From Klenkia brasiliensis (GTDB taxonomy: Bacteria; Actinomycetota; Actinomycetes; Mycobacteriales; Geodermatophilaceae), in the NCBI RefSeq assembly GCF_900100695.1, contig NZ_FNCF01000004.1, positions 496,001-560,000 on the forward strand: a DNA stretch of 64,000 nucleotides. Direction: 5' to 3'. Positions 1 to 64,000 of the stretch are shown here, one piece after another. The notes under the pieces were generated by a model that had not been told where the DNA came from, did not search any database, and saw nothing but the letters and a program-made list of their open reading frames with translations. The position numbers and the translations under genes were made by a program. Position 1 is the stretch's first letter. Every line of letters begins with the position of its first letter.

Positions 1-416
1 CCTTCGACGAGCTGGGCCTGGGCGGGTGGGTCGAGGGCCTGCCCGACGGCGTGGCCACCCAGGTGGGTCAGCGCGGGGAGTCGCTGTCGGCGGGGGAGCG
101 GCAGCTGGTCGCCGTCGCCCGCGCCTACGTGGCCGACCCCGACCTGCTGGTGCTCGACGAGGCCACCAGCGCGGTCGACCCGGCCACCGAGGCCCGGCTG
201 ACCCGGGCGCTGGACCTGCTCACCGACGGCCGGACGACGATCACCATCGCGCACCGGCTGTCCACCGCCGAGCGCGCCGGCGAGGTGCTGGTGGTCGACG
301 CCGGCCGGGTGGTGCAGCGCGGGCGGCACGCCGACCTGGTCGACGTCCCCGGGGTGTACGCGGGCCTGCACGCCTCGTGGCGGCGGTCCTCGGGCGGGGC
401 GGTCAGCCTGGCCTGA
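1..416 (+). CDS. ABC exporter ATP-binding domain, C-terminal end (partial)
   Basis: The open frame enters from the left edge (reading from base 3) and gives 137 residues. It is the end of an ABC nucleotide-binding domain: signature loop LSAGERQ (a variant of LSGGQ), Walker B LLVLDEATS with the catalytic Glu, D-loop, and switch His in IAHRLST, followed by the usual tail VVDAGRVVQRGRHADL. DEATS and AHRLS are typical of exporters that fuse membrane and ATPase domains, so this is probably the end of such a half-transporter. The membrane part and Walker A lie outside the window, so the substrate cannot be read. Confidence 0.93.
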   Translation, partial: FDELGLGGWVEGLPDGVATQVGQRGESLSAGERQLVAVARAYVADPDLLVLDEATSAVDPATEARLTRALDLLTDGRTTITIAHRLSTAERAGEVLVVDAGRVVQRGRHADLVDVPGVYAGLHASWRRSSGGAVSLA

Positions 417-450
417 CGGCGAGCCCGGCCCCACGGCGGCCGACCACCAC

Positions 451-456
451 TACCGT
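451..456 (+). promoter_or_regulatory. Predicted -10 (TACCGT) for a leaderless transcript
   Basis: TACCGT ends 7 bases before the ATG at 464. Transcription would begin at or next to the start codon. No clear -35 is seen. Confidence 0.5.
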
Positions 457-463
457 GCCCGGC

Positions 464-880
464 ATGACCGCGCCCCCCGCCCGCAAGGTCCCGCCGATCC
501 CGGCCGGGGTGGCCGCCGTGTGCGCGCTGCTCGGCGCGCTGCCGGTGGCGGTGTTCTCGCTGATCGCCGGGGTGTTCGCCGCGGCGTCGGGGGTGGGGCA
601 GGGCCTGCTGTTCGGGGCGGTGCCGGCCGTGGTGGCGCTGACGGTGCTGGTCGGCATCGTGCTGCTGCTCACCGGCCGGTCCTGGCGGGTGCTGGTGGTC
701 GGCTCGGTGCTGACCCTCGTGCTCGTGGTGTGGGCGCTGACCCAGGGCGCGGCGTCGGACGAGCCGGGGTCGGTCGTGGTGCTGGTGGCCGGCCCGCTGG
801 TCGCGGCGCTGCTGGGCTCGCTGCCGGTGGTGCGGGCCTGGGTGGCCGCGCGGCAGGCCGACCGGGCCGCCCGGGGCTGA
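464..880 (+). CDS. Small integral membrane protein, function unknown
   Basis: The protein has 138 residues with a short basic N-terminus and about four hydrophobic segments (roughly residues 13-35, 42-64, 70-92 and 105-125), so it is an inner-membrane protein. No motif identifies a function. The ATG is preferred because a TACCGT hexamer sits 7 bases upstream, matching the leaderless pattern seen across this window; the same frame stays open upstream but has no promoter there. It resembles the protein at 1361-1822 in size and topology (basic N-terminus, short hydrophobic hairpins, C-terminal Arg/Ala), so the two may be distant paralogues. Confidence 0.7.
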   Translation: MTAPPARKVPPIPAGVAAVCALLGALPVAVFSLIAGVFAAASGVGQGLLFGAVPAVVALTVLVGIVLLLTGRSWRVLVVGSVLTLVLVVWALTQGAASDEPGSVVVLVAGPLVAALLGSLPVVRAWVAARQADRAARG

Positions 881-887
881 CCCCCGG
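871..887. terminator. Short hairpin between convergent genes
   Basis: CCGGGG (871-876) and CCCCGG (882-887) form a 6-base-pair stem with a 5-base loop over the stop codon of the membrane protein. It lies between convergent genes and may end both transcripts. There is no U-tract. Confidence 0.35.
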
Positions 888-901
888 ACGGCCCCGCGGC
901 A

Positions 902-1306
902 TCAGGCCGGCGGCTCGTCCTTGCCCGACTCCTCCAGCTCGTCGGCCTCCTCCTTGGTGTGGTGCACCGCGCCGTCGGCGTGGTCGGCCGGGCCGTAGAC
1001 GGTGTAGAGCACCCACGGGTTCGGGCCGTCGTTGACGAAGTTGTGCTTGGTCCCGGCGGGGACGACGACGATCTCGCCCGGCTTCACCGTCTTCGTCGAG
1101 CCCTCGATGACGGCTTTGCCGACGCCGCTGACGAAGCTGAGGATCTGGTCGTTCTCGTCGTGGACCTCCTCGCCGATCTCCCCGCCCGGCGGGATCGTCA
1201 TGATCACCAGCTGGGTGTGCTCACCGGTCCAGAGCACCCGACGGAAGTCGGCGCTCTTCTCGGCCGTGGTCGCGATGTCGAAGTGCACGATGTCCTTGGC
1301 TGCCAT
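902..1306 (-). CDS. Cupin-domain protein
   Basis: The protein has 134 residues and a single conserved beta-barrel. The first cupin motif is around [16 protein letters not shown] and the second around [12 protein letters not shown]. One metal-ligand His is present in each motif, and the usual GxxxxxHxH is reduced to a single His with acidic neighbours. The C-terminus is highly charged (Glu/Asp/Lys). Small stand-alone cupins bind metals and range from isomerases to sensors, so no substrate is assigned. The start at 1306 is chosen because an AAGGGGGG Shine-Dalgarno-like run lies just upstream; an in-frame ATG 11 codons earlier has none. Confidence 0.8.
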
Positions 1307-1346
1307 GCGCCCCCCTTGCCCCGCTCCGATGTGGATCATGCGGGCC

Positions 1347-1352
1347 TACGCT
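1347..1352 (+). promoter_or_regulatory. Predicted -10 (TACGCT) for a leaderless transcript
   Basis: TACGCT ends 8 bases before the ATG at 1361. It lies in the 54-base gap shared with the divergent cupin gene. Confidence 0.5.
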
Positions 1353-1360
1353 GTCGGGCC

Positions 1361-1822
1361 ATGGCCAAGCAGTCCCGTCCGGCACCCGTGCGGCGCTCGC
1401 CCCGGGCGGCCCGGCCCACCCCCGCCCGGGCGGCGCAGGTCCCCGAGCGGCCGGTCGCCGCGGTCTGCGCCGCGGTGTTCGGGGTGCTGGTCGCCGCCGA
1501 GGTGCTCTACCTGACCTGGCTGCTGGTCGTGCCCGACGCCGACCTGGTCGCCGTCCCGCGCTGGCTGGGCGCGGTCCTGGTCGCCCTCGCGCTGTGGCCG
1601 CTGGCCGGTGCGGTGCTGACCGTGCTGGGGCGCGGGCGGGGCTGGCTGGTGCTGCTCACCGGCTGCGTCGTGCCGTTGCTGGGGCTGCTGGCCGTCGCCG
1701 TGCTCTTCGGGTCGCTGGGGGCGGGGTCGGCCACCTGGTGGGCCCTGCTGCTGGCGCTGGGCCCGCTGGGCGGGCTGGTGCTCGCCGCGCAGCGCGCCGT
1801 CCGGGAGTGGACCGCTCGCTAA
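1361..1822 (+). CDS. Small integral membrane protein, function unknown
   Basis: The protein has 153 residues. The first 30 are rich in Arg, Pro and Ala and probably stay in the cytoplasm; about four hydrophobic segments follow (roughly 31-55, 66-86, 91-115 and 120-140). No known motif is visible. The start is set by TACGCT 8 bases upstream. The stop codon (TAA, 1820-1822) forms the first three bases of the predicted -10 of the next gene, so the two genes are packed tightly but probably transcribed separately. Confidence 0.7.
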
Positions 1823-1825
1823 CCT
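1820..1825 (+). promoter_or_regulatory. Predicted -10 (TAACCT) overlapping a stop codon
   Basis: TAACCT begins with the TAA stop of the preceding gene and ends 6 bases before the GTG at 1832, consistent with a leaderless mRNA for the flavoprotein. Confidence 0.5.
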
Positions 1826-1831
1826 CGACCC

Positions 1832-3490
1832 GTGACCACCGACACAGCCGACGTCGTCGTGGTGGGGGCGGGCCTGGCCGGCCTCGTCGCCACCGCCGAG
1901 CTCACCGACGCGGGCAAGCGGGTGCTGCTGCTGGACGCCGAGCCGGAGCAGAACCTGGGCGGGCAGGCCTTCTGGAGCTTCGGCGGGCTGTTCCTGGTCG
2001 ACTCCCCGGAGCAGCGGCGGCTCCGGGTGCGGGACTCCCTCGAGCTGGCCCGGCAGGACTGGCTCGGCACCGCCGGGTTCGACCGCCCCGAGGACCACTG
2101 GCCCCGGCAGTGGGCCGAGGCCTACCTGCAGTTCGCCGCGGGGGAGAAGCGGTCCTGGCTGCACCAGCAGGGGGTGCGGTTCTTCCCGGTCGTCGGCTGG
2201 GCCGAGCGCGGCGGGTACACCGCCACCGGGCACGGCAACTCCGTGCCCCGCTTCCACATCGTCTGGGGCACCGGCCCCGGCGTCCTGGCGCCGTTCGAGC
2301 GCCGCGTGCGCGAGGCCGCGGCCCGCGGGCTGGTGGAGTTCCGGTTCCGGCACCGGGTCACCGGCCTGGTCACCAGCGGCGGTGCCGTCACCGGGGTGCG
2401 CGGGGAGGTGCTCGAGCCCGACGACGCCCCCCGCGGCCAGGCCACCTCCCGCACCGCGACGGGGGAGTTCGAGGTCGCCGCCCAGGCCGTCGTCCTCACC
2501 ACCGGCGGCATCGGCGCCAACCACGAGCTGGTCCGCCGCAACTGGCCGGCGCGCCTGGGCCCGGTGCCGCGGCGGCTGCTGTCCGGCGTGCCCGCGCACG
2601 TCGACGGCTCGGGGCTGCTGGCCGCCGAGGCCGCGGGCGCCAGCGTGGTCAACCCCGACCGGATGTGGCACTACACCGAGGGCATCGAGAACCACTCGCC
2701 GATCTGGGCCCGGCACGGCATCCGGATCCTGCCCGGCCCCAGCTCCCTCTGGCTGGACGCCACCGGCACGCGGCTGCCCGTCCCGCTCTACCCCGGCTTC
2801 GACACCCTCGGCACGCTGGCGCACATCGGTACCACCGGGTACGAGCACACCTGGTACGTGCTCGACCAGAAGATCGTCGAGAAGGAGTTCACCCTCTCGG
2901 GCTCCGAGCAGAACCCGGACCTGACCGGCAAGGACCTCAAGCTGCTGCTGTCGCGGGTGCGCCTCGGTGCCGCCGCCCCCGTGCAGGCGTTCCTGGACAA
3001 GGGCGTGGACTTCGTGACCGCCCCGACCGTCGCCGAGCTGGTCGAGGGCATGAACCGGATCACCGGCGGGGAGCCGCGGCTGGACCCGGCCGTCGTCGAG
3101 GCCGAGGTCGTCGCCCGCGACCGCGAGATGGCCAACGCCTTCTCCAAGGACGGCCAGGTCACCGCCATCCGGGCGGCCCGGCGCTTCCTGGGCGACAAGC
3201 TCATCCGGGTGGTGCCGCCGCACCGGATGCTGGACCCCGCGAACGGGCCGCTCATCGCCGTCCGGCTCAACCTGCTCACCCGCAAGACCCTCGGCGGGCT
3301 GGAGACCGACCTGTCCGGCCGGGTGCTGCAGCCCGGCGGGGAGGTGTTCGGCGGGCTCTACGCCGCCGGCGAGGTCTCCGGGTTCGGCGGCGGCGGGGTG
3401 CACGGCTACCGCTCGCTGGAGGGCACCTTCCTCGGCGGCTGCCTCTTCTCCGGCCGGGTCGCCGGCCGGGCGGTGGCCGCCGCCCTCTAG
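1832..3490 (+). CDS. FAD-binding dehydrogenase of the KstD/fumarate reductase flavoprotein superfamily
   Basis: The protein has 552 residues. Its N-terminus is a classic FAD-binding Rossmann motif ([12 protein letters not shown], residues about 6-17) with an acidic strand end (LLLDAE). Further FAD contacts are in the TTGGIGAN segment, and near the C-terminus lies [21 protein letters not shown] followed by [13 protein letters not shown], as in 3-ketosteroid dehydrogenase-like and fumarate-reductase-like flavoproteins. The length and the [19 protein letters not shown] segment match the actinobacterial FAD-binding dehydrogenase family (Rv0785-like). The substrate is unknown; a steroid is not shown by this sequence. 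It converges on the GGDEF gene and shares the palindromic CTAG as both stop codons. Confidence 0.88.
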
Positions 3491-4608
3491 ACCTCCCGGG
3501 CGCCCACCACCTGGTCGCGGCCGCCGCCCTTGGCCCGGTACAGGGCGGTGTCGGCGGCGGCCACCAGCTCGGCGGCGCTGCCGCCGGCGACCGGGTGGGT
3601 GGCGTGGGTGCCCAGGCTGAGGGTCAGCGCCGACACCGGGTCCCCCGGCGCGGCGCCGGTGCGCAGCTCCCGCGCCGCGGCCAGCAGCCGGCCCGCCAGC
3701 TGCTCGGTGCCCACCTCGTCGGCCCCGGGCAGCAGCAGGCCGAACTCGTCACCGCCCAGCCGGGCCGCCAGGTCGCCCGGGCGGTGCAGCGCCGCGGTCA
3801 GCAGCCCGGCCACCTCCACCAGCGCGCGGTCACCGCCCGGGTGGCCGAACCCCTCGTTGAGCCGGCCGAAGTGGTCGACGTCGACCACCACCACGCCCAG
3901 CGGGCCGCCCGTGCGCACCGCCCGGTCCCACTCGCGGTGCAGCGCCGCCTCCCAGGCGCGCCGGTTGGGCAGACCGGTCACCGGGTCCTGGGTCGAGATC
4001 CGCTCCAGCTCCTCGGTGCGGGCGAACAGCAGCCGGGCCTGGGTGGCCACCCGGTGCGCGGCGGAGAGCCCCACCGCGACGACCGACGCGACCAGGGCCA
4101 CCGCGGTCGCCATGTCCCGGTCGTCGACCCCGGACGTGGTCGCCGCGAGCAGGCTGGCCACCGACCAGGCCGGCACCAGGGCGGCGGTCACCGGGAACGG
4201 CAGCCGGGCGTGCAGGCACAGCACGGCCGCGGTCTGCAGGCTCAGCAGCACCCAGCCGGTGGGGGTGCGGTCCCCGCCCAGGGCGAGCGCCACCAGCGCG
4301 TACACGCCGAAGCCGCCCACCAGGGCCCGGGCGGTCGTGCGGTAGGTGCGGGTCCGCCGCACCAGCACCGCCAGGACCACGGCGGCCGACCCGACGAGCA
4401 CGTGGTCGCTGAGGCCGACGTAGCCCCAGGCCGGCCCCCGCAGCAGGTTCACCACGAAGAAGACGACGTTGTAGACCAGCACGAGCACGCACACCAGCAG
4501 GACGTCGCGGCGCAGGCCCGGCAGCTGGGTGGCCAGGAACCGCTCCTCCTGGGCCGGGTCGGCGAGGCGGGCGGTCCACCGGTTGAGCACGGCCAGAGGG
4601 TGCACCAC
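3487..4608 (-). CDS. Membrane GGDEF protein (putative diguanylate cyclase)
   Basis: The protein has about 373 residues. Six hydrophobic segments fill the N-terminal half. A GGDEF domain follows, beginning [18 protein letters not shown] and carrying the intact active-site motif GGDEF (in [14 protein letters not shown]), which supports c-di-GMP synthesis from two GTP. An RxxD inhibitory site five residues before GGDEF is not visible. The start is uncertain: two consecutive GTG codons (4608 and 4605) precede HPLAVLNRW and no strong ribosome site is seen; the long open frame upstream runs antisense to hisI and is not used. It is divergent from hisI and overlaps the preceding gene's stop by four bases. 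Confidence 0.85.
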
Positions 4609-4653
4609 CGGAGGCCCGGCGGCGCGCCCGGCCCCGGCTGGGAGACTGACGGC

Positions 4654-5028
4654 GTGTCCTCCGCCCCCGAACCGGTGCCCGTCCCCGCCCCCGAGGTCGC
4701 CGACCTGCTCCGCCGCACCCCCGACGGCCTGGTCGCCGCGGTCGCCCAGCAGCACGACACCGGTGAGGTGCTCATGCTTGCCTGGATGGACGACGAGGCG
4801 CTGCGCCGCACGCTGACCACCGGCGAGGCCACCTACTGGTCCCGCAGCCGCGGGGAGTACTGGGTCAAGGGCGCCACCAGCGGTCACCGGCAGGCCGTGC
4901 GCGAGGTCCGGCTGGACTGCGACGGCGACGCGCTGCTGCTGCTGGTCGACCAGACCGGGCCGGCCTGCCACACCGGGGAGCGCACCTGCTTCCACCGCCC
5001 GCTGGAGGTGTCCCGTGCGGCTGGGTGA
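4654..5028 (+). CDS. hisI: Phosphoribosyl-AMP cyclohydrolase
   Basis: The protein has 124 residues, the usual length of the stand-alone enzyme. It hydrolyses the ring of phosphoribosyl-AMP in histidine synthesis (third step). The core runs [33 protein letters not shown] and then [12 protein letters not shown], with the zinc-binding Cys/Asp cluster and a second Cys pair in CHTGERTCF. The GTG start is supported by GAGACT 6 bases upstream (leaderless-like). It overlaps trpE by 14 bases, so histidine and tryptophan genes share an operon; both pathways consume PRPP. Confidence 0.95.
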
Positions 5029-6514
5029 GACCACCCCCTTCGACGCGCTCGGCGACGGCCCCGTCGTCCCGGTCACCCGGCGGCTGCTGGCCGACTCCGA
5101 GACCGCGGTCGGGGTCTACCGCAAGCTGGCCGGCAACCGGCCGGGCACCGTGCTGCTGGAGTCCGCCGAGCAGGGCAAGCAGTGGTCGCGCTACAGCTTC
5201 GTCGGCGTGCGCAGCGCCGGGGTGCTCACCGAGACCGGCGGCCGCACCCAGTGGCTGGGGGAGACCCTGCCCGGGTTCACCGACGACCTCCCCGACGACC
5301 CGCTGGCCGCCGTCCGCACCCTGGCCCGGCGGCTGCGCACCCCGCGCGCGGACGGGCTGCCACCGCTGACCGGCGGGCTGGTCGGCTACCTGGGGTACGA
5401 CGTCGTCCGGCGGCTGGAGCGGCTGCCGTCCACCGCCGTCGACGACCTGGGCATGCCCGAGCTGGCGATGAGCCTGGTCACCGACCTCGCGGTGCTGGAC
5501 CACCACGACGCCACCGTGCTGCTGATCGCCAACGCCTTCAGCCGCACCCGCGCGGCCTACGACGACGCCGTGGCCCGGCTGGACGCGATGGCCACCGACC
5601 TGACCCAGGCCGCCCCGCCCGGGGTGGCCGCGCTGGTCACCGCCGACCCCGCCACCGTCTACGACCGGGTCACCAGCAGCATGGCGCCGGGTGAGTACGA
5701 GGCGGGCGTGGAGGCCGTGCGCGAGCACGTGCGCGCCGGCGACGTGTTCCAGACCGTGCTCGCCCAGCGGTTCAGCCGGCCCACCGACGTCGACGCGCTG
5801 GACCTCTACCGGGTGCTGCGGGCGTCCAACCCCTCGCCGTACATGTACCTGCTGCGCTTCGCCGGCCGGGAGTCGCCCTTCGACGTCGTCGGCTCCTCCC
5901 CGGAGGCGCTGGTCACCGTCACCGGGGACGCCGCGGTGGTGCACCCGCCGGCCGGCACCCGGCCCCGCGGCGGCACCCCGGAGGAGGACGCCCGGCTGAC
6001 CGAGGAGCTGCTCGCCGACCCCAAGGAGCGCGCCGAGCACGTGATGCTGGTCGACCTGGCCCGCAACGACCTGGGCCGGGTCTGCGAACCGGGCACCGTC
6101 GAGGTGGCCGACTTCATGCGGGTCGAGCGGTACAGCCACGTCATGCACCTGGTGTCCACCGTCGCCGGCCGGCTGGCGGCCGGCCGCGACGCCCTGGACG
6201 TGTTCGACGCGACCTTCCCGGCCGGCACCGTGTCCGGGGCGCCCAAGCCGCGGGCGATGGAGGTCATCGAGTCCCTGGAGCCCACCCGGCGGGCGCTCTA
6301 CGCCGGCACGGTCGGCTACGTCGACGCCAGCGGCGACATGGACATGGCCATCGCCATCCGCACCGCGGTGCTGCACGCCGGCACCGCGCACGTGCAGGCC
6401 GGCGCCGGGGTGGTGGCCGACAGCGACCCCGCCGCGGAGGAGGCCGAGACCCGGCACAAGGCCCGCGCCGTGCTGTCGGCGATCGCCACCGCCGAGGGGC
6501 TGCGCGAGCTGTGA
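5015..6514 (+). CDS. trpE: Anthranilate synthase component I
   Basis: The protein has 499 residues. With a glutamine amidotransferase partner, not encoded in this window, it converts chorismate to anthranilate. The N-terminal LLES motif (in [10 protein letters not shown]), where tryptophan binds for feedback inhibition, is present. The catalytic chorismate-binding domain shows [12 protein letters not shown] and [16 protein letters not shown]. The GTG start lies inside the end of hisI, so translation is probably coupled. There is no room for a tryptophan-rich leader peptide before the gene, so any attenuation would have to act upstream of hisI. Confidence 0.97.
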
Positions 6515-7146
6515 ACCCCCGCCGGGAGCTGACCACCGCGGTGCTGCTGTGCGCCGTGGCCGGCGGTCTCGCGCTGTCGGCGGGCGGTCAGCCCTGGGCC
6601 GCGGTCACGGTCACCCGGCCGGCGCCCCTGCCGCCGGTGGACACCGCGCTCACCGGCAGCGCGCTCGCCCCGCTGGTCCCCGCGGCGGGCCTGCTGCTGC
6701 TCGCCGCGGCCGTGGCGCTGTTCGCCGTCCGCAGCTGGGGCCGGGTCGTGGTCGGGGCGCTGGTCGTGGCCGCCGGGCTCGCCCTGGGGACGGCGGCGGT
6801 GCGCACGCTGGCAGGCGCGGTCGCCGTCGACCCCGCCGACCTGGGCAGCCAGATCGGTCTGGACCGGGCGGAGGTCGCCGTCGACCCGTCGGTGGGCTGG
6901 CCGGTGCTCGCCCTGCTGGCCGGGGTGGTCGGGGTGCTCGGCGGCCTGCTGGTCGTGCTGCGCGGGCGCCGCTGGCCGGGCCTCGGGCAGCGGTACCAGC
7001 GCACCGGCGCGGAGACGGGGCCGGCGGCCGCGCGCACCACCGGAACGGCTCCGCGCCGTCCCGAGACCGCCGAGGACCGGCACCAGGCCGCGTGGAAGGC
7101 CCTGGACGGCGGCACCGACCCCACCGACGACGACCCGGAACGGTGA
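6511..7146 (+). CDS. Trp biosynthesis-associated membrane protein (TIGR02234 type)
   Basis: The protein has 211 residues and follows trpE with a GTGA overlap. The N-terminus ([20 protein letters not shown] then QPWAAVTV) and three further hydrophobic segments match the membrane protein found between trpE and trpC in many actinobacteria. The C-terminal 55 residues are polar, rich in Arg/Thr/Asp and probably cytoplasmic. The biochemical role is unknown; conserved position is the only link to tryptophan synthesis. Confidence 0.85.
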
Positions 7147-7176
7147 CCCTCCGGAATGGTCCCCGCGCCACGTCTC

Positions 7177-7182
7177 TAGAGT
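7177..7182 (+). promoter_or_regulatory. Possible -10 (TAGAGT) upstream of trpC
   Basis: TAGAGT lies about 35 bases before the small ORF preceding trpC and would give an internal promoter for trpC-trpB-trpA-lgt. No convincing -35 is seen. Confidence 0.3.
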
Positions 7183-7217
7183 GTCGTCACCGATCCGACC
7201 GGTGAGGGAGCAGCCCC

Positions 7218-7256
7218 ATGAACGAGTTCGCCGTCGACCCGGAGCACCGGTCGTGA
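7218..7256 (+). CDS. Possible 12-residue upstream peptide coupled to trpC
   Basis: An ATG preceded by a good purine-rich ribosome site (GAGGGAG, about 7 bases away) opens 12 codons ([12 protein letters not shown]) and ends with a TGA that overlaps the GTG of trpC by four bases. TrpC itself has no ribosome site of its own, so ribosomes finishing this ORF would restart there. It contains no Trp codon, so it is not a classical attenuation leader. Whether the peptide matters or only the coupling is unknown. Confidence 0.4.
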
Positions 7257-8062
7257 ACGTCCTGATGGACATCGTCGCCGGCGTCCGCGAGGACGTCGCG
7301 GCCCGCCAGGCGGTCACCCCGCTGGCCGAGGTGCAGGCCGCCGCCCGCGACGCCCGCCCGGCGCTGGACGCGCTGGCCGCGCTGCGCGCCCCCGGCGTCG
7401 GCGTCATCGCCGAGGTCAAGCGCACCAGCCCGTCCAAGGGCGCGCTGGCCCCCATCGACGACCCCGCCTCCCTGGCCGCCCGCTACGCCGCCGGCGGCGC
7501 CCGGGTGATCAGCGTGCTCACCGAGCGCCGCCGCTTCCACGGCAGCCAGGCCGACCTGGCCGCCGTCCGGGCCGCCGTCGACGTCCCGGTGCTGTGCAAG
7601 GACTTCGTCGTGTCCAGCTACCAGGTGCACGAGGCCCGGGCGATCGGCGCCGACGTCGTGCTGCTCATCGTCGGGGCGCTGGAGCAGAACGCCCTGGTCG
7701 GCCTGCGCGAGCGGATCGAGTCCCTGGGCATGACCGCCCTGGTCGAGGTGCACACCGAGGCCGAGGCCTCGCGCGCCCTGGAGGCCGGCGCGTCGGTGAT
7801 CGGGGTCAACGCCCGCGACCTGACCACCCTGGAGATGCACCACGAGACGTTCGAGCGGATCGCCCCCGGGCTGCCGACCGAGGTCGTCAAGGTGGCCGCC
7901 TCCGGCGTGCGGGGCCCGCGCGACCTGATCAAGTACGCCGGCGCCGGGGCCGACGCGGTGCTGGTCGGCGAGGGCCTGGTGACCGCTCCGGACGCCCGCC
8001 AGGCGGTCGCCGACCTGGTCACGGCGGGGTCGCACCCGGCCACCCCCCGCGCCACCCGCTGA
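7253..8062 (+). CDS. trpC: Indole-3-glycerol phosphate synthase
   Basis: The protein has 269 residues. It closes the indole ring from carboxyphenylamino-deoxyribulose phosphate in tryptophan synthesis. The (beta/alpha)8 barrel shows the phosphate and catalytic motifs [44 protein letters not shown] and the C-terminal phosphate loop AVLVGEGLV. The GTG at 7253 is favoured by its GTGA overlap with the preceding 12-codon ORF and by the usual family N-terminus (VNVLMDIV); an ATG four codons later is possible. Confidence 0.95.
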
Positions 8063-8086
8063 CGCAGCCGCGCCACACTGGGGGGC

Positions 8087-9441
<1,355 letters not shown>

Positions 9442-9445
<4 letters not shown>

Positions 9446-10254
9446 CCGTCCCGCCCAGCCACCCCGGGAGCGCCCTGGCGGACCGCATCGGCGCAGCGCG
9501 CGCGGAGGGCCGCTCGGCGCTCATCGCCTACCTGCCGGTCGGCTACCCCGACGTCCCCGCCTCGATCGAGGCCATGGTCGCTGCCGTCGAGGGCGGCGCG
9601 GACGTCGTGGAGATCGGCGTCCCGTACTCCGACCCCGGCATGGACGGCCCCACCATCCAGGAGGCCGTCGACGTCGCGGTGCGCGCCGGCACCGGGATGG
9701 CCGACGTGCTGGCCGCGGTGTCCGCGGTGGCGCAGGCCGGCGCCGTCCCGGTGGTGATGAGCTACTGGAACCCCATCGAGCGCTACGGCGTCGAGCGGTT
9801 CGCCACGGACCTGGCCGCCGCCGGGGGAGCGGGGGCGATCACCCCCGACCTGATCCCCGACGAGGCCGGGGAGTGGATCCAGGCCAGCGACGCCGCCGGG
9901 CTGGACCGGGTCTTCCTGGTGGCGCCGTCCTCCACCGACACCCGGCTGGCGGCCACCGTCGGCGCCTGCCGCGGCTTCGTCTACGCCGCGTCCACGATGG
10001 GTGTGACCGGCACCCGCACCACCGTCGGCGACACCGCGCAGGTGCTCGTCGAGCGCACCCGCGGCGTGGGCTCCGACGTCCCGGTCTGCGTGGGCCTGGG
10101 GGTCAGCGACGGCGCGCAGGCCGCCGAGGTCGCCGCCTTCGCCGACGGCGTCATCGTCGGCTCGGCCTACGTGCGCCAGCTGCTGGACGGCCACGGCGCC
10201 GAGGGCGTGCGCCGGCTGTCCGAGGACCTGGCAGCCGGGGTGCGGCGCCGGTGA
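9442..10254 (+). CDS. trpA: Tryptophan synthase alpha chain
   Basis: The protein has 270 residues. It cleaves indole-3-glycerol phosphate to indole, which is channelled to TrpB. Catalytic Glu is in [12 protein letters not shown] and Asp in the same segment ([14 protein letters not shown], a variant of the more common PFSDPxADGP). The phosphate loop is [16 protein letters not shown] and the C-terminal VIVGSAYV strand is intact. Start and stop both overlap the flanking genes by four bases (trpB and lgt), showing tight translational coupling. Confidence 0.96.
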
Positions 10255-11201
10255 CCGCCGACCTGCTCGCCGCGATCCCCAGCCCCGCGCAGGGGGTCTG
10301 GCACATCGGGCCCTTCCCGCTGCGGGCCTACGCGCTGTGCATCATCGCCGGCATCGTGCTGGCCGCCTGGATCGCCGAGAAGCGGTTCGTCGCCCGGGGC
10401 GGGGCACCCGGCGACGTGCTGGACATCGCGGTCTGGGCGGTGCCCTTCGGCATCGTCGGCGGCCGGGTCTACCACGTCATCACCACCCCCGAGCCGTACT
10501 GGGGCGAGAACGGCGACCCGGTGCGCGCGCTGTTCATCTGGGAGGGCGGCCTGGGCATCTGGGGCGCCATCGCCCTGGGCGGGGTGGGTGCCTGGATCGC
10601 CTGCCGGCGCCGCGGCATCCCGCTGCCGGTCTTCGCCGACGCCCTGGCCCCCGGGCTGCTCGTGGCGCAGGCGGTCGGCCGGCTGGGCAACTGGTTCAAC
10701 CAGGAGCTGTTCGGCCGCCCCACCGACCTGCCGTGGGGCCTGGAGATCGCGCCGCGGTTCCGCCCGGCCGGCTTCGAGCAGTTCGCCACCTTCCACCCGA
10801 CCTTCCTCTACGAGCTGCTGTGGAACCTCGCCGCAGCCGCCGTGGTGGTCTGGGCCGACCGCCGGTTCCAGCTCTCGCACGGCCGCGCCTTCGCCCTCTA
10901 CGTGGCGCTGTACTGCCTGGGCCGCGGCTGGATCGAGATGCTGCGCATCGACACCGCCGAGCAGTTCCTCGGCCTACGGCTGAACGTGTTCACCGCCGTC
11001 GTCGTCGGCCTGTGCGCGGTGGCCTACCTGGTCGTGCAGCGCGGGAAGCCGCGCGAGCACCTCGACCGCGGCACCGCGGCGACCGCCGCGGGGAGCGCGG
11101 ACGACCCCGCCGACCCGGCCGACCCCGACGGGACCAGCGTGAACACCGTTTCCGAGCCCACCGCCGACCCGCCGGCGGCCGAGAAGCGCACCGAGCCCTG
11201 A
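10251..11201 (+). CDS. lgt: Prolipoprotein diacylglyceryl transferase
   Basis: The protein has 316 residues and seven predicted membrane helices. It transfers diacylglycerol to the lipobox cysteine of prolipoproteins, such as the binding protein at 22686-24020. The Lgt signature is present as QAVGRLGNWFNQELFG, together with GGRVYHV and the GRGWIEMLRID segment. The last 55 residues are an Ala/Asp/Pro/Thr-rich cytoplasmic tail, common in actinobacterial Lgt. The GTG start overlaps the trpA stop by four bases; lgt after trpA is a conserved actinobacterial order. Confidence 0.95.
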   Translation: MTADLLAAIPSPAQGVWHIGPFPLRAYALCIIAGIVLAAWIAEKRFVARGGAPGDVLDIAVWAVPFGIVGGRVYHVITTPEPYWGENGDPVRALFIWEGGLGIWGAIALGGVGAWIACRRRGIPLPVFADALAPGLLVAQAVGRLGNWFNQELFGRPTDLPWGLEIAPRFRPAGFEQFATFHPTFLYELLWNLAAAAVVVWADRRFQLSHGRAFALYVALYCLGRGWIEMLRIDTAEQFLGLRLNVFTAVVVGLCAVAYLVVQRGKPREHLDRGTAATAAGSADDPADPADPDGTSVNTVSEPTADPPAAEKRTEP

Positions 11202-11524
11202 CCGAGACGTTCGCCACCTCCGGCGAGCATGTCGCCGGGGTGTCGGTTCTGTGTACTCTCGGCGCGCAGCCACCCGGCGATCCCGGGCGGCCGACGAACG
11301 TCGGAACCGGGCCAGCGACGCCCCGCGCCACGACAGCCCCCGAGCGGCCCCCGGGCCGTGCGGCACCCCGGCGGTCCGGCCACCCAGCCCAGTCGTCGAC
11401 CCACCGAACCACCCGGTGAGCCAGTCCCCTGCCCGCCCCTGACCACCCGGCCGGGCCCCACCAGGCCCCCCGCGGACGATCCGGCCACCCGGACGCCGAG
11501 GGACCCGCCGTCGACGGGAGTGAC
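11202..11524 (+). promoter_or_regulatory. 323-base leader/intergenic region upstream of gltB
   Basis: No gene is supported here. A TACTCT hexamer at 11254-11259 is the best -10 candidate and would leave a 5' untranslated leader of about 260 bases, long for this genome. The leader is C-rich with several short GC palindromes (for example around 11325-11375) but matches no riboswitch I recognise. A short GACGGGAG ribosome site precedes the gltB ATG. Confidence 0.4.
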
Positions 11525-14500
11525 ATGTCCACCTCCACCGAGCCGACCCCGACTCCGGCCGTCGCGCCCAGCGCCACCCGGGTGCCCTTCTCCGCCGTCC
11601 CGGCGGCCAGCGGTCTCTACGACCCGGCCAACGAGCACGACGCCTGCGGCGTGGCCTTCGTGGCCGACGCGCAGGGTCGCCGCAGCCGGTCGATCGTGGC
11701 GATGGGTCTCACCGCCCTGCACAACCTCGACCACCGCGGTGCGGCCGGCTCCGAGCCGAACTCCGGCGACGGCGCGGGCATCCTCACCCAGGTCCCCGAC
11801 GTGCTGCTGCGCGCGGTCACCGACTTCGACCTGCCGCCGCTGGGGGAGTACGCCGTCGGCGTGGGCTTCCTGCCCCGCGACGAGGCCCAGCGCGCCGAGC
11901 GGGTCGCCGACGTCGCCCGCATCGCCGCCGAGGAGGGCCTGGTCGTCCTCGGCTGGCGCGAGCTGCCCGTCGACCCCGAGGGTGCCGACATCGGCCCCAC
12001 GGCGCTGGCGGTCATGCCGCACTTCGCCCAGGTCTTCGTCGCCGAGGCCACCGCCGCCCGCGCCGACGAGACCGCCTTCGGCGGCCGGCAGGCCCCCAAC
12101 GGCGTCACCCGGCTGGAGCGGCGCGCCTTCGTGCTGCGCAAGCGGGCCGAGCGCGCCGCCGAGGAGGCGGGCAGCTCGCTGTACTTCGCCTCGCTGTCCT
12201 CGCGCACCCTCACCTACAAGGGCATGCTGACCACCGACCAGCTGCCCGCGTTCTTCCCCGACCTGACCGACGAGCGGTACAGCTCGGCCATCGCGCTGGT
12301 GCACAGCCGGTTCTCCACCAACACCTTCCCGAGCTGGCCGCTGGCGCACCCGTTCCGCGCCATCGCGCACAACGGCGAGATCAACACCATCAAGGGCAAC
12401 CGCAACCGCATGCGGGCCCGCGAGGCCAAGCTGGCCACCGACCTGTTCGACGGCCCGGCCGGCCCGGCCACCGAGCTCGGCCTGGAGCGCATCTTCCCGG
12501 TCACCGCCGCCGACTTCAGCGACTCGGCCACCTTCGACGAGGTGCTCGAGCTGCTGCACCTGTCGGGCCGCTCGCTGCCGCACGCGGTGCTGATGATGAT
12601 CCCCGAGGCGTGGGAGAACCACGCCGAGATGGACGCCGCCCGCCGCGCGTTCTACCGGTTCCACTCCGCGGTCATGGAGCCGTGGGACGGCCCGGCCTGC
12701 GTCTGCTTCACCGACGGCACGCTCATCGGTGCGGTCCTGGACCGCAACGGCCTGCGCCCGGGTCGCTGGTGGCGGACCAAGGACGACGTCGTCGTCCTGG
12801 CCTCCGAGGTCGGTGTGCTGGACATCCCCGCCTCCGACGTCGTGGCCAAGGGCCGCCTCAAGCCCGGCCGGATGTTCCTGCTGGACACCGCGCAGGGCCG
12901 GCTGGTCCCCGACGACGAGGTCAAGGGCGCCCTGGCCGCCGAGCACCCCTACGACGACTGGCTGCACGCCGGTCTCATCCACCTGCCCTCGCTGCCCGAG
13001 CGCCGCCGCTCCCGGCCCAGCCACGAGTCCGTGGTCCGCCGCCAGCTGCTGTTCGGCTACACCGAGGAGCAGCTGCGGGTGCTGCTGCAGCCGATGGCCG
13101 CCAGCGGTGCCGAGCCGATCGGCTCGATGGGCACCGACACCCCCGTCGCCGCGCTGAGCGACCGGTCGCGGCTGCTCTACGACTACTTCGGCCAGCTGTT
13201 CGCCCAGGTGACCAACCCGCCGCTGGACGCCATCCGCGAGGAGCTGGTGACCAGCCTGGGCCGCACCTTCGGGCCGGAGCAGAACCTGCTGCAGCCGACC
13301 CCGGCGTCCTGCCGGCAGGTCGTGCTGCCCTTCCCGGTCATCGACAACGACGAGCTGGCCAAGATCCTGCACATCGACGACGACGGCGACCTGCCCGGTT
13401 TCGCCGCCGTCCGGATCACCGGCCACTTCGACGTCGACGGCGGCGGCGCGGCCCTGGAGCAGGCGATCGCCGACCTGCAGACCAAGGTCAGCAAGGCCAT
13501 CGCGGCCGGCGCGCGGGTCATCGTGCTCTCCGACCGCGACTGCGACGAGAAGCGCGCCCCGATCCCGTCGCTGCTGATGACCGCCGCGGTCCACCACCAC
13601 CTGGTGCGCGAGCGCACCCGGATGGAGGTCGGGCTGGTCGTGGAGTCCGGCGACTGCCGCGAGGTGCACCACGTCGCGCTGCTGCTGGGCTACGGCGCCG
13701 CCGCGGTCAACCCCTACCTGGCCTTCGAGAGCGTCGAGGACCTCATCCGCGACGGCCTGCTCACCGGCGTGCAGCCGGCCCAGGCCGTGCGCAACGTGGT
13801 CAAGGCCATGGGCAAGGGCGTCCTGAAGGTCATGAGCAAGATGGGCATCAGCACCGTCGGCTCGTACACGATGGCGCAGATCTTCGAGGCCGTCGGGCTC
13901 TCGCACGACGTCGTGGAGAAGTACTTCACCGGGACGTCGTCGACCCTGGGCGGCGTCGGGCTGGACGTGCTGGCCGAGGAGGTGGCCATGCGCCACCGCC
14001 GCGCCTACCCGGCCAACCCGACCGAGGTCGCGCACCGCAAGCTCACCGTGGGCGGTGAGTACCAGTGGCGCCGCGAGGGCGAGATCCACCTGTTCAACCC
14101 CGAGACGGTGTTCCTGCTGCAGCACGCGACCCGGTCGCGGCAGTACGACGTGTTCCAGAAGTACACCGACGCGGTCGACCAGCTCTCCCGTGACGCCTCG
14201 ACCCTGCGCGGTCTGTTCACCTTCAAGGAGGGTGTCCGCCCGCCGGTGCCGATCGAGGAGGTCGAGCCGGTCAGCGAGATCGTCAAGCGGTTCTCCACCG
14301 GCGCGATGAGCTACGGCTCCATCTCGCAGGAGGCGCACCAGACCCTCGCCATCGCGATGAACCGTCTCGGCGGCAAGTCCAACACCGGCGAGGGCGGCGA
14401 GGACCCCGACCGCTTCACCCCCGACGAGAACGGCGACCTGCGCCGCTCGGCGATCAAGCAGGTGGCCAGCGGCCGGTTCGGCGTGACCAGCGAGTACCTG

Positions 14501-16198
14501 GTCAACGCCGACGACATCCAGATCAAGATGGCCCAGGGCGCCAAGCCCGGCGAGGGCGGCCAGCTGCCCGGCTCGAAGGTCTACCCGTGGGTGGCCCGGA
14601 CCCGGCACTCCACCCCGGGCGTCGGCCTGATCTCCCCGCCGCCGCACCACGACATCTACTCGATCGAGGACCTCAAGCAGCTCATCCACGACCTGAAGAA
14701 CGCCAACGACGAGGCGCGCGTCCACGTCAAGCTGGTGTCCGAGGTCGGCGTGGGCACGGTCGCGGCGGGTGTCTCCAAGGCGCACGCGGACGTCGTCCTG
14801 ATCTCCGGGCACGACGGCGGCACCGGTGCCGCACCGCTGACCTCGCTCAAGCACGCCGGGTCCCCGTGGGAGCTCGGGCTGGCCGAGACCCAGCAGACGC
14901 TGCTGGTCAACGGGCTGCGCGACCGCATCACCGTGCAGGTCGACGGCCAGATGAAGACCGGCCGGGACGTCGTCATCGCCGCGCTGCTGGGCGGTGAGGA
15001 GTTCGGCTTCGCCACCGCGCCCCTGGTGGTCAGCGGCTGCGTGATGATGCGCGTCTGCCACCTGGACACCTGCCCGGTCGGCGTCGCCACCCAGAACCCG
15101 GAGCTGCGCAAGCGGTTCACCGGGCAGCCGGAGTTCGTCGTCACCTTCTTCGAGTTCCTGGCCGAGCAGGTGCGCGAGCTGCTCGCGCAGCTGGGCTTCC
15201 GCTCGATCGAGGAGGCCGTCGGCCAGGTCGAGGTGCTCGAGACCCGCGCCGCGGTCGACCACTGGAAGGCCGCCGGGCTCGACCTCGCGCCGGTGCTGGC
15301 CCTGCCCGAGCTCCCCGAGGGCGCCCCGCGCCGCCGGGTGCGCGGCCAGGACCACGGCCTGGACGTCGCGCTGGACCAGACGCTGATCCAGCTGTGCGAG
15401 GGCGCGCTGCTCGACGCCCGCCCGGTGAGCCTGCAGCTGCCGGTGCGCAACGTGAACCGCACCGTCGGCACGATGCTCGGCGCGATGGTCACCCGCCGCT
15501 TCGGCGGTCAGGGCCTGCCCGACGGCACGATCGACCTCACCTTCGAGGGGTCGGCCGGGCAGTCCTTCGGCGCCTTCGTGCCGCGCGGCATCACCATGCG
15601 GCTGCTCGGCGACGCCAACGACTACGTCGGCAAGGGCCTGTCCGGCGGGCGCATCGTCGTGCGCCCCGACCCCGCGGCCAGCTTCGCCGCCGAGGACGCC
15701 GTCATCGCCGGCAACGTGATCGGCTACGGCGCCACCGGTGGGGAGATCTTCCTGCGCGGGCGGGTCGGCGAGCGGTTCTGCGTGCGCAACTCCGGTGCGC
15801 TGGCCGTCGTCGAGGGCGTCGGCGACCACGCCTGCGAGTACATGACCGGCGGGCGTGCGGTCATCCTCGGCGAGACCGGGCGCAACGTGGCCGCGGGCAT
15901 GAGCGGCGGCATCGCCTACGTGCTCGACCTGGCCACCCACCGGGTCAACGGCGAGATGGTCGACGTCGAGTCGCTGTCGGGCGAGGACTCCACCTGGCTG
16001 CGCGAGGTGCTCACCCGCTACCGCGAGGAGACCGGCTCGACCGTGGCCGCCTCGCTGCTGGCCGACTGGGGCCGCTGGTCCGAGCGGTTCAGCGTGATCA
16101 TGCCGCGGGACTACCGCCGCGCCGTCGAGGCCCGCCGGGCCGCCGAGGCCGCCGGGTACGACGTGGATCGAGCTGTGATGGAGGCGGCACGTGGCTGA
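11525..16198 (+). CDS. gltB: Glutamate synthase (NADPH) large subunit
   Basis: The protein has 1557 residues, normal for bacterial GOGAT. It moves the glutamine amide to 2-oxoglutarate, giving two glutamates. A 40-residue propeptide precedes the N-terminal nucleophile Cys41 in [11 protein letters not shown]. After the amidotransferase and central domains, the FMN/synthase domain shows [19 protein letters not shown] and the 3Fe-4S cluster cysteines in [15 protein letters not shown]. The C-terminal beta-helix ([13 protein letters not shown]-like repeats) follows. It overlaps gltD by eight bases, so the two subunits are co-translated. Confidence 0.97.
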
Positions 16199-17675
16199 CA
16201 GCACCGGGTTCCTGAAGTACGAGCGGGCCACCCCGCCGCGGCGGCCGGTCGACGTCCGCATCCGCGACTGGAAGGAGGTCTACCTCGAGCGCCAGGCCGG
16301 CGGCGAGGAGGCCTTCTCCACCGCGGCGCTGCGCACCCAGGCGGCGCGCTGCATGGACTGCGGCATCCCGTTCTGCCACCACGGCTGCCCGCTGGGGAAC
16401 CTCATCCCCGAGTGGAACGACCTGGTGCGCCGGGACGACTGGCGCGAGGCGATCGAGCGGCTGCACGCCACGAACAACTTCCCGGAGTTCACCGGGCGGC
16501 TGTGCCCGGCGCCCTGCGAGGGGTCGTGCGTGCTCAACCTGACCGAGGCGCCGGTGACCATCAAGCAGGTCGAGGTCGAGATCATCGACCGCGCCTTCGC
16601 CGAGGGCTGGGTCGTGCCGCAGCCGCCGGCCGAGCGCACCGGCAAGAAGGTCGCCGTCGTCGGCTCCGGCCCCGCCGGGCTGGCCGCCGCCCAGCAGCTG
16701 ACCCGGGCCGGCCACGAGGTGACCGTGTACGAGCGCGCCGACGCCATCGGCGGGCTCATGCGCTACGGCATCCCCGAGTTCAAGATGGAGAAGCGCCACC
16801 TGGACCGGCGGCTGGACCAGATGCGCGCCGAGGGCACCCGGTTCGTCACCGGCGTCGAGGTCGGCGCCCCGGGCTCGGACCTGTCGGTCGAGCAGCTGCG
16901 CGAGGAGTTCGACGCCGTCGTCCTCTCCGGTGGCGCGACCGTCGGCCGCGACCTGCCCGCCCCTGGCCGGGAGCTCGAGGGCATCCACCTGGCCATGGAG
17001 TTCCTGCCCTACGGCAACCGGCAGGGCCTGGGCCAGCTCGACGACCCGCCGATCAACGCCGCCGGCAAGCACGTGGTGATCATCGGCGGCGGCGACACCG
17101 GCGCCGACTGCCTGGGCACCTCGCACCGGCAGGGCGCGGCCTCGGTCGCGCAGCTGGAGATCATGCCCGAGCCCCCCACCTCCCGCGGCGCGAAGAACCC
17201 GTGGCCGACCTACCCGATGATCATGCGGGTGTCCTCGGCGCACGAGGAGGGCGGGGACCGGGTCTACGCGGTCAACACCGAGCGCTTCCTCGACGACGGC
17301 CACGGCCACGTCAAGGCCGTGCTGGTGCACGACGTGGAGATGGTCGACGGGAAGTTCACCAAGGTCGAGGGCACCGAGCGCGAGCTCCCCGCCGACCTGG
17401 TCTTCCTGGCCATGGGCTTCACCGGCGCGCAGAAGGAGGGCCTGGTCGAGGGCCTCGGCGTCGAGGTCGACGGGCGCGGCAACGTGGTCCGGGACGCGGA
17501 GTTCATGTCCACCGTCCCGGGCGTGTTCGTCGCCGGTGACATGGGTCGCGGCCAGTCGCTGATCGTCTGGGCGATCGCCGAGGGCCGGGCCGCCGCCGGT
17601 GCCGTCGACACCTGGCTGACCGGCTCCTCGCTGCTGCCCCGGCCGATCACCCCGACGGCCGTCGCGCTGCGCTGA
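16191..17675 (+). CDS. gltD: Glutamate synthase small subunit
   Basis: The protein has 494 residues. It takes electrons from NADPH through FAD and two 4Fe-4S clusters to GltB. The cluster cysteines are in [18 protein letters not shown] and [13 protein letters not shown]. The FAD Rossmann motif is [17 protein letters not shown] and the NADPH motif is [19 protein letters not shown]. The C-terminal FAD motif [19 protein letters not shown] is intact. The GTG start lies within the last codons of gltB. A strong hairpin follows the stop. Confidence 0.97.
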
Positions 17676-17710
17676 CCTGCACCAAGACGTCCGAGACGTC
17701 CTGCTCGACA

Positions 17711-17742
17711 CCCCCGGACGCCGGTCGCCCGGCGTCCGGGGG
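17711..17742 (+). terminator. Strong hairpin terminator after gltBD
   Basis: A perfect 14-base-pair stem (17711-17724 with 17729-17742) closes a TCGC loop. It has no U-tract, as is usual in GC-rich actinobacteria. It separates gltBD from the pyk promoter. Confidence 0.8.
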
Positions 17743-17758
17743 ACGGGTCCGCTTGCAC

Positions 17759-17764
17759 TAGCGT
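17759..17764 (+). promoter_or_regulatory. Predicted -10 (TAGCGT), leaderless pyk
   Basis: TAGCGT ends 7 bases before the pyk ATG, so the transcript should begin at the start codon. Confidence 0.55.
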
Positions 17765-17771
17765 GGCGGGC

Positions 17772-19187
17772 ATGAGCCGTCGCGCCAAGATCGTCTGCAC
17801 ACTGGGACCCGCGGTCGGGTCCGCCGAGCAGATCACCGCCCTCGTCGAGTCCGGGATGGACGTCGCCCGGCTGAACTTCAGCCACGGCGAGCACGCCGAC
17901 CACGAGCGCAACTACCACCTGGTCCGCCAGGCCTCCGACCGCGTCGGCCACGCCGTCGCCGTGCTGGCCGACCTGCAGGGCCCCAAGATCCGTCTCGGCC
18001 GGTTCAAGGACGGCCCGGTGACCTGGGAGACCGGGTCGCGGGTCTGCATCACCGTCGAGGACGTCGAGGGCACCGCCGAGCGGGTCGGCACCACCTACAA
18101 GAACCTGGCCAACGACGTCCGCGTCGGCGACCGGCTGCTCGTCGACGACGGCAACCTGGCGCTGACCTGCGTCGAGGTCGACGGGCCCGACGTGTGGTGC
18201 CTGGTCCTCGAGGGCGGTGTGGTCAGCAACAACAAGGGCCTCTCGCTGCCCGGCGTCGCCGTCAGCGTCCCCGCGCTGAGCGAGAAGGACGCCGCCGACC
18301 TGCGGTTCGCGCTGAGCCTGTCGGTGGACTTCGTGGCCCTGTCGTTCGTGCGCCGCGCCGAGGACGTCGAGCTGGTGCGCGAGATCATGCGCCAGGAGGA
18401 CGTCGAGGTCCCCGTCATCGCCAAGCTGGAGAAGCCCGAGGCGGTGGAGAACCTCGAGGCGATCGTCGAGGCCTTCGACGGCGTCATGGTCGCCCGCGGC
18501 GACCTGGGCGTGGAGCTGCCGCTGGAGCAGGTGCCGCTGGTGCAGAAGCGCGCCGTGCAGGCCGCCCGCGAGCGCAACAAGCCGGTCATCGTGGCCACCC
18601 AGATGCTCGAGTCGATGATCACCTCCTCGCGGCCCACCCGCGCCGAGGCCTCCGACGTCGCCAACGCCGTCCTCGACGGCGCCGACGCGGTGATGCTGTC
18701 GGGGGAGACCTCGGTCGGGAAGTTCCCCATCGCCGCGGTGCGCACGATGGAGCGGATCATCGACGCGGTCGAGACCGACGCGGTGCGGGTGCCGGCGCTG
18801 GTGCGCCAGTCCCGGTCCCGCTCCGGGGCGATCGTGCGCGCCGCCCGCGAGATCGGCGAGGCCCTCGACGTCGACGCGCTGGCCGCCTTCACCCTCACCG
18901 GCGACACGGTGCGCCGGCTGGCCGCCCTGCACACCCGCCTGCCGATCCTGGCCTTCACCACCGACCCCCGGGTGCGCAGCCGCATGGCGCTGTCCTGGGG
19001 CGTGGAGACCTTCCTCGTGCCGCAGGTCGGGCACACCGACGACATGGTCGGGCAGGTGGACTTCTCGCTCATGTCGATCGGCCGGCTCAAGGAGGGCGAC
19101 CGGGTGGTCGTCGTCGCCGGTTCCCCGCCCAACGTGCAGGGCTCGACGAACCTGATCCGGGTGCACGAGATCGGCACGCATGCCTGA
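17772..19187 (+). CDS. pyk: Pyruvate kinase
   Basis: The protein has 471 residues. It catalyses the last step of glycolysis, moving phosphate from phosphoenolpyruvate to ADP. Motifs seen are AKIVCTLGP at the N-terminus, RLNFSHG, the B-domain between about residues 70 and 165, the signature VPVIAKLEKPEAVENL with the catalytic Lys, and GVMVARGDLGVELP for metal and substrate binding. The C-terminal allosteric domain ends in VVVVAGSPPNVQGSTN. The ATG at 17772 is set by the leaderless-type TAGCGT; an earlier GTG in frame lies inside that hexamer region. It overlaps the thioesterase by eight bases. Confidence 0.96.
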   Translation: MSRRAKIVCTLGPAVGSAEQITALVESGMDVARLNFSHGEHADHERNYHLVRQASDRVGHAVAVLADLQGPKIRLGRFKDGPVTWETGSRVCITVEDVEGTAERVGTTYKNLANDVRVGDRLLVDDGNLALTCVEVDGPDVWCLVLEGGVVSNNKGLSLPGVAVSVPALSEKDAADLRFALSLSVDFVALSFVRRAEDVELVREIMRQEDVEVPVIAKLEKPEAVENLEAIVEAFDGVMVARGDLGVELPLEQVPLVQKRAVQAARERNKPVIVATQMLESMITSSRPTRAEASDVANAVLDGADAVMLSGETSVGKFPIAAVRTMERIIDAVETDAVRVPALVRQSRSRSGAIVRAAREIGEALDVDALAAFTLTGDTVRRLAALHTRLPILAFTTDPRVRSRMALSWGVETFLVPQVGHTDDMVGQVDFSLMSIGRLKEGDRVVVVAGSPPNVQGSTNLIRVHEIGTHA

Positions 19188-20049
19188 GTCGCACGCGGCG
19201 GCGCTGATGGACGTGCTGTCGCTGGAGGAGCGGGCACCGGACCTGTTCGTGGGCTGGACGCCGGAGACGCCGCTGCAGCGCATCTTCGGCGGCCAGGTGG
19301 CGGCGCAGTCGCTGACCGCCGCCACCCGCACGGTCCCGGCGGGTCGCGGGGTGCACTCGCTGCACTCCTACTTCCTGCGCCCGGGCGACCCGCACACCGA
19401 GATCCGCTTCGAGGTCGACCGGATCCGGGAAGGGCGCAGCTTCAGCACCCGCCGGGTGCTGGCCCGGCAGACCCGCAAGGGCGAGGACGTCGCGATCTTC
19501 GCGCTGACCGCGGACTTCACCGCGGGCGAGGCGGCGGTCGTCGAGCACTCGCTGGCCATGCCGCAGGTCCCCGGGCCCGAGGGCCTGCCGGGCATCGACG
19601 AGGTCGCCGCGGCCCACCCCGGCCGCGCCACCGGTGCCCGCGCGCTGGCGGTCGCGGTGGAGCAGCGCTACCTCGAGGACCCGTTCGACCCGACCCCCAA
19701 GGTGGCGCCGCACACGCAGAGCCGCGGGTGGTTCCGGGTCGCCGGCCGGCTGCCCGACGACGAGGGCGTGCACGCCGCCGCGCTCACCTTCGTCTCCGAC
19801 CTCACCCTGCTGTCGGCCGGGCTCGCCCGGGTCGGCGGCGGGTGGAGCGGGGAGACCGTGGGCGCCAGCCTGGACCACGCGGTCTGGTTCCACCGCCCGG
19901 TCCGGGCCGACGAGTGGTTCCTCTACGAGACCGACAGCCCGGCCGCGGTGGCCGGGCGGGCCATGTGCCTGGGCCAGATCTGGGCCCAGGACGGCACGCA
20001 CGTGGCGACCGTGGCCCAGGAGGGTCTCATCCGGTCACTGCGGGGCTGA
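19180..20049 (+). CDS. tesB: Acyl-CoA thioesterase II
   Basis: The protein has 289 residues. It is a double-hotdog enzyme that hydrolyses medium and long acyl-CoA esters. The family pattern is clear: RIFGGQVAAQSLTAA, then HSLHSYFLRPGD in the first hotdog, and VGASLDHAVWFHRPVRADEWFLYE in the second with the catalytic Asp. It starts inside the last codons of pyk, so the two are co-transcribed. Pyk followed by tesB is also found in Mycobacterium. Its 3' end overlaps the convergent decarboxylase gene by 15 bases. Confidence 0.95.
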   Translation: MPESHAAALMDVLSLEERAPDLFVGWTPETPLQRIFGGQVAAQSLTAATRTVPAGRGVHSLHSYFLRPGDPHTEIRFEVDRIREGRSFSTRRVLARQTRKGEDVAIFALTADFTAGEAAVVEHSLAMPQVPGPEGLPGIDEVAAAHPGRATGARALAVAVEQRYLEDPFDPTPKVAPHTQSRGWFRVAGRLPDDEGVHAAALTFVSDLTLLSAGLARVGGGWSGETVGASLDHAVWFHRPVRADEWFLYETDSPAAVAGRAMCLGQIWAQDGTHVATVAQEGLIRSLRG

Positions 20050-21705
20050 CCCCGCCGCGGGCTGCTCAGAGGGCTGCTCCGCGGGCTGCTCCGCGGCGGC
20101 CGGGTCGACCTCCACGACGGTCTGGTGCTCGACCGGCTGGGGCTCCTCGGCGGCCGCCGCGGCGCGCTCGGCCTCCGCGGCCCGCTCCGACTCGGCGGCG
20201 CGCTCGCGCTCCAGCCGGGCGGCCCGCTCCTGCTCGGCCGCCGCCTGCTGCTCCGCGGCGGCCTCGGCGAAGTCGGCGGCCAGCCAGTCGTGGTTCTCCC
20301 GCAGCAGCTCCCACAGCCGCTCCACGTGCCGCAGCTCGGTGGCCGGGGCGCCGATGGACACCCGCAGCACCACCTCGCCGGAGATCGTGGTGTGGGTCAG
20401 GAAGACCTCGCCGCCGTCGACCAACCGCTCGAGCAGGGTCATGGTGGCGACGTCGGCGTCCACCCCGCGGGCCCAGCGGGGCTTGAGGCAGACCAGCGAC
20501 AGCGGGTGCGGTGCGACCACGTCGAAGCGGTCGTCGGCGGCGGCCCAGCCGGCCAGCTGCTGGGCCAGCGCCACGTGCGCCCGGACGTGCTCGCGCAGGC
20601 CCTCGGCGCCGTACCAGCGCAGCACGAACCACAGCTTGAGCGCCCGGAACCGGCGGCCGAGCTCGATCTGCCAGTCGCGGTAGTCCACGACGGCACCGCT
20701 GTCGGTGGCCGGGTTGCGCAGGTACTCGGGCAGGATCGCCAGCGCGCCGGTGAGCGCGGCCCGGTCGGCGGTGAAGAAGAGGGTGGCGTCGAAACCGGTG
20801 AGCAGCCACTTGTGCGCGTCGGTGGTGTAGCTGTCGGCCCACTCGACGCCCTCCTGCAGGTGGCGCAGCTCCGGGGCGACGGCGGCCACGCCGGCCCAGG
20901 CGGCGTCCACGTGCAGCCAGACCCCGCGGTCGCGGCAGACCGGACCCAGGGCGGCCAGCGGGTCGAAGGCTCCGGTGGACGTGGTGCCGACGGTGGCGCA
21001 GACCAGCACGGGGGTGAACCCGCGGGCGACGTCGGAGTCGAGCTTGCGGGCCAGCTCCGCGGGCCGCATGGCCAGGTCGCCGTCGACGGGCACGACCCGG
21101 ACGGCGTCGGTGCCCAGGCCCGCGATGCGGGCGGCCTTCTCCATGCTGGAGTGCGTCTGGGCCGAGACGTAGACGGTCATCGCACCCGGCTCGACGCCGC
21201 TGCGCACGGTGCGCCCGCCGGTGGCCCGGTGCAGCGCGGCCAGCAGGGCGACCAGGTTGGCCCCGGAGCTGGAGTCCTGCACGACGCCGCCGCCGGTGCT
21301 GCCGTGCGTGAAGGCCTCGGGCAGGCCCAGCAGCTCCACGAACCAGTCCATGACGTGCTGCTCGAGCTCGGTGCAGGCCGGGCTGGTGATCCAGGACATG
21401 CCCTGCACGCCCAGCACCGAGCTGACCAGGTCGCCCAGCACCGACGGGCCGGAGGTGTTGGCGGGGAAGTAGCCGTAGAAGCCCGGGTGCTGCCAGTGCG
21501 TCAGCCCGGGGACGACGACCCGCTCCAGGTCGGCGAGCACGGCGGCGATGCCCTCGCCCTGTTCGGGGGCGGACGCCGGCAGCGCCGAGCGCACGTCGCC
21601 GGGCGCCACCCGGGACCGCACGGGCAGCGACTCCACCCGGGCCATGTGGTCGGCGGCCCAGTCGACCACCTCGTGCCCGAACCGGCGGAACTCCTCAGGT
21701 GTCAT
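20035..21705 (-). CDS. PLP-dependent aromatic-L-amino-acid decarboxylase family protein
   Basis: The protein has 556 residues. Residues about 1-480 form a group II decarboxylase: GLTHWQHPGFYGYFPANTS near the N-terminus, VWLHVDAAWAG with the PLP Asp, and TTDAHKWLL with the Schiff-base Lys. This order and the SPACTELEQHVMDWF segment fit the DOPA/tryptophan/phenylalanine decarboxylase group; the exact substrate is not readable. The last 75 residues are an Ala/Glu/Arg-rich, probably coiled-coil tail ending in Gln/Pro/Ala, not part of the family core. The ATG at 21705 leaves 13 bases to the mature 3' end of the upstream tRNA gene on the same strand. Confidence 0.9.
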   Translation of the reverse strand: MTPEEFRRFGHEVVDWAADHMARVESLPVRSRVAPGDVRSALPASAPEQGEGIAAVLADLERVVVPGLTHWQHPGFYGYFPANTSGPSVLGDLVSSVLGVQGMSWITSPACTELEQHVMDWFVELLGLPEAFTHGSTGGGVVQDSSSGANLVALLAALHRATGGRTVRSGVEPGAMTVYVSAQTHSSMEKAARIAGLGTDAVRVVPVDGDLAMRPAELARKLDSDVARGFTPVLVCATVGTTSTGAFDPLAALGPVCRDRGVWLHVDAAWAGVAAVAPELRHLQEGVEWADSYTTDAHKWLLTGFDATLFFTADRAALTGALAILPEYLRNPATDSGAVVDYRDWQIELGRRFRALKLWFVLRWYGAEGLREHVRAHVALAQQLAGWAAADDRFDVVAPHPLSLVCLKPRWARGVDADVATMTLLERLVDGGEVFLTHTTISGEVVLRVSIGAPATELRHVERLWELLRENHDWLAADFAEAAAEQQAAAEQERAARLERERAAESERAAEAERAAAAAEEPQPVEHQTVVEVDPAAAEQPAEQPSEQPAAGSAPQ

Positions 21706-21718
21706 GTGGCCGCTCACG

Positions 21719-21792
21719 TGCCCCCGGTCCGATTCGAACGGACACTGTGCGGGTTTTGAATCCGCTCCCTCTGCCAGTTGGGGTACGGGGGC
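21719..21792 (-). tRNA. tRNA-Leu(CAA) with a short variable region
   Basis: On the minus strand the 7-base-pair acceptor stem (GCCCCCG/CGGGGGC), D-arm with GG, T-arm (GTCCG, loop TTCGAAT) and A73 are all clear. The anticodon loop is TTCAAAA, so the anticodon is CAA (reads UUG, Leu). The base pair closing that loop is an A/C mismatch. The variable region is only five bases (ACAGT), whereas tRNA-Leu normally has a long arm. CCA is not encoded. A73 is the discriminator expected by leucyl-tRNA synthetase. Confidence 0.85.
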
Positions 21793-21846
21793 CTCAGCAG
21801 GGACGTGCGACGCCGAGACTACGGCGCGGTGACCGGTCGGCCTCGA

Positions 21847-21852
21847 TAGGGT
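21847..21852 (+). promoter_or_regulatory. Predicted -10 (TAGGGT), leaderless ANTAR regulator
   Basis: TAGGGT ends 7 bases before the GTG at 21860 and so selects that start over an earlier GTG at 21851, which would lie in the hexamer itself. Confidence 0.55.
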
Positions 21853-21859
21853 GAGACCC

Positions 21860-22462
21860 GTGAGCACGCAGCCGACCCGGGTCCTCATCGCCGAGGACGA
21901 GGCCCTCATCCGCCTCGACCTCAAGGAGATGCTCGAGGAGGAGGGGTACGTCGTCGTCGGCGAGGTGGGCGACGGCCAGGCCGCGGTCGACTCCGCGCGC
22001 GAGCTGCGCCCCGACCTCGTCGTGCTCGACGTGCAGATGCCGGTGCTCGACGGGCTGAGCGCCGCCGAGCAGATCGCCGCGGCCCGCATCGCCCCGGTCA
22101 TCGTGCTGACCGCCTTCTCCCAGCGCGAGCTGGTGGAGCGGGCGCGCGACGCCGGCGCGATGGCCTACCTGGTCAAGCCGTTCTCCAAGGCCGACCTGGT
22201 GCCGGCGATCGAGGTGGCCGTGGGCCGCTTCCAGGAGATGGCGGCCCTGGACGCCGAGGTGGGCGACCTCAAGGAGCGGCTCGAGGCGCGCAAGGTCGTC
22301 GAGCAGGCCAAGGGCAAGCTGATGGCCGACCGGGGCATCACCGAGGCCGAGGCCTTCCGGTGGATCCAGCGCACGGCGATGAACGAGCGGACGTCGATGA
22401 AGGCCCTGGCGCAGCTGGTGCTCGCCGGCGAGGCCGGCCCGGCGGAGGCCGCCACCTCCTGA
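21860..22462 (+). CDS. pdtaR: ANTAR-domain response regulator (PdtaR-like)
   Basis: The protein has 200 residues. A receiver domain (about 1-120) has the acidic pair AEDEAL, the phosphorylated Asp in LVVLDVQMP and the Lys in AYLVKPFSK. A coiled linker leads to an ANTAR RNA-binding domain (about 140-195): VVEQAKGKLMADRGITEAEAFRWIQRTAMN. Such proteins, when phosphorylated by a partner histidine kinase, bind paired hexaloop hairpins in mRNA leaders and prevent termination. No kinase gene is nearby. The location just before polA-rpsA-coaE matches Rv1626 in Mycobacterium, which supports the name. Confidence 0.92.
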   Translation: MSTQPTRVLIAEDEALIRLDLKEMLEEEGYVVVGEVGDGQAAVDSARELRPDLVVLDVQMPVLDGLSAAEQIAAARIAPVIVLTAFSQRELVERARDAGAMAYLVKPFSKADLVPAIEVAVGRFQEMAALDAEVGDLKERLEARKVVEQAKGKLMADRGITEAEAFRWIQRTAMNERTSMKALAQLVLAGEAGPAEAATS

Positions 22463-22470
22463 CCCGCATC

Positions 22471-22500
22471 CACCCGGGTGCGCCCGGCTGCGCCCGGGTG
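22471..22500 (+). terminator. Hairpin after the ANTAR regulator
   Basis: CACCCGGG (22471-22478) pairs with CCCGGGTG (22493-22500) around a 14-base GC-rich loop. It lies just after the stop codon. Confidence 0.5.
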
Positions 22501-22594
22501 GGGGTGGTGGGGCAGGCGTGTGTCCTGCGGGTTGCCGAGGTCACAAGCGGATCACGGTGCGACCGGAACTGCCGATCCGCTCCCGGTTCGCGGT

Positions 22595-22600
22595 TAGGTT
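22595..22600 (+). promoter_or_regulatory. Predicted -10 (TAGGTT) for the ABC binding protein
   Basis: TAGGTT would start a transcript near 22607 with a leader of about 80 bases. That leader contains a small hairpin with the hexaloop ACAGGT near 22615-22625. A GGAGGGAAG purine run near 22652-22660 and GGGAG at 22675-22679 may serve ribosome binding. Confidence 0.4.
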
Positions 22601-22685
22601 CCTGCCACTGACCGGACAGGTCCGGGTGCTACGGCGCCCGGGTCGGCCCGGCGGAGGGAAGAACCACCACACTGGGAGTCACTTG

Positions 22686-24020
22686 ATGCGCACTGGCACC
22701 TTCGCCCGCGCCGTCGCCGTGTCCGGTGCCGTCCTGCTCGCTGCGACCGCCTGTGGCGGCGGCAGCGACAGCGACGACGCCGCGGCCACCGGCGGCGGGG
22801 ACGGCGGCAGCAAGCAGGTCAACGTCTACGGCACCGACGGCAACATGGGCAACGCCCTGGGTGAGGACTTCACCGAGGAGGGCGCCCTGGCCGGCATGAA
22901 GGGCACCACGCCCCTCACCGAGCTGGGCGACGACTTCAAGAACCGTCTGCTCGAGGTCGACCCGAACCTGCAGGACTACAACTACGCCGGTGAGTCCTAC
23001 GACGCCGTCGTCATCACCGCGCTCGCGGCGCAGGCGGCGGGCAGCAACCAGGCCACCGTGTTCGGGCCCTACGTCAACGGCATCACCGTCGGCGGGGACA
23101 AGTGCTCCGACTTCCAGGGCTGCCTGGACATCATCAACTCCGGTGGGAACGTCGACTACGACGGCATCACCGGCCCGCTGAGCTTCACCGACGCCGGTGA
23201 GCCGGCCGAGGCGTCCTTCGGCCTGCTGCAGTTCGGCGAGGACAACCAGCTCGACGACAGCCTGACCGAGTTCGTCATCGCCGGTGACGAGGCCAACGCC
23301 ACCACCGACGAGGGCCCGGCCTACGCCGCGCCCGGGACCACCGGCCAGACGCTGACCATCGGCACCCTGCTGCCGCTGACCGGCAACCTGGCCTTCCTCG
23401 GCCCGCCGGAGGTCGCCGGCGTCCAGCTGGCGATCAACGACATCAACGCCGCCGGCGGCGTCTTCGGCTCCCCGGTCCAGCTCGTCGAGGGTGACTCCGG
23501 TGACGCCTCGACCGACACCGCCACCCAGACCGTGGACCGCCTCCTGCAGTCCAACGTCAACGCCATCATCGGTGCGGCGTCCTCGGGCGTGAGCCTCACC
23601 GTCATCGACGCCATCACCGGCGCCGGTGTGCTGGAGTTCTCCCCGGCCAACACCTCCGACCAGTTCACCACCTACAACGACCAGGGGCTGTACTTCCGCA
23701 CCGCGCCCCCGGACACGCTGCAGGCCCGTGCGCTGGCCGACCTGATCGGCGCCGACGGCAACAACACGGTCGGGATCCTCGCGATCAACGACCCGTACGG
23801 CACCGGCCTGGCCGAGAACACCCGCAACAACCTGATCAGCGACGGTCTGTCCGAGGACAGCGTCCAGTCGATCACCTACGACCCGCAGGCCGCGAACTTC
23901 GACTCCGAGGTGCAGCGGATGGTGGACTTCAACCCCGACGCCATCGTGGTGATCGGCTTCGAGGAGTCCTCGCGGATCATCCAGGCGCTCAACGCCCAGG
24001 GCATCGGCCCGCAGCGCTGA
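22686..24020 (+). CDS. Branched-chain amino acid type ABC substrate-binding lipoprotein, circularly permuted
   Basis: The protein has 444 residues with a lipoprotein signal (basic start, hydrophobic core, lipobox AATAC, Cys23) and a Gly/Asp/Ser linker. Family members normally begin with TIGTLLPLTG and continue through ALNAQGIGPQ into VYGTDGNMGN to LQFG. Here the second half (VYGTDGNMGN to SFGLLQFGEDN, residues about 45-200) comes first, a 20-residue linker follows, and then the first half (TLTIGTLLPLTG, from residue 222) runs to ALNAQGIGPQR and stops. No frameshift is needed. It should bind amino acids or related solutes for the LivHMGF transporter encoded on the opposite strand nearby. Confidence 0.9.
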   Translation: MRTGTFARAVAVSGAVLLAATACGGGSDSDDAAATGGGDGGSKQVNVYGTDGNMGNALGEDFTEEGALAGMKGTTPLTELGDDFKNRLLEVDPNLQDYNYAGESYDAVVITALAAQAAGSNQATVFGPYVNGITVGGDKCSDFQGCLDIINSGGNVDYDGITGPLSFTDAGEPAEASFGLLQFGEDNQLDDSLTEFVIAGDEANATTDEGPAYAAPGTTGQTLTIGTLLPLTGNLAFLGPPEVAGVQLAINDINAAGGVFGSPVQLVEGDSGDASTDTATQTVDRLLQSNVNAIIGAASSGVSLTVIDAITGAGVLEFSPANTSDQFTTYNDQGLYFRTAPPDTLQARALADLIGADGNNTVGILAINDPYGTGLAENTRNNLISDGLSEDSVQSITYDPQAANFDSEVQRMVDFNPDAIVVIGFEESSRIIQALNAQGIGPQR

Positions 24021-24034
24021 CGTAGCCAGCACGG

Positions 24035-24068
24035 AACGGCCCGGCCCCCGCGAGGGAGCCGGGCCGTT
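24035..24068 (+). terminator. Terminator after the binding protein gene
   Basis: AACGGCCCGGC (24035-24045) pairs perfectly with GCCGGGCCGTT (24058-24068) over a 12-base loop, 14 bases after the stop. The convergent small operon ends just beyond it, so it can act in both directions. Confidence 0.75.
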
Positions 24069-24075
24069 CTGCGTC

Positions 24076-24501
24076 TCAGGCCAGCACCAGCCAGACCGCC
24101 GCGCCCAGCCCGGCGGTGGCGGCCACGGCGCGCACCGTGTCCACCCGCAGCAGCCGACGGTGCGCCGCGGCGTCCCACCCGCGGTCCAGCACCCGGTGCA
24201 GGGGCACCGCGCCCAGCCACGTGGCGCCGAGGACGACGGCCAGGCAGGCCGCGCCGGCCAGCACCGGGACCACGGGGGCGGAGCCGCGGACGGCGAGCAC
24301 CAGCAGCCAGACGGTGGTGACGCCCTGCCCGGCGAACAGCGGGCCCACCACCCGGCTGATCCGCCGCTGGTGGGCCCGCTCGTAGGCGGCGAACCCGTCG
24401 ACGACCCCGGCCATCTGCGGGTAGACCACCACGCGCACGGTCCACTGGAACCCGGCGTAGGCGGCGACCAGCGCCAGGTGCACGACCGCGAGGGTGCTCA
24501 C
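24076..24501 (-). CDS. Small four-helix membrane protein, conserved hypothetical
   Basis: The protein has 141 residues with hydrophobic segments at about 3-25, 50-70, 75-97 and 120-140. The region GFQWTVRVVVYPQMAGV and FAAYERAHQRRISRVVGPL is distinctive, but I do not recognise a function. The GTG start overlaps the stop of the upstream gene by four bases, so the two are translationally coupled and probably act together. Confidence 0.75.
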   Translation of the reverse strand: MSTLAVVHLALVAAYAGFQWTVRVVVYPQMAGVVDGFAAYERAHQRRISRVVGPLFAGQGVTTVWLLVLAVRGSAPVVPVLAGAACLAVVLGATWLGAVPLHRVLDRGWDAAAHRRLLRVDTVRAVAATAGLGAAVWLVLA

Positions 24502-24872
24502 CGGCCGCCCGTGGCCGGCTTGCCGCGCCAGGCGAGGCTCTGCGCGTCCAGCCGGCGCAGCAGCGGGTCGCCCTCGGCGTCGATGCGCTCGGCCAGGGCG
24601 ACCGCGGCGGCCAGCCGGTCGTCGTCCAGCTGGGCGAAGGCGGGGGAGCGGCGGCGGTCCAGCACGTCGTACCAGCGACCGGCCACGGCGTGGTCGAGCA
24701 CGATCCGGCCGAAGCAGTGGTCGGCGGTGACGACCCAGCCCTCGGCGCGGGCGCGGTCGGGCAGCCGGTGCAGCACGAGCTCCCGGTAGCGGGCCAGCAG
24801 CTGCTCCCGGGTCACCGGCTGGGGTCGGGGCGCGGGGCCGGGGGCGCGGCGGGGGAGTCGGGCACGACCCAT
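24498..24872 (-). CDS. Conserved hypothetical protein (124 residues)
   Basis: The protein is soluble and mainly helical. After a basic, Pro-rich N-terminus comes VTREQLLARYRELVLHRLPDRARAEGWVV, then TADHCFGRIVLDHAV and RWYDVLDRR. I do not recognise the family. The ATG at 24872 is chosen because the frame upstream is Arg/Pro-rich shadow sequence overlapping the livF end. It is followed by the membrane protein gene with a four-base overlap. Confidence 0.7.
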   Translation of the reverse strand: MGRARLPRRAPGPAPRPQPVTREQLLARYRELVLHRLPDRARAEGWVVTADHCFGRIVLDHAVAGRWYDVLDRRRSPAFAQLDDDRLAAAVALAERIDAEGDPLLRRLDAQSLAWRGKPATGGR

Positions 24873-24931
24873 GACAGCACGGTGCCGGCCGTCCCGCGCA
24901 GGGGACGACCGGCACCGGTGCCGTGCGGGGG

Positions 24932-25779
24932 TTACTGGGCCTTGGCGAGGGTGCCCAGGTAGAGCTCGACGACCTTGGGGTCGTTCATCAGCGCCTTGCC
25001 CTTGTCGGTGTAGGCGTTGCGGCCCTGGTCGAGGACGTAGCCGCGGTCGCAGATCTGCAGGCACCGCCGGGCGTTCTGCTCGACCATGATGATCGAGACC
25101 CCGGTGGCGTTGATCCGCCGGCAGCGGATGAAGACCTCGTCCTGGTAGGCGGGCGAGAGGCCGGCCGACGGCTCGTCGAGCAGCAGCACCGACGGGTCCA
25201 TCATCAGCGCCCGGCCCATGGCCACCATCTGGCGCTCACCGCCGGACAGCGCACCGGCCTTGCCGTTGCGCCGCTCGCCCAGCAGCGGGAACAGGTCGAT
25301 GACGTAGTCGAACCGCTCCTTGAACGTCTTGGGCCGCAGGTAGACGCCCATCTGCATGTTCTCGGCGATGGTCAGCGAGGGGAACACGTTGTTGTTCTGC
25401 GGCACGTAGCCCACGCCCAGCTGCACCAGCTTGTGCGCCGGCGCCGAGGTGATGTTCTCCCCGCGCAGCGTCACCGACCCCGACCGGACCGGGATGAGCC
25501 CGAACAGCGTCTTGAGCAGGGTCGACTTGCCGGCGCCGTTCGGGCCGATGATGCCGACCAGCTCGCCGTCCTGCAGGTAGAAGTCGCAGCCCCGCAGGAT
25601 GTTCACCCCCGGCACGTAGCCGGCGACGAGGTCGTCAGCGCGCACCAGCGCACCCTCGGCGAGCTTGACGTGCTCCTCGCGGGTGGCGGCCTTCTCGGCG
25701 GGCGAGAGCTCGCTGCTGGCCGCGGTGTCGGCGCGGGTGAGGTCCTCGCCGGTCTCGTCGACCTCGAACAACGGGTCGC

Positions 25780-25783
<4 letters not shown>
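24932..25783 (-). CDS. livF: Branched-chain amino acid ABC transporter ATP-binding protein LivF
   Basis: The protein has 283 residues. Walker A is GPNGAGKST, the signature loop is LSGGERQM, Walker B is LLLDEPSAG and the switch His position is occupied by Gln (MVEQNARR), as is normal in LivF. A 45-residue acidic extension precedes the ATPase core. It is the last gene of livHMGF and overlaps livG by four bases. Together with LivG it powers uptake of the solute delivered by a binding lipoprotein. Confidence 0.93.
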
Positions 25784-26791
<1,008 letters not shown>

Positions 26792-26802
<11 letters not shown>

Positions 26803-27790
26803 CGAGCATCACCTCTCGTCGGTCACCGAAGATGCCCTGCGGCCGGAAGACCAGCAGGAGCATCAGCCCGATGCCGACCAGCACGAAACGGATCTGGGCC
26901 ACGTCGGTGGAGGACAGCAGGGCGTCGGGGATGACGCCGTTGCTGATCAGTGCCCGCAGGAAGGTGTCGGCGAACTGCAGGATGAACAGCAGGATGATCG
27001 ACCCGACGACCGGGCCGAGCACCCGCGCCGCACCACCCAGGATGAGGGCGGCGTAGGCGAGGAAGGTGTTCGCGTTCTGGTACTGGTCGGGGATGGCCGA
27101 GCCGGTGCCGACGGCGTAGACCATGCCGCCGAGCGCACCGAAGACCGCACCGAGGACCAGCGCCTGCATCTTGTAGTTGTAGACGTTCTTGCCCAGGGCG
27201 CGCACGGCGTCCTCGTCCTCGCGGATGGCCTTGAGCACGCGGCCCCAGGGGCTGCGCATGAGCGCCCAGACCAGCAGGCAGGCCAGCGCCACGATGACCC
27301 AGCCGACCAGGGCCACCCAGAGCTCGCCGCCGCTCCAGGAGGTGCCCAGGATCCGGTAGCGGGTCTGGGTGTCCCAGGGGGCGAGGGCGATGAAGCTCTG
27401 GTTGAACGCCGACAGGCCACGGGTGCCGTTGGTGACGGGTGTGGCCGACACCGACCGGAAGAGCAGGCGCAGCCCCTCGGCCGTGGCGATCGTGACGATG
27501 GCGAGGTAGTCCGCCCGCAGCCGCAGGGTCGGCAGACCCAGCAGGAGCGCGAGGACGACGGCCGCGGCGATGCCGACCAGCACGCCCACCCAGAAGGGCA
27601 GGCCCCACTGGCTGACGGAGATGGCGATGCCGAACCCGCCGAGCATGGCGAACGCGATCTGCCCGAAGTTGAGCAGGCCGGTGTAGCCGAAGTGCACGTT
27701 GATGCCGATGGCGAGCAGCGCGAAGAAGATGGCCTGGAACCCCAGGCCGGACTTGACGCCGATGAGCAGGGCGTCGACCAGGTCGCTCAT
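26792..27790 (-). CDS. livM: Branched-chain amino acid ABC transporter permease LivM
   Basis: The protein has 332 residues and about 8-9 membrane helices. The N-terminal GYTGLLNFGQIAFAMLGGF and the cytoplasmic coupling loop SPWGRVLKAIREDEDAVRALGKNV are the family hallmarks. The C-terminus RPQGIFGDRRE is also typical. The ATG lies 4 bases after the livH stop, and the gene overlaps livG by 11 bases. Confidence 0.93.
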
Positions 27791-27794
27791 CGGC

Positions 27795-29177
27795 TCAACC
27801 GATCCGGGCCCGGCTGCCCAGGATGCCCTGGGGCCGGATGACGAGGATGACGATCAAGAGGAGCAGACCTCCGACGTACTTGGTGTCGTCCGGGATGACC
27901 AGGGTGGACATCTGGACGAACACACCGATGATGACGCTCCCGACCAGGGCGCCGTAGGCGGTGCCCAGGCCACCGAGGGTGACGCCGGCGAACATGAGCA
28001 GCAGCAGGCGGAAGCCCATGTCCCACTGCACCTGGTCGGACAGGCCGAGCAGCACGCCGCCGAGCGCGGCCAGCGCACCGCCCATCATCCAGACGACCAG
28101 GATGACCCGGTTGACGTCGATGCCCGAGGACGCCGCGAGGTCGCGGTTGTCCGCGACCGCCCGCATGGCCTTGCCGATCTTGGTGCGCTGCAGCATGAGG
28201 GCGACCAGGACCAGGACGACGACGGCGATGACGATGGTCGCCAGCGCCCGGTTGGTGAGGGTGAAGACGCCGTAGTTGACCGCGCGCTGCGACTGGTACT
28301 CGGCGTAGGGGTTGGAGAACCCGCCGTAGACGATCTGGATCGCGTAGCGCAGCAGCAGCGAGAGGCCGATGGAGACCACCAGCGCGGCGACCAGGCCGGT
28401 GCCGCGCCTGCGCAGCGGCCGCCAGAGGGCCAGCTCGTTGAGCGCGCCGACCCCGGCCCCGACCACCATCGCGATGAGCGTCGCCGCGATCAGCGGCACC
28501 CCGCCCTGCACGTTGATGTACCAGGCGACGATGGCGCCGATGGTGACCAGCTCGCCGTGGGCGAAGTTGGTCAGGCCGGTCGTGCCGAAGATCAGCGACA
28601 GGCCGACCGCGCAGACGGCGATGATCAGGCCGAACCGCAGGCCGTCGACGAGCAGCTGGACCGCCCGGATGGTGCTGCCACCACTGCCGGTGGACCCGTC
28701 CTGCAGGCCGAAGTTGACCGGCTGCTGGCGGCCGTTGTCGACGGTGACCGTGCGCTCGGCGCCCTGCGGGCCCAGCGTCACGCCGTCGGGGAGGGAGTCG
28801 GAGTCGATGCTCACCGTGTACTGGCCGGCACCGGCGGGCAGCGGGATGTCGAACCGGCCCTGGTCGTCGGTCTCGACCGAGTCGACCTCGCTGCCCGAGG
28901 AGTCGGTGACGGTGACCGTGATGCCGGCGATGGGGCCCGAGCGGCTGGTCTGCAGCGTGCCCCGGACCGACTCGCCCTCGGCGCTGGCGATGCCCGCGGG
29001 CAGCAGCGCGGCGAAGACGGCGGCGAGGGTGGCGACCAGCAGCGACAGGGCGAAGGCGCGGCGGCCGCGACCGCCCGACCGGGCCCGCACGCGCCGGCCC
29101 CCTGCTCGTGGGTCCGGGGACCCCGGGGGGCCCGTCCGGGCACCGTGCACATGGGCACGGTGGGGTGCGTGCGTCAC
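27795..29177 (-). CDS. livH: LivH permease with N-terminal secreted Ig-like domain
   Basis: The protein has 460 residues, against about 300 for a normal LivH. Residues 1-40 are Arg/Pro-rich; 41-64 form a signal or anchor helix ending in AGIASA; 69-160 form a beta-rich carboxypeptidase-regulatory/SpaA-like domain (GPIAGITVTVTDSSGSEV, DDQGRFDIPLPAGAGQYTV); 161-170 are a Gly/Ser linker; from 170 the LivH permease follows, with TGLTNFAHGELVTIGA and the coupling loop TKIGKAMRAVADNRDLA. AGGAGG four bases before the GTG at 29177 selects this start. The extra domain should lie outside the membrane, where it could contact the binding protein. Confidence 0.88.
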   Translation of the reverse strand: MTHAPHRAHVHGARTGPPGSPDPRAGGRRVRARSGGRGRRAFALSLLVATLAAVFAALLPAGIASAEGESVRGTLQTSRSGPIAGITVTVTDSSGSEVDSVETDDQGRFDIPLPAGAGQYTVSIDSDSLPDGVTLGPQGAERTVTVDNGRQQPVNFGLQDGSTGSGGSTIRAVQLLVDGLRFGLIIAVCAVGLSLIFGTTGLTNFAHGELVTIGAIVAWYINVQGGVPLIAATLIAMVVGAGVGALNELALWRPLRRRGTGLVAALVVSIGLSLLLRYAIQIVYGGFSNPYAEYQSQRAVNYGVFTLTNRALATIVIAVVVLVLVALMLQRTKIGKAMRAVADNRDLAASSGIDVNRVILVVWMMGGALAALGGVLLGLSDQVQWDMGFRLLLLMFAGVTLGGLGTAYGALVGSVIIGVFVQMSTLVIPDDTKYVGGLLLLIVILVIRPQGILGSRARIG

Positions 29178-29272
29178 TCGACCTCCTGGGCCGTCGGGGG
29201 GAGTGCGGACGCCGGTGTCCGGCCGGGGGTGGCCCGGTGGACAGCCGGTGACCGCAGGACGATCGGGTGCGG

Positions 29273-29278
29273 ACCCTA
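29273..29278 (-). promoter_or_regulatory. Predicted -10 (TAGGGT) of the livHMGF operon
   Basis: TAGGGT on the minus strand lies about 95 bases before the livH start. An inverted repeat GTGTC-CCGT-GACAC at 29312-29325 lies about 35-50 bases upstream of it and could be an operator; no regulator is identified. Confidence 0.4.
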
Positions 29279-29357
29279 ACCCACCTGTGTGACGGTCCTG
29301 GGTCCTGCTACGTGTCCCGTGACACAACTGCGACCTACCGGTCCGGGCGCAGCCGGT

Positions 29358-29387
29358 GCGACCCGGGCGCGGTCGGGCCCGGGTCGC
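29358..29387. terminator. Hairpin between the thioesterase gene and livH
   Basis: GCGACCCGGGC (29358-29368) and GCCCGGGTCGC (29377-29387) form a perfect 11-base-pair stem. It sits 16 bases beyond the stop of the minus-strand thioesterase and should insulate the liv promoter from it. Confidence 0.65.
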
Positions 29388-29402
29388 GCTGCGCAGCCGG
29401 GG

Positions 29403-29804
29403 TCAGCGGCTGCGGACCGTGGTGGTCAGCCGGGCGCTGGCCGTGGGGCGGCCCTCGTCGTCGGTGACCTGGATGAGGAAGGTGGCCAGCGTCCGCCCCC
29501 GGCGGACCGGGGTGCAGACCGCGGTGACGGTCCCGCCGGTGGCCCCCCGCAGGTAGCTGACGTTGAGCTCGACGCCCACCACCTGGCCGCCGGGGCCGGC
29601 GTGCAGCGCCCCTGCCCACGAGCCGACCGTCTCGGCCAGCGCGCAGGTGGCGCCGCCGTGCAGCAGGCCGAAGGGCTGCTCGTTGCCCGCCACCGGCATG
29701 GTGGCCACCAGCCGGTCGGGGTCGAAGTCCACGATCTCGATGCCCAGCTTGGCGTCCAGCGGGCTCAGGTCGGCGGGCGCCCAGTCCGGGCGGGGAGTGC
29801 TCAC
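29403..29804 (-). CDS. Hotdog-fold thioesterase (PaaI-like)
   Basis: The protein has 133 residues. The core reads LGIEIVDFDPDRLVATMPV, NEQPFGLLHGGATCALAETVGSWAG (the hotdog helix with the catalytic HGG and Glu) and VGVELNVSYLRGATGG. This is the PaaI/menaquinone DHNA-CoA thioesterase group; small hotdogs hydrolyse aromatic or acyl-CoA esters. The GTG at 29804 is fixed by TAGCGT exactly 7 bases upstream. It is divergent from polA with only 58 bases between start codons. Confidence 0.9.
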   Translation of the reverse strand: MSTPRPDWAPADLSPLDAKLGIEIVDFDPDRLVATMPVAGNEQPFGLLHGGATCALAETVGSWAGALHAGPGGQVVGVELNVSYLRGATGGTVTAVCTPVRRGRTLATFLIQVTDDEGRPTASARLTTTVRSR

Positions 29805-29811
29805 GGGGCGC

Positions 29812-29817
29812 ACGCTA
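29812..29817 (-). promoter_or_regulatory. Predicted -10 (TAGCGT), leaderless thioesterase
   Basis: TAGCGT on the minus strand lies 7 bases from the GTG at 29804, back-to-back with the polA -10 at 29850-29855. Confidence 0.55.
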
Positions 29818-29849
29818 ACCAGCGGCCCGGTGTTGTCGTACCCCCGCCA

Positions 29850-29855
29850 TACGAT
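29850..29855 (+). promoter_or_regulatory. Predicted -10 (TACGAT), leaderless polA
   Basis: TACGAT ends 7 bases before the ATG at 29863 and therefore argues against the ATG at 29854, which overlaps the hexamer. Confidence 0.55.
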
Positions 29856-29862
29856 GACGGCG

Positions 29863-32604
29863 ATGTCTGCACCGGTGTCCGAGACGGCCTCCCCTTCCAC
29901 CGCGGCCCCGGCGGGCCAGCGCCCGCGGCTGCTGCTGCTCGACGGCCACTCCCTGGCCTACCGGGCGTTCTTCGCGCTGCCGGTGGAGAACTTCTCCACC
30001 ACCACGGGGCAGCCCACCAACGCCGTGTACGGGTTCACCTCGATGCTCATCAACGTGCTGCGCGACGAGGCGCCCACGCACCTGGCCGTGGCCTTCGACG
30101 TCGGCCGCAAGACCTTCCGCAGCGAGATCTACGCCGAGTACAAGGCCAACCGGTCCGAGAGCCCCACCGACTTCCGCGGCCAGGTGTCCCTCATCCAGGA
30201 GGTGCTCGCCGCGCTGCACGTCCCGGTGCTCACCGCCGAGGGCTACGAGGCCGACGACGTCATCGCCACGCTCACCGTGCAGGCCGTCGAGTCGGGCATG
30301 GACGTGCTGATCTGCACCGGCGACCGCGACGCCCTGCAGCTGGTCAACGAGCACGTCACCGTCCTCTACCCGCGCAAGGGCGTGTCCGACCTGACCCGGT
30401 TCACCCCCGAGGCCGTCGAGGAGAAGTACGGCCTGAGCCCGGTGCAGTACCCCGACTTCGCGGCGCTGCGCGGCGACCCGTCGGACAACCTGCCGGGCAT
30501 CCCGAGCGTGGGGGAGAAGACCGCCGCGAAGTGGGTCCGCGAGTACGGGTCGCTGGACGCCCTGGTCGACCAGGTCGACACCGTCAAGGGCAAGGTCGGG
30601 GAGAAGCTGCGCGAGCACCTGTCCTCGGTGCTGCAGAACCGCCGGCTCACCGAGCTCGACCGCACCGTCGCCCTCGAGCTGCACCCCACCGACCTCGCCG
30701 TCCAGCCGTGGGACCGCAACGAGGTGCACACCCTCTTCGACAACCTCCAGTTCCGGGTGCTGCGCGACCGGCTGTTCGCCACGCTGTCCAGCGCCGAGCC
30801 CGAGGTCGACGGCGGCTTCGACGTCACCGTCGACGAGGTCGCCCCCGGCGAGCTGGGCGGGTGGCTGGCCACCCACGGCCGGGCCGGGCACACCGGCATC
30901 GTGTTCCGGGGCCGCTGGGGTCGCGGCACCGGCGAGCTCACCGGCATCGCGCTGGCCGGCGCCGACGACCACACCGTCTTCGTCGACCTCGGCCCCGACC
31001 TCGACACCGCCGACGAGCAGGCCCTCGCCGCCTGGCTGGCCGACCCCACCGCCCGCAAGGTGGTGCACGAGGAGAAGGGCCCGCTGCTGGCCGTCTGGGC
31101 CCGCGGCTGGGAGCTCGAGGGCGAGATCAGCGACACCGCGCTGGCCGCCTACCTCGCCCTGCCCGGCCAGCGCTCGTTCGACCTGGCCGACCTGTCGGTC
31201 CGGTACCTGCGCCGCGAGCTCGCCGACGCCGACCCCGCCGAGCAGCAGCTCACCCTCGACGGCATGGGCCCCACGGAGGCCGACCTCGCCCGCGAGGCCG
31301 CGGTCTCCGACGCCCGCAAGGCCGTCGCGGTCAACGACCTCTCCGACGCCCTCGAGCAGCTGCTCGGCCAGAAGGGCGGCGACCAGCTGCTCACCGGTCT
31401 CGAGCTGCCGCTGACCAAGGTGCTCGCCCGCATGGAGCAGCGCGGCATCGCCGCCGACCTGGAGCTGCTGCACGACCTGCAGTCCGAGTTCTCCGGCAAG
31501 GTCGCCGAGGCCGCCGCCGACGCCTACGAGGCCATCGGCACCGAGATCAACCTCGGGTCACCCAAGCAGCTGCAGGCGGTGCTGTTCGACCAGCTCGGCC
31601 TGCCCAAGACCAAGAAGAACAAGACCGGCTACACCACCGACGCCGACGCGCTGGCCTGGCTGCAGGAGACCAGCCCGCACCCCTTCCTCGAGGCCCTCCT
31701 GCGCCACCGCGACGTCACCCGGCTGCGCACCGTCATCGACGGCCTCATCCCGATGGTCGACGACGCCGGCCGGATCCACACCACGTTCCAGCAGACCATC
31801 GCGGCCACCGGGCGGCTGTCCTCCACCGACCCCAACCTGCAGAACATCCCCATCCGCTCGGCCGAGGGCCGCCGCATCCGGCAGGCCTTCGTCGTGGGCG
31901 CGGGCTACGAGTCGCTCATGACGGCCGACTACAGCCAGATCGAGATGCGGATCATGGCCCACCTGTCCGAGGACGCCGGGCTCATCGAGGCCTTCATGTC
32001 CGGCGAGGACCTGCACACCTTCGTCGCCGCCCGCGCCTTCGACATCCCGCTCGAGCAGGTCGACCCCGAGATGCGCCGCCGGATCAAGGCCATGAGCTAC
32101 GGCCTGGCCTACGGGCTGTCCGCCTACGGGCTGTCCCAGCAGCTGAAGATCACCCCCGAGGAGGCGCGCGTGCAGATGCACGCCTACTTCGAGCGCTTCG
32201 GCGGCATCCGCGACTACCTCGACACCGTCGTCGACGACGCCCGGCAGACCGGCTACACCCAGACCACCATGGGCCGCCGCCGCTACCTGCCCGACCTCAC
32301 CAGCGACAACAAGCAGCGCCGCGACATGGCTGAGCGGATGGCCCTCAACGCCCCCATCCAGGGCTCGGCCGCCGACGTCATCAAGGTCGCCATGCTCGAC
32401 GTCGAGCGGGCCATCGCCGAGCGCGGCCTGGCCAGCCGGATGCTGCTGCAGGTGCACGACGAACTGGTGCTCGAGGTCGCGCCCGGGGAGCGGGAGGAGC
32501 TCGAGGAGCTCGTCCGCACCCAGATGGCCGGGGCCGCCCAGCTGTCCGTGCCGCTGGACGTCTCCGTCGGCGTCGGGCAGAGCTGGGACGCGGCCGCGCA
32601 CTGA
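29863..32604 (+). CDS. polA: DNA polymerase I
   Basis: The protein has 913 residues. A 5' nuclease domain (about 20-310) carries LLLLDGHSLAYRAFF, TGDRDALQLV and the helix-hairpin-helix around DNLPGIPSVGEKTA. The central domain has lost the DxE and other proofreading motifs, so 3'-5' exonuclease activity is not expected. The polymerase domain has motif A MTADYSQIEMRI, the O-helix RRRIKAMSYGLAYG and motif C LLQVHDELVLEV. Tyr occupies the position of Phe762 of E. coli, as in mycobacterial Pol I. It fills gaps in repair and Okazaki processing. A structured repeat follows the stop. Confidence 0.96.
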   Translation: MSAPVSETASPSTAAPAGQRPRLLLLDGHSLAYRAFFALPVENFSTTTGQPTNAVYGFTSMLINVLRDEAPTHLAVAFDVGRKTFRSEIYAEYKANRSESPTDFRGQVSLIQEVLAALHVPVLTAEGYEADDVIATLTVQAVESGMDVLICTGDRDALQLVNEHVTVLYPRKGVSDLTRFTPEAVEEKYGLSPVQYPDFAALRGDPSDNLPGIPSVGEKTAAKWVREYGSLDALVDQVDTVKGKVGEKLREHLSSVLQNRRLTELDRTVALELHPTDLAVQPWDRNEVHTLFDNLQFRVLRDRLFATLSSAEPEVDGGFDVTVDEVAPGELGGWLATHGRAGHTGIVFRGRWGRGTGELTGIALAGADDHTVFVDLGPDLDTADEQALAAWLADPTARKVVHEEKGPLLAVWARGWELEGEISDTALAAYLALPGQRSFDLADLSVRYLRRELADADPAEQQLTLDGMGPTEADLAREAAVSDARKAVAVNDLSDALEQLLGQKGGDQLLTGLELPLTKVLARMEQRGIAADLELLHDLQSEFSGKVAEAAADAYEAIGTEINLGSPKQLQAVLFDQLGLPKTKKNKTGYTTDADALAWLQETSPHPFLEALLRHRDVTRLRTVIDGLIPMVDDAGRIHTTFQQTIAATGRLSSTDPNLQNIPIRSAEGRRIRQAFVVGAGYESLMTADYSQIEMRIMAHLSEDAGLIEAFMSGEDLHTFVAARAFDIPLEQVDPEMRRRIKAMSYGLAYGLSAYGLSQQLKITPEEARVQMHAYFERFGGIRDYLDTVVDDARQTGYTQTTMGRRRYLPDLTSDNKQRRDMAERMALNAPIQGSAADVIKVAMLDVERAIAERGLASRMLLQVHDELVLEVAPGEREELEELVRTQMAGAAQLSVPLDVSVGVGQSWDAAAH

Positions 32605-32614
32605 GTTCACTGTC

Positions 32615-32724
32615 GTCCTCCGGACTCCCACCGCGGCCAACGGCCGTGCCCCTGGTGCGACGAGCGGTGCTGCTCCCGCCTCGGGGTGGGGGCGCTCGTG
32701 CCTCGGCCCCCACCCGTCGGCGGG
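32615..32724 (+). repeat. Structured intergenic repeat, copy 1 (downstream of polA)
   Basis: About 110 bases beginning 10 bases after the polA stop. It matches the minus strand of 59820-59928 with about 13 differences by eye. Sub-hairpins in the sense strand: GTCCTCCGGAC at its start, CGGCCAACGGCCG, a longer stem ACGAGCG/CGCTCGT enclosing CCCGCCTCGGG, and CCCGTCGGCGGG at its end. Both copies lie just after a stop codon, in the direction of that gene. Confidence 0.8.
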
Positions 32725-32828
32725 ACTGGGTCGAGCCGGGTGTCGGGGACCCTGCGGGCCCCGCTCCACCCGGCTCATCGCCCGCGTCCCTGCGGTCTTG
32801 GCCCCTGCCGTGCGTGGTGATCGCGGGG

Positions 32829-32834
32829 CAGGAT
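32829..32834 (+). promoter_or_regulatory. Predicted -10 (CAGGAT), leaderless hydrolase gene
   Basis: CAGGAT ends 7 bases before the ATG at 32842. The first base departs from TANNNT but A at position 2 and T at position 6 are kept. Confidence 0.4.
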
Positions 32835-32841
32835 GCGGAGC

Positions 32842-34512
32842 ATGGGTCTGGTTGATCGGGTGGCGTCGCGGGTGCTGGGGTTGGCGGCGCCGACGTCGTC
32901 GTACACCGTCGAGCGCGGGTTGAGGGTCCCGATGCGGGACGGCGTGGAGCTGGTGGCCGACCGGTACGTCCCCGACGGGGAGGTGCTGGGCACGCTGCTG
33001 GTGCGCGGGCCCTACGGGCGCGCGTTCCCCTTCTCCCTGCTGTTCGCCACCGCCTACGCCGCCCGCGGCTACCAGGTCGTGCTGCAGAGCGTCCGCGGCA
33101 CCTACGGCTCCGGCGACGAGTTCCAGCCGATGTTCCGCGAGGTCGACGACGGCGCCGACACCGTCGCCTGGCTGCGGGAGCAACCCTGGTACACCGGCAC
33201 CTTCGGCACCGTCGGGCTGTCCTACCTCGGCTTCACCCAGTGGGCCCTGCTCGCCGACCCGCCCGAGGACCTCGTCGCCTCCGTCGTCCTGGTCGGGCCG
33301 CACGACTTCTCCCGGGCCACCTGGGGCACCGGTGCCTTCACCGTCAACGACTTCCTCGGCTGGAGCGACATGGTCGCCCACCAGGAGGACCCGGGCCGGC
33401 TGCGCGGCCTGGTCCGCCAGGTCACCGCCCCGCGCCGGCTCGGGCCCGCCCTCGACGCGCTCCCGCTCGGCGACGCCGGGGAGCGGCTGCTCGCCGGCCG
33501 CGGCCGCTGGTACCGCGACTGGGTCGCCCACCCCGACCGCGACGACCCGTGGTGGGCCCCCGTCCAGCTCGACCGCGCCCTCGACCATCCCCGGGTGCCG
33601 GTGCTGCTCATCGGCGGCTGGCAGGACCTCTTCCTCGACCAGACCCTCGACCAGTACCTGAGGTTGAGGGGTGCCGGCGCCGACGTGGCCCTGACGGTGG
33701 GTCCCTGGACCCACACCGAGACCCTCACCCGGGGCGGGGGTCTGGTGACCCGGGAGTCGCTGGACTGGCTCGGCGAGCACCTGGCCGGCACCGGCGGTCG
33801 GCAGCGCCCCGCCCCGGTGCACGTGCACGTCACCGGCGCCGGCGAGTGGCGGTGGCTGCCGGAGTGGCCACCGGCCACCACCGACCGGACCGTCTTCCTG
33901 GCCGACGGCGGCCGGCTCGCCGACACCGCACCCGGCCCGGACGCCGCCCCCGCCGTCTTCACCGCCGACCCGGCGCGCCCCGTGCCCAGCATCGGCGGAC
34001 GGCTGCTGGACAACCGCAGCGGCGGCTACGCCGACGACACCGCCCTGGCCGACCGCGCCGACGTGGCGTGCTGGACGTCGGACCCGCTGCCGGCCGACGT
34101 CGAGGTGGTGGGCGCCCCGGTGGTCGAGCTGCACCACGCCACCGACGTCGGCCACGTCGACGTCGCCGTCCGGCTCTCCCAGGTCGACCGGCGCGGCCGC
34201 TCGCGCAACGTCGCCGACGGCTACGTGCGGCTGGTGCCCGGCGACCCCGGCACCGACGCCGAGGGCGGGGTCGTCCGGCTGGCGCTGGACCCCGTCGCCC
34301 ACCGGTTCCCGGCCGGCTGCCGGCTGCGGCTGGTCGTGGCCGGGTCCTCCCACCCGCACTGGTCCCGCAACCCCGGCACCGGCGAGCCGCCGGAGACCGC
34401 GGTGCGCACGGTGCGGTCCACCCGGACCGTCGCCGTCGCCGGTGGGGCCTCGCGCCTGCTGCTGCCGGTCAGCCCGGTAGGTCGCACACCAGGACCATCG
34501 TCCCGGGGATGA
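32842..34512 (+). CDS. CocE/NonD family serine hydrolase
   Basis: The protein has 556 residues. It is an X-Pro dipeptidyl-peptidase (S15)-like alpha/beta hydrolase with a C-terminal jelly-roll domain. The nucleophile Ser lies in TVGLSYLGFTQ (GxSYxG). The oxyanion region is GPYGRAFPF, followed by QSVRGTYGSGDEFQPM. The C-terminal domain ends LVVAGSSHPHWSRNPGTGEPP, typical of CocE-like esterases. Members hydrolyse esters or amides, for example cocaine esterase; the natural substrate here is unknown. Its 3' end overlaps the convergent methyltransferase gene by 44 bases. Confidence 0.88.
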   Translation: MGLVDRVASRVLGLAAPTSSYTVERGLRVPMRDGVELVADRYVPDGEVLGTLLVRGPYGRAFPFSLLFATAYAARGYQVVLQSVRGTYGSGDEFQPMFREVDDGADTVAWLREQPWYTGTFGTVGLSYLGFTQWALLADPPEDLVASVVLVGPHDFSRATWGTGAFTVNDFLGWSDMVAHQEDPGRLRGLVRQVTAPRRLGPALDALPLGDAGERLLAGRGRWYRDWVAHPDRDDPWWAPVQLDRALDHPRVPVLLIGGWQDLFLDQTLDQYLRLRGAGADVALTVGPWTHTETLTRGGGLVTRESLDWLGEHLAGTGGRQRPAPVHVHVTGAGEWRWLPEWPPATTDRTVFLADGGRLADTAPGPDAAPAVFTADPARPVPSIGGRLLDNRSGGYADDTALADRADVACWTSDPLPADVEVVGAPVVELHHATDVGHVDVAVRLSQVDRRGRSRNVADGYVRLVPGDPGTDAEGGVVRLALDPVAHRFPAGCRLRLVVAGSSHPHWSRNPGTGEPPETAVRTVRSTRTVAVAGGASRLLLPVSPVGRTPGPSSRG

Positions 34513-35314
34513 GCGCGGCCCGGGCCGCCGACCACTGGCCCCAGGTCTCGGTGCGTCCGGGCTCCCACTCCGGCTCCAGCAGGTCGGTCAGCACGAACCC
34601 GGCGGCCACCACGTCGCGGACCCAGTCCCCGACCGTCCGGTGGTGCTCGACGTAGGTCACCGTGCCCGCGCCGTCGGTCTCCACGTAGGGGGTGCGGTCG
34701 AAGTAGGAGCCCACCACCTGCAGGTCGGCGGGGTCGGGGGAGTCGGGGAACGGCCAGCGCAGCGGGTGGTTCACCGAGGCGACGAACCGGCCACCGGGGC
34801 GCAGCACCCGGGCCACCTCGCGCAGCGCGCCGCGGACGTCGGCGACGAAGGGCAGCCCGCCGAAGGCCGAGCAGGCCAGGTCCACGGCGTCGTCGGCCAG
34901 CGGCAGCGCGCCGGCGTCGGCCTGCAGCAGGGTGGGGGACAGGCCGGTCTCGGCGTTGAGCACCCGGGCGCGGGCGAGCATCCCCGCCGACAGGTCCAGG
35001 GCCACCACCTGCGCCCCGGCCGCGGTCAGCCAGCGCGCGCAGGGCGCCGAGCCGCAGCCCACCTCGAGCACCCGCCGTCCCGCGACGTCCCCCAGCAGCC
35101 CGGTGTCGGACTCCCGCAGCCCCTCGGGCCCCCAGAGGAAGTCGGCGTCGCCGAGGTCGGCGCCGTGCTCGGCGAGGTACGCGGGCGCCGCGGCGTCCCA
35201 CCAGGCCCGGTTCGCCCGCGAGGACTCCGCGCCGGTGACCGCCCGGCGCTCCACGCCGCCGGCCAGCGGGTAGCCGTCGGAGGCCAGCGGGAGCGGGGGC
35301 GGGTCGGCGGGCAT
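34469..35314 (-). CDS. SAM-dependent class I methyltransferase
   Basis: The protein has 281 residues. Motif I is RVLEVGCGSAPCARWL, followed by the acidic strand end VVALDLSAGMLARAR and the motif IV-like DLACSAFGGLPFVAD and VLRPGGRFVASVNHPL. Small actinobacterial proteins of this kind modify unknown small molecules or RNA. The C-terminal TLVxHHRTVGDWV-type segment is family-typical. The ATG at 35314 has CACCAT 6 bases upstream, consistent with a leaderless mRNA. It is divergent from rpsA. Confidence 0.85.
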   Translation of the reverse strand: MPADPPPLPLASDGYPLAGGVERRAVTGAESSRANRAWWDAAAPAYLAEHGADLGDADFLWGPEGLRESDTGLLGDVAGRRVLEVGCGSAPCARWLTAAGAQVVALDLSAGMLARARVLNAETGLSPTLLQADAGALPLADDAVDLACSAFGGLPFVADVRGALREVARVLRPGGRFVASVNHPLRWPFPDSPDPADLQVVGSYFDRTPYVETDGAGTVTYVEHHRTVGDWVRDVVAAGFVLTDLLEPEWEPGRTETWGQWSAARAALIPGTMVLVCDLPG

Positions 35315-35357
35315 CCGGGCATGGTGGCACGGCCCCCGGCGGGCGCCCGGACCGTGG

Positions 35358-35387
35358 TGGACCGGCTCCCGACGGGGTGCGTACCAT
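35358..35387 (+). promoter_or_regulatory. Predicted rpsA promoter
   Basis: TGGACC (35358-35363) and TACCAT (35382-35387) are spaced 18 bases apart. The transcript would carry a leader of about 130 bases before the rpsA ATG, in contrast to the leaderless genes around it. Long leaders are common for ribosomal protein S1, which controls its own mRNA in some bacteria. Confidence 0.45.
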
Positions 35388-35521
35388 GGAGGGGCGCCAG
35401 AGGTCTGTGCGCTGGGCCCCCTTCGTGCGGGTTCTCTCCCGAGCCTCTCCCGTGGTCCACGGCCGGTCGGTCGTGGGTCGTCCCTGTCCCTCCACACCCC
35501 CCGTCCGGAGCACTCGACCAC

Positions 35522-37003
35522 ATGACCTCCACCCAGGTCCGTCCCGACAGCACCACCCCGCAGGTCGCCGTGAACGACATCGGCACCGAAGAGGACTTCC
35601 TCGCGGCCATCGACCAGACGATCAAGTACTTCAACGACGGCGACATCGTCGAGGGCGTCATCGTCAAGGTCGACCGCGACGAGGTGCTGCTGGACATCGG
35701 CTACAAGACCGAGGGCGTCATCCCCTCGCGCGAGCTGTCCATCAAGCACGACGTCGACCCCAACGAGGTCGTCACCGTCGGCGACGAGGTGGAAGCCCTC
35801 GTCCTCCAGAAGGAGGACAAGGAAGGCCGGCTGATCCTGTCCAAGAAGCGCGCGCAGTACGAGCGCGCCTGGGGCACGATCGAGGCGAAGAAGGAAGCCG
35901 ACGAGGTCGTCACCGGCACCGTCATCGAGGTCGTCAAGGGCGGCCTGATCCTCGACATCGGCCTGCGCGGGTTCCTCCCCGCCTCGCTGGTCGAGATGCG
36001 CCGCGTCCGCGACCTGCAGCCCTACGTGGGCCGCGAGCTCGAGGCCAAGATCATCGAGCTGGACAAGAACCGCAACAACGTGGTCCTGTCCCGCCGCCAG
36101 TGGCTGGAGCAGACCCAGTCCGAGGTGCGCAGCGAGTTCCTCAACAAGCTCGCCAAGGGCCAGGTCCGCAGCGGCCAGGTCTCCTCGATCGTCAACTTCG
36201 GTGCCTTCGTGGACCTGGGCGGCGTCGACGGCCTGGTGCACGTCTCCGAGCTGTCCTGGAAGCACATCGACCACCCGTCCGAGGTCGTCGAGGTCGGCCA
36301 GGAGGTCACCGTCGAGGTCCTCGACGTCGACCTGGACCGCGAGCGGGTCTCCCTGTCGCTGAAGGCGACGCAGGAGGACCCGTGGCGTCAGTTCGCCCGC
36401 ACGCACCAGATCGGGCAGGTCGTGCCCGGCAAGGTCACCAAGCTGGTGCCCTTCGGTGCGTTCGTGCGCGTCGACGAGGGCATCGAGGGCCTGGTGCACA
36501 TCTCGGAGCTGGCCGAGCGCCACGTCGAGATCCCCGAGCAGGTCGCCCAGGTCGGCGACGAGATCCTGGTCAAGGTCATCGACATCGACCTGGACCGCCG
36601 CCGGATCTCGCTGTCGCTGAAGCAGGCCAACGAGGGCGTCATCGCCGAGGACGACCAGTTCGACCCGGCCGCCTACGGCATGGCCGCGTCCTACGACGAG
36701 CAGGGCAACTACGTCTACCCCGAGGGCTTCGACGCCGAGACCGGCGAGTGGCTCGAGGGCTACGAGGAGGCCCGCGAGACCTGGGAGCGGCAGTACGCCG
36801 AGGCCCAGGCCCGCTTCGAGGCGCACCAGAAGCAGATCGTCGCGGCCCGCGAGGCCGACGCCGAGGCTGCGGCCGGTGGCAGCTACTCCAGCGACGCCCC
36901 GGCCGAGGGTGGCTCGTCCACCAGCTCGTCCACCGGTGGCGGCACGCTGGCCTCCGACGAGGCCCTGGCCGCCCTGCGCGCCAAGCTCGCCGGCGGCGAG
37001 TGA
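35522..37003 (+). CDS. rpsA: 30S ribosomal protein S1
   Basis: The protein has 493 residues. Four S1 (OB-fold) domains start at about residues 36, 123, 208 and 295, for example DGDIVEGVIVKVDRDEVLLDIGYKTEG and SSIVNFGAFVDLGGVDGLVHVSEL. The last two domains are the best conserved. S1 helps the ribosome take up structured or weak-SD mRNAs. A Ser/Gly-rich linker and a basic C-terminus (DEALAALRAKLAGGE) finish the protein, as in other actinobacteria. In this genome many mRNAs look leaderless, so S1 would act on only part of them. Confidence 0.97.
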   Translation: MTSTQVRPDSTTPQVAVNDIGTEEDFLAAIDQTIKYFNDGDIVEGVIVKVDRDEVLLDIGYKTEGVIPSRELSIKHDVDPNEVVTVGDEVEALVLQKEDKEGRLILSKKRAQYERAWGTIEAKKEADEVVTGTVIEVVKGGLILDIGLRGFLPASLVEMRRVRDLQPYVGRELEAKIIELDKNRNNVVLSRRQWLEQTQSEVRSEFLNKLAKGQVRSGQVSSIVNFGAFVDLGGVDGLVHVSELSWKHIDHPSEVVEVGQEVTVEVLDVDLDRERVSLSLKATQEDPWRQFARTHQIGQVVPGKVTKLVPFGAFVRVDEGIEGLVHISELAERHVEIPEQVAQVGDEILVKVIDIDLDRRRISLSLKQANEGVIAEDDQFDPAAYGMAASYDEQGNYVYPEGFDAETGEWLEGYEEARETWERQYAEAQARFEAHQKQIVAAREADAEAAAGGSYSSDAPAEGGSSTSSSTGGGTLASDEALAALRAKLAGGE

Positions 37004-37021
37004 CCGCGTAGTACGCACCGA

Positions 37022-37059
37022 CGGAGCGCCGTCCACCCCTCGGGGTGGGCGGCGCTCCG
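37022..37059 (+). terminator. Long hairpin terminator after rpsA
   Basis: A stem of about 18 base pairs (arms 37022-37039 and 37042-37059, one G/U pair) closes a two-base tip, starting 19 bases after the rpsA stop. Confidence 0.8.
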
Positions 37060-37096
37060 CCGTTGTGGGGCTCGACCGTGCCGGGGGACGACGACG

Positions 37097-37126
37097 TCCC
37101 CGTCCGGAGCGGGCCGGACGGGGACG
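37097..37126 (-). terminator. Second hairpin, terminator of the small minus-strand gene
   Basis: GTCCCCGTCCGG (37097-37108) and CCGGACGGGGAC (37115-37126) form a perfect 12-base-pair stem with a 6-base loop, 30 bases beyond the stop of the minus-strand gene at 37156. Confidence 0.65.
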
Positions 37127-37155
37127 GGGGACCGGCCGTGGGGCCGGTCGGGACG

Positions 37156-37425
37156 TCAGAGGCTGAGGATGATGGCGAACGCCGACCGGGGGCGGCCGCC
37201 GGCGTTGCTCAGGAAGTCCCAGGTGTGCCGGCCCGCGGGCACCGTCGGCCACAGCGCGCGCAGCAGCGTGAGCAGGCCGGTGCGGGGCGCGGTGGAGTGC
37301 TGCAGGCGCGCGGCGACGGCGGGGAGGTCGGCGCAGCGCACGCCCCCGGGGACGTCGGAGCGGTGCCGACCCGGGGCGCGGCGGCCGGCCGTGGCCGAGG
37401 GCGCCGGCGTCGTGGAACGGGACAT
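37156..37425 (-). CDS. Small hypothetical protein (89 residues)
   Basis: The ORF has a Ser/Thr/Arg-rich start and ends in LLTLLRALWPTVPAGRHTWDFL and RPRSAFAIILSL. I do not recognise it. Support comes from a purine-rich GAGAGGCAGG before the ATG, a TAGGTT hexamer about 55 bases upstream (37478-37483, minus strand) and a strong hairpin after the stop. It lies between rpsA and coaE on the opposite strand. Confidence 0.5.
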   Translation of the reverse strand: MSRSTTPAPSATAGRRAPGRHRSDVPGGVRCADLPAVAARLQHSTAPRTGLLTLLRALWPTVPAGRHTWDFLSNAGGRPRSAFAIILSL

Positions 37426-37586
37426 CGTGGTGCCTGCCTCTCTGCGTGCCGCCCCGATCCGTGGGGCGTCGAGGCAGAACCTAGGTCGTGGGGCGCGTGT
37501 GACTGGTGCGACGCGCCGGACGCCTGGGGCGGACGGGCCGGTCGTGACCCGATCGTGATGCCGGCGCCGCCGGTGGCCCGGTGTGG

Positions 37587-37592
37587 CAGGGT
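37587..37592 (+). promoter_or_regulatory. Predicted -10 (CAGGGT), leaderless coaE
   Basis: CAGGGT ends 6 bases before the ATG at 37599; positions 2 (A) and 6 (T) agree with the pattern. Confidence 0.4.
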
Positions 37593-37598
37593 CCGGCC

Positions 37599-38192
37599 AT
37601 GCTGAGGATCGGGTTGACCGGGGGGATCGGGTCGGGCAAGAGCACCGTGTCGGCCCTGCTCGTCGAGCGCGGTGCGGTGCTGGTGGACGCCGACGTGCTG
37701 GCCCGCGAGGTCGTCGCGCCCGGCACCCCGGGCCTCGCGGCCGTCGTCGACGCCTTCGGGGAGGGCGTGCTGGCCCCGGACGGCTCGCTGGACCGCCCCG
37801 CACTGGCCGCCGTGGTGTTCGCCGACCCCGCGCAGCGTGCCCGGCTGGACGCCGTGGTGCACCCCCTGGTGCGGGCCCGTGCCGCGGAGCTGGTCGCCGC
37901 GGCGCCACCGGACGCCGTGGTGGTCCAGGACGTGCCGCTGCTCGTGGAGACCGGCCAGGCGGGCTCCTACGACCTCGTGGTGGTCGTGCAGGCGTCCCTG
38001 CCGGTGCGCCTGGCCCGGCTCGTGCAGCGGGGGATGACCGAGGACGACGCCCGCGCCCGGATCGCGGGGCAGGCGACCGACGAGCAGCGGGCCGCCGTCG
38101 CCGACGTGCTGCTGCACAACGACGGCAGTCGGGCAGAGCTGGCCGCCCAGGTCGAGGCGTTCTGGGCCGACCAGGTCGCTCCGGGGAGCTGA
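37599..38192 (+). CDS. coaE: Dephospho-CoA kinase
   Basis: The protein has 197 residues. It phosphorylates dephospho-CoA in the last step of CoA synthesis. The N-terminal P-loop is [14 protein letters not shown], followed by the substrate segment [13 protein letters not shown] and the lid region [19 protein letters not shown]. It lacks the C-terminal UPF0157/GrpB domain that mycobacterial CoaE carries, so it is the plain single-domain form. The polA-rpsA-coaE order is conserved in actinobacteria. Confidence 0.95.
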
Positions 38193-38197
38193 CACGA

Positions 38198-38231
38198 CGA
38201 AGGCCCCGGAGCTGCTGCTCCGGGGCCTTCG
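38198..38231. terminator. Strong hairpin terminator between coaE and tRNA-Val
   Basis: A perfect 14-base-pair stem (38198-38211 with 38218-38231) with loop CTGCTG begins six bases after the coaE stop. It also lies just past the 3' end of the minus-strand tRNA-Val gene, so it probably ends both transcripts. Confidence 0.85.
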
Positions 38232-38234
38232 TGC

Positions 38235-38309
38235 TGGTGGGCGATACTGGGATCGAACCAGTGACCTCTTCCGTGTCAGGGAAGCGCGCTACCGCTGCGC
38301 CAATCGCCC
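38235..38309 (-). tRNA. tRNA-Val(GAC)
   Basis: The acceptor stem is GGGCGAT/ATCGCCC, the anticodon loop CTGACAC gives GAC, and the T-loop is TTCGATC. A73 and CCA are encoded. It reads GUC and GUU, and with the tRNA-Val(CAC) at 41201 covers two Val codon groups. Confidence 0.95.
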
Positions 38310-38350
38310 GTGCTGCCCGGCCCCCCTCGAACCTGCCCGTGGGGCCGCCG

Positions 38351-38421
38351 AGGTGGAGACGGGATTTGAACCCGTGTAGACGGCTTTGCAGGCCGTTGCC
38401 TCGCCTCTCGGCCACTCCACC
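38351..38421 (-). tRNA. tRNA-Cys(GCA)
   Basis: The acceptor stem is GGTGGAG/CTCCACC, the anticodon loop CTGCAAA gives GCA, and the discriminator is U73, a Cys identity element. CCA is not encoded. Confidence 0.95.
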
Positions 38422-38460
38422 GCACACGAGCGCCGATCCGAAGATCGACGCCCGGTTCCG

Positions 38461-38532
38461 AGCGGATGACGGGATTCGAACCCGCGACCCTCACCTTGGC
38501 AAGGTGATGCTCTACCACTGAGCCACATCCGC
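38461..38532 (-). tRNA. tRNA-Gly(GCC)
   Basis: The acceptor stem is GCGGATG/CATCCGC, the anticodon loop TTGCCAA gives GCC, and the discriminator is U73. CCA is not encoded. It is the first gene of the minus-strand Gly-Cys-Val cluster. Confidence 0.95.
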
Positions 38533-38623
38533 AGTGCGTGGACAACTCTAACCGACCCTCCACGGGGGGTTGCACGGGGGGGTCCCCGGGGTGCGTCCCG
38601 GGACATCCGCGCAGGTCAGCGCG

Positions 38624-39160
38624 TCATCGGGCCCCGGTGTCGGGTCCTTCGCCCTGCAGCAGCGCGTGCAGCTCGTGGTCGACGTCGAGCGCCTCGCCCT
38701 CCCGGCCGGTCGGCACCAGCCGCTCGGTGTCGGCGACGAACCCCGCCAGCACCGACCGCGACAGCTCGAACAGCGCGTGGCCGGACGGCGCACGCAGCTC
38801 CAGGAACAGCACGTCGCCGGCCGTGCGTGCGGGCCAGAGGCGGACGTCGCCGTCCCCGGCCGGGTGCGACAGGCCGGCGCGCAGCAGGTCGCGGGCGACC
38901 ATCCACTCGACCCCGCCGTCCCGGCCCTCGTCCCGGCCCTCGTCCCCGCCGTCGCCGCCGGCCAGGCCGGCGGCCGCGGGGTGCCGCGCCCGCCGCTCGT
39001 CGACGGCCGGTCGCGCCGGGCGCCCGCCGAAGCGGATGCGCACCGCGTACGGGTCGGCCGGGTCGTACCCGAGCACCGCCGGGACCTCGGTCCACGACGT
39101 CGGCCCCACCAGCTGCAGTACGGCCCGGGTCGAGCACCCGGGCACCACAGGACTCCCCAT
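38624..39160 (-). CDS. SsgA-like sporulation/cell division protein (SALP)
   Basis: The protein has 178 residues. The SsgA/SsgB domain is recognisable: VPAVLGYDPADPYAVRIRF, VEWMVARDLLRAGL, GDVRLWPA, VLFLELRAPSGHALFELSRS and VLAGFVADTERLVP. SALPs position septa or spore walls in actinomycetes, and SsgB recruits FtsZ. A Gly/Asp/Glu/Arg-rich insertion (GGDGGDEGRDEGRDGG) interrupts the domain between strands and is encoded by a 12-base tandem repeat. The ATG at 39160 fits the family N-terminus, though no strong ribosome site is visible. Confidence 0.85.
   Translation of the reverse strand: MGSPVVPGCSTRAVLQLVGPTSWTEVPAVLGYDPADPYAVRIRFGGRPARPAVDERRARHPAAAGLAGGDGGDEGRDEGRDGGVEWMVARDLLRAGLSHPAGDGDVRLWPARTAGDVLFLELRAPSGHALFELSRSVLAGFVADTERLVPTGREGEALDVDHELHALLQGEGPDTGAR
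38917..38952. repeat. Tandem 12-base repeat inside the SALP gene
   Basis: CGTCCCGGCCCT occurs twice exactly (38917-38928, 38929-38940), followed by a degenerate third copy. It encodes the repeated Glu-Gly-Arg-Asp unit of the inserted loop. Frame is kept, so copy number can change without breaking the gene. Confidence 0.7.
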
Positions 39161-39243
39161 GCCGACCCAACGAGCACCACCCGGAGAGGTGACGCGCCCG
39201 GGTCGCTGAACCGCTGGACGGGTCCGGTGCGAACAGGACGTGT

Positions 39244-39249
39244 GACGAT
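39244..39249 (+). promoter_or_regulatory. Predicted -10 (GACGAT), leaderless sigma factor gene
   Basis: GACGAT ends 7 bases before the GTG at 39257 and favours it over the ATG at 39248 that overlaps the hexamer. Confidence 0.45.
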
Positions 39250-39256
39250 GGGACTC

Positions 39257-39871
39257 GTGACCAGGCCTGCCCGGCGTGCCGACGACGCCGCTGCGGACGC
39301 CGAGCTGGTCCGCCGGCTGCGGGCCGGTGACCGCGGCGCCGTCGACGACTTCTACGAGCGCTTCCGCCGTCCCGCCTTCGCCCTGGCCCGCCGGGTGCTG
39401 GCCGACGACGTGCTCGCCGAGGACGTCCTGCAGGACGTGTTCCTCGCCGTCTGGAAGGACCCGGGCGCCTTCGACACCGCGCGGGGCAGCGTCGCGTCCT
39501 GGCTGCTGGCGATGGTGCACCACAAGGCCGTCGACGCCGTCCGCCGCGAGGAGTCCCACCGCCGCCGGCAGACCCGCGCCGAGGACGACCTGCGGATGTC
39601 CGAGCCCATCGCCCAGCGCGACGTCGAGGAGGAGGCCGCCGAGCGGGTGGTCTCCGAGCGCGTCCGCACCGCCCTGCAGTCGCTGCCCGCGCCCCAGCGG
39701 GAGGCGCTGACGCTCGCCTACTACGGCGGCTACACCCAGCGCGAGGTGGCCGCGCTGACCGGCACCCCGCTGGGGACGGTCAAGACCCGCATGCTGGCCG
39801 GGATGCGCCGGCTGAAGGAGACGCTGGGCGGGGCCGTCGGCTCCCTGGCCGTCGAGGGGGGTGCCCGATGA
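39257..39871 (+). CDS. ECF RNA polymerase sigma factor (SigK/SigL-type)
   Basis: The protein has 204 residues. Region 2 (about 15-85) includes FYERFRRPAFALARRVLADDVLAEDVLQDVFLAVWKDP and DTARGSVASWLLAMVHHKAVDAVRREE. Region 4 (about 130-185) has LPAPQREALTLAYYGGYTQREVAALTGTPLGTVKTRMLAGM, a helix-turn-helix that reads the -35 element. The downstream gene, overlapping by ATGA, encodes an RskA-like membrane anti-sigma factor, which is the usual control of this class. Confidence 0.93.
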   Translation: MTRPARRADDAAADAELVRRLRAGDRGAVDDFYERFRRPAFALARRVLADDVLAEDVLQDVFLAVWKDPGAFDTARGSVASWLLAMVHHKAVDAVRREESHRRRQTRAEDDLRMSEPIAQRDVEEEAAERVVSERVRTALQSLPAPQREALTLAYYGGYTQREVAALTGTPLGTVKTRMLAGMRRLKETLGGAVGSLAVEGGAR

Positions 39872-40683
39872 GCGCGACCGACCGGCGCGACGCCGAGCAC
39901 CGCGACTGGGACGAGCTCGCCGTGGGGTGGGCCCTGCACGCCCTCGAGCCCGAGGACGAGGCGGAGTTCCTGCCGCACCTGGCCGACTGCGCCCGCTGCC
40001 GGACCACGGTCGCCGACACCACCGAGGTGATGGGGGCCATGGCGACCGACCTGCCGCCGGCCGAGCCCTCGGAGGAGCTGCGGGAGCGGCTGCGCGCCGC
40101 GGTGGCGGCCACCGAACAGGTGCACCGCCCGACGCCGGCGAGCACCGGCGCGCCCACGGTCATCACCCTGCCCGCCCCGGTGGACCTGGGCACCCGCCGC
40201 TCCGGCTGGCGCCGCGCCCCGCAGCTGCTCGTCGCCGCGGGTGTGGCCGCCGTCCTCGGGTTGGGTGCGTGGAACGTCGCGCTGTCGCAGGACCGGGACG
40301 CCGCGCAGGCCACCGCGGCCAGCCAGGCGTCGATGATGTCCTCGCTGCTGGCCCCCGGGCAGATGTCGGTGGCGCGGATGGAGTCCGACGGGCACACCGT
40401 GGCCACCGTGGTGGCCCACGACGGGCAGGCCCAGGTGGTCACCGACGGCATGAGCACCAACGACGTCGCCAGCAGCACCTACGTGCTGTGGGGGCTCACC
40501 GACCGCGGGCCGGTCCCGCTGGGGACCTTCGACGTGGTGTCCGACGCGACCGACCTGCGGACCGTAGGCTCCGACGCGACCGGGCTGGACGACTACTCGG
40601 CGTACGCCATCAGTCTCGAGCCCGGCAGGACGGCGCCCGTCGCGCCGTCCGACGTCGTGGCCCGAGGACAGGTGACCAGCTGA
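39868..40683 (+). CDS. RskA-like membrane anti-sigma factor
   Basis: The protein has 271 residues. A cytoplasmic zinc-finger-type anti-sigma domain (HALEPEDEAEFLPHLADCARCR, HxxxCxxC) is followed by one membrane helix (about 113-133, LLVAAGVAAVLGLGAWNVAL) and an extracytoplasmic RskA domain rich in Asp, Thr and Val. It is expected to hold the ECF factor until the outer domain is cut by regulated proteolysis. It overlaps the sigma gene by four bases. Confidence 0.92.
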   Translation: MSATDRRDAEHRDWDELAVGWALHALEPEDEAEFLPHLADCARCRTTVADTTEVMGAMATDLPPAEPSEELRERLRAAVAATEQVHRPTPASTGAPTVITLPAPVDLGTRRSGWRRAPQLLVAAGVAAVLGLGAWNVALSQDRDAAQATAASQASMMSSLLAPGQMSVARMESDGHTVATVVAHDGQAQVVTDGMSTNDVASSTYVLWGLTDRGPVPLGTFDVVSDATDLRTVGSDATGLDDYSAYAISLEPGRTAPVAPSDVVARGQVTS

Positions 40684-41168
40684 GCGAGACCGAGAACCGG
40701 ACGGCGACGACCGGCCGTCGGCCCCGGGAGACCGGGGCCGAGCGGCGGACCCGCTACGACTCCGACGACGTCGTCAGCCTGCGCGAGCGCATCGGACGGC
40801 GGGCGTGGCGCCAGCGGCTGGCCGCGAACAAGACCACCGACACCGCCTACCGGGTCGGCGTCGGGGTGGTCGGCACGCTGCTGCTCGTCGTCGGCCTGGT
40901 CACCATCCCGCTGCCCGGCCCCGGCTGGCTCACCGTCATCGCGGCCCTGTTCGTGCTGGCCACCGAGTTCACCTGGGCCGAGCGGCTGCTGGAGTTCACC
41001 AAGCGCAACGTCAAGCGCTGGACCGAATGGCTGGGCCGCCAGCCGGTCTGGGTGCGGGTGCTGGTGGCCCTGGCGACGGCGGCGTTCGTGTACGGCGTCG
41101 TGGTGGTCGTGCTGCACGTCCTCGGCGTCCCCTCGTGGGTGCCGGGGTGGGTGCCGATGTGGCGGTAG
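40680..41168 (+). CDS. PGPGW membrane protein (TIGR02611 family), apparent CTG start
   Basis: The protein has 162 residues. After a polar, Arg/Thr-rich N-terminus (about 45 residues), the family motif LPGPGWLTVIAALFVLATEFTWAE sits between membrane segments, and a final hydrophobic segment lies near the C-terminus. The function is unknown. No ATG, GTG or TTG lies before the conserved region in this frame. The best start is CTG at 40680, which overlaps the anti-sigma TGA as CTGA and has AGGTG just upstream. A later GTG would delete the N-terminal part and the first helix. Confidence 0.7.
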   Translation: MSETENRTATTGRRPRETGAERRTRYDSDDVVSLRERIGRRAWRQRLAANKTTDTAYRVGVGVVGTLLLVVGLVTIPLPGPGWLTVIAALFVLATEFTWAERLLEFTKRNVKRWTEWLGRQPVWVRVLVALATAAFVYGVVVVVLHVLGVPSWVPGWVPMWR

Positions 41169-41200
41169 GCGTCTGGCACACTGGTCGCCGCACCGCGCCG

Positions 41201-41272
41201 GGGCGATTGGCTCAGCGGTAGAGCGCTTCGTTCACACCGAAGAGGTCACTGGTTCGATCCCAGTATCGCCCA
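41201..41272 (+). tRNA. tRNA-Val(CAC)
   Basis: The acceptor stem is GGGCGAT/ATCGCCC, the anticodon loop TTCACAC gives CAC, the T-loop is TTCGATC and A73 follows. CCA is not encoded. Its body is nearly identical to the tRNA-Val(GAC) at 38235 outside the anticodon arm, suggesting an old duplication. Confidence 0.95.
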
Positions 41273-41279
41273 CCCCGAA

Positions 41280-41309
41280 CGGCCCCCGTCCTGACCAGGA
41301 CGGGGGCCG
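41280..41309. terminator. Hairpin between tRNA-Val and the DHFR-like gene
   Basis: A 13-base-pair stem (41280-41292 with 41297-41309, loop GACC) follows tRNA-Val by 7 bases and precedes the end of the minus-strand gene by 8, so it probably acts in both directions. Confidence 0.8.
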
Positions 41310-41317
41310 TCGCCGTC

Positions 41318-41854
41318 TCAGGCCGGCCCGTACACCAGGTGGGCCACCCCGTTGCTGAGCTTGGTGGCGTCCAGCAGGGCCAGCGGCTTGCTCGTGCCGT
41401 CCTCGGGGAACAGCCGGGTGCCCGACCCCACGGCCACCGGGTAGACGAACAGGTGCAGCTCGTCGACCAGGCGGTCGGCGACGAGTGCGCGCACCAGCGT
41501 CGCGCTGCCGCTGACGTAGAGGTCGTGGTCGTCCCTGAGCGCCCGCAGCCGGTCGACGTCGTAGGGCAGCACCTGCGCCGGGCCCCAGCCCGGGTCGGTG
41601 AGCGACCCGGAGACCACGTACTTGGTGGTGTCGTTGAAGAACGGCGCGCCCGGGTCCTCGGCGGCGGTGCGGGTCGACCACGCCGGGCCGAACATCTCGT
41701 AGGTGGTGCGGCCCAGCAGGATGCCGTCGGCCTCGGCGGTGAGCGCACCGATGGCCGCGGCCAGGTCGTCGGGGAAGCCGTAGTCCATCGTCCACATCGG
41801 TGCGTCCACGACGCCGTCGACGGTGGTGAACTCGTGCACCGTGATGCTGCCCAT
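41318..41854 (-). CDS. Dihydrofolate reductase/RibD C-terminal family protein
   Basis: The protein has 178 residues. The pattern is VHEFTTVDGVVDAP at the N-terminus, then ADGILLGRTTYEMFGPAW, LRDDHDLYVSGSATLVRALVADRLVDELHLFVYPVAVGSGTRLFP. This is the RibD C-terminal/DHFR-like reductase group (YyaP/YwjB-like), an NADPH-binding fold with mostly unknown substrates. GAGGAGCC before the ATG at 41854 selects this start; an earlier ATG 11 codons upstream lacks one. Confidence 0.88.
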   Translation of the reverse strand: MGSITVHEFTTVDGVVDAPMWTMDYGFPDDLAAAIGALTAEADGILLGRTTYEMFGPAWSTRTAAEDPGAPFFNDTTKYVVSGSLTDPGWGPAQVLPYDVDRLRALRDDHDLYVSGSATLVRALVADRLVDELHLFVYPVAVGSGTRLFPEDGTSKPLALLDATKLSNGVAHLVYGPA

Positions 41855-41932
41855 GGGGAGTGGCTCCTCGGTTCGGGGGGCGGTCACGGGGGAGACCGCC
41901 GCGCTCGGCAGGAATCATCGGCGCCGCGGGCG

Positions 41933-41938
41933 GACGAT
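41933..41938 (+). promoter_or_regulatory. Predicted -10 (GACGAT), leaderless HNH gene
   Basis: GACGAT ends 7 bases before the GTG at 41946, in the gap shared with the divergent DHFR-like gene. Confidence 0.4.
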
Positions 41939-41945
41939 GGTCGAC

Positions 41946-42317
41946 GTGACCGCCCAGCCCGACCGCGCCGCCCGGCTCGCCGCGGCGCTGGAGCGGGACG
42001 GGCCGACCTGCGTGTGGTGCGGGCGCACCTTCGACCGGCACGTCCGGCCGACCACCGAGCACGTGGTGCCCCGGGTGCGCGGTGGGCCGTCCTGGGCGGA
42101 GAACGAGGTCGCCGCGTGCAGCCGCTGCAACGCCGCCCGCGGGCACCGCGGTGCGGTGGAGTGGCTCGCGGAGTGCCGCGCCCGGGGGTGGGCACCCGAC
42201 GCCGGGCGGGTGGCCCGGGCGCTGGAGTCGCTGGCCGCGGCGGTGGCGGTGCGCGGCGGCCAGCGGCGTGCCCGCCCGCACCTGGACGCCCAGCTGCGGC
42301 GGCTGCGGGCCGGCTGA
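41946..42317 (+). CDS. HNH endonuclease
   Basis: The protein has 123 residues. The HNH fold is plain: [10 protein letters not shown] (first Cys pair), [33 protein letters not shown] (His, Asn and the second Cys pair). Such small genomic HNH proteins nick or cut DNA; the role here is unknown and no restriction or phage genes are adjacent. The C-terminal 50 residues are Arg/Ala-rich helices. Confidence 0.88.
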
Positions 42318-42364
42318 CCCCGCCGACGGGGTGGAATGCGGGGGAGCGCGTCACCCCCGGGCCG

Positions 42365-42370
42365 TACTCT
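42365..42370 (+). promoter_or_regulatory. Predicted -10 (TACTCT) of the thrS-pimA operon
   Basis: TACTCT would start transcription near 42377, leaving about 53 bases before the thrS GTG, which has GAGGAG 7 bases upstream. There is too little room for a T-box. Confidence 0.45.
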
Positions 42371-42429
42371 CGCGGGTGCCGGTCGACCCCGTCCGGCGCC
42401 CGTCCCCGCACCTCCCGAGGAGCCCCGCC

Positions 42430-44451
42430 GTGCCAGCCGTGCCGCAAGCGCCCACCGCCGCCGTCCTGGTGCCCGCCGGCACCACGGCGACCCAGGCGCT
42501 CAAGGACGCCGGGGTGCCCCTCAAGGGGGCCGACGCGGCCGTCGTGGTCCGGGTGGACGGCGAGCTGAAGGACCTGGCGTGGGTGCCCGACGCCGACACC
42601 GAGGTGGAGCCGGTCGCGGCGTCCAGCCCCGACGGCCGCGCGGTCATCCGGCACTCGGCCGCCCACGTGCTCGCCCAGGCCGTGCAGGACCTGTTCCCGG
42701 GCACCCGGCTGGGCATCGGCCCGCCGGTCAGCGACGGCTTCTACTACGACGTCGACCCCGAGAAGCCGTTCACGCCCGAGGACCTGCAGGCCATCGAGAT
42801 GCGGATGCAGGCCATCGTCCGGGAGGGCCAGTTCTTCGCCCGCCGCGAGATCTCCGACGACGACGCCCGGGTCGAGCTCGCCCACGAGCCCTACAAGCTG
42901 GAGCTGATCGGGCTCAAGGGCGGTGCCGGTGACGCCGCGGAGGGGGCCGACGTCGAGGTCGGCGGCGCCCAGCTGACCATGTACGACAACCTCGACCCGA
43001 GGTCGAGGGAGCGGGTCTGGACCGACCTGTGCCGCGGCCCGCACCTGCCCCGCACCAGCGCCATCCCGGCCTTCGCGCTCACCCGGGTGGCCGCGGCCTA
43101 CTGGCGCGGCAACGAGAAGAACCCGCAGCTGCAGCGGGTGTACGGCACCGCGTGGGAGTCCAGGGACGCGCTCAAGGCCTACCAGGACCACCTGGCCGAG
43201 GCCGAGCGCCGCGACCACCGCCGGCTGGGCGTCGAGCTGGACCTGTTCAGCTTCCCCGACGAGATCGGCTCCGGCCTGGCCGTGTTCCACCCCAGGGGCG
43301 GGGTGGTCAAGCGCGAGATGGAGGACTACGTCCGCCGCCGGCACATCGAGGAGGGCTTCTCCTACGTCGGCAGCCCGCACATCTCCAAGGGCGGGCTGTT
43401 CGAGACCTCGGGCCACCTGCCGTACTACGAGGACACCATGTTCCCGGCCATGGACCTGGAGAACTCGAAGTACTACCTCAAGGCCATGAACTGCCCGATG
43501 CACAACCTGATCTTCCGGTCGCGCGGGCGGTCCTACCGCGAGCTGCCGCTGCGGTTCTTCGAGTTCGGGTCGGTGTACCGGTACGAGAAGTCCGGCGTGG
43601 TGCACGGCCTGACCCGGGTGCGCGGGCTGACCCAGGACGACTCGCACTCCTACGTGACGCCCGAGGGCGCGCCGGGGGAGATCCGCCACCTGCTGGCCTT
43701 CGTGCTCGGCCTCCTCAAGGACTTCGGGCTCGACGACTACTACCTGGAGCTGTCGACGCGGGGTGACTCCGAGAAGTTCATCGGCTCCGACGAGGAGTGG
43801 GACGTCGCCACCCGGGTACTGGAGGACGCGGCGAAGGAGACCGGCCTGGAGCTGGTGCCCGACCCTGGCGGCGCGGCCTTCTACGGGCCGAAGATCTCCG
43901 TGCAGGCCCGCGACGCGATCGGGCGCACCTGGCAGATGTCGACCATCCAGTACGACTTCAACCAGCCGGCCCGCTTCGGCCTGGAGTACAGCGCCGCCGA
44001 CGGCACCCGCCAGCAGCCGGTGATGATCCACTCGGCGAAGTTCGGCTCCATCGAGCGGTTCTTCGGCGTCCTCACCGAGCACTACGCCGGCGCGTTCCCC
44101 GCCTGGCTGGCCCCGGTGCAGGTGCTCGGCATCCCGATCACCGACGAGCAGGTGCCCTACCTGACCGACGTCGCCCGGCAGCTGCGGGCCCGCGGCATCC
44201 GGGTGGAGGTCGACGACTCCGACGACCGGATGCAGAAGAAGATCCGCACCGCGTCCAAGCAGAAGGTGCCCTTCGTGCTCATCGCCGGGGCCACCGACGC
44301 CGAGGCCGGGGCGGTGTCCTTCCGCTACCGCGACGGCAGCCAGCGCAACGGCGTCCCCGTGGCCGAGGCGGTCGAGGCGGTCGCCGCGTGGGTCGCCGAC
44401 CGGCGCAACGACGACCCCGCCGCGGAGCTCCCCGACGAGAGCACCGCGTGA
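42430..44451 (+). CDS. thrS: Threonyl-tRNA synthetase
   Basis: The protein has 673 residues. An N-terminal TGS domain (about 1-65) leads to the editing domain with [13 protein letters not shown] and its catalytic His/Cys pocket. The class II core has [32 protein letters not shown] (motif 1/2, zinc Cys) and the anticodon-binding domain starts at about [23 protein letters not shown] fixes the GTG start. The gene opens a tight operon with HIT, pgsA, patA and pimA, an order also found in Mycobacterium. Confidence 0.97.
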
Positions 44452-44993
44452 ACCCCGACGCAGGCGGGCCGACGACGGTCTTCGAGCAGCTGTGGACCCC
44501 CTACCGGATGGCCTACATCCAGGGCGAGGGCAAGCCCACCGGCGACCACGACTGCCCGTTCTGCCTCATCCCGGCGATGGGCGACGAGGAAGGGCTCGTG
44601 GTGGCCCGCGGCGAGCTGGTGTTCGCGGTGCTCAACAAGTTCCCGTACAACGCCGGTCACCTGATGGTCGTGCCCTACCGGCACGTCGCCGACTACACCG
44701 ACCTGACCGGGGCCGAGGTCGCCGAGCTCGGTGCGTTCACCCAGACCGCGATGCGGGTGGTGCGGCAGGTCAGCGGCGCGCACGGGTTCAACGTGGGGAT
44801 GAACCAGGGGTCGGTGGCCGGGGCCGGCATCGCCGACCACCTGCACCAGCACGCCGTCCCCCGGTGGGGCGGGGACACCAACTTCATGCCGGTGCTCGGG
44901 CTCACCCGGGTGCTGCCCCAGGTGCTCACCGACACCCGCGGGCTGCTCGCCGACGCCTGGCCCGCACCCGCCCCGACGGGGGACGCCGGCTGA
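44448..44993 (+). CDS. HIT-domain nucleotide hydrolase/phosphorylase
   Basis: The protein has 181 residues. The histidine triad [10 protein letters not shown] is complete and the zinc-binding CPFC motif is at about residue 37. The domain also has [16 protein letters not shown]. It is the actinobacterial HIT protein next to pgsA (Rv2613c-like, Ap4A phosphorylase activity reported for that protein). It overlaps thrS by GTGA and touches pgsA by one base (TGATG). Confidence 0.92.
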
Positions 44994-45607
44994 TGCTCGG
45001 GGTCAACCTGCGGCCGGCGGTCGCCCGCGTCTGGGCCCCCGTCGTCCGCACCCTGCTGCGGGCCGGCGTCACGGCCGACACGGTCACCCTGCTGGGCACG
45101 GTGGGCGCGGTCGCCTCGGCGGTGTTCCTCATCGGCAACGGCTGGCTGTGGTGGGGCGCGGTCGCGGTCACCCTGTTCGTGCTGCTGGACATGCTCGACG
45201 GCGCGCTGGCCCGCGCCCGCGGCGGCGGGTCGGTCTTCGGCGCGGTGCTGGACTCCACCGGGGACCGCGCCGCCGACGCGGCCATCTTCGCCGCCCTCGC
45301 CTGGTGGTTCTCCGGCGCCGGCGACAACCGGATGGTGGTGTGGCTGGCGCTGACCTGCCTGGTGCTCGGTGTGCTCACCTCCTACGTCAAGGCGCGCGCC
45401 GAGGGCATGGGCCTGACCTGCGACGTCGGCCTGGTCGAGCGCACCGAGCGGCTGATCCTGGTGCTGGTGGGCACCGGCTTCACCGGCATCGGCATCCCGT
45501 ACGCGCTGCAGGTGTGCCTGTGGGTCCTGCTGGTCGGCAGCACCGTCACGGTGGGCCAGCGCTTCGTCGAGGTCCACCGGCAGTCGCAGGGCCGCACGCT
45601 GCCGTGA
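44993..45607 (+). CDS. pgsA: Phosphatidylinositol phosphate synthase (CDP-alcohol phosphatidyltransferase)
   Basis: The protein has 204 residues and about six membrane helices. The CDP-alcohol signature DMLDGALARARGGGSVFGAVLDSTGDRAAD has all the metal-binding Asp residues and Arg. In Mycobacterium the enzyme in this position (PgsA1) joins CDP-diacylglycerol with inositol 3-phosphate, supplying phosphatidylinositol for mannosides. The following genes patA and pimA use that product, which supports the same role here. Confidence 0.9.
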   Translation: MLGVNLRPAVARVWAPVVRTLLRAGVTADTVTLLGTVGAVASAVFLIGNGWLWWGAVAVTLFVLLDMLDGALARARGGGSVFGAVLDSTGDRAADAAIFAALAWWFSGAGDNRMVVWLALTCLVLGVLTSYVKARAEGMGLTCDVGLVERTERLILVLVGTGFTGIGIPYALQVCLWVLLVGSTVTVGQRFVEVHRQSQGRTLP

Positions 45608-46536
45608 GCGGGCTGCAGCTGGCCGGCCTGCGCGACCGGCTGGTCGACGCCGGCTACGCCGCGGGCTGGGGCGCGGTCAAGGCCCTGCCCGAGCCGGTGG
45701 CCGCCACCGCCTTCGACCGGGCCGGCGCCTGGGCCGCCGGCCGGGACGGGCGCGGCACCCGCCAGCTGCGCGCCAACCTGCGGGTGGTGACCGGCCTGTC
45801 CGGCGACGCCCTCGACGCGCTGACCACCGACGCCGTCCGGTCCTACGCCCGGTACTGGCTGGAGGCCTTCCGGCTGCCCACCCTCGGCGTCCCGCGGCTG
45901 CTCGCGGGCACCACCCTGGTCGGTGCCGAGCACCTGGAGGCGGCCCGGGCCGCCGGCCGGCCGGCGGTCCTCGCGCTGCCGCACAGCGGCAACTGGGACG
46001 CCGCCGGTGTCTGGTTCGTGGACTGGCTCGGCGGGCCGTTCATGACCGTGGCGGAGCGGCTGCGGCCCGAGGCGCTGTACGAGCGCTTCCTGGCCTACCG
46101 GGAGTCCCTCGGGTTCCGGGTCGTCCCGCTGACCGGCGGGGCGCGGCCCAGCTCCGCGGTGCTGTCGGAGTGGCTGGCCGCCGGCCGCTCGGCCTGCCTG
46201 CTCGTCGACCGCGACCTGTCGGCCTCGGGCATCCCGGTCACCTTCTTCGGCCGGGCCACCACGATGCCCGGCGGCCCGGCGCTGCTGGCCGCGCGCAGCG
46301 GTGCGGCCCTCCTGCCCGCGGTCTCCCACTTCGACGGCTCCGGCTGGCGGCACACGGTGCACCCCGAGGTCGACGTCCACGGTGCGGGCCGGCTGCGGGA
46401 CCGGGTGCACGCCGGCATGCAGGGCGTCGCCGACGCCTTCGCGGTCAGCATCGCCGCCCGGCCGGTCGACTGGCACCAGCTCGGCCGGATCTGGGCCGAC
46501 GTCCCGCCCGACCCGCAGCGGGGGAGCGGGGCGTGA
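45604..46536 (+). CDS. Phosphatidylinositol mannoside acyltransferase (PatA-like)
   Basis: The protein has 310 residues, in the LpxL/HtrB acyltransferase superfamily. The catalytic HSGNWD (HxxxxD/E) is at about residue 125. A second block is CLLVDRDLSASGIPVTFFGR. In Mycobacterium, Rv2611c in the same operon position acylates PIM1/PIM2 with palmitoyl-CoA. The overlap with pgsA and pimA (GTGA both sides) argues for the same pathway. Confidence 0.9.
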   Translation: MSGLQLAGLRDRLVDAGYAAGWGAVKALPEPVAATAFDRAGAWAAGRDGRGTRQLRANLRVVTGLSGDALDALTTDAVRSYARYWLEAFRLPTLGVPRLLAGTTLVGAEHLEAARAAGRPAVLALPHSGNWDAAGVWFVDWLGGPFMTVAERLRPEALYERFLAYRESLGFRVVPLTGGARPSSAVLSEWLAAGRSACLLVDRDLSASGIPVTFFGRATTMPGGPALLAARSGAALLPAVSHFDGSGWRHTVHPEVDVHGAGRLRDRVHAGMQGVADAFAVSIAARPVDWHQLGRIWADVPPDPQRGSGA

Positions 46537-47741
46537 GGGTCGGGCTGGTCTGCCCCTACAACTGGGACGTCCCCGGCGGCGTGCAGTACCACGTGCGGGA
46601 CCTCGCCGGGACGCTGCGCGGGATGGGCCACGAGGTCGACGTCCTCACCCCGGCCGAGCAGGAGGAGTCGCTGCCGGCCGGGGCCACCTGGGCCGGCCGG
46701 GCCATCCCGATCCCCTACAACGGGTCGATGGCCAGCTGGCAGTTCGGCGTGCTGTCCGCCGCGCGCACCCGCCGCTGGCTGCGCGAGGGCCACTTCGACG
46801 TGGTGCACGTGCACGAGCCGGCGCCGCCGTCGGTGGCGCTGCTGGTCTGCATGATCGCCGACGGCCCGATCGTGGCCACCTTCCACGCGGCGTCCGTGCG
46901 CTCGAAGTGGCTGGCCGCCTGGGGCCCGGTGGTCCGGCCGTGGCTGGAGCGGATCGCCGGCCGCATCGCGGTGTCGGACTTCGCCCGCCGGCTGCAGGTC
47001 GAGCACCTGGGCGGCGACGCGGTGGTCATCCCCAACGGCGTGCAGGTCGCCGCCTTCGCCGCGGGCCCCCGGCTGCCCGCCGCCGAGCACGACGGGCCGA
47101 CGGTGGGCTTCCTGGGCCGCTACGACGAACCGCGCAAGGGTCTGCCGGTGCTGCTGGAGGCGATGCGCACCGTGGTCCGCGAGCTCCCCGGTGCCCGGCT
47201 GCTGGTGGCCGGCCGCGGCGACCCCGACGAGCTGCGCGCCCTGGTCGGCCCCGACCTGGAACCCGCCGTCGTGCTGCTCGGCGAGCTCGCCGAGGACGAG
47301 AAGGCCGCCTTCCTGCGCACCGTCGACGTGTACTGCGCGCCCAACCTGATGGGCGAGAGCTTCGGCGTCGTGCTGGTCGAGGCCATGGCCGCCGGCGCGC
47401 CGGTGGTCGCCGCGGACCTCGACGCCTTCGCCCGGGTGCTGGCCGACGGCACGGCGGGCGTGCTGGTCCGCCGCGGCGACGCCACCGCGCTGGCCCGGGT
47501 GCTGGTCGACCTGCTCGGCGACCCCGACCGGCGCGCGGAGCTCACCGCGGCCGGCCGCGAGCGCGCACGGGACTTCGACTGGGCGACGCTGGCCGCGCAG
47601 GTGGTGGCCGTCTACGAGACCGTGGTCCCGGCCGGGGGCGGCGAGGTCACCGCGCACGGGGCCGACGAGGACCCGCTGCCGGTCGAGCCGGTCCCCACCC
47701 GGACGGAGGGGTTCCTGCCGCGTTGGCTGCGCCGGTCCTGA
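46533..47741 (+). CDS. pimA: Phosphatidyl-myo-inositol mannosyltransferase
   Basis: The protein has 402 residues, a GT4 (GT-B) glycosyltransferase. The N-terminal GlyGly loop PYNWDVPGGVQYHVRDLA binds the acceptor and donor. The C-terminal domain has VGFLGRYDEPRKGLPVLLEA and the EX7E motif in MGESFGVVLVEAMAAGAPVVA, which binds GDP-mannose. PimA adds the first mannose to phosphatidylinositol. It has the usual acidic/Pro-rich C-terminal extension and ends the thrS operon. Confidence 0.93.
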   Translation: MRVGLVCPYNWDVPGGVQYHVRDLAGTLRGMGHEVDVLTPAEQEESLPAGATWAGRAIPIPYNGSMASWQFGVLSAARTRRWLREGHFDVVHVHEPAPPSVALLVCMIADGPIVATFHAASVRSKWLAAWGPVVRPWLERIAGRIAVSDFARRLQVEHLGGDAVVIPNGVQVAAFAAGPRLPAAEHDGPTVGFLGRYDEPRKGLPVLLEAMRTVVRELPGARLLVAGRGDPDELRALVGPDLEPAVVLLGELAEDEKAAFLRTVDVYCAPNLMGESFGVVLVEAMAAGAPVVAADLDAFARVLADGTAGVLVRRGDATALARVLVDLLGDPDRRAELTAAGRERARDFDWATLAAQVVAVYETVVPAGGGEVTAHGADEDPLPVEPVPTRTEGFLPRWLRRS

Positions 47742-47752
47742 CCGCGCGCCGG

Positions 47753-47758
47753 TAGCGT
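47753..47758 (+). promoter_or_regulatory. Predicted -10 (TAGCGT), leaderless LemA-like gene
   Basis: TAGCGT ends 7 bases before the GTG at 47766, within the 24 bases that follow pimA. Confidence 0.55.
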
Positions 47759-47765
47759 CCCCCGG

Positions 47766-48290
47766 GTGACGTCGACGGGCTGGGTGCTGCTGGCGGTCGG
47801 CGTCGTGCTCGTCCTGCTGCTGGCCTGGGCGGTGTTCACCCTCGCCCGGCTGCGCCGGCTGGAGGGCCGGGTCGACCGCGCGTGGGAGGCGCTCGAGGGT
47901 GCGCTGACCCGCCGGGCCGAGCTCGCCGACGCCGTCGCCCGCGAGCACGCGGAGGACCTGGGGGCGCTGCGCGCGGACGCGCTGGCCGGTGCCGTCGCCG
48001 ACGCCCGCCGGCCCTCCGGCGGGGACCGGGAGGTGGCCGAGAACGCCCTGGGCCGGCTGGTGCGCGAGCTGCCGGACCCGCTGCGGGCACCCGAGCTGGA
48101 CGACGCCGGCTGGCGGGTGGGGCTGGCCCGGCGGTTCTACAACGACGCCGTCCGCGACACCCGCGCCCTGCGCCGGCGCCCCGGGCCGCGCACGCTGCGG
48201 CTGCACGCGCGCCGGCCGCTGCCGCGGTTCTTCGACATCGACGACGGCCTGGACGCCGTGGTGGGCACCGGGCCCGTCGGCCGCGCCTGA
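47766..48290 (+). CDS. LemA-like membrane protein
   Basis: The protein has 174 residues. One N-terminal membrane helix (about 5-27) precedes a helical domain with [29 protein letters not shown] and, near the end, [19 protein letters not shown] and [10 protein letters not shown]. These are LemA-family features: a helical bundle facing the cytoplasm or cell surface. The function is unknown. It is shorter and more diverged than typical LemA (about 185-190 residues). Confidence 0.75.
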
Positions 48291-48298
48291 CGCGCTCC

Positions 48299-48304
48299 TA
48301 CGAT
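48299..48304 (+). promoter_or_regulatory. Predicted -10 (TACGAT) of pdxST
   Basis: TACGAT would give a leader of about 33 bases before the pdxS GTG at 48344. Confidence 0.45.
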
Positions 48305-48343
48305 GGGTCGACCGCAACCGAAGTCGAACCCGTGAGGCGCACC

Positions 48344-49246
48344 GTGTCCGAGACCCCCGTCCCCCCCAGCACCGGCACCGACCGCGTGAAGCGCGGCATG
48401 GCCGAGCAGCTCAAGGGCGGCGTCATCATGGACGTCGTCGACGCCGCGCAGGCGCGCATCGCCGAGGACGCCGGCGCGGTCGCCGTCATGGCGCTGGAGC
48501 GGGTGCCCGCCGACATCCGCGCCCAGGGCGGCATCGCCCGGATGAGCGACCCGGACATGATCCAGGGGATCATCGACGCGGTCTCCATCCCGGTGATGGC
48601 CAAGGCCCGCATCGGCCACTTCGTCGAGGCGCAGGTGCTGCAGTCCCTCGGGGTGGACTACATCGACGAGTCCGAGGTGCTCACCCCGGCCGACGAGGCC
48701 CACCACATCGTCAAGACCGACTTCACGGTGCCCTTCGTGTGCGGCGCGACCCACCTGGGCGAGGCGCTGCGCCGGATCGCCGAGGGCGCGGCGATGATCC
48801 GGTCCAAGGGCGAGGCCGGCACCGGCAACGTGGTCGAGGCCACCCGGCACATGCGGTCGCTGCGCTCGGGCATCCGCGCGCTGACCACGATGGACGAGAC
48901 CGAGCTCTTCGTGGCGGCCAAGGAGCTGCAGGCGCCCTACGAGCTGGTGGCCGAGGTGGCCCGCACCGGCAAGCTCCCCGTCGTGCTGTTCACGGCCGGC
49001 GGCATCGCGACCCCGGCCGACGCGGCGATGATGATGCAGCTGGGTGCCGAGGGCGTGTTCGTCGGCTCGGGCATCTTCAAGTCCGGCGACCCCGCGCAGC
49101 GCGCCGCCGCGATCGTGCAGGCCACCACGTTCCACGACGACCCGGCGGTCATCGCCAAGGTCAGCCGCGGGCTGGGCGAGGCCATGGTCGGCCTGAACGT
49201 CGACACCCTGCCGGCCGACCAGAAGTACAGCTCCCGCGGGTGGTGA
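48344..49246 (+). CDS. pdxS: Pyridoxal 5'-phosphate synthase subunit PdxS
   Basis: The protein has 300 residues. It makes PLP from ribose 5-phosphate, glyceraldehyde 3-phosphate and ammonia. The core shows [49 protein letters not shown] with the catalytic Lys, and [32 protein letters not shown]. The GTG at 48344 has GAGG 6 bases upstream. It is followed by pdxT with a GTGA overlap, which keeps the 1:1 complex in balance. PLP serves TrpB and the decarboxylase of this window. Confidence 0.96.
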
Positions 49247-49839
49247 GCGCCCCGCTCGTCGGGGTCCTCGCGCTGCAGGGCGACGTCCGGGAGCACCGCG
49301 CCGTCCTCGAGCAGCAGGGTGCGCGCACGGTCGCCGTCCGGCGACCCGAGGAGCTGGCCGGGGTCGACGGCCTGGTGCTGCCCGGCGGGGAGTCCACGAC
49401 CATCGCCAAGCTGGCCGACCGGTGGGGCCTGCTGGGGCCGCTGCGCGCCGCGGTGCGCGGCGGGCTGCCGGCCTACGGCTCCTGCGCGGGCATGATCCTG
49501 CTCGCCAACCGGCTGCTGGACGCCCCCGCCGACCAGCAGACCATCGGCGGCCTGGACGTCGTCGTGCGGCGCAACGCCTTCGGCCGGCAGGTCGACAGCT
49601 TCGAGTCCGAGGTCGAGGTCGCGGGCCTGCCCGGCGGCCCGGTGCACGCGGTCTTCATCCGCGCGCCGTGGGTGGAGGAGACCGGGCCGGGGGTGCAGGT
49701 CCTCGGCCGGGTCTCGGGCGGGCCGGCCGACGGTAGGATCGTCGCGGTCCGCCAGGGCGACGTGGTCGCCACCAGCTTCCACCCGGAGCTCACCGGCGAC
49801 ACCCGCATGCACCGGTTCTTCGTGGACCTCCTGCGGTGA
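49243..49839 (+). CDS. pdxT: Pyridoxal 5'-phosphate synthase glutaminase subunit PdxT
   Basis: The protein has 198 residues. It releases ammonia from glutamine for PdxS. The oxyanion strand is [13 protein letters not shown], the nucleophile Cys is in [12 protein letters not shown], and the His/Glu pair is in SFHPELTGD. All three catalytic residues are present. The gene overlaps pdxS by four bases. Confidence 0.96.
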
Positions 49840-49888
49840 CGGTGCGCGAGCGGCCCGGCGGACGACGACCAGCGAGCGAGGAGACACC

Positions 49889-50641
<753 letters not shown>

Positions 50642-50646
50642 GCTGT

Positions 50647-50660
50647 CGAACGTCTGTTCG
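50647..50660. promoter_or_regulatory. LexA box (SOS operator) of ruvCAB
   Basis: CGAACGTCTGTTCG is a perfect match to the actinobacterial/Gram-positive LexA site CGAAC-N4-GTTCG. It starts 5 bases after the yebC stop and ends 18 bases before the ruvC GTG, where LexA would block transcription of the resolvasome genes until DNA damage. Confidence 0.85.
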
Positions 50661-50678
50661 CACAGTGAGGGGTTGTCG

Positions 50679-51275
50679 GTGCGCGTGCTCGGGATCGACC
50701 CGGGGTTGACCCGGTGCGGGTGGGGTGTCGTCGACGGGCGCCCCGGTGCCCGGCCCACCGCGGTCGGCGTCGGGGTGGTCCGCAGCGACCACACCCTGGC
50801 CCTGGAGCTGCGGCTGCTCGAGCTGCACACCGCCGTCACCGCCCTGGTCCGCGAGCACCGGCCCGACGTGGTGGCGATCGAGCGGGTCTTCCAGCAGAAC
50901 AACAAGGGGACGGCGACCGGTACCGCGCAGGCCGCCGGCGTCGCCGCGCTGGCCGCCGCGCAGGCCAGCCGGCCGGTGCACTGGCACACCCCGAGCGAGG
51001 TCAAGGCCGCCATCTCCGGCAGCGGCCGCGCCGACAAGGAGCAGGTCACGCTGATGGTCACCCGGGTGCTGGGGCTCTCCACCCCGCCCAAGCCCGCGGA
51101 CGCCGCGGACGCCCTCGCGCTGGCGGTCTGCCACGTGTGGCGCGGGCCCACCCAGGACCGGCTGCGGGTCGCCGCGCTGGCCGCCGGTGCCGGCGTCGGG
51201 GCGGCGCCGCTGTCGGTGGCCACCCGCTCGGCCGTGCGGCCGGGCCGCTGGCAGGGCATCGGGAGCGGTCGGTGA
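50679..51275 (+). CDS. ruvC: Holliday junction resolvase RuvC
   Basis: The protein has 198 residues. The acidic active site is visible: Asp in [15 protein letters not shown], Glu in [12 protein letters not shown], and the C-terminal Asp pair in [14 protein letters not shown]. It cuts Holliday junctions. GAGGGG six bases before the GTG at 50679 selects it over the TTG at 50673. The C-terminal 35 residues after the core are a low-complexity tail. It overlaps ruvA by four bases. Confidence 0.95.
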
Positions 51276-51922
51276 TCGCCAGCGTCGCCGGGCGGGTGGC
51301 CGCGGTCAGCCCCGACGGCGCGGTGGTCGAGGTCGGGGGGATCGGCCTGGCCGTGCAGTGCACGCCCGGGACCATCGCGCGGCTGCAGGTGGGGGAGACC
51401 GCCCGGCTGGCCACCAGCCTGGTCGTCCGCGAGGACTCCCTGACCCTCTACGGGTTCGCCGACGACGACGAGCGGCAGCTGTTCGAGCTGCTGCAGACCG
51501 CCAACGGCGTCGGCCCGCGCCTGGCGCAGGCCGTGCTGGCCATCCACCCGCCCCGCGATGTGCGCCGCGCGGTGGCCACCGGTGACCTCAAGGCGCTCAT
51601 GCAGGTGCCCGGCATCGGCAAGAAGGGCGCCGAGCGGCTCGTGCTCGAGCTGCGCGACCGCCTCGGCGCCCCGACCGGCGACGTGAGCCTGGACGCCGTG
51701 GCGGCCGCCGCCGGTGCCACCGGCTCGGCCGCCGTCGCACCCGTCGCGCCGTGGCGGGACCAGCTGACCACCGCGCTGGTCGGCCTGGGCTGGACCGTGC
51801 GCGAGGCCGAGGGTGCCCTCGCCCAGCTGGCCCCGGTCGTCGACGAGCAGATCGCCGCCACCGGGTCGGTCGACATCGCCGTGCTGCTGCGCCAGGCCCT
51901 GCGCCTGCTGGGCCGGTCGTGA
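51272..51922 (+). CDS. ruvA: Holliday junction DNA helicase subunit RuvA
   Basis: The protein has 216 residues. The N-terminal OB-fold ([24 protein letters not shown]) is followed by two helix-hairpin-helix motifs ([17 protein letters not shown] and [23 protein letters not shown]) and, after an Ala-rich linker, domain III that binds RuvB. The acidic pin between HhH motifs is less clear. It overlaps ruvB by four bases. Confidence 0.95.
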
Positions 51923-52992
51923 CGGAGTCCGACGCCTCCCCGTGGGCCGGGGACGAGGAACGGGTCGTCGAGTCGGCGCTGCGGCCGCACTCGCTGGCCG
52001 AGTTCGTCGGCCAGCCCAAGGTCGCCCGGCAGCTGGACCTGGTCCTGGAGGGCGCCAAGCGCCGCGGCCGGCCGCCGGACCACGTGCTGCTCTCGGGTCC
52101 GCCCGGGCTGGGCAAGACCTCGCTGGCGCTGATCATCGGCAGCGAGCTGGGCACCTCCGTCAAGATCACCTCGGGGCCGGCGATCGAGCGGTCGGGCGAC
52201 CTGGCGGCGATGCTGTCCAACCTCGGCGAGGGCGACGTCCTGTTCATCGACGAGATCCACCGCATCGCCCGGCCCGCCGAGGAACTGCTGTACATGGCGA
52301 TGGAGGACTTCCGGGTCGACGTCGTCGTCGGCAAGGGTCCGGGGGCCACCGCCATCCCGCTGGAGATCTCGCCGTTCACCCTGGTCGGCGCCACCACCCG
52401 CGCCGGCCTGCTGACCGGGCCGCTGCGCGACCGGTTCGGGTTCGTCGGGCAGATGGAGTTCTACTCGACCGCCGACCTGCAGTCGGTGCTGCGCCGCAGC
52501 GCCGACCTGCTCGGGGTGGCCATCGACGAGGACGGGTCGGCCGAGATCGCCGGGCGCTCCCGCGGCACCCCGCGCATCGCCAACCGGCTGCTGCGCCGGG
52601 TCCGCGACTACGCCGAGGTGCGCGCCGACGGCCGGATCACCCAGCCGGTGGCCCGCGCCGCGCTGGCCCTCTACGACGTCGACGAGCTCGGCCTGGACCG
52701 GCTGGACCGCGAGGTGCTGCACGCCCTGGTGGTCAAGTTCAACGGCGGGCCGGTGGGCGTCGCGACGCTGGCCGTGGCCGTGGGGGAGGAGCCGCACACC
52801 GTCGAGGAGGTCTGCGAGCCCTTCCTCGTGCGGGCCGGGCTGCTCGCGCGCACCCCCCGCGGCCGGGTCGCCACCGAGGCCGCCTGGGCCCACCTCGGTC
52901 TGCCGGTCCCCGAAGGCGTGTGGCTGCGCGGGGGCATCCCGCAGGGCGCGCCCGGCGACCAGCCTGCACCCCCCACCCTGTTCGACGCCTAG
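51919..52992 (+). CDS. ruvB: Holliday junction branch migration ATPase RuvB
   Basis: The protein has 357 residues, AAA+ fold. Walker A is [13 protein letters not shown], Walker B is [10 protein letters not shown], sensor 1 is [10 protein letters not shown] and the arginine-finger region is [10 protein letters not shown]. The C-terminal winged helix holds RGGIPQGAP-type sequence after TPRGR. RuvB drives branch migration on RuvA. It ends with the TAG that also begins a TAGACT hexamer for the next transcript. Confidence 0.97.
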
Positions 52993-52995
52993 ACT
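52990..52995 (+). promoter_or_regulatory. Possible -10 (TAGACT) overlapping the ruvB stop
   Basis: TAGACT contains the ruvB stop codon and would start a yajC-secDF transcript with a leader of about 140 bases. That leader carries an imperfect hairpin near 53009-53030. No clear -35 is seen. Confidence 0.35.
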
Positions 52996-53145
52996 GCACG
53001 GCGCTGGTGCGCCCACCCCTGGGTGGCGCGCGCCCTGCGCCGGTCGCGCCCACGGGTGCGCCGCAGCCCTGAGTTCCCCCGAGCGGCCGCCCCCGGTGGT
53101 CGCACAACCGCGCCGGACCGGGCGCGGTGGAGAGGCACGACAACC

Positions 53146-53508
53146 GTGGAGCAGTTCTTCCCGCTCATCCTGCTGGTGCTGGCGTTCGCGCTGCTCATCG
53201 TGCTGCCGGCCCGGCAGCGCAAGAAGATGGCCGCCAACGCCCAGAAGCTGCAGGAGTCCCTGAGCGTCGGCACCCCGGTCATGCTGACCAGCGGCCTGCA
53301 CGGCACGGTGGCCGGCTTCGGCGAGGGCACCGTCGACATCGAGATCGCCCCCGGCGTCGTCGCCACCTTCGCCCGCCCGGCCGTGATGGAGGTCCGCACG
53401 CCCGACGGCGCGGTCCTCGACGCGCAGGCCGGCGAGGTCGTCCCGCCGCGCGACGAGCGCACCGGGCTGGTCGACGGCGACGGCGACCCGACCGAGCGCA
53501 GGGCCTGA
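53146..53508 (+). CDS. yajC: Preprotein translocase subunit YajC
   Basis: The protein has 120 residues. One N-terminal membrane helix (FFPLILLVLAFALLIVLPARQRKK) precedes the conserved cytoplasmic segment LSVGTPVMLTSGLHGTVAGFGEGTVDIEIAPGV. YajC joins SecDF at the Sec translocon. The GTG start is preceded by GGAGAGG at about 11 bases. It lies one base before secD. Confidence 0.93.
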   Translation: MEQFFPLILLVLAFALLIVLPARQRKKMAANAQKLQESLSVGTPVMLTSGLHGTVAGFGEGTVDIEIAPGVVATFARPAVMEVRTPDGAVLDAQAGEVVPPRDERTGLVDGDGDPTERRA

Positions 53509-53509
53509 C

Positions 53510-55300
53510 GTGGCTGCCCGCCAGCTCCGCGCGTCGCGCTACTTCGCGGCGTTCGTCCTGATCGTGGCCGTCATGTACGGCCTCATCTTCTTCACCGGCT
53601 CGCAGCGCACCCCGCAGCTGGGCCTGGACCTGCAGGGCGGCACCACGGTGACGCTGACGGCGCAGGTGCCCGGCGGCGGCACGCCCAGCCGCGAGGACCT
53701 GGAGCTGGCGCGGCAGATCATCGAGCAGCGGGTCAACGGCCTCGGCGTCGCCGAGGCCGAGGTGGTCACCGAGGGCAACTCGAACATCATCATCTCCGTC
53801 CCCGGTGACGACGGCGACCAGGCCCGCGAGCTCGGCCAGACCGCCCAGCTGCGCTTCCGCCCGGTGCTGCAGGGCCCCGAGGCCGCCACCCCGGCCGACC
53901 CGTCGGCCACGCCGTCCGCGACGCCGACCGACGGCAGCGCGCCCACCGACGGCAGCGCGCCCACCACCGCCCCCGGCGACACGGCCGCCCCGGCGTCGCC
54001 GACCGACGGCGCGGCGCCGACCAGCGACCCCGCCGCCACCTCGGCCCCGGCCCCGGACTCGCTGGCCGCCGAGGACACCACGACGCCGGCTGCCCCGACC
54101 ACGGACGCCGCCCCCACCAGCGGTGCCGCGCCCACCTCGGGCGGCGCCACGGCCTCCGGCGGCGCCACGGCCTCCGACGGCGCCGCGCCGACCGCGGTGA
54201 CCCAGGAGCAGGCGACGGCCGAGTACGCGAGCCTGGTCTGCTCCACCGACCAGACCGGTGCCGCCGACGTCGACCTGCCGGACTCCTACCTGGCCGCCTG
54301 CTCCGAGGACGGCACCGCCAAGTACCTGCTGGGCCCCGCCGTCATCGAGGGCACCGACATCACCTCGGCCAGCGCCGGCACCACGCCGCAGACCGGCGAG
54401 TGGATCGTCACCGTCGACTTCAACTCCCAGGCCTCCTCCACCTGGGCGACCTACACCGCCCAGGCGGCGCAGGCCGGCAGCGCGGTGGCGATCGTGCTGG
54501 ATGGCCGGGTGGTCTCCGCCCCCACCGTGCAGAGCGCCATCACCGGCGGCAGCACGCAGATCACCGGCAACTTCACCCAGACCGACGCCCAGACGCTGGC
54601 CAACCAGCTGGAGTACGGCGCCCTGCCGCTGACCTTCACCCAGGCCACCGCCCAGACCATCACCACCGAGCTGGGCGCCGAGCAGCTGCAGGCCGGGCTG
54701 ATCGCCGGCGCGATCGGCATCGCGCTGGTCTTCCTGTACGCCCTGCTCTACTACCGGCTGCTCGGCCTGGTCATGATCGCCAGCCTCGTGCTGTCGGCGG
54801 TCGTGGTCTACGCCAGCCTGGTGCTGCTGGGCCGGGAGATCGGCTTCACCCTGAGCCTGGCCGGCATCGCCGGGTTCATCGTCAGCATCGGCATCACGGC
54901 CGACTCGTTCGTCGTGTACTTCGAACGGCTCAAGGACGAGATCCGCGAGGGCCGCACGCTGCGCAGTGCGGTGCCCCGCGCCTGGGTGCGCGCCCGCCGC
55001 ACCATCCTCTCGGCCGACGCGGTCAGCTTCCTGGCCGCAGCGATCCTCTACGTGCTGGCGATCGGCGACGTGAAGGGCTTCGCGTTCACCCTGGGTCTGT
55101 CCACGGTGCTCGACCTGATCGTCGTCTTCCTCTTCACCCACCCGCTCATGGCGGTGCTCAGCCGGTTCAGGAGCTTCGGCACCAACCGGTTCTCCGGCCT
55201 GGGGTCCGTCGACGTGACCCGCCGCGCCGCCACCGCGCCCCGGCCGGGCCAGCGCCCGACCGTGGCCGCGGGCACCAGCAGCGACAGGAGCGACCGATGA
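53510..55300 (+). CDS. secD: Protein translocase subunit SecD with a long PAT-rich insertion
   Basis: The protein has 596 residues. Helix 1 and the D1 motif QLGLDLQGGTTVTL are at the N-terminus. The periplasmic P1 part contains a low-complexity Ala/Pro/Thr/Ser/Gly/Asp insertion (about residues 124-227). P1 resumes with DSYLAACSEDGTAKYLLGPAVIEGTDITSA. The C-terminal RND-like helices hold the D4-type GIAGFIVSIGITADSFVVYFERLKDE. SecDF uses the proton gradient to pull proteins out of the translocon. The insertion is encoded by short DNA repeats. It overlaps secF by ATGA. Confidence 0.94.
   Translation: MAARQLRASRYFAAFVLIVAVMYGLIFFTGSQRTPQLGLDLQGGTTVTLTAQVPGGGTPSREDLELARQIIEQRVNGLGVAEAEVVTEGNSNIIISVPGDDGDQARELGQTAQLRFRPVLQGPEAATPADPSATPSATPTDGSAPTDGSAPTTAPGDTAAPASPTDGAAPTSDPAATSAPAPDSLAAEDTTTPAAPTTDAAPTSGAAPTSGGATASGGATASDGAAPTAVTQEQATAEYASLVCSTDQTGAADVDLPDSYLAACSEDGTAKYLLGPAVIEGTDITSASAGTTPQTGEWIVTVDFNSQASSTWATYTAQAAQAGSAVAIVLDGRVVSAPTVQSAITGGSTQITGNFTQTDAQTLANQLEYGALPLTFTQATAQTITTELGAEQLQAGLIAGAIGIALVFLYALLYYRLLGLVMIASLVLSAVVVYASLVLLGREIGFTLSLAGIAGFIVSIGITADSFVVYFERLKDEIREGRTLRSAVPRAWVRARRTILSADAVSFLAAAILYVLAIGDVKGFAFTLGLSTVLDLIVVFLFTHPLMAVLSRFRSFGTNRFSGLGSVDVTRRAATAPRPGQRPTVAAGTSSDRSDR
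53927..54175 (+). repeat. 18-base tandem duplications in the secD insertion
   Basis: Two exact 18-base tandem pairs lie here: 53927-53944/53945-53962 (encoding Thr-Asp-Gly-Ser-Ala-Pro twice) and 54140-54157/54158-54175 (encoding Gly-Gly-Ala-Thr-Ala-Ser twice). Degenerate copies lie between them. They suggest slippage has lengthened the insertion in frame. Confidence 0.8.
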
Positions 55301-56631
55301 CCGGCACCCCCCGCGAGGGCCGCACCGACGACGAGCTGCTCGAGGAGAGCGACGCGGAGGTCCGCGCGGACGCCGCGGCCGACGCCGACGACGACGCGCT
55401 GGCCGAGGCGGGTCTGCCGACCGAGGACGGCGCCGAGCCGGCCGCGCCGCGGCGGCGGGCGTCGCTGGCCCACCGGCTCTACAACGGCGAGGCCGGTCTG
55501 GACGTCGTGGGCCGCAGCCGGTTCTGGTACAAGGTCACCGCCGTGGTGATGCTGGTCTGCATCGCCTCGATGGTCTTCCGCGGGTTCAACTTCGGCATCG
55601 ACTTCGAGGGCGGCAACAGCTTCCGGCTGCCCGGTGGCACCGAGCAGCTGAGCACGATCCGCGAGGCCGCCGAGTCCGCGGGCGCCGACGTCTCCACCGT
55701 GCAGGTGGTCGGCGGCGACACCGTGCTGCTGCGCACCGGCGCGCTGGACAACGCCGGCGAGACCGCCGTCGTCTCGGCGATCGCCGACGCCGCCGGGGTC
55801 GACCCCGGCCAGGTCAGCCCGGAGGCGGTCAGCGCCGACTGGGGCCGGGACATCACCGACCAGGCGCTCATCGCGCTGGTCGTCTTCCTGGCGGCCGTCG
55901 TGGTGTTCCTGGCCATCCGGTTCCAGCCCAAGATGGCGGTCGGTGCGATCGCGGCGCTCGTGCACGACATCGTGCTGACCGCCGGCATCTACTCCCTGGT
56001 CGGCTTCGAGGTCACCCCGTCCACCGTCATCGGGTTCCTCACCATCCTCGGGTTCAGCCTCTACGACACCGTCGTCGTCTTCGACAAGGTCGACGAGAAC
56101 GTCAAGGACCTGGAGAAGGGCGCCCGGATGACCTGGGGCGAGGCGGCCAACCTGGCGGTCAACCAGACCCTGATGCGGTCGATCAACACCTCGGTCATCG
56201 CGCTGCTGCCGGTGCTCGGCCTGCTGGTGGTCGGCGTCGGCCTGCTCGGCGTCGGGACCCTGCAGGACCTCGCGCTGGTGCTCACCGTCGGCCTGGCCGC
56301 GGGCACCTACAGCTCGATCTTCCTGGCCACCCCGATCCTGGCCGACCTCAAGGCCCGCGAGCCCGGGGTGCAGGCGCTGCGCAAGCGGGTGCTCGCCCGC
56401 CGCGCCGCCGAGGCCCGGGCCGCCCGCACCGGCGTGCCCGCGGGTCCGGTCGCCAGCGCGCGCCGCGCCCGGCGGGCCCCGTCGGCCGTCGCGGTCGCCG
56501 AGCACGACGAGCTGCCCGAGCGGCCCGAGGCCGTCGACCAGGTCGAGTCCCCGGACTCGGTCACCCGCACGGTCACCCCGCCCCGGCCCGGCGCCCGCCC
56601 GCAGCGGCCCCGCGGCGGGAAGAAGAGGTGA
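55297..56631 (+). CDS. secF: Protein translocase subunit SecF
   Basis: The protein has 444 residues, longer than usual (300-400). About 75 acidic residues come first, then helix 1 with FNFGIDFEGGNSFRLPGG, the periplasmic domain, and the RND helices with LTILGFSLYDTVVVFDKVDEN and RSINTSVIALLPVLGLL. A basic, Ala/Arg/Pro-rich tail of about 80 residues ends in RPRGGKKR. Overlaps on both sides (secD and apt) show one operon. Confidence 0.95.
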   Translation: MTGTPREGRTDDELLEESDAEVRADAAADADDDALAEAGLPTEDGAEPAAPRRRASLAHRLYNGEAGLDVVGRSRFWYKVTAVVMLVCIASMVFRGFNFGIDFEGGNSFRLPGGTEQLSTIREAAESAGADVSTVQVVGGDTVLLRTGALDNAGETAVVSAIADAAGVDPGQVSPEAVSADWGRDITDQALIALVVFLAAVVVFLAIRFQPKMAVGAIAALVHDIVLTAGIYSLVGFEVTPSTVIGFLTILGFSLYDTVVVFDKVDENVKDLEKGARMTWGEAANLAVNQTLMRSINTSVIALLPVLGLLVVGVGLLGVGTLQDLALVLTVGLAAGTYSSIFLATPILADLKAREPGVQALRKRVLARRAAEARAARTGVPAGPVASARRARRAPSAVAVAEHDELPERPEAVDQVESPDSVTRTVTPPRPGARPQRPRGGKKR

Positions 56632-57206
56632 CCGCGGCCGAGCTCCCGCTCGACGAGCTGATCGCCTCCATCGCGGTCGACGTCCCCGACTTCCCCGAGC
56701 CGGGCGTGGTCTTCCGCGACCTGACCCCGGTCTTCGCCGACGCCGAGGCGTTCCGCCGGGTCGTCGACGGCCTGGCCGCACCGGCCCGCACCGACCCGCG
56801 GGTCGCGGCGCTGCGGTCGGGGCAGGATGACCCGGGCTTCGACGTCGTCGTCGGGGTGGAGGCCCGCGGGTTCCTGCTCGCCGCCGCCGTCGCGCTGGCC
56901 GCGGGCACCGGCGTCGTCCCGGTGCGCAAGGCCGGCAAGCTGCCGCGCGAGCGGATCAGCGCCGACTACGCCCTGGAGTACGGCACCGCCACCCTGGAGC
57001 TGCACACCGACTCCCTGCACAAGGGCCAGCGGGTGCTGCTCGTGGACGACGTGCTGGCCACCGGCGGCACCCTGGGCGCCGCGGTGGGCCTGGTCGAGCA
57101 GCTGGGGGCGGTGGTCAGCGCCGTCGCCGTGGTCGTGGAGCTGCCGGCGCTGGGCGGCCGCGAGGCGCTCGCCCCGCACAGCGTGCACGCGCTCTGGACC
57201 ACCTGA
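56628..57206 (+). CDS. apt: Adenine phosphoribosyltransferase
   Basis: The protein has 192 residues. It converts adenine and PRPP to AMP. Motifs are FPEPGVVFRDLTPVFAD at the N-terminus, [17 protein letters not shown], and the PRPP loop VLLVDDVLATGGTLGAA. The GTG start overlaps the secF stop by four bases; secF-apt-relA is a conserved actinobacterial order. Confidence 0.95.
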   Translation: MTAAELPLDELIASIAVDVPDFPEPGVVFRDLTPVFADAEAFRRVVDGLAAPARTDPRVAALRSGQDDPGFDVVVGVEARGFLLAAAVALAAGTGVVPVRKAGKLPRERISADYALEYGTATLELHTDSLHKGQRVLLVDDVLATGGTLGAAVGLVEQLGAVVSAVAVVVELPALGGREALAPHSVHALWTT

Positions 57207-57250
57207 CGCAGCTCACCCTCCCGAGCGGTCCACCCGTCCCGGCGCGTGGC

Positions 57251-57256
57251 TAGCAT
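57251..57256 (+). promoter_or_regulatory. Predicted -10 (TAGCAT) of relA
   Basis: TAGCAT would give a leader of about 30 bases. AGGAG five bases before the ATG at 57294 is a good ribosome site, so this gene is not leaderless. Confidence 0.45.
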
Positions 57257-57293
57257 GGTCGGGGTCCCGGCCGGTCGGACGACAGGAGTGGCC

Positions 57294-59774
<2,481 letters not shown>

Positions 59775-59779
59775 GGAGC

Positions 59780-59799
59780 GGGGGCCCGGAGGGTCCCCC
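59780..59799 (+). terminator. Hairpin after relA
   Basis: GGGGGCCC (59780-59787) pairs with GGGTCCCCC (59791-59799, one bulged T) over the loop GGA, five bases after the relA stop. Confidence 0.6.
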
Positions 59800-59819
59800 G
59801 ACGAACGCGGTCAGCCCTT

Positions 59820-59928
59820 CCCGCCGACGGGTGGCGGCCGAGGGACGAGTGCCGTCACCCCGAGGCGGGAGCAGCGGCGCTCGTCGCAGCGGGGGGACGG
59901 CCGTTGGCCGCGGTGCGGTCCGGAGGAC
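59820..59928 (-). repeat. Structured intergenic repeat, copy 2 (downstream of the cyclophilin gene)
   Basis: On the minus strand this 109-base element begins 10 bases after the cyclophilin stop and matches the element after polA (32615-32724) with about 13 differences and one single-base gap by eye. The same sub-hairpins are kept, including CCCGCCTCGGG and the final CCCGTCGGCGGG. The larger stem is also kept: GACGAG then C, GCC pairs with GGC, A, CTCGTC, with some changes that create new pairs. Confidence 0.8.
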
Positions 59929-59938
59929 CGCGATGTGC

Positions 59939-60775
59939 TCAGGCCGCAGGCGTGACGGCGGTGATGGTCACCGGGGTGGCGGGGGCGCCGTCCTGGCTGC
60001 CGTCGGCCACGCCGGCCGCGGCGACGGTGTCCAGCACGCCCAGGCCCGCGTCGCCGACCGTGCCGAAGACGGTGTAGCTCGGGGGGAGCTGGCTGTCGCC
60101 GTAGACCAGGAAGAACTGGCTGCCGTCGGTGCCCTGGCCGCTGTTGGCCATCGCCAGGACGCCGCGGCCGTAGGTCTCGCTGCCCGACGTCGCGGTCGGG
60201 AACGTGTAGCCCGGGCCGCCCGAGCCGGTGCCCGACGGGTCGCCGCACTGCAGCACCTTCAGGCCGTCGGAGGTGGTCAGCCGGTGGCAGGGGGTGTTGT
60301 CGAAGTAGCCCTGCGCGGCCAGCGACGCGAAGCTCTCGGCCGCGCAGGCGCCGGGGCCGGAGAAGTCGAGGGTGACCGGGACGTCGCCGGCGCTGGTCGC
60401 GATGGTCTCGGCCTGCTGCCCGGTCGGGAGGTCGCCCGAGGGCGCGTCCACGGCGGTGGGGCCGGAGCTGCCCTGCGCGTCGTAGGTGTAGGTGCACGCC
60501 CCGGCGGTGGTGGTCTGGCCGGCCCGCTCGGCGCCCGGGCCGGCGGTGGGGGCGGCGGCCGAGCTCGACGACGACGCCGAGGCGTCCGCGGCCGGTGCGT
60601 CGTCCCCGCCCAGCCCGGTGATCAGCAGCGCGGCGCCCACGACCACGACGACGGCGGCCACGGTGACCCCGATGAGCAGGTTGCGGCGGCGCTTGCGCTG
60701 CTGCGCGGCACGCCGCTCCAGCTGGCGCTGCAGGTGGCGCTGGGCGGACTGACGGCGCTGCTTGTTGCTGACCAC
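59939..60775 (-). CDS. Membrane-anchored peptidyl-prolyl cis-trans isomerase (cyclophilin)
   Basis: The protein has 278 residues. A very basic N-terminus (about 1-30, QRR/QRK-rich) precedes one membrane helix (about 31-55) and a Ser/Ala-rich linker. The cyclophilin domain follows: VTLDFSGPGACAAESFASLAAQGYFDNTPCHRLT, LQCGDPSGTGSGGPGYTF, LAMANSGQGTDGSQFFLVYGDSQLPPSYTVFGTV. Arg, Gln and Phe of the active site are present. It should help fold proteins outside the membrane. Its position next to relA matches Rv2582. The GTG at 60775 has TAGACT 8 bases upstream. Confidence 0.92.
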   Translation of the reverse strand: MVSNKQRRQSAQRHLQRQLERRAAQQRKRRRNLLIGVTVAAVVVVVGAALLITGLGGDDAPAADASASSSSSAAAPTAGPGAERAGQTTTAGACTYTYDAQGSSGPTAVDAPSGDLPTGQQAETIATSAGDVPVTLDFSGPGACAAESFASLAAQGYFDNTPCHRLTTSDGLKVLQCGDPSGTGSGGPGYTFPTATSGSETYGRGVLAMANSGQGTDGSQFFLVYGDSQLPPSYTVFGTVGDAGLGVLDTVAAAGVADGSQDGAPATPVTITAVTPAA

Positions 60776-60783
60776 GGCTGCGG

Positions 60784-60789
60784 AGTCTA
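60784..60789 (-). promoter_or_regulatory. Predicted -10 (TAGACT), leaderless cyclophilin gene
   Basis: TAGACT on the minus strand lies 8 bases from the GTG at 60775, in the 91-base gap shared with the divergent hydrolase gene. Confidence 0.5.
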
Positions 60790-60854
60790 GGCAGGCCACC
60801 CCGGCCACCTGCTGGGACGCCGATCGGGACGCCGGTCGTGTCGGGGGTGCCACG

Positions 60855-60860
60855 TACCCT
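60855..60860 (+). promoter_or_regulatory. Predicted -10 (TACCCT), leaderless hydrolase gene
   Basis: TACCCT ends 6 bases before the GTG at 60867. Confidence 0.5.
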
Positions 60861-60866
60861 GCTCGG

Positions 60867-61550
60867 GTGCTCATCCGCTCGTTCCCCGCCGGCGCGTTCG
60901 GCACCAACTGCTACGCGGTGGCCACCGGTCCGCGCGCCGAGTGCGTCGTCGTCGACCCCGGCATGGACGCCGTCGAGCCGCTCGCGCAGATGCTGGCCGA
61001 CGACGGCCTCAAGCCGGTCGCCGTCGTCCTCACCCACGGGCACCTGGACCACACCTTCTCCGTGCTGCCGGTCTGCGACGGCTACGACATCCCCGCCTAC
61101 CTGCACCCGGCCGACTCCGGGATGCTCGCCGACCCGGCCCGGTGGCACGGGCCGCAGCTGGCCCCGCTGATCACCGGCGTCGCGCTGCCCGACCCGGCCG
61201 ACGTGCTCGCGCTCGACGACGGCGCCACCCTGTCGCTGGCCGGTGTCGACCTCACCGTGCGGCACGCCCCCGGCCACACCCAGGGGTCGGTGATGTTCGC
61301 CCTCGACCTCGACGACTCCCCGGGGCTGCTGGCCGGCGACGTGCTGTTCGCCGGTTCCGTCGGCCGGGTCGACCTGCCCGGCGGGTCCTGGGAGGCGATG
61401 CTCGGCTCGCTGCGCGACGTCGTCCTGCCGCTGGAGGACGCCACCGTCGTCCTCCCCGGCCACGGCCCGGCCACCACGATCGGGCGGGAGCGGGCCACCA
61501 ACCCCTACCTGGCCGAGGCGGCCCGGGCGCCCAAGGGGCGCGGGCTGTGA
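60867..61550 (+). CDS. Metallo-beta-lactamase fold hydrolase (glyoxalase II-like)
   Basis: The protein has 227 residues. The metal site [10 protein letters not shown] (HxHxDH), the later His in HAPGHTQGS, the Asp in [14 protein letters not shown] and the final His in [13 protein letters not shown] are all present. This is the glyoxalase II/hydroxyacylglutathione hydrolase-like group. Actinobacteria lack glutathione, so the true substrate may be a mycothiol thioester or something else. It overlaps hisS by GTGA. The same gene precedes hisS in Mycobacterium (Rv2581c). Confidence 0.92.
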
Positions 61551-62806
61551 GCGACATCCAGCGCGCCCCCAAGGGCACCTTCGACCGGCTGCCCCCGGAC
61601 TCCGCGGCCTACCTCGCCGCCCGCGACGCCCTGGTCGCCCCGCTGCTGACCGCCGGCTACGGCTACGTCGAGACCCCGGTGTTCGAGGAGACCGCGGTGT
61701 TCTCCCGCGGCGTGGGCGAGTCCACCGACGTCGTGTCGAAGGAGATGTACACCTTCGACGACCGCGGCGGTCGCTCGCTGACCCTGCGCCCGGAGTTCAC
61801 CGCCGGCGTCATGCGCGCCTTCATCGAGCACCGGCTCTACGCCGGGCCGCTGCCGGCCAAGCTGTGGACCGTCGGGTCGGCGTTCCGCTACGAGCGGCCC
61901 CAGGCCGGCCGCTACCGGCACTTCACCCAGGTCAGCGTCGAGGCCCTCGGCGTCGACGACCCCGCCCTGGACGCCGAGCTGGTGGCCCTGGCCGACGCCG
62001 GTTTCCGCGGGCTGGGCCTCACCGACTACGACCTGCAGCTGACCTCGCTGGGCGACGCCACCTGCCGGCCGCAGTACCGCGAGCTGCTGGTGCAGTTCCT
62101 GGCCGGCCTCGACCTCGACGAGGACACCCGGCGGCGGGCCGCGATCAACCCGCTGCGGGTGCTGGACGACAAGCGGCCCGAGGTCCAGGCCCAGCTGGCC
62201 GACGCCCCGCTGATGGTCGACCACCTGTCCGAGGGGACCAGGGCGCACTACGACGCCGTCCGGCAGCACCTGTCCGACCTCGGGGTCACCTGGGTCGAGG
62301 CGCCCCGGCTGGTCCGCGGGCTGGACTACTACACGAAGACCACGTTCGAGTTCGTGCACCGCGGCCTCGGCGCCCAGGCCAGCATCGGCGGCGGCGGGCG
62401 CTACGACGGGCTGTCGGCCGCGCTGGGCGGGCCCGACCTGTCCGGCATCGGCTACGCCGTCGGCGTCGACCGCACGATCCTGGCCGCGCAGGCCGAGGGC
62501 CTGGACATCCCGGTCACCGGCGGCACCGACGTGTTCGTCGTGCACCTGGGCGAGGAGGCCAAGCGGTTCGCCGTCCGGCTCGTCGGGCAGCTGCGCGCCG
62601 CCGGCGTCGCCACCGACACCGTCTACGGCGGCCGCGGGCTCAAGGGCGCCATGAAGGCCGCCGACCGCTCCGGCGCCGCGCGCGTGGTCGTGGTGGGGGA
62701 GCGCGACCTGGCCGGGGGCGTCGCCCAGGTCAAGACGATGGCCACCGGCGAGCAGGTCGCCGTCCCCCTCGGTGAGCTCGCCGAGTCGCTGCGTGCGAGC
62801 GTGTGA
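61547..62806 (+). CDS. hisS: Histidyl-tRNA synthetase
   Basis: The protein has 419 residues. Class II motifs are visible: motif 1 around [16 protein letters not shown], motif 2 [28 protein letters not shown], the HisA box [17 protein letters not shown] and motif 3 [10 protein letters not shown]. The C-terminal anticodon-binding domain starts at about [10 protein letters not shown]. It overlaps genes on both sides by four bases. Confidence 0.96.
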
Positions 62807-63792
62807 GCATGGAATCCCGCTCCCTCGGACGCACCGGCGCCTCCGTCTCCGTCGTCGGCCTCGGCACCTGGCAGCTCGGCGCCGACTGGGGTGACGTCGA
62901 CGACGCCACCGCCCGGCAGGTCCTCGACACCGCCCTGGACGCCGGGGTCACCCTGCTCGACACCGCCGACGTCTACGGCGACGGCCGCTCCGAGCAGCGC
63001 ATCGCCGCCGCCCTGGCCGACCGCGGCGGGCAGCGCCCGTTCGTGGCCACCAAGGCCGGCCGCCGGGCCGACCCCTTCGTCGCCGAGACCTACACCCCCG
63101 AGAACCTGCGGGCCTGGGTCGACCGGTCCCGCCGCAACCTCGCCGTGGACACCCTGGACCTGGTGCAGCTGCACTGCCCGCCGCCGGCCGTCTACTCCGA
63201 CCAGCGCGTCTACGACACCCTCGACGGGTTCGTCGCCGACGGCTCGATCGCCGCCTACGGCGTCTCGGTGGAGACCGTGCAGGAGGGGCTGACCGCGCTG
63301 GAGCACGAGGGCGTGCAGTCCATCCAGGTCATCCTCAACGTGTTCCGCCGCAAGCCGCTGGAGGAGCTGCTGCCCGCGGCCGCCGCGGCGCAGGTCGGCA
63401 TCCTGGCGCGGGTGCCGCTGGCCTCGGGCCTGCTCACCGGCCGGTTCACCGAGGACACCACCTTCGGCGCCGACGACCACCGCCAGTTCAACCGCAACGG
63501 CGAGGCCTTCGACGTCGGCGAGACCTTCGCCGGCGTGCCCTACGAGGTCGGCGTCGCCGCCGCGCGCGAGTTCGTCGAGCTGTGCGGCGACCGCACGCCC
63601 GCCCAGGTCGCGCTGCGCTGGATCATCCAGCAGCCCGGGGTCACCTCCGTCATCCCCGGCGCCAGCAGCGTGCGCCAGGCGCAGAGCAACGCCGCGGCCG
63701 CCGACCTGGCCCCGCTCACCGACGGCGAGCTGGCCGACCTCGAGCGGCTCTACGACGAGCGCATCCGCGCCCACGTCCACTCCCGCTGGTAA
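62803..63792 (+). CDS. Aldo/keto reductase
   Basis: The protein has 329 residues. It has the NADPH-dependent (beta/alpha)8 fold: [18 protein letters not shown], then [17 protein letters not shown] with the catalytic Asp and Tyr, the Lys in [11 protein letters not shown], and the His in [10 protein letters not shown]. The NADP loop is [18 protein letters not shown]. The substrate is unknown. The GTG at 62803 overlaps the hisS stop as GTGA; an ATG two codons later is possible. Confidence 0.92.
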
Positions 63793-63819
63793 CCCGTACA
63801 CCCCCTGAGAGGCACTCCC

Positions 63820-64000
63820 TTGTTGCGCACCCACGACGCCGGCACCCTCCGGGCGTCCGACGCCGGCACCACCGTCACCCTCGCCGGCTGGATCGCCCGC
63901 CGGCGCGACCACGGCGGCGTGGTCTTCCTCGACGTCCGCGACGGCTCGGGCTACGCCCAGGTCGTCGTCCGCGAGGAGGAGGCGCACGCGCTGCGCAACG
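63820..64000 (+). CDS. aspS: Aspartyl-tRNA synthetase, N-terminal part (partial)
   Basis: The first 60 codons are present and the gene runs off the window. [49 protein letters not shown] is the anticodon-binding OB-fold of AspRS. The start is TTG at 63820, with GAGAGG 7 bases upstream; the second TTG gives the family's normal Leu at position 2. hisS and aspS are close in many actinobacteria. Confidence 0.9.

Follow-up and report, generated by a model that had tools for sequence, protein, structure and literature searches.

REP and BIME sequences are small palindromes tagged with GTAG or CGTC that lie mostly downstream of genes and are patchily distributed among relatives, and REPs of the CGTC class have no known transposase according to the available text of PMC3733652. 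The same text mentions untagged REP-like repeats in M. tuberculosis, and the word 'actinobacteria' is absent from its main text. Mycobacterial interspersed repetitive units (MIRU) are described, in the accessible part of PMC12548453, with an open reading frame coupled to a gene at its start codon, and BOX, RUP and SPRITE of pneumococcus, together with ERIC and Correia, appear in that of PMC3049150 as short repeats between genes whose transcripts are predicted to fold. On the subject of repeats, the available text of PMC9686282 and PMC3035280 mentions only CRISPR, CRISPR counts or assembly repeats, and the repeat names looked for do not occur in that of PMC6006769. No prior description of the family reported below was found in the literature searched, which lay mostly outside subscription journals. 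The insertion sites of MIRU have DTGA at their edge, and the U-less (I-shaped) terminators of actinobacteria consist of a GC-rich hairpin with no run of T.

Here we describe a repeat of Klenkia brasiliensis and its relatives in the Geodermatophilaceae, which we file as a bacterial interspersed palindromic repeat belonging to no named family compared. It resembles REP/BIME sequences, as far as the accessible text describes them, in being a small palindromic repeat located downstream of genes (81 of 92 and 44 of 57 copies in two samples), between convergent or co-directional genes, and patchily distributed. It differs from them in that its unit is ~105 bp with three hairpins at near-fixed spacing rather than one palindrome of 20-40 bp, its left end reads RTGACAYY rather than a GTAG or CGTC tag, its close pairs (under 400 nt) are direct in 25 of 26 cases whereas neighbouring REPs are mostly inverted, and it is docked on the stop codon. 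Membership in the RAYT/REP system was rejected because Y1_Tnp had no match in the 36 genomes of the family searched, a criterion that applies to the GTAG class. Like MIRU, as partly described in the source above, the repeat is actinobacterial, dispersed, short and apparently mobile, and it has an RTGA edge (RTGAC in 23 of 49 copies with no stop nearby); unlike MIRU, it lies after stops, with most copies facing convergent genes, and preserves no open reading frame. A MIRU-like coding element was rejected because the spacing classes of the repeat (56, 57, 58, 59, 60 and 61) do not go in steps of three. The composite layout recalls BOX, with its tandem modules, as well as RUP, SPRITE, ERIC and Correia, from which the repeat is set apart by its lack of evident terminal inverted repeats and its strict stop-codon position. 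With U-less terminators it shares a GC-rich hairpin just past the stop and the lack of a T run, but it is a homologous multi-hairpin repeat with conserved unpaired blocks, whereas those are unrelated simple palindromes.

The window, i.e., the whole 64,000-nucleotide stretch of K. brasiliensis DNA analysed, holds two copies of the repeat, A and B, with the following features.

29875-32604, + strand: polA (DNA polymerase I), stop TGA at 32602-32604 (gene call; Pfam DNA_pol_A, 6.5e-149)
32605-32776, + strand: copy A, whole repeat with HP1, HP2, extra hairpin and HP3 (sequence, covariance-model match)
32612-32628, + strand: HP1 of copy A, GTCGTCC-TCC-GGACTCC, a variant with two mismatched pairs (sequence, alignment)
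32630-32647, + strand: ACCG and HP2 of copy A (CGGC-CAACG-GCCG), the most conserved block of the family (alignment)
32675-32724, + strand: extra hairpin of copy A, CCCGCC...GGCGGG (sequence, folding)
32733-32776, + strand: HP3 of copy A, GAGCCGGGTG...CACCCGGCTC, tip GGGGACCCTGCGGGCCCC (sequence; minimum free energy, MFE)
57288-59774, + strand: relA/spoT homologue, convergent, stop at 59772-59774 inside the end of copy B (gene call, Pfam)
59767-59938, - strand: copy B, whole repeat (sequence, covariance-model match)
59767-59810, - strand: HP3 of copy B, tip GGGGGACCCTCCGGGCCCCC, its 3' arm overlapping the relA stop (sequence, gene call, MFE)
59820-59869, - strand: extra hairpin of copy B, CCCGCC...GGCGGG (sequence comparison)
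59897-59914, - strand: ACCG and HP2 of copy B (sequence comparison)
59915-59931, - strand: HP1 of copy B, GCGGTCC-TCC-GGACCGC (sequence, model match)
59939-60775, - strand: gene for a cyclophilin-type peptidyl-prolyl isomerase, stop at 59939-59941 (gene call, Pfam)

The first-pass annotation had placed the two copies on opposite strands, 10 bases after the polA and cyclophilin stops, and these positions and strands hold, with both genes confirmed by Pfam; the identity that it had put near 88% by eye came out at 89% (DNA comparison, query bases 11-121, E 5e-35). The core as first noted, from 32615 on the + strand in copy A and up to 59928 on the - strand in copy B, had been given a length of about 110 bases, and this fell short: HP1 begins earlier, 7 nt past the stop in each copy (32612 in A, 59931 in B), and ~52 bases past the first-noted end form a further hairpin, reaching ~32776 in A and ~59767 in B. 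With the outer limits as read from the sequence, each copy is ~170 bp long compared with ~105 bp for the family unit, both carry one additional hairpin, and the last hairpin of both has the tip GGGGACCC-TNC-GGGCCCC. Because its last arm overlaps the relA stop, copy B fills the entire convergent cyclophilin-relA gap; at 59767-59774 a single repeat thereby provides cyclophilin and relA alike with their 3' end. In the same gap of a congener (L301 in genome G006), a truncated forward repeat stands beside an inverted copy, apparently one for each convergent gene. Inspection by eye bore out, for the inner hairpin, that the larger stem is kept with changes that make new pairs; the two window copies nevertheless have weak MFE z-scores (-1.85 and -1.08), and support for the fold comes from other copies. 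At the gathering threshold, an Rfam search of the window returned 4 tRNAs only, and a search of 13 repeat loci gave no match at E<=1. The tRNA genes of the window lie on the - strand within 38238-38532 (three) and on the + strand at 41201-41272 (one).

Alignment of copies from many loci gives the anatomy of the unit, which in order consists of RTGACAYY, HP1, ACCG, HP2, CCCC...GAGC and HP3 over ~105 bp. HP1 is a 7-bp stem with a nearly constant CC-TCC-GG centre, its remaining pairs varying freely, and in the consensus it is flanked as CAYY-HP1-ACCG; HP2 is CGGC-CANNN-GCCG; HP3 rises from a stem foot (e.g., GTCGCGCC/GGCGCGAC) to a GGG-CCC tip, and its internal loop contains CACTC or CGCTC. The distance from HP2 to the HP3 tip is 56-61 nt in the 97 copies (of 120) with a measurable tip, and 58 in 54 of these. 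Two alignments were used: A2, with 26 of 28 copies (L048 and L050 were omitted because their HP2 is degenerate), and A3, with 61 of 62 copies selected from the 97 (L142 was omitted). By eye, no inverted repeat joining the two ends of the element was seen in the 61 copies of A3. A U-tract intrinsic terminator was rejected, with no TTT within 20 nt past the HP3 foot in 62 of 62 copies.

A covariance-model search, proposed in the first-pass annotation, was run with a model (R1) built from the 26 copies of A2, including both window copies and L003, and found further copies in the same genome and in relatives. In K. brasiliensis, R1 gave 8 matches at E<=0.005, and a DNA search of this genome gave weaker additional copies. 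Among relatives, a DNA search yielded matches at E<=0.001 in 30 of 60 genomes (14 candidates scored per genome), and R1 matched in 39 of 78 genomes, including 36 of the 46 from the same family (up to 66 candidates scored per genome); the three matches outside the Geodermatophilaceae in this 78-genome search were all marginal, with E values of 0.001-0.009. Neither search found a copy in the congener G004, and R1 found none in three genera with fragmented or small genomes (g5, g8 and g10). Deeper scoring of six relatives, with 150 candidates scored in each, gave 113, 79, 65, 44, 41 and 17 copies. In a phylum sample of 396 genomes with this species as the sole member of its family, a strict pattern had 4 matches, all in K. 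brasiliensis (0 in the remaining 395), and the reversed pattern had 0; a 22-base pattern was present in 35 of 78 relatives, with one match for the reversed control. A scan of named genomes found at least 117 stretches titled Blastococcus, Geodermatophilus, Modestobacter, Klenkia, Trujillonella or 'Geodermatophilaceae bacterium', and among the matches listed one title lay outside the family, 'UNVERIFIED_ORG: Bacillus sp. AZ43' (L179). The repeat of L179 follows a gene whose protein shares at least 82% identity with its counterparts at L115 (Geodermatophilus) and L182 (Blastococcus); the 'Bacillus' label looks wrong. The searches establish a repeat family that, as far as searched, is confined to the Geodermatophilaceae. 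The presence of just two copies in the window might have suggested that they resemble each other by chance or descend from one ancestral gene end, and we give this practically no weight: it is rejected by a family of many copies adjoining unrelated genes.

We examined the placement of the copies relative to genes called by a codon-usage caller trained on the named loci and inspected on the window. The first sample came from 120 pattern copies, of which 99 had both neighbours in view and 92 were kept after 7 overlapping a called gene were dropped; the second comprised 60 of the best R1 hits from four genomes, taken with no random draw, of which 57 were kept after 3 overlapping a gene were dropped. 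One copy (L157, identical to L423) is common to both. In the first sample, 81 of 92 copies lie downstream of a gene on the same strand, 49 of them facing a convergent and 32 a co-directional gene, and 66 of 92 start between -5 and +12 nt from the same-strand stop; in the second, 44 of 57 lie downstream of a same-strand gene and 36 of 57 start in that interval, where random placement and orientation in the same gaps would give at most 6.8 of 57. This tabulation of stop distance and strand, which the first-pass annotation had also put forward, demonstrates a consistent stop-proximal, same-strand placement for most copies. In 16 of the 62 copies that face the end of an opposite-strand gene, the stop of that gene lies 45-70 nt past the core, close to where the element ends on its right side. 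Counting both samples, 23 of 49 copies with no same-strand stop within 20 nt have RTGAC at its fixed place, and in some copies a stop codon lies inside HP1. Since RTGAC is kept where no stop is near, the motif is intrinsic to the element, and the element can bring its own stop codon.

These placements bear on the reading of the repeat as purely selfish and devoid of a host role, its stop position reflecting the survivors after selection against other insertions. The patchy copy number, nesting, decay and wide variation within one genus agree with such a repeat; nevertheless, the stop placement is far tighter than avoidance of genes predicts (36 of 57 versus at most 6.8), convergent gene ends are over-represented (106 convergent versus 43 co-directional at element-bearing gaps, 208 versus 485 at element-free gaps), and some gene families carry the element in several genera. 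We therefore regard this reading as unlikely. Clustering of 87 upstream proteins gives 59 clusters, several of which are common to more than one genus, and this number of clusters argues against a narrow regulon.

Against the explanation that we favour, a repeat serving as the 3'-end hairpin of genes, count the copies with no upstream gene on the same strand, 11 of 92 and 13 of 57 in the two samples. Five of the 8 copies in the K. brasiliensis genome are at stops, the upstream frame reads through a sixth (L062), and the remaining two, L064 and L066, are antisense, set against the start of an opposite-strand gene; these two also count against that explanation. At L064 and L066, the CAT adjoining HP1 coincides with the start of the opposite-strand gene. 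At L062 (G000:C3:803478-803590), the frame of the upstream gene, which we take to be an EAL-type gene, enters the repeat and ends at its internal TGAGC, and by eye the same holds in genomes G001 and G007; here, the repeat would encode the C-terminus of the upstream protein.

To describe the hairpins at gene ends, we sought perfect inverted repeats within 120 nt of the stop at the same loci (L112-L228). At element-free ends, the longest perfect inverted repeat was at least 9 bp in 22% of 72 convergent and 16% of 229 co-directional cases, compared with 1.4% and 1.7%, respectively, in mononucleotide shuffles; with long perfect inverted repeats this abundant, a U-less 3' hairpin is evidently common at these loci. 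At element-bearing ends, repeats of this length occurred in 4% of 50 convergent and 6% of 31 co-directional cases, and the mean longest perfect repeat was 7.3 and 7.1 bp (convergent and co-directional), versus 7.7 and 6.9 bp at element-free ends. The stems of the element are thus shorter or interrupted, which leaves an argument from equal hairpins loose. By our criteria, 2 of 301 element-free ends had a T-tailed terminator (none of the 72 convergent and 2 of the 229 co-directional), as did 0 of 50 and 1 of 31 element-bearing ends, respectively, and the comparison of U-tailed terminators is uninformative because these are almost absent at such criteria. A terminator role of the element is plausible because, by eye, alleles lacking it often hold an unrelated plain hairpin.

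A further reading holds that the element is a dedicated cis-acting 3'-UTR RNA motif, in which a protein would recognise HP1-HP2-HP3 and control mRNA decay or termination, with the conserved unpaired ACCG, CANNN, CCCC, GAGC and CACTC as its putative binding site. The same-strand orientation, the docking at stops and the conserved single-stranded blocks all speak for it, as does part of the covariation in HP1: in alignment A2, double changes occur in 4 of 7 pairs and 95.5% of cells are paired, and the number of paired cells, the number of doubly changed cells and the covariation score exceed all 500 shuffles (0 of 500 reach the score) and all slid versions. Two further measures remained within the shuffles, namely, doubly changed pairs (reached by 96 of 500) and pair types (reached by 500 of 500), and these tell against the RNA motif. 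So do the copy number, which ranges from 0 to more than 100 among relatives, the unrelated upstream genes, and the loss of the element or its replacement by unrelated hairpins at orthologous genes.

The types of base pair bear on the same question. An RNA helix tolerates G-U and not A-C. Across 164 distinct copies, HP1 contains 1,103 Watson-Crick, 4 G-U, 6 A-C and 35 other cells, 30 of the 35 lying in two columns typical of the polA-copy variant with two mismatched pairs; the 164 were taken from 189 candidates by requiring that the two inner pairs be Watson-Crick and that at least 5 of 7 be either Watson-Crick or G-U, which biases the count slightly against A-C. In the 8-bp foot of HP3, 37 copies gave 11 G-U versus 20 A-C, the latter not being independent events because one recurrent C-A position gives 9 of the 20, and free folding of HP3 gave 128 G-U versus 121 A-C, a count confounded by the conserved internal loop. 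As a control, 28 acceptor stems from tRNAs at the same loci, aligned at the offset that Watson-Crick pairing indicated, contained 5 G-U and 0 A-C. That G-U is no commoner than A-C in the repeat (4 versus 6 in HP1, 11 versus 20 in the HP3 foot) argues against pairing maintained only in the sense RNA, and pairing at the DNA level or mutation processes that perfect palindromes fit better, with the numbers small and the copies related. Altogether, we consider a dedicated RNA motif conceivable, if rather unlikely. The first-pass annotation had offered two options, 3'-UTR RNA elements forming a family and a tiny mobile repeat preferring gene ends. The second is well supported by the copies in relatives, the position at stops, nesting, arrays and presence/absence variation, and the first lost ground with the lack of a G-U excess and of any Rfam match.

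The repeat forms tandem and nested copies. Four orthologous upstream proteins have a common 3' end at L163, L192, L190 and L214, of which the first two carry nested copies and the last two their non-nested counterparts; L357, beside a closely similar gene end, has the same nested layout as L163 and L192. Within the outer copy, the nested junctions fall in HP2 or HP3, at RTGACA or close to it, and mostly read RTGACA, with some ATAACA, ATCACA or ACGACA. Ladders of copies alike at the 5' side and truncated at the 3' side were found at L385, L391, L417 and L418. Tandem and nested forms could also come from slippage or gene conversion, which counts against mobility.

Orthologous sites across 8 Klenkia genomes (K. 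brasiliensis and seven congeners) hold the element in full, decayed or not at all, presence being judged by eye; five congeners were read at the L062 site and six at the L067 site. Decayed remnants were seen by eye in G002 at the L063 site and in G006 at the L067 site, and where the element is absent, a plain hairpin of unrelated sequence often stands in its place. After polA, the element is present in five Klenkia genomes and in single genomes of genera g2 and g3; 30 polA loci were read, 6 with the element (G006 was read separately), and by eye G010 has it and G062 lacks it. In G007, whose polA is 99% identical over the 299 aa queried, the site has no element and carries a plain hairpin. It also counts against mobility that the polymorphic sites yielded no transposition event in which a clean empty site, a target duplication and an exact right end could be seen; the flanks there are too divergent, and empty sites do not align cleanly. 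We infer mobility as opposed to duplication plus gene conversion. Other sequences also occur at these sites. At L309 and L341 of G007, where the repeat stands in K. brasiliensis, two similar sequences lie just past the stops, each a hairpin TGATCAGG...CCTGGTCAC followed by CGGCCA-CCGCACCGACGT; they may represent a second family of gene-end repeats in the G007 species. At the L064 site an AT-richer insert starting CTCCTATGACA-TCATTGATAGCG replaces the repeat in G003 (L317) and G006 (L322).

As to the means of movement, a REP-type element carried as single-stranded DNA by an IS200/IS605 (Y1, RAYT) transposase would account for the two terminal hairpins with no evident terminal inverted repeats and for near-perfect Watson-Crick palindromes without a G-U excess. 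It is highly improbable in our view, as Y1_Tnp (PF01797) matched 0 of 36 genomes of the family in a search that was positive in 5 of 14 controls and 3 of 24 relatives from the order, there is no GTAG or CGTC tag, and the pairs are head to tail rather than inverted. A bolder reading, which we think quite improbable, is that the repeat is a mobile element that has its own stop codon as left edge and evolved to replace gene ends; HP1 would lie inside the footprint of the terminating ribosome and fold only after the ribosome leaves, and movement would take a hairpin-based single-stranded DNA or RNA route without a Y1 transposase. If true, this arrangement would link the completion of translation to the termination of transcription or the decay of the RNA.

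The explanation that we favour, with modest confidence, is a spreading palindromic repeat that docks on stop codons and serves as the 3'-end hairpin of genes; it is preferred because 3' hairpins are common at these loci, the repeat supplies hairpins, and no narrow regulon is apparent. Copies sit on the upstream gene's stop codon or bring one with them, and their arrival would thereby leave the protein undamaged. The GC-rich hairpins would then act as the 3'-end hairpin, i.e., a transcription stop and/or a barrier to 3' exonucleases, and the element would take the place of the plain U-less hairpins found at other gene ends. Between convergent genes, one copy could serve both. Spread and turnover may proceed by a copy or insertion process together with local tandem duplication, followed by decay.

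Within a single bacterial family, the repeat marks up to ~100 sites per genome, most of them at gene ends, and the stop codon built into its edge suggests a harmless entry into gene ends. Whatever mobilises it is worth finding. With the element, a decayed element or a plain hairpin after their orthologous genes, sister species provide a natural experiment on the role of the hairpin that follows the stop.
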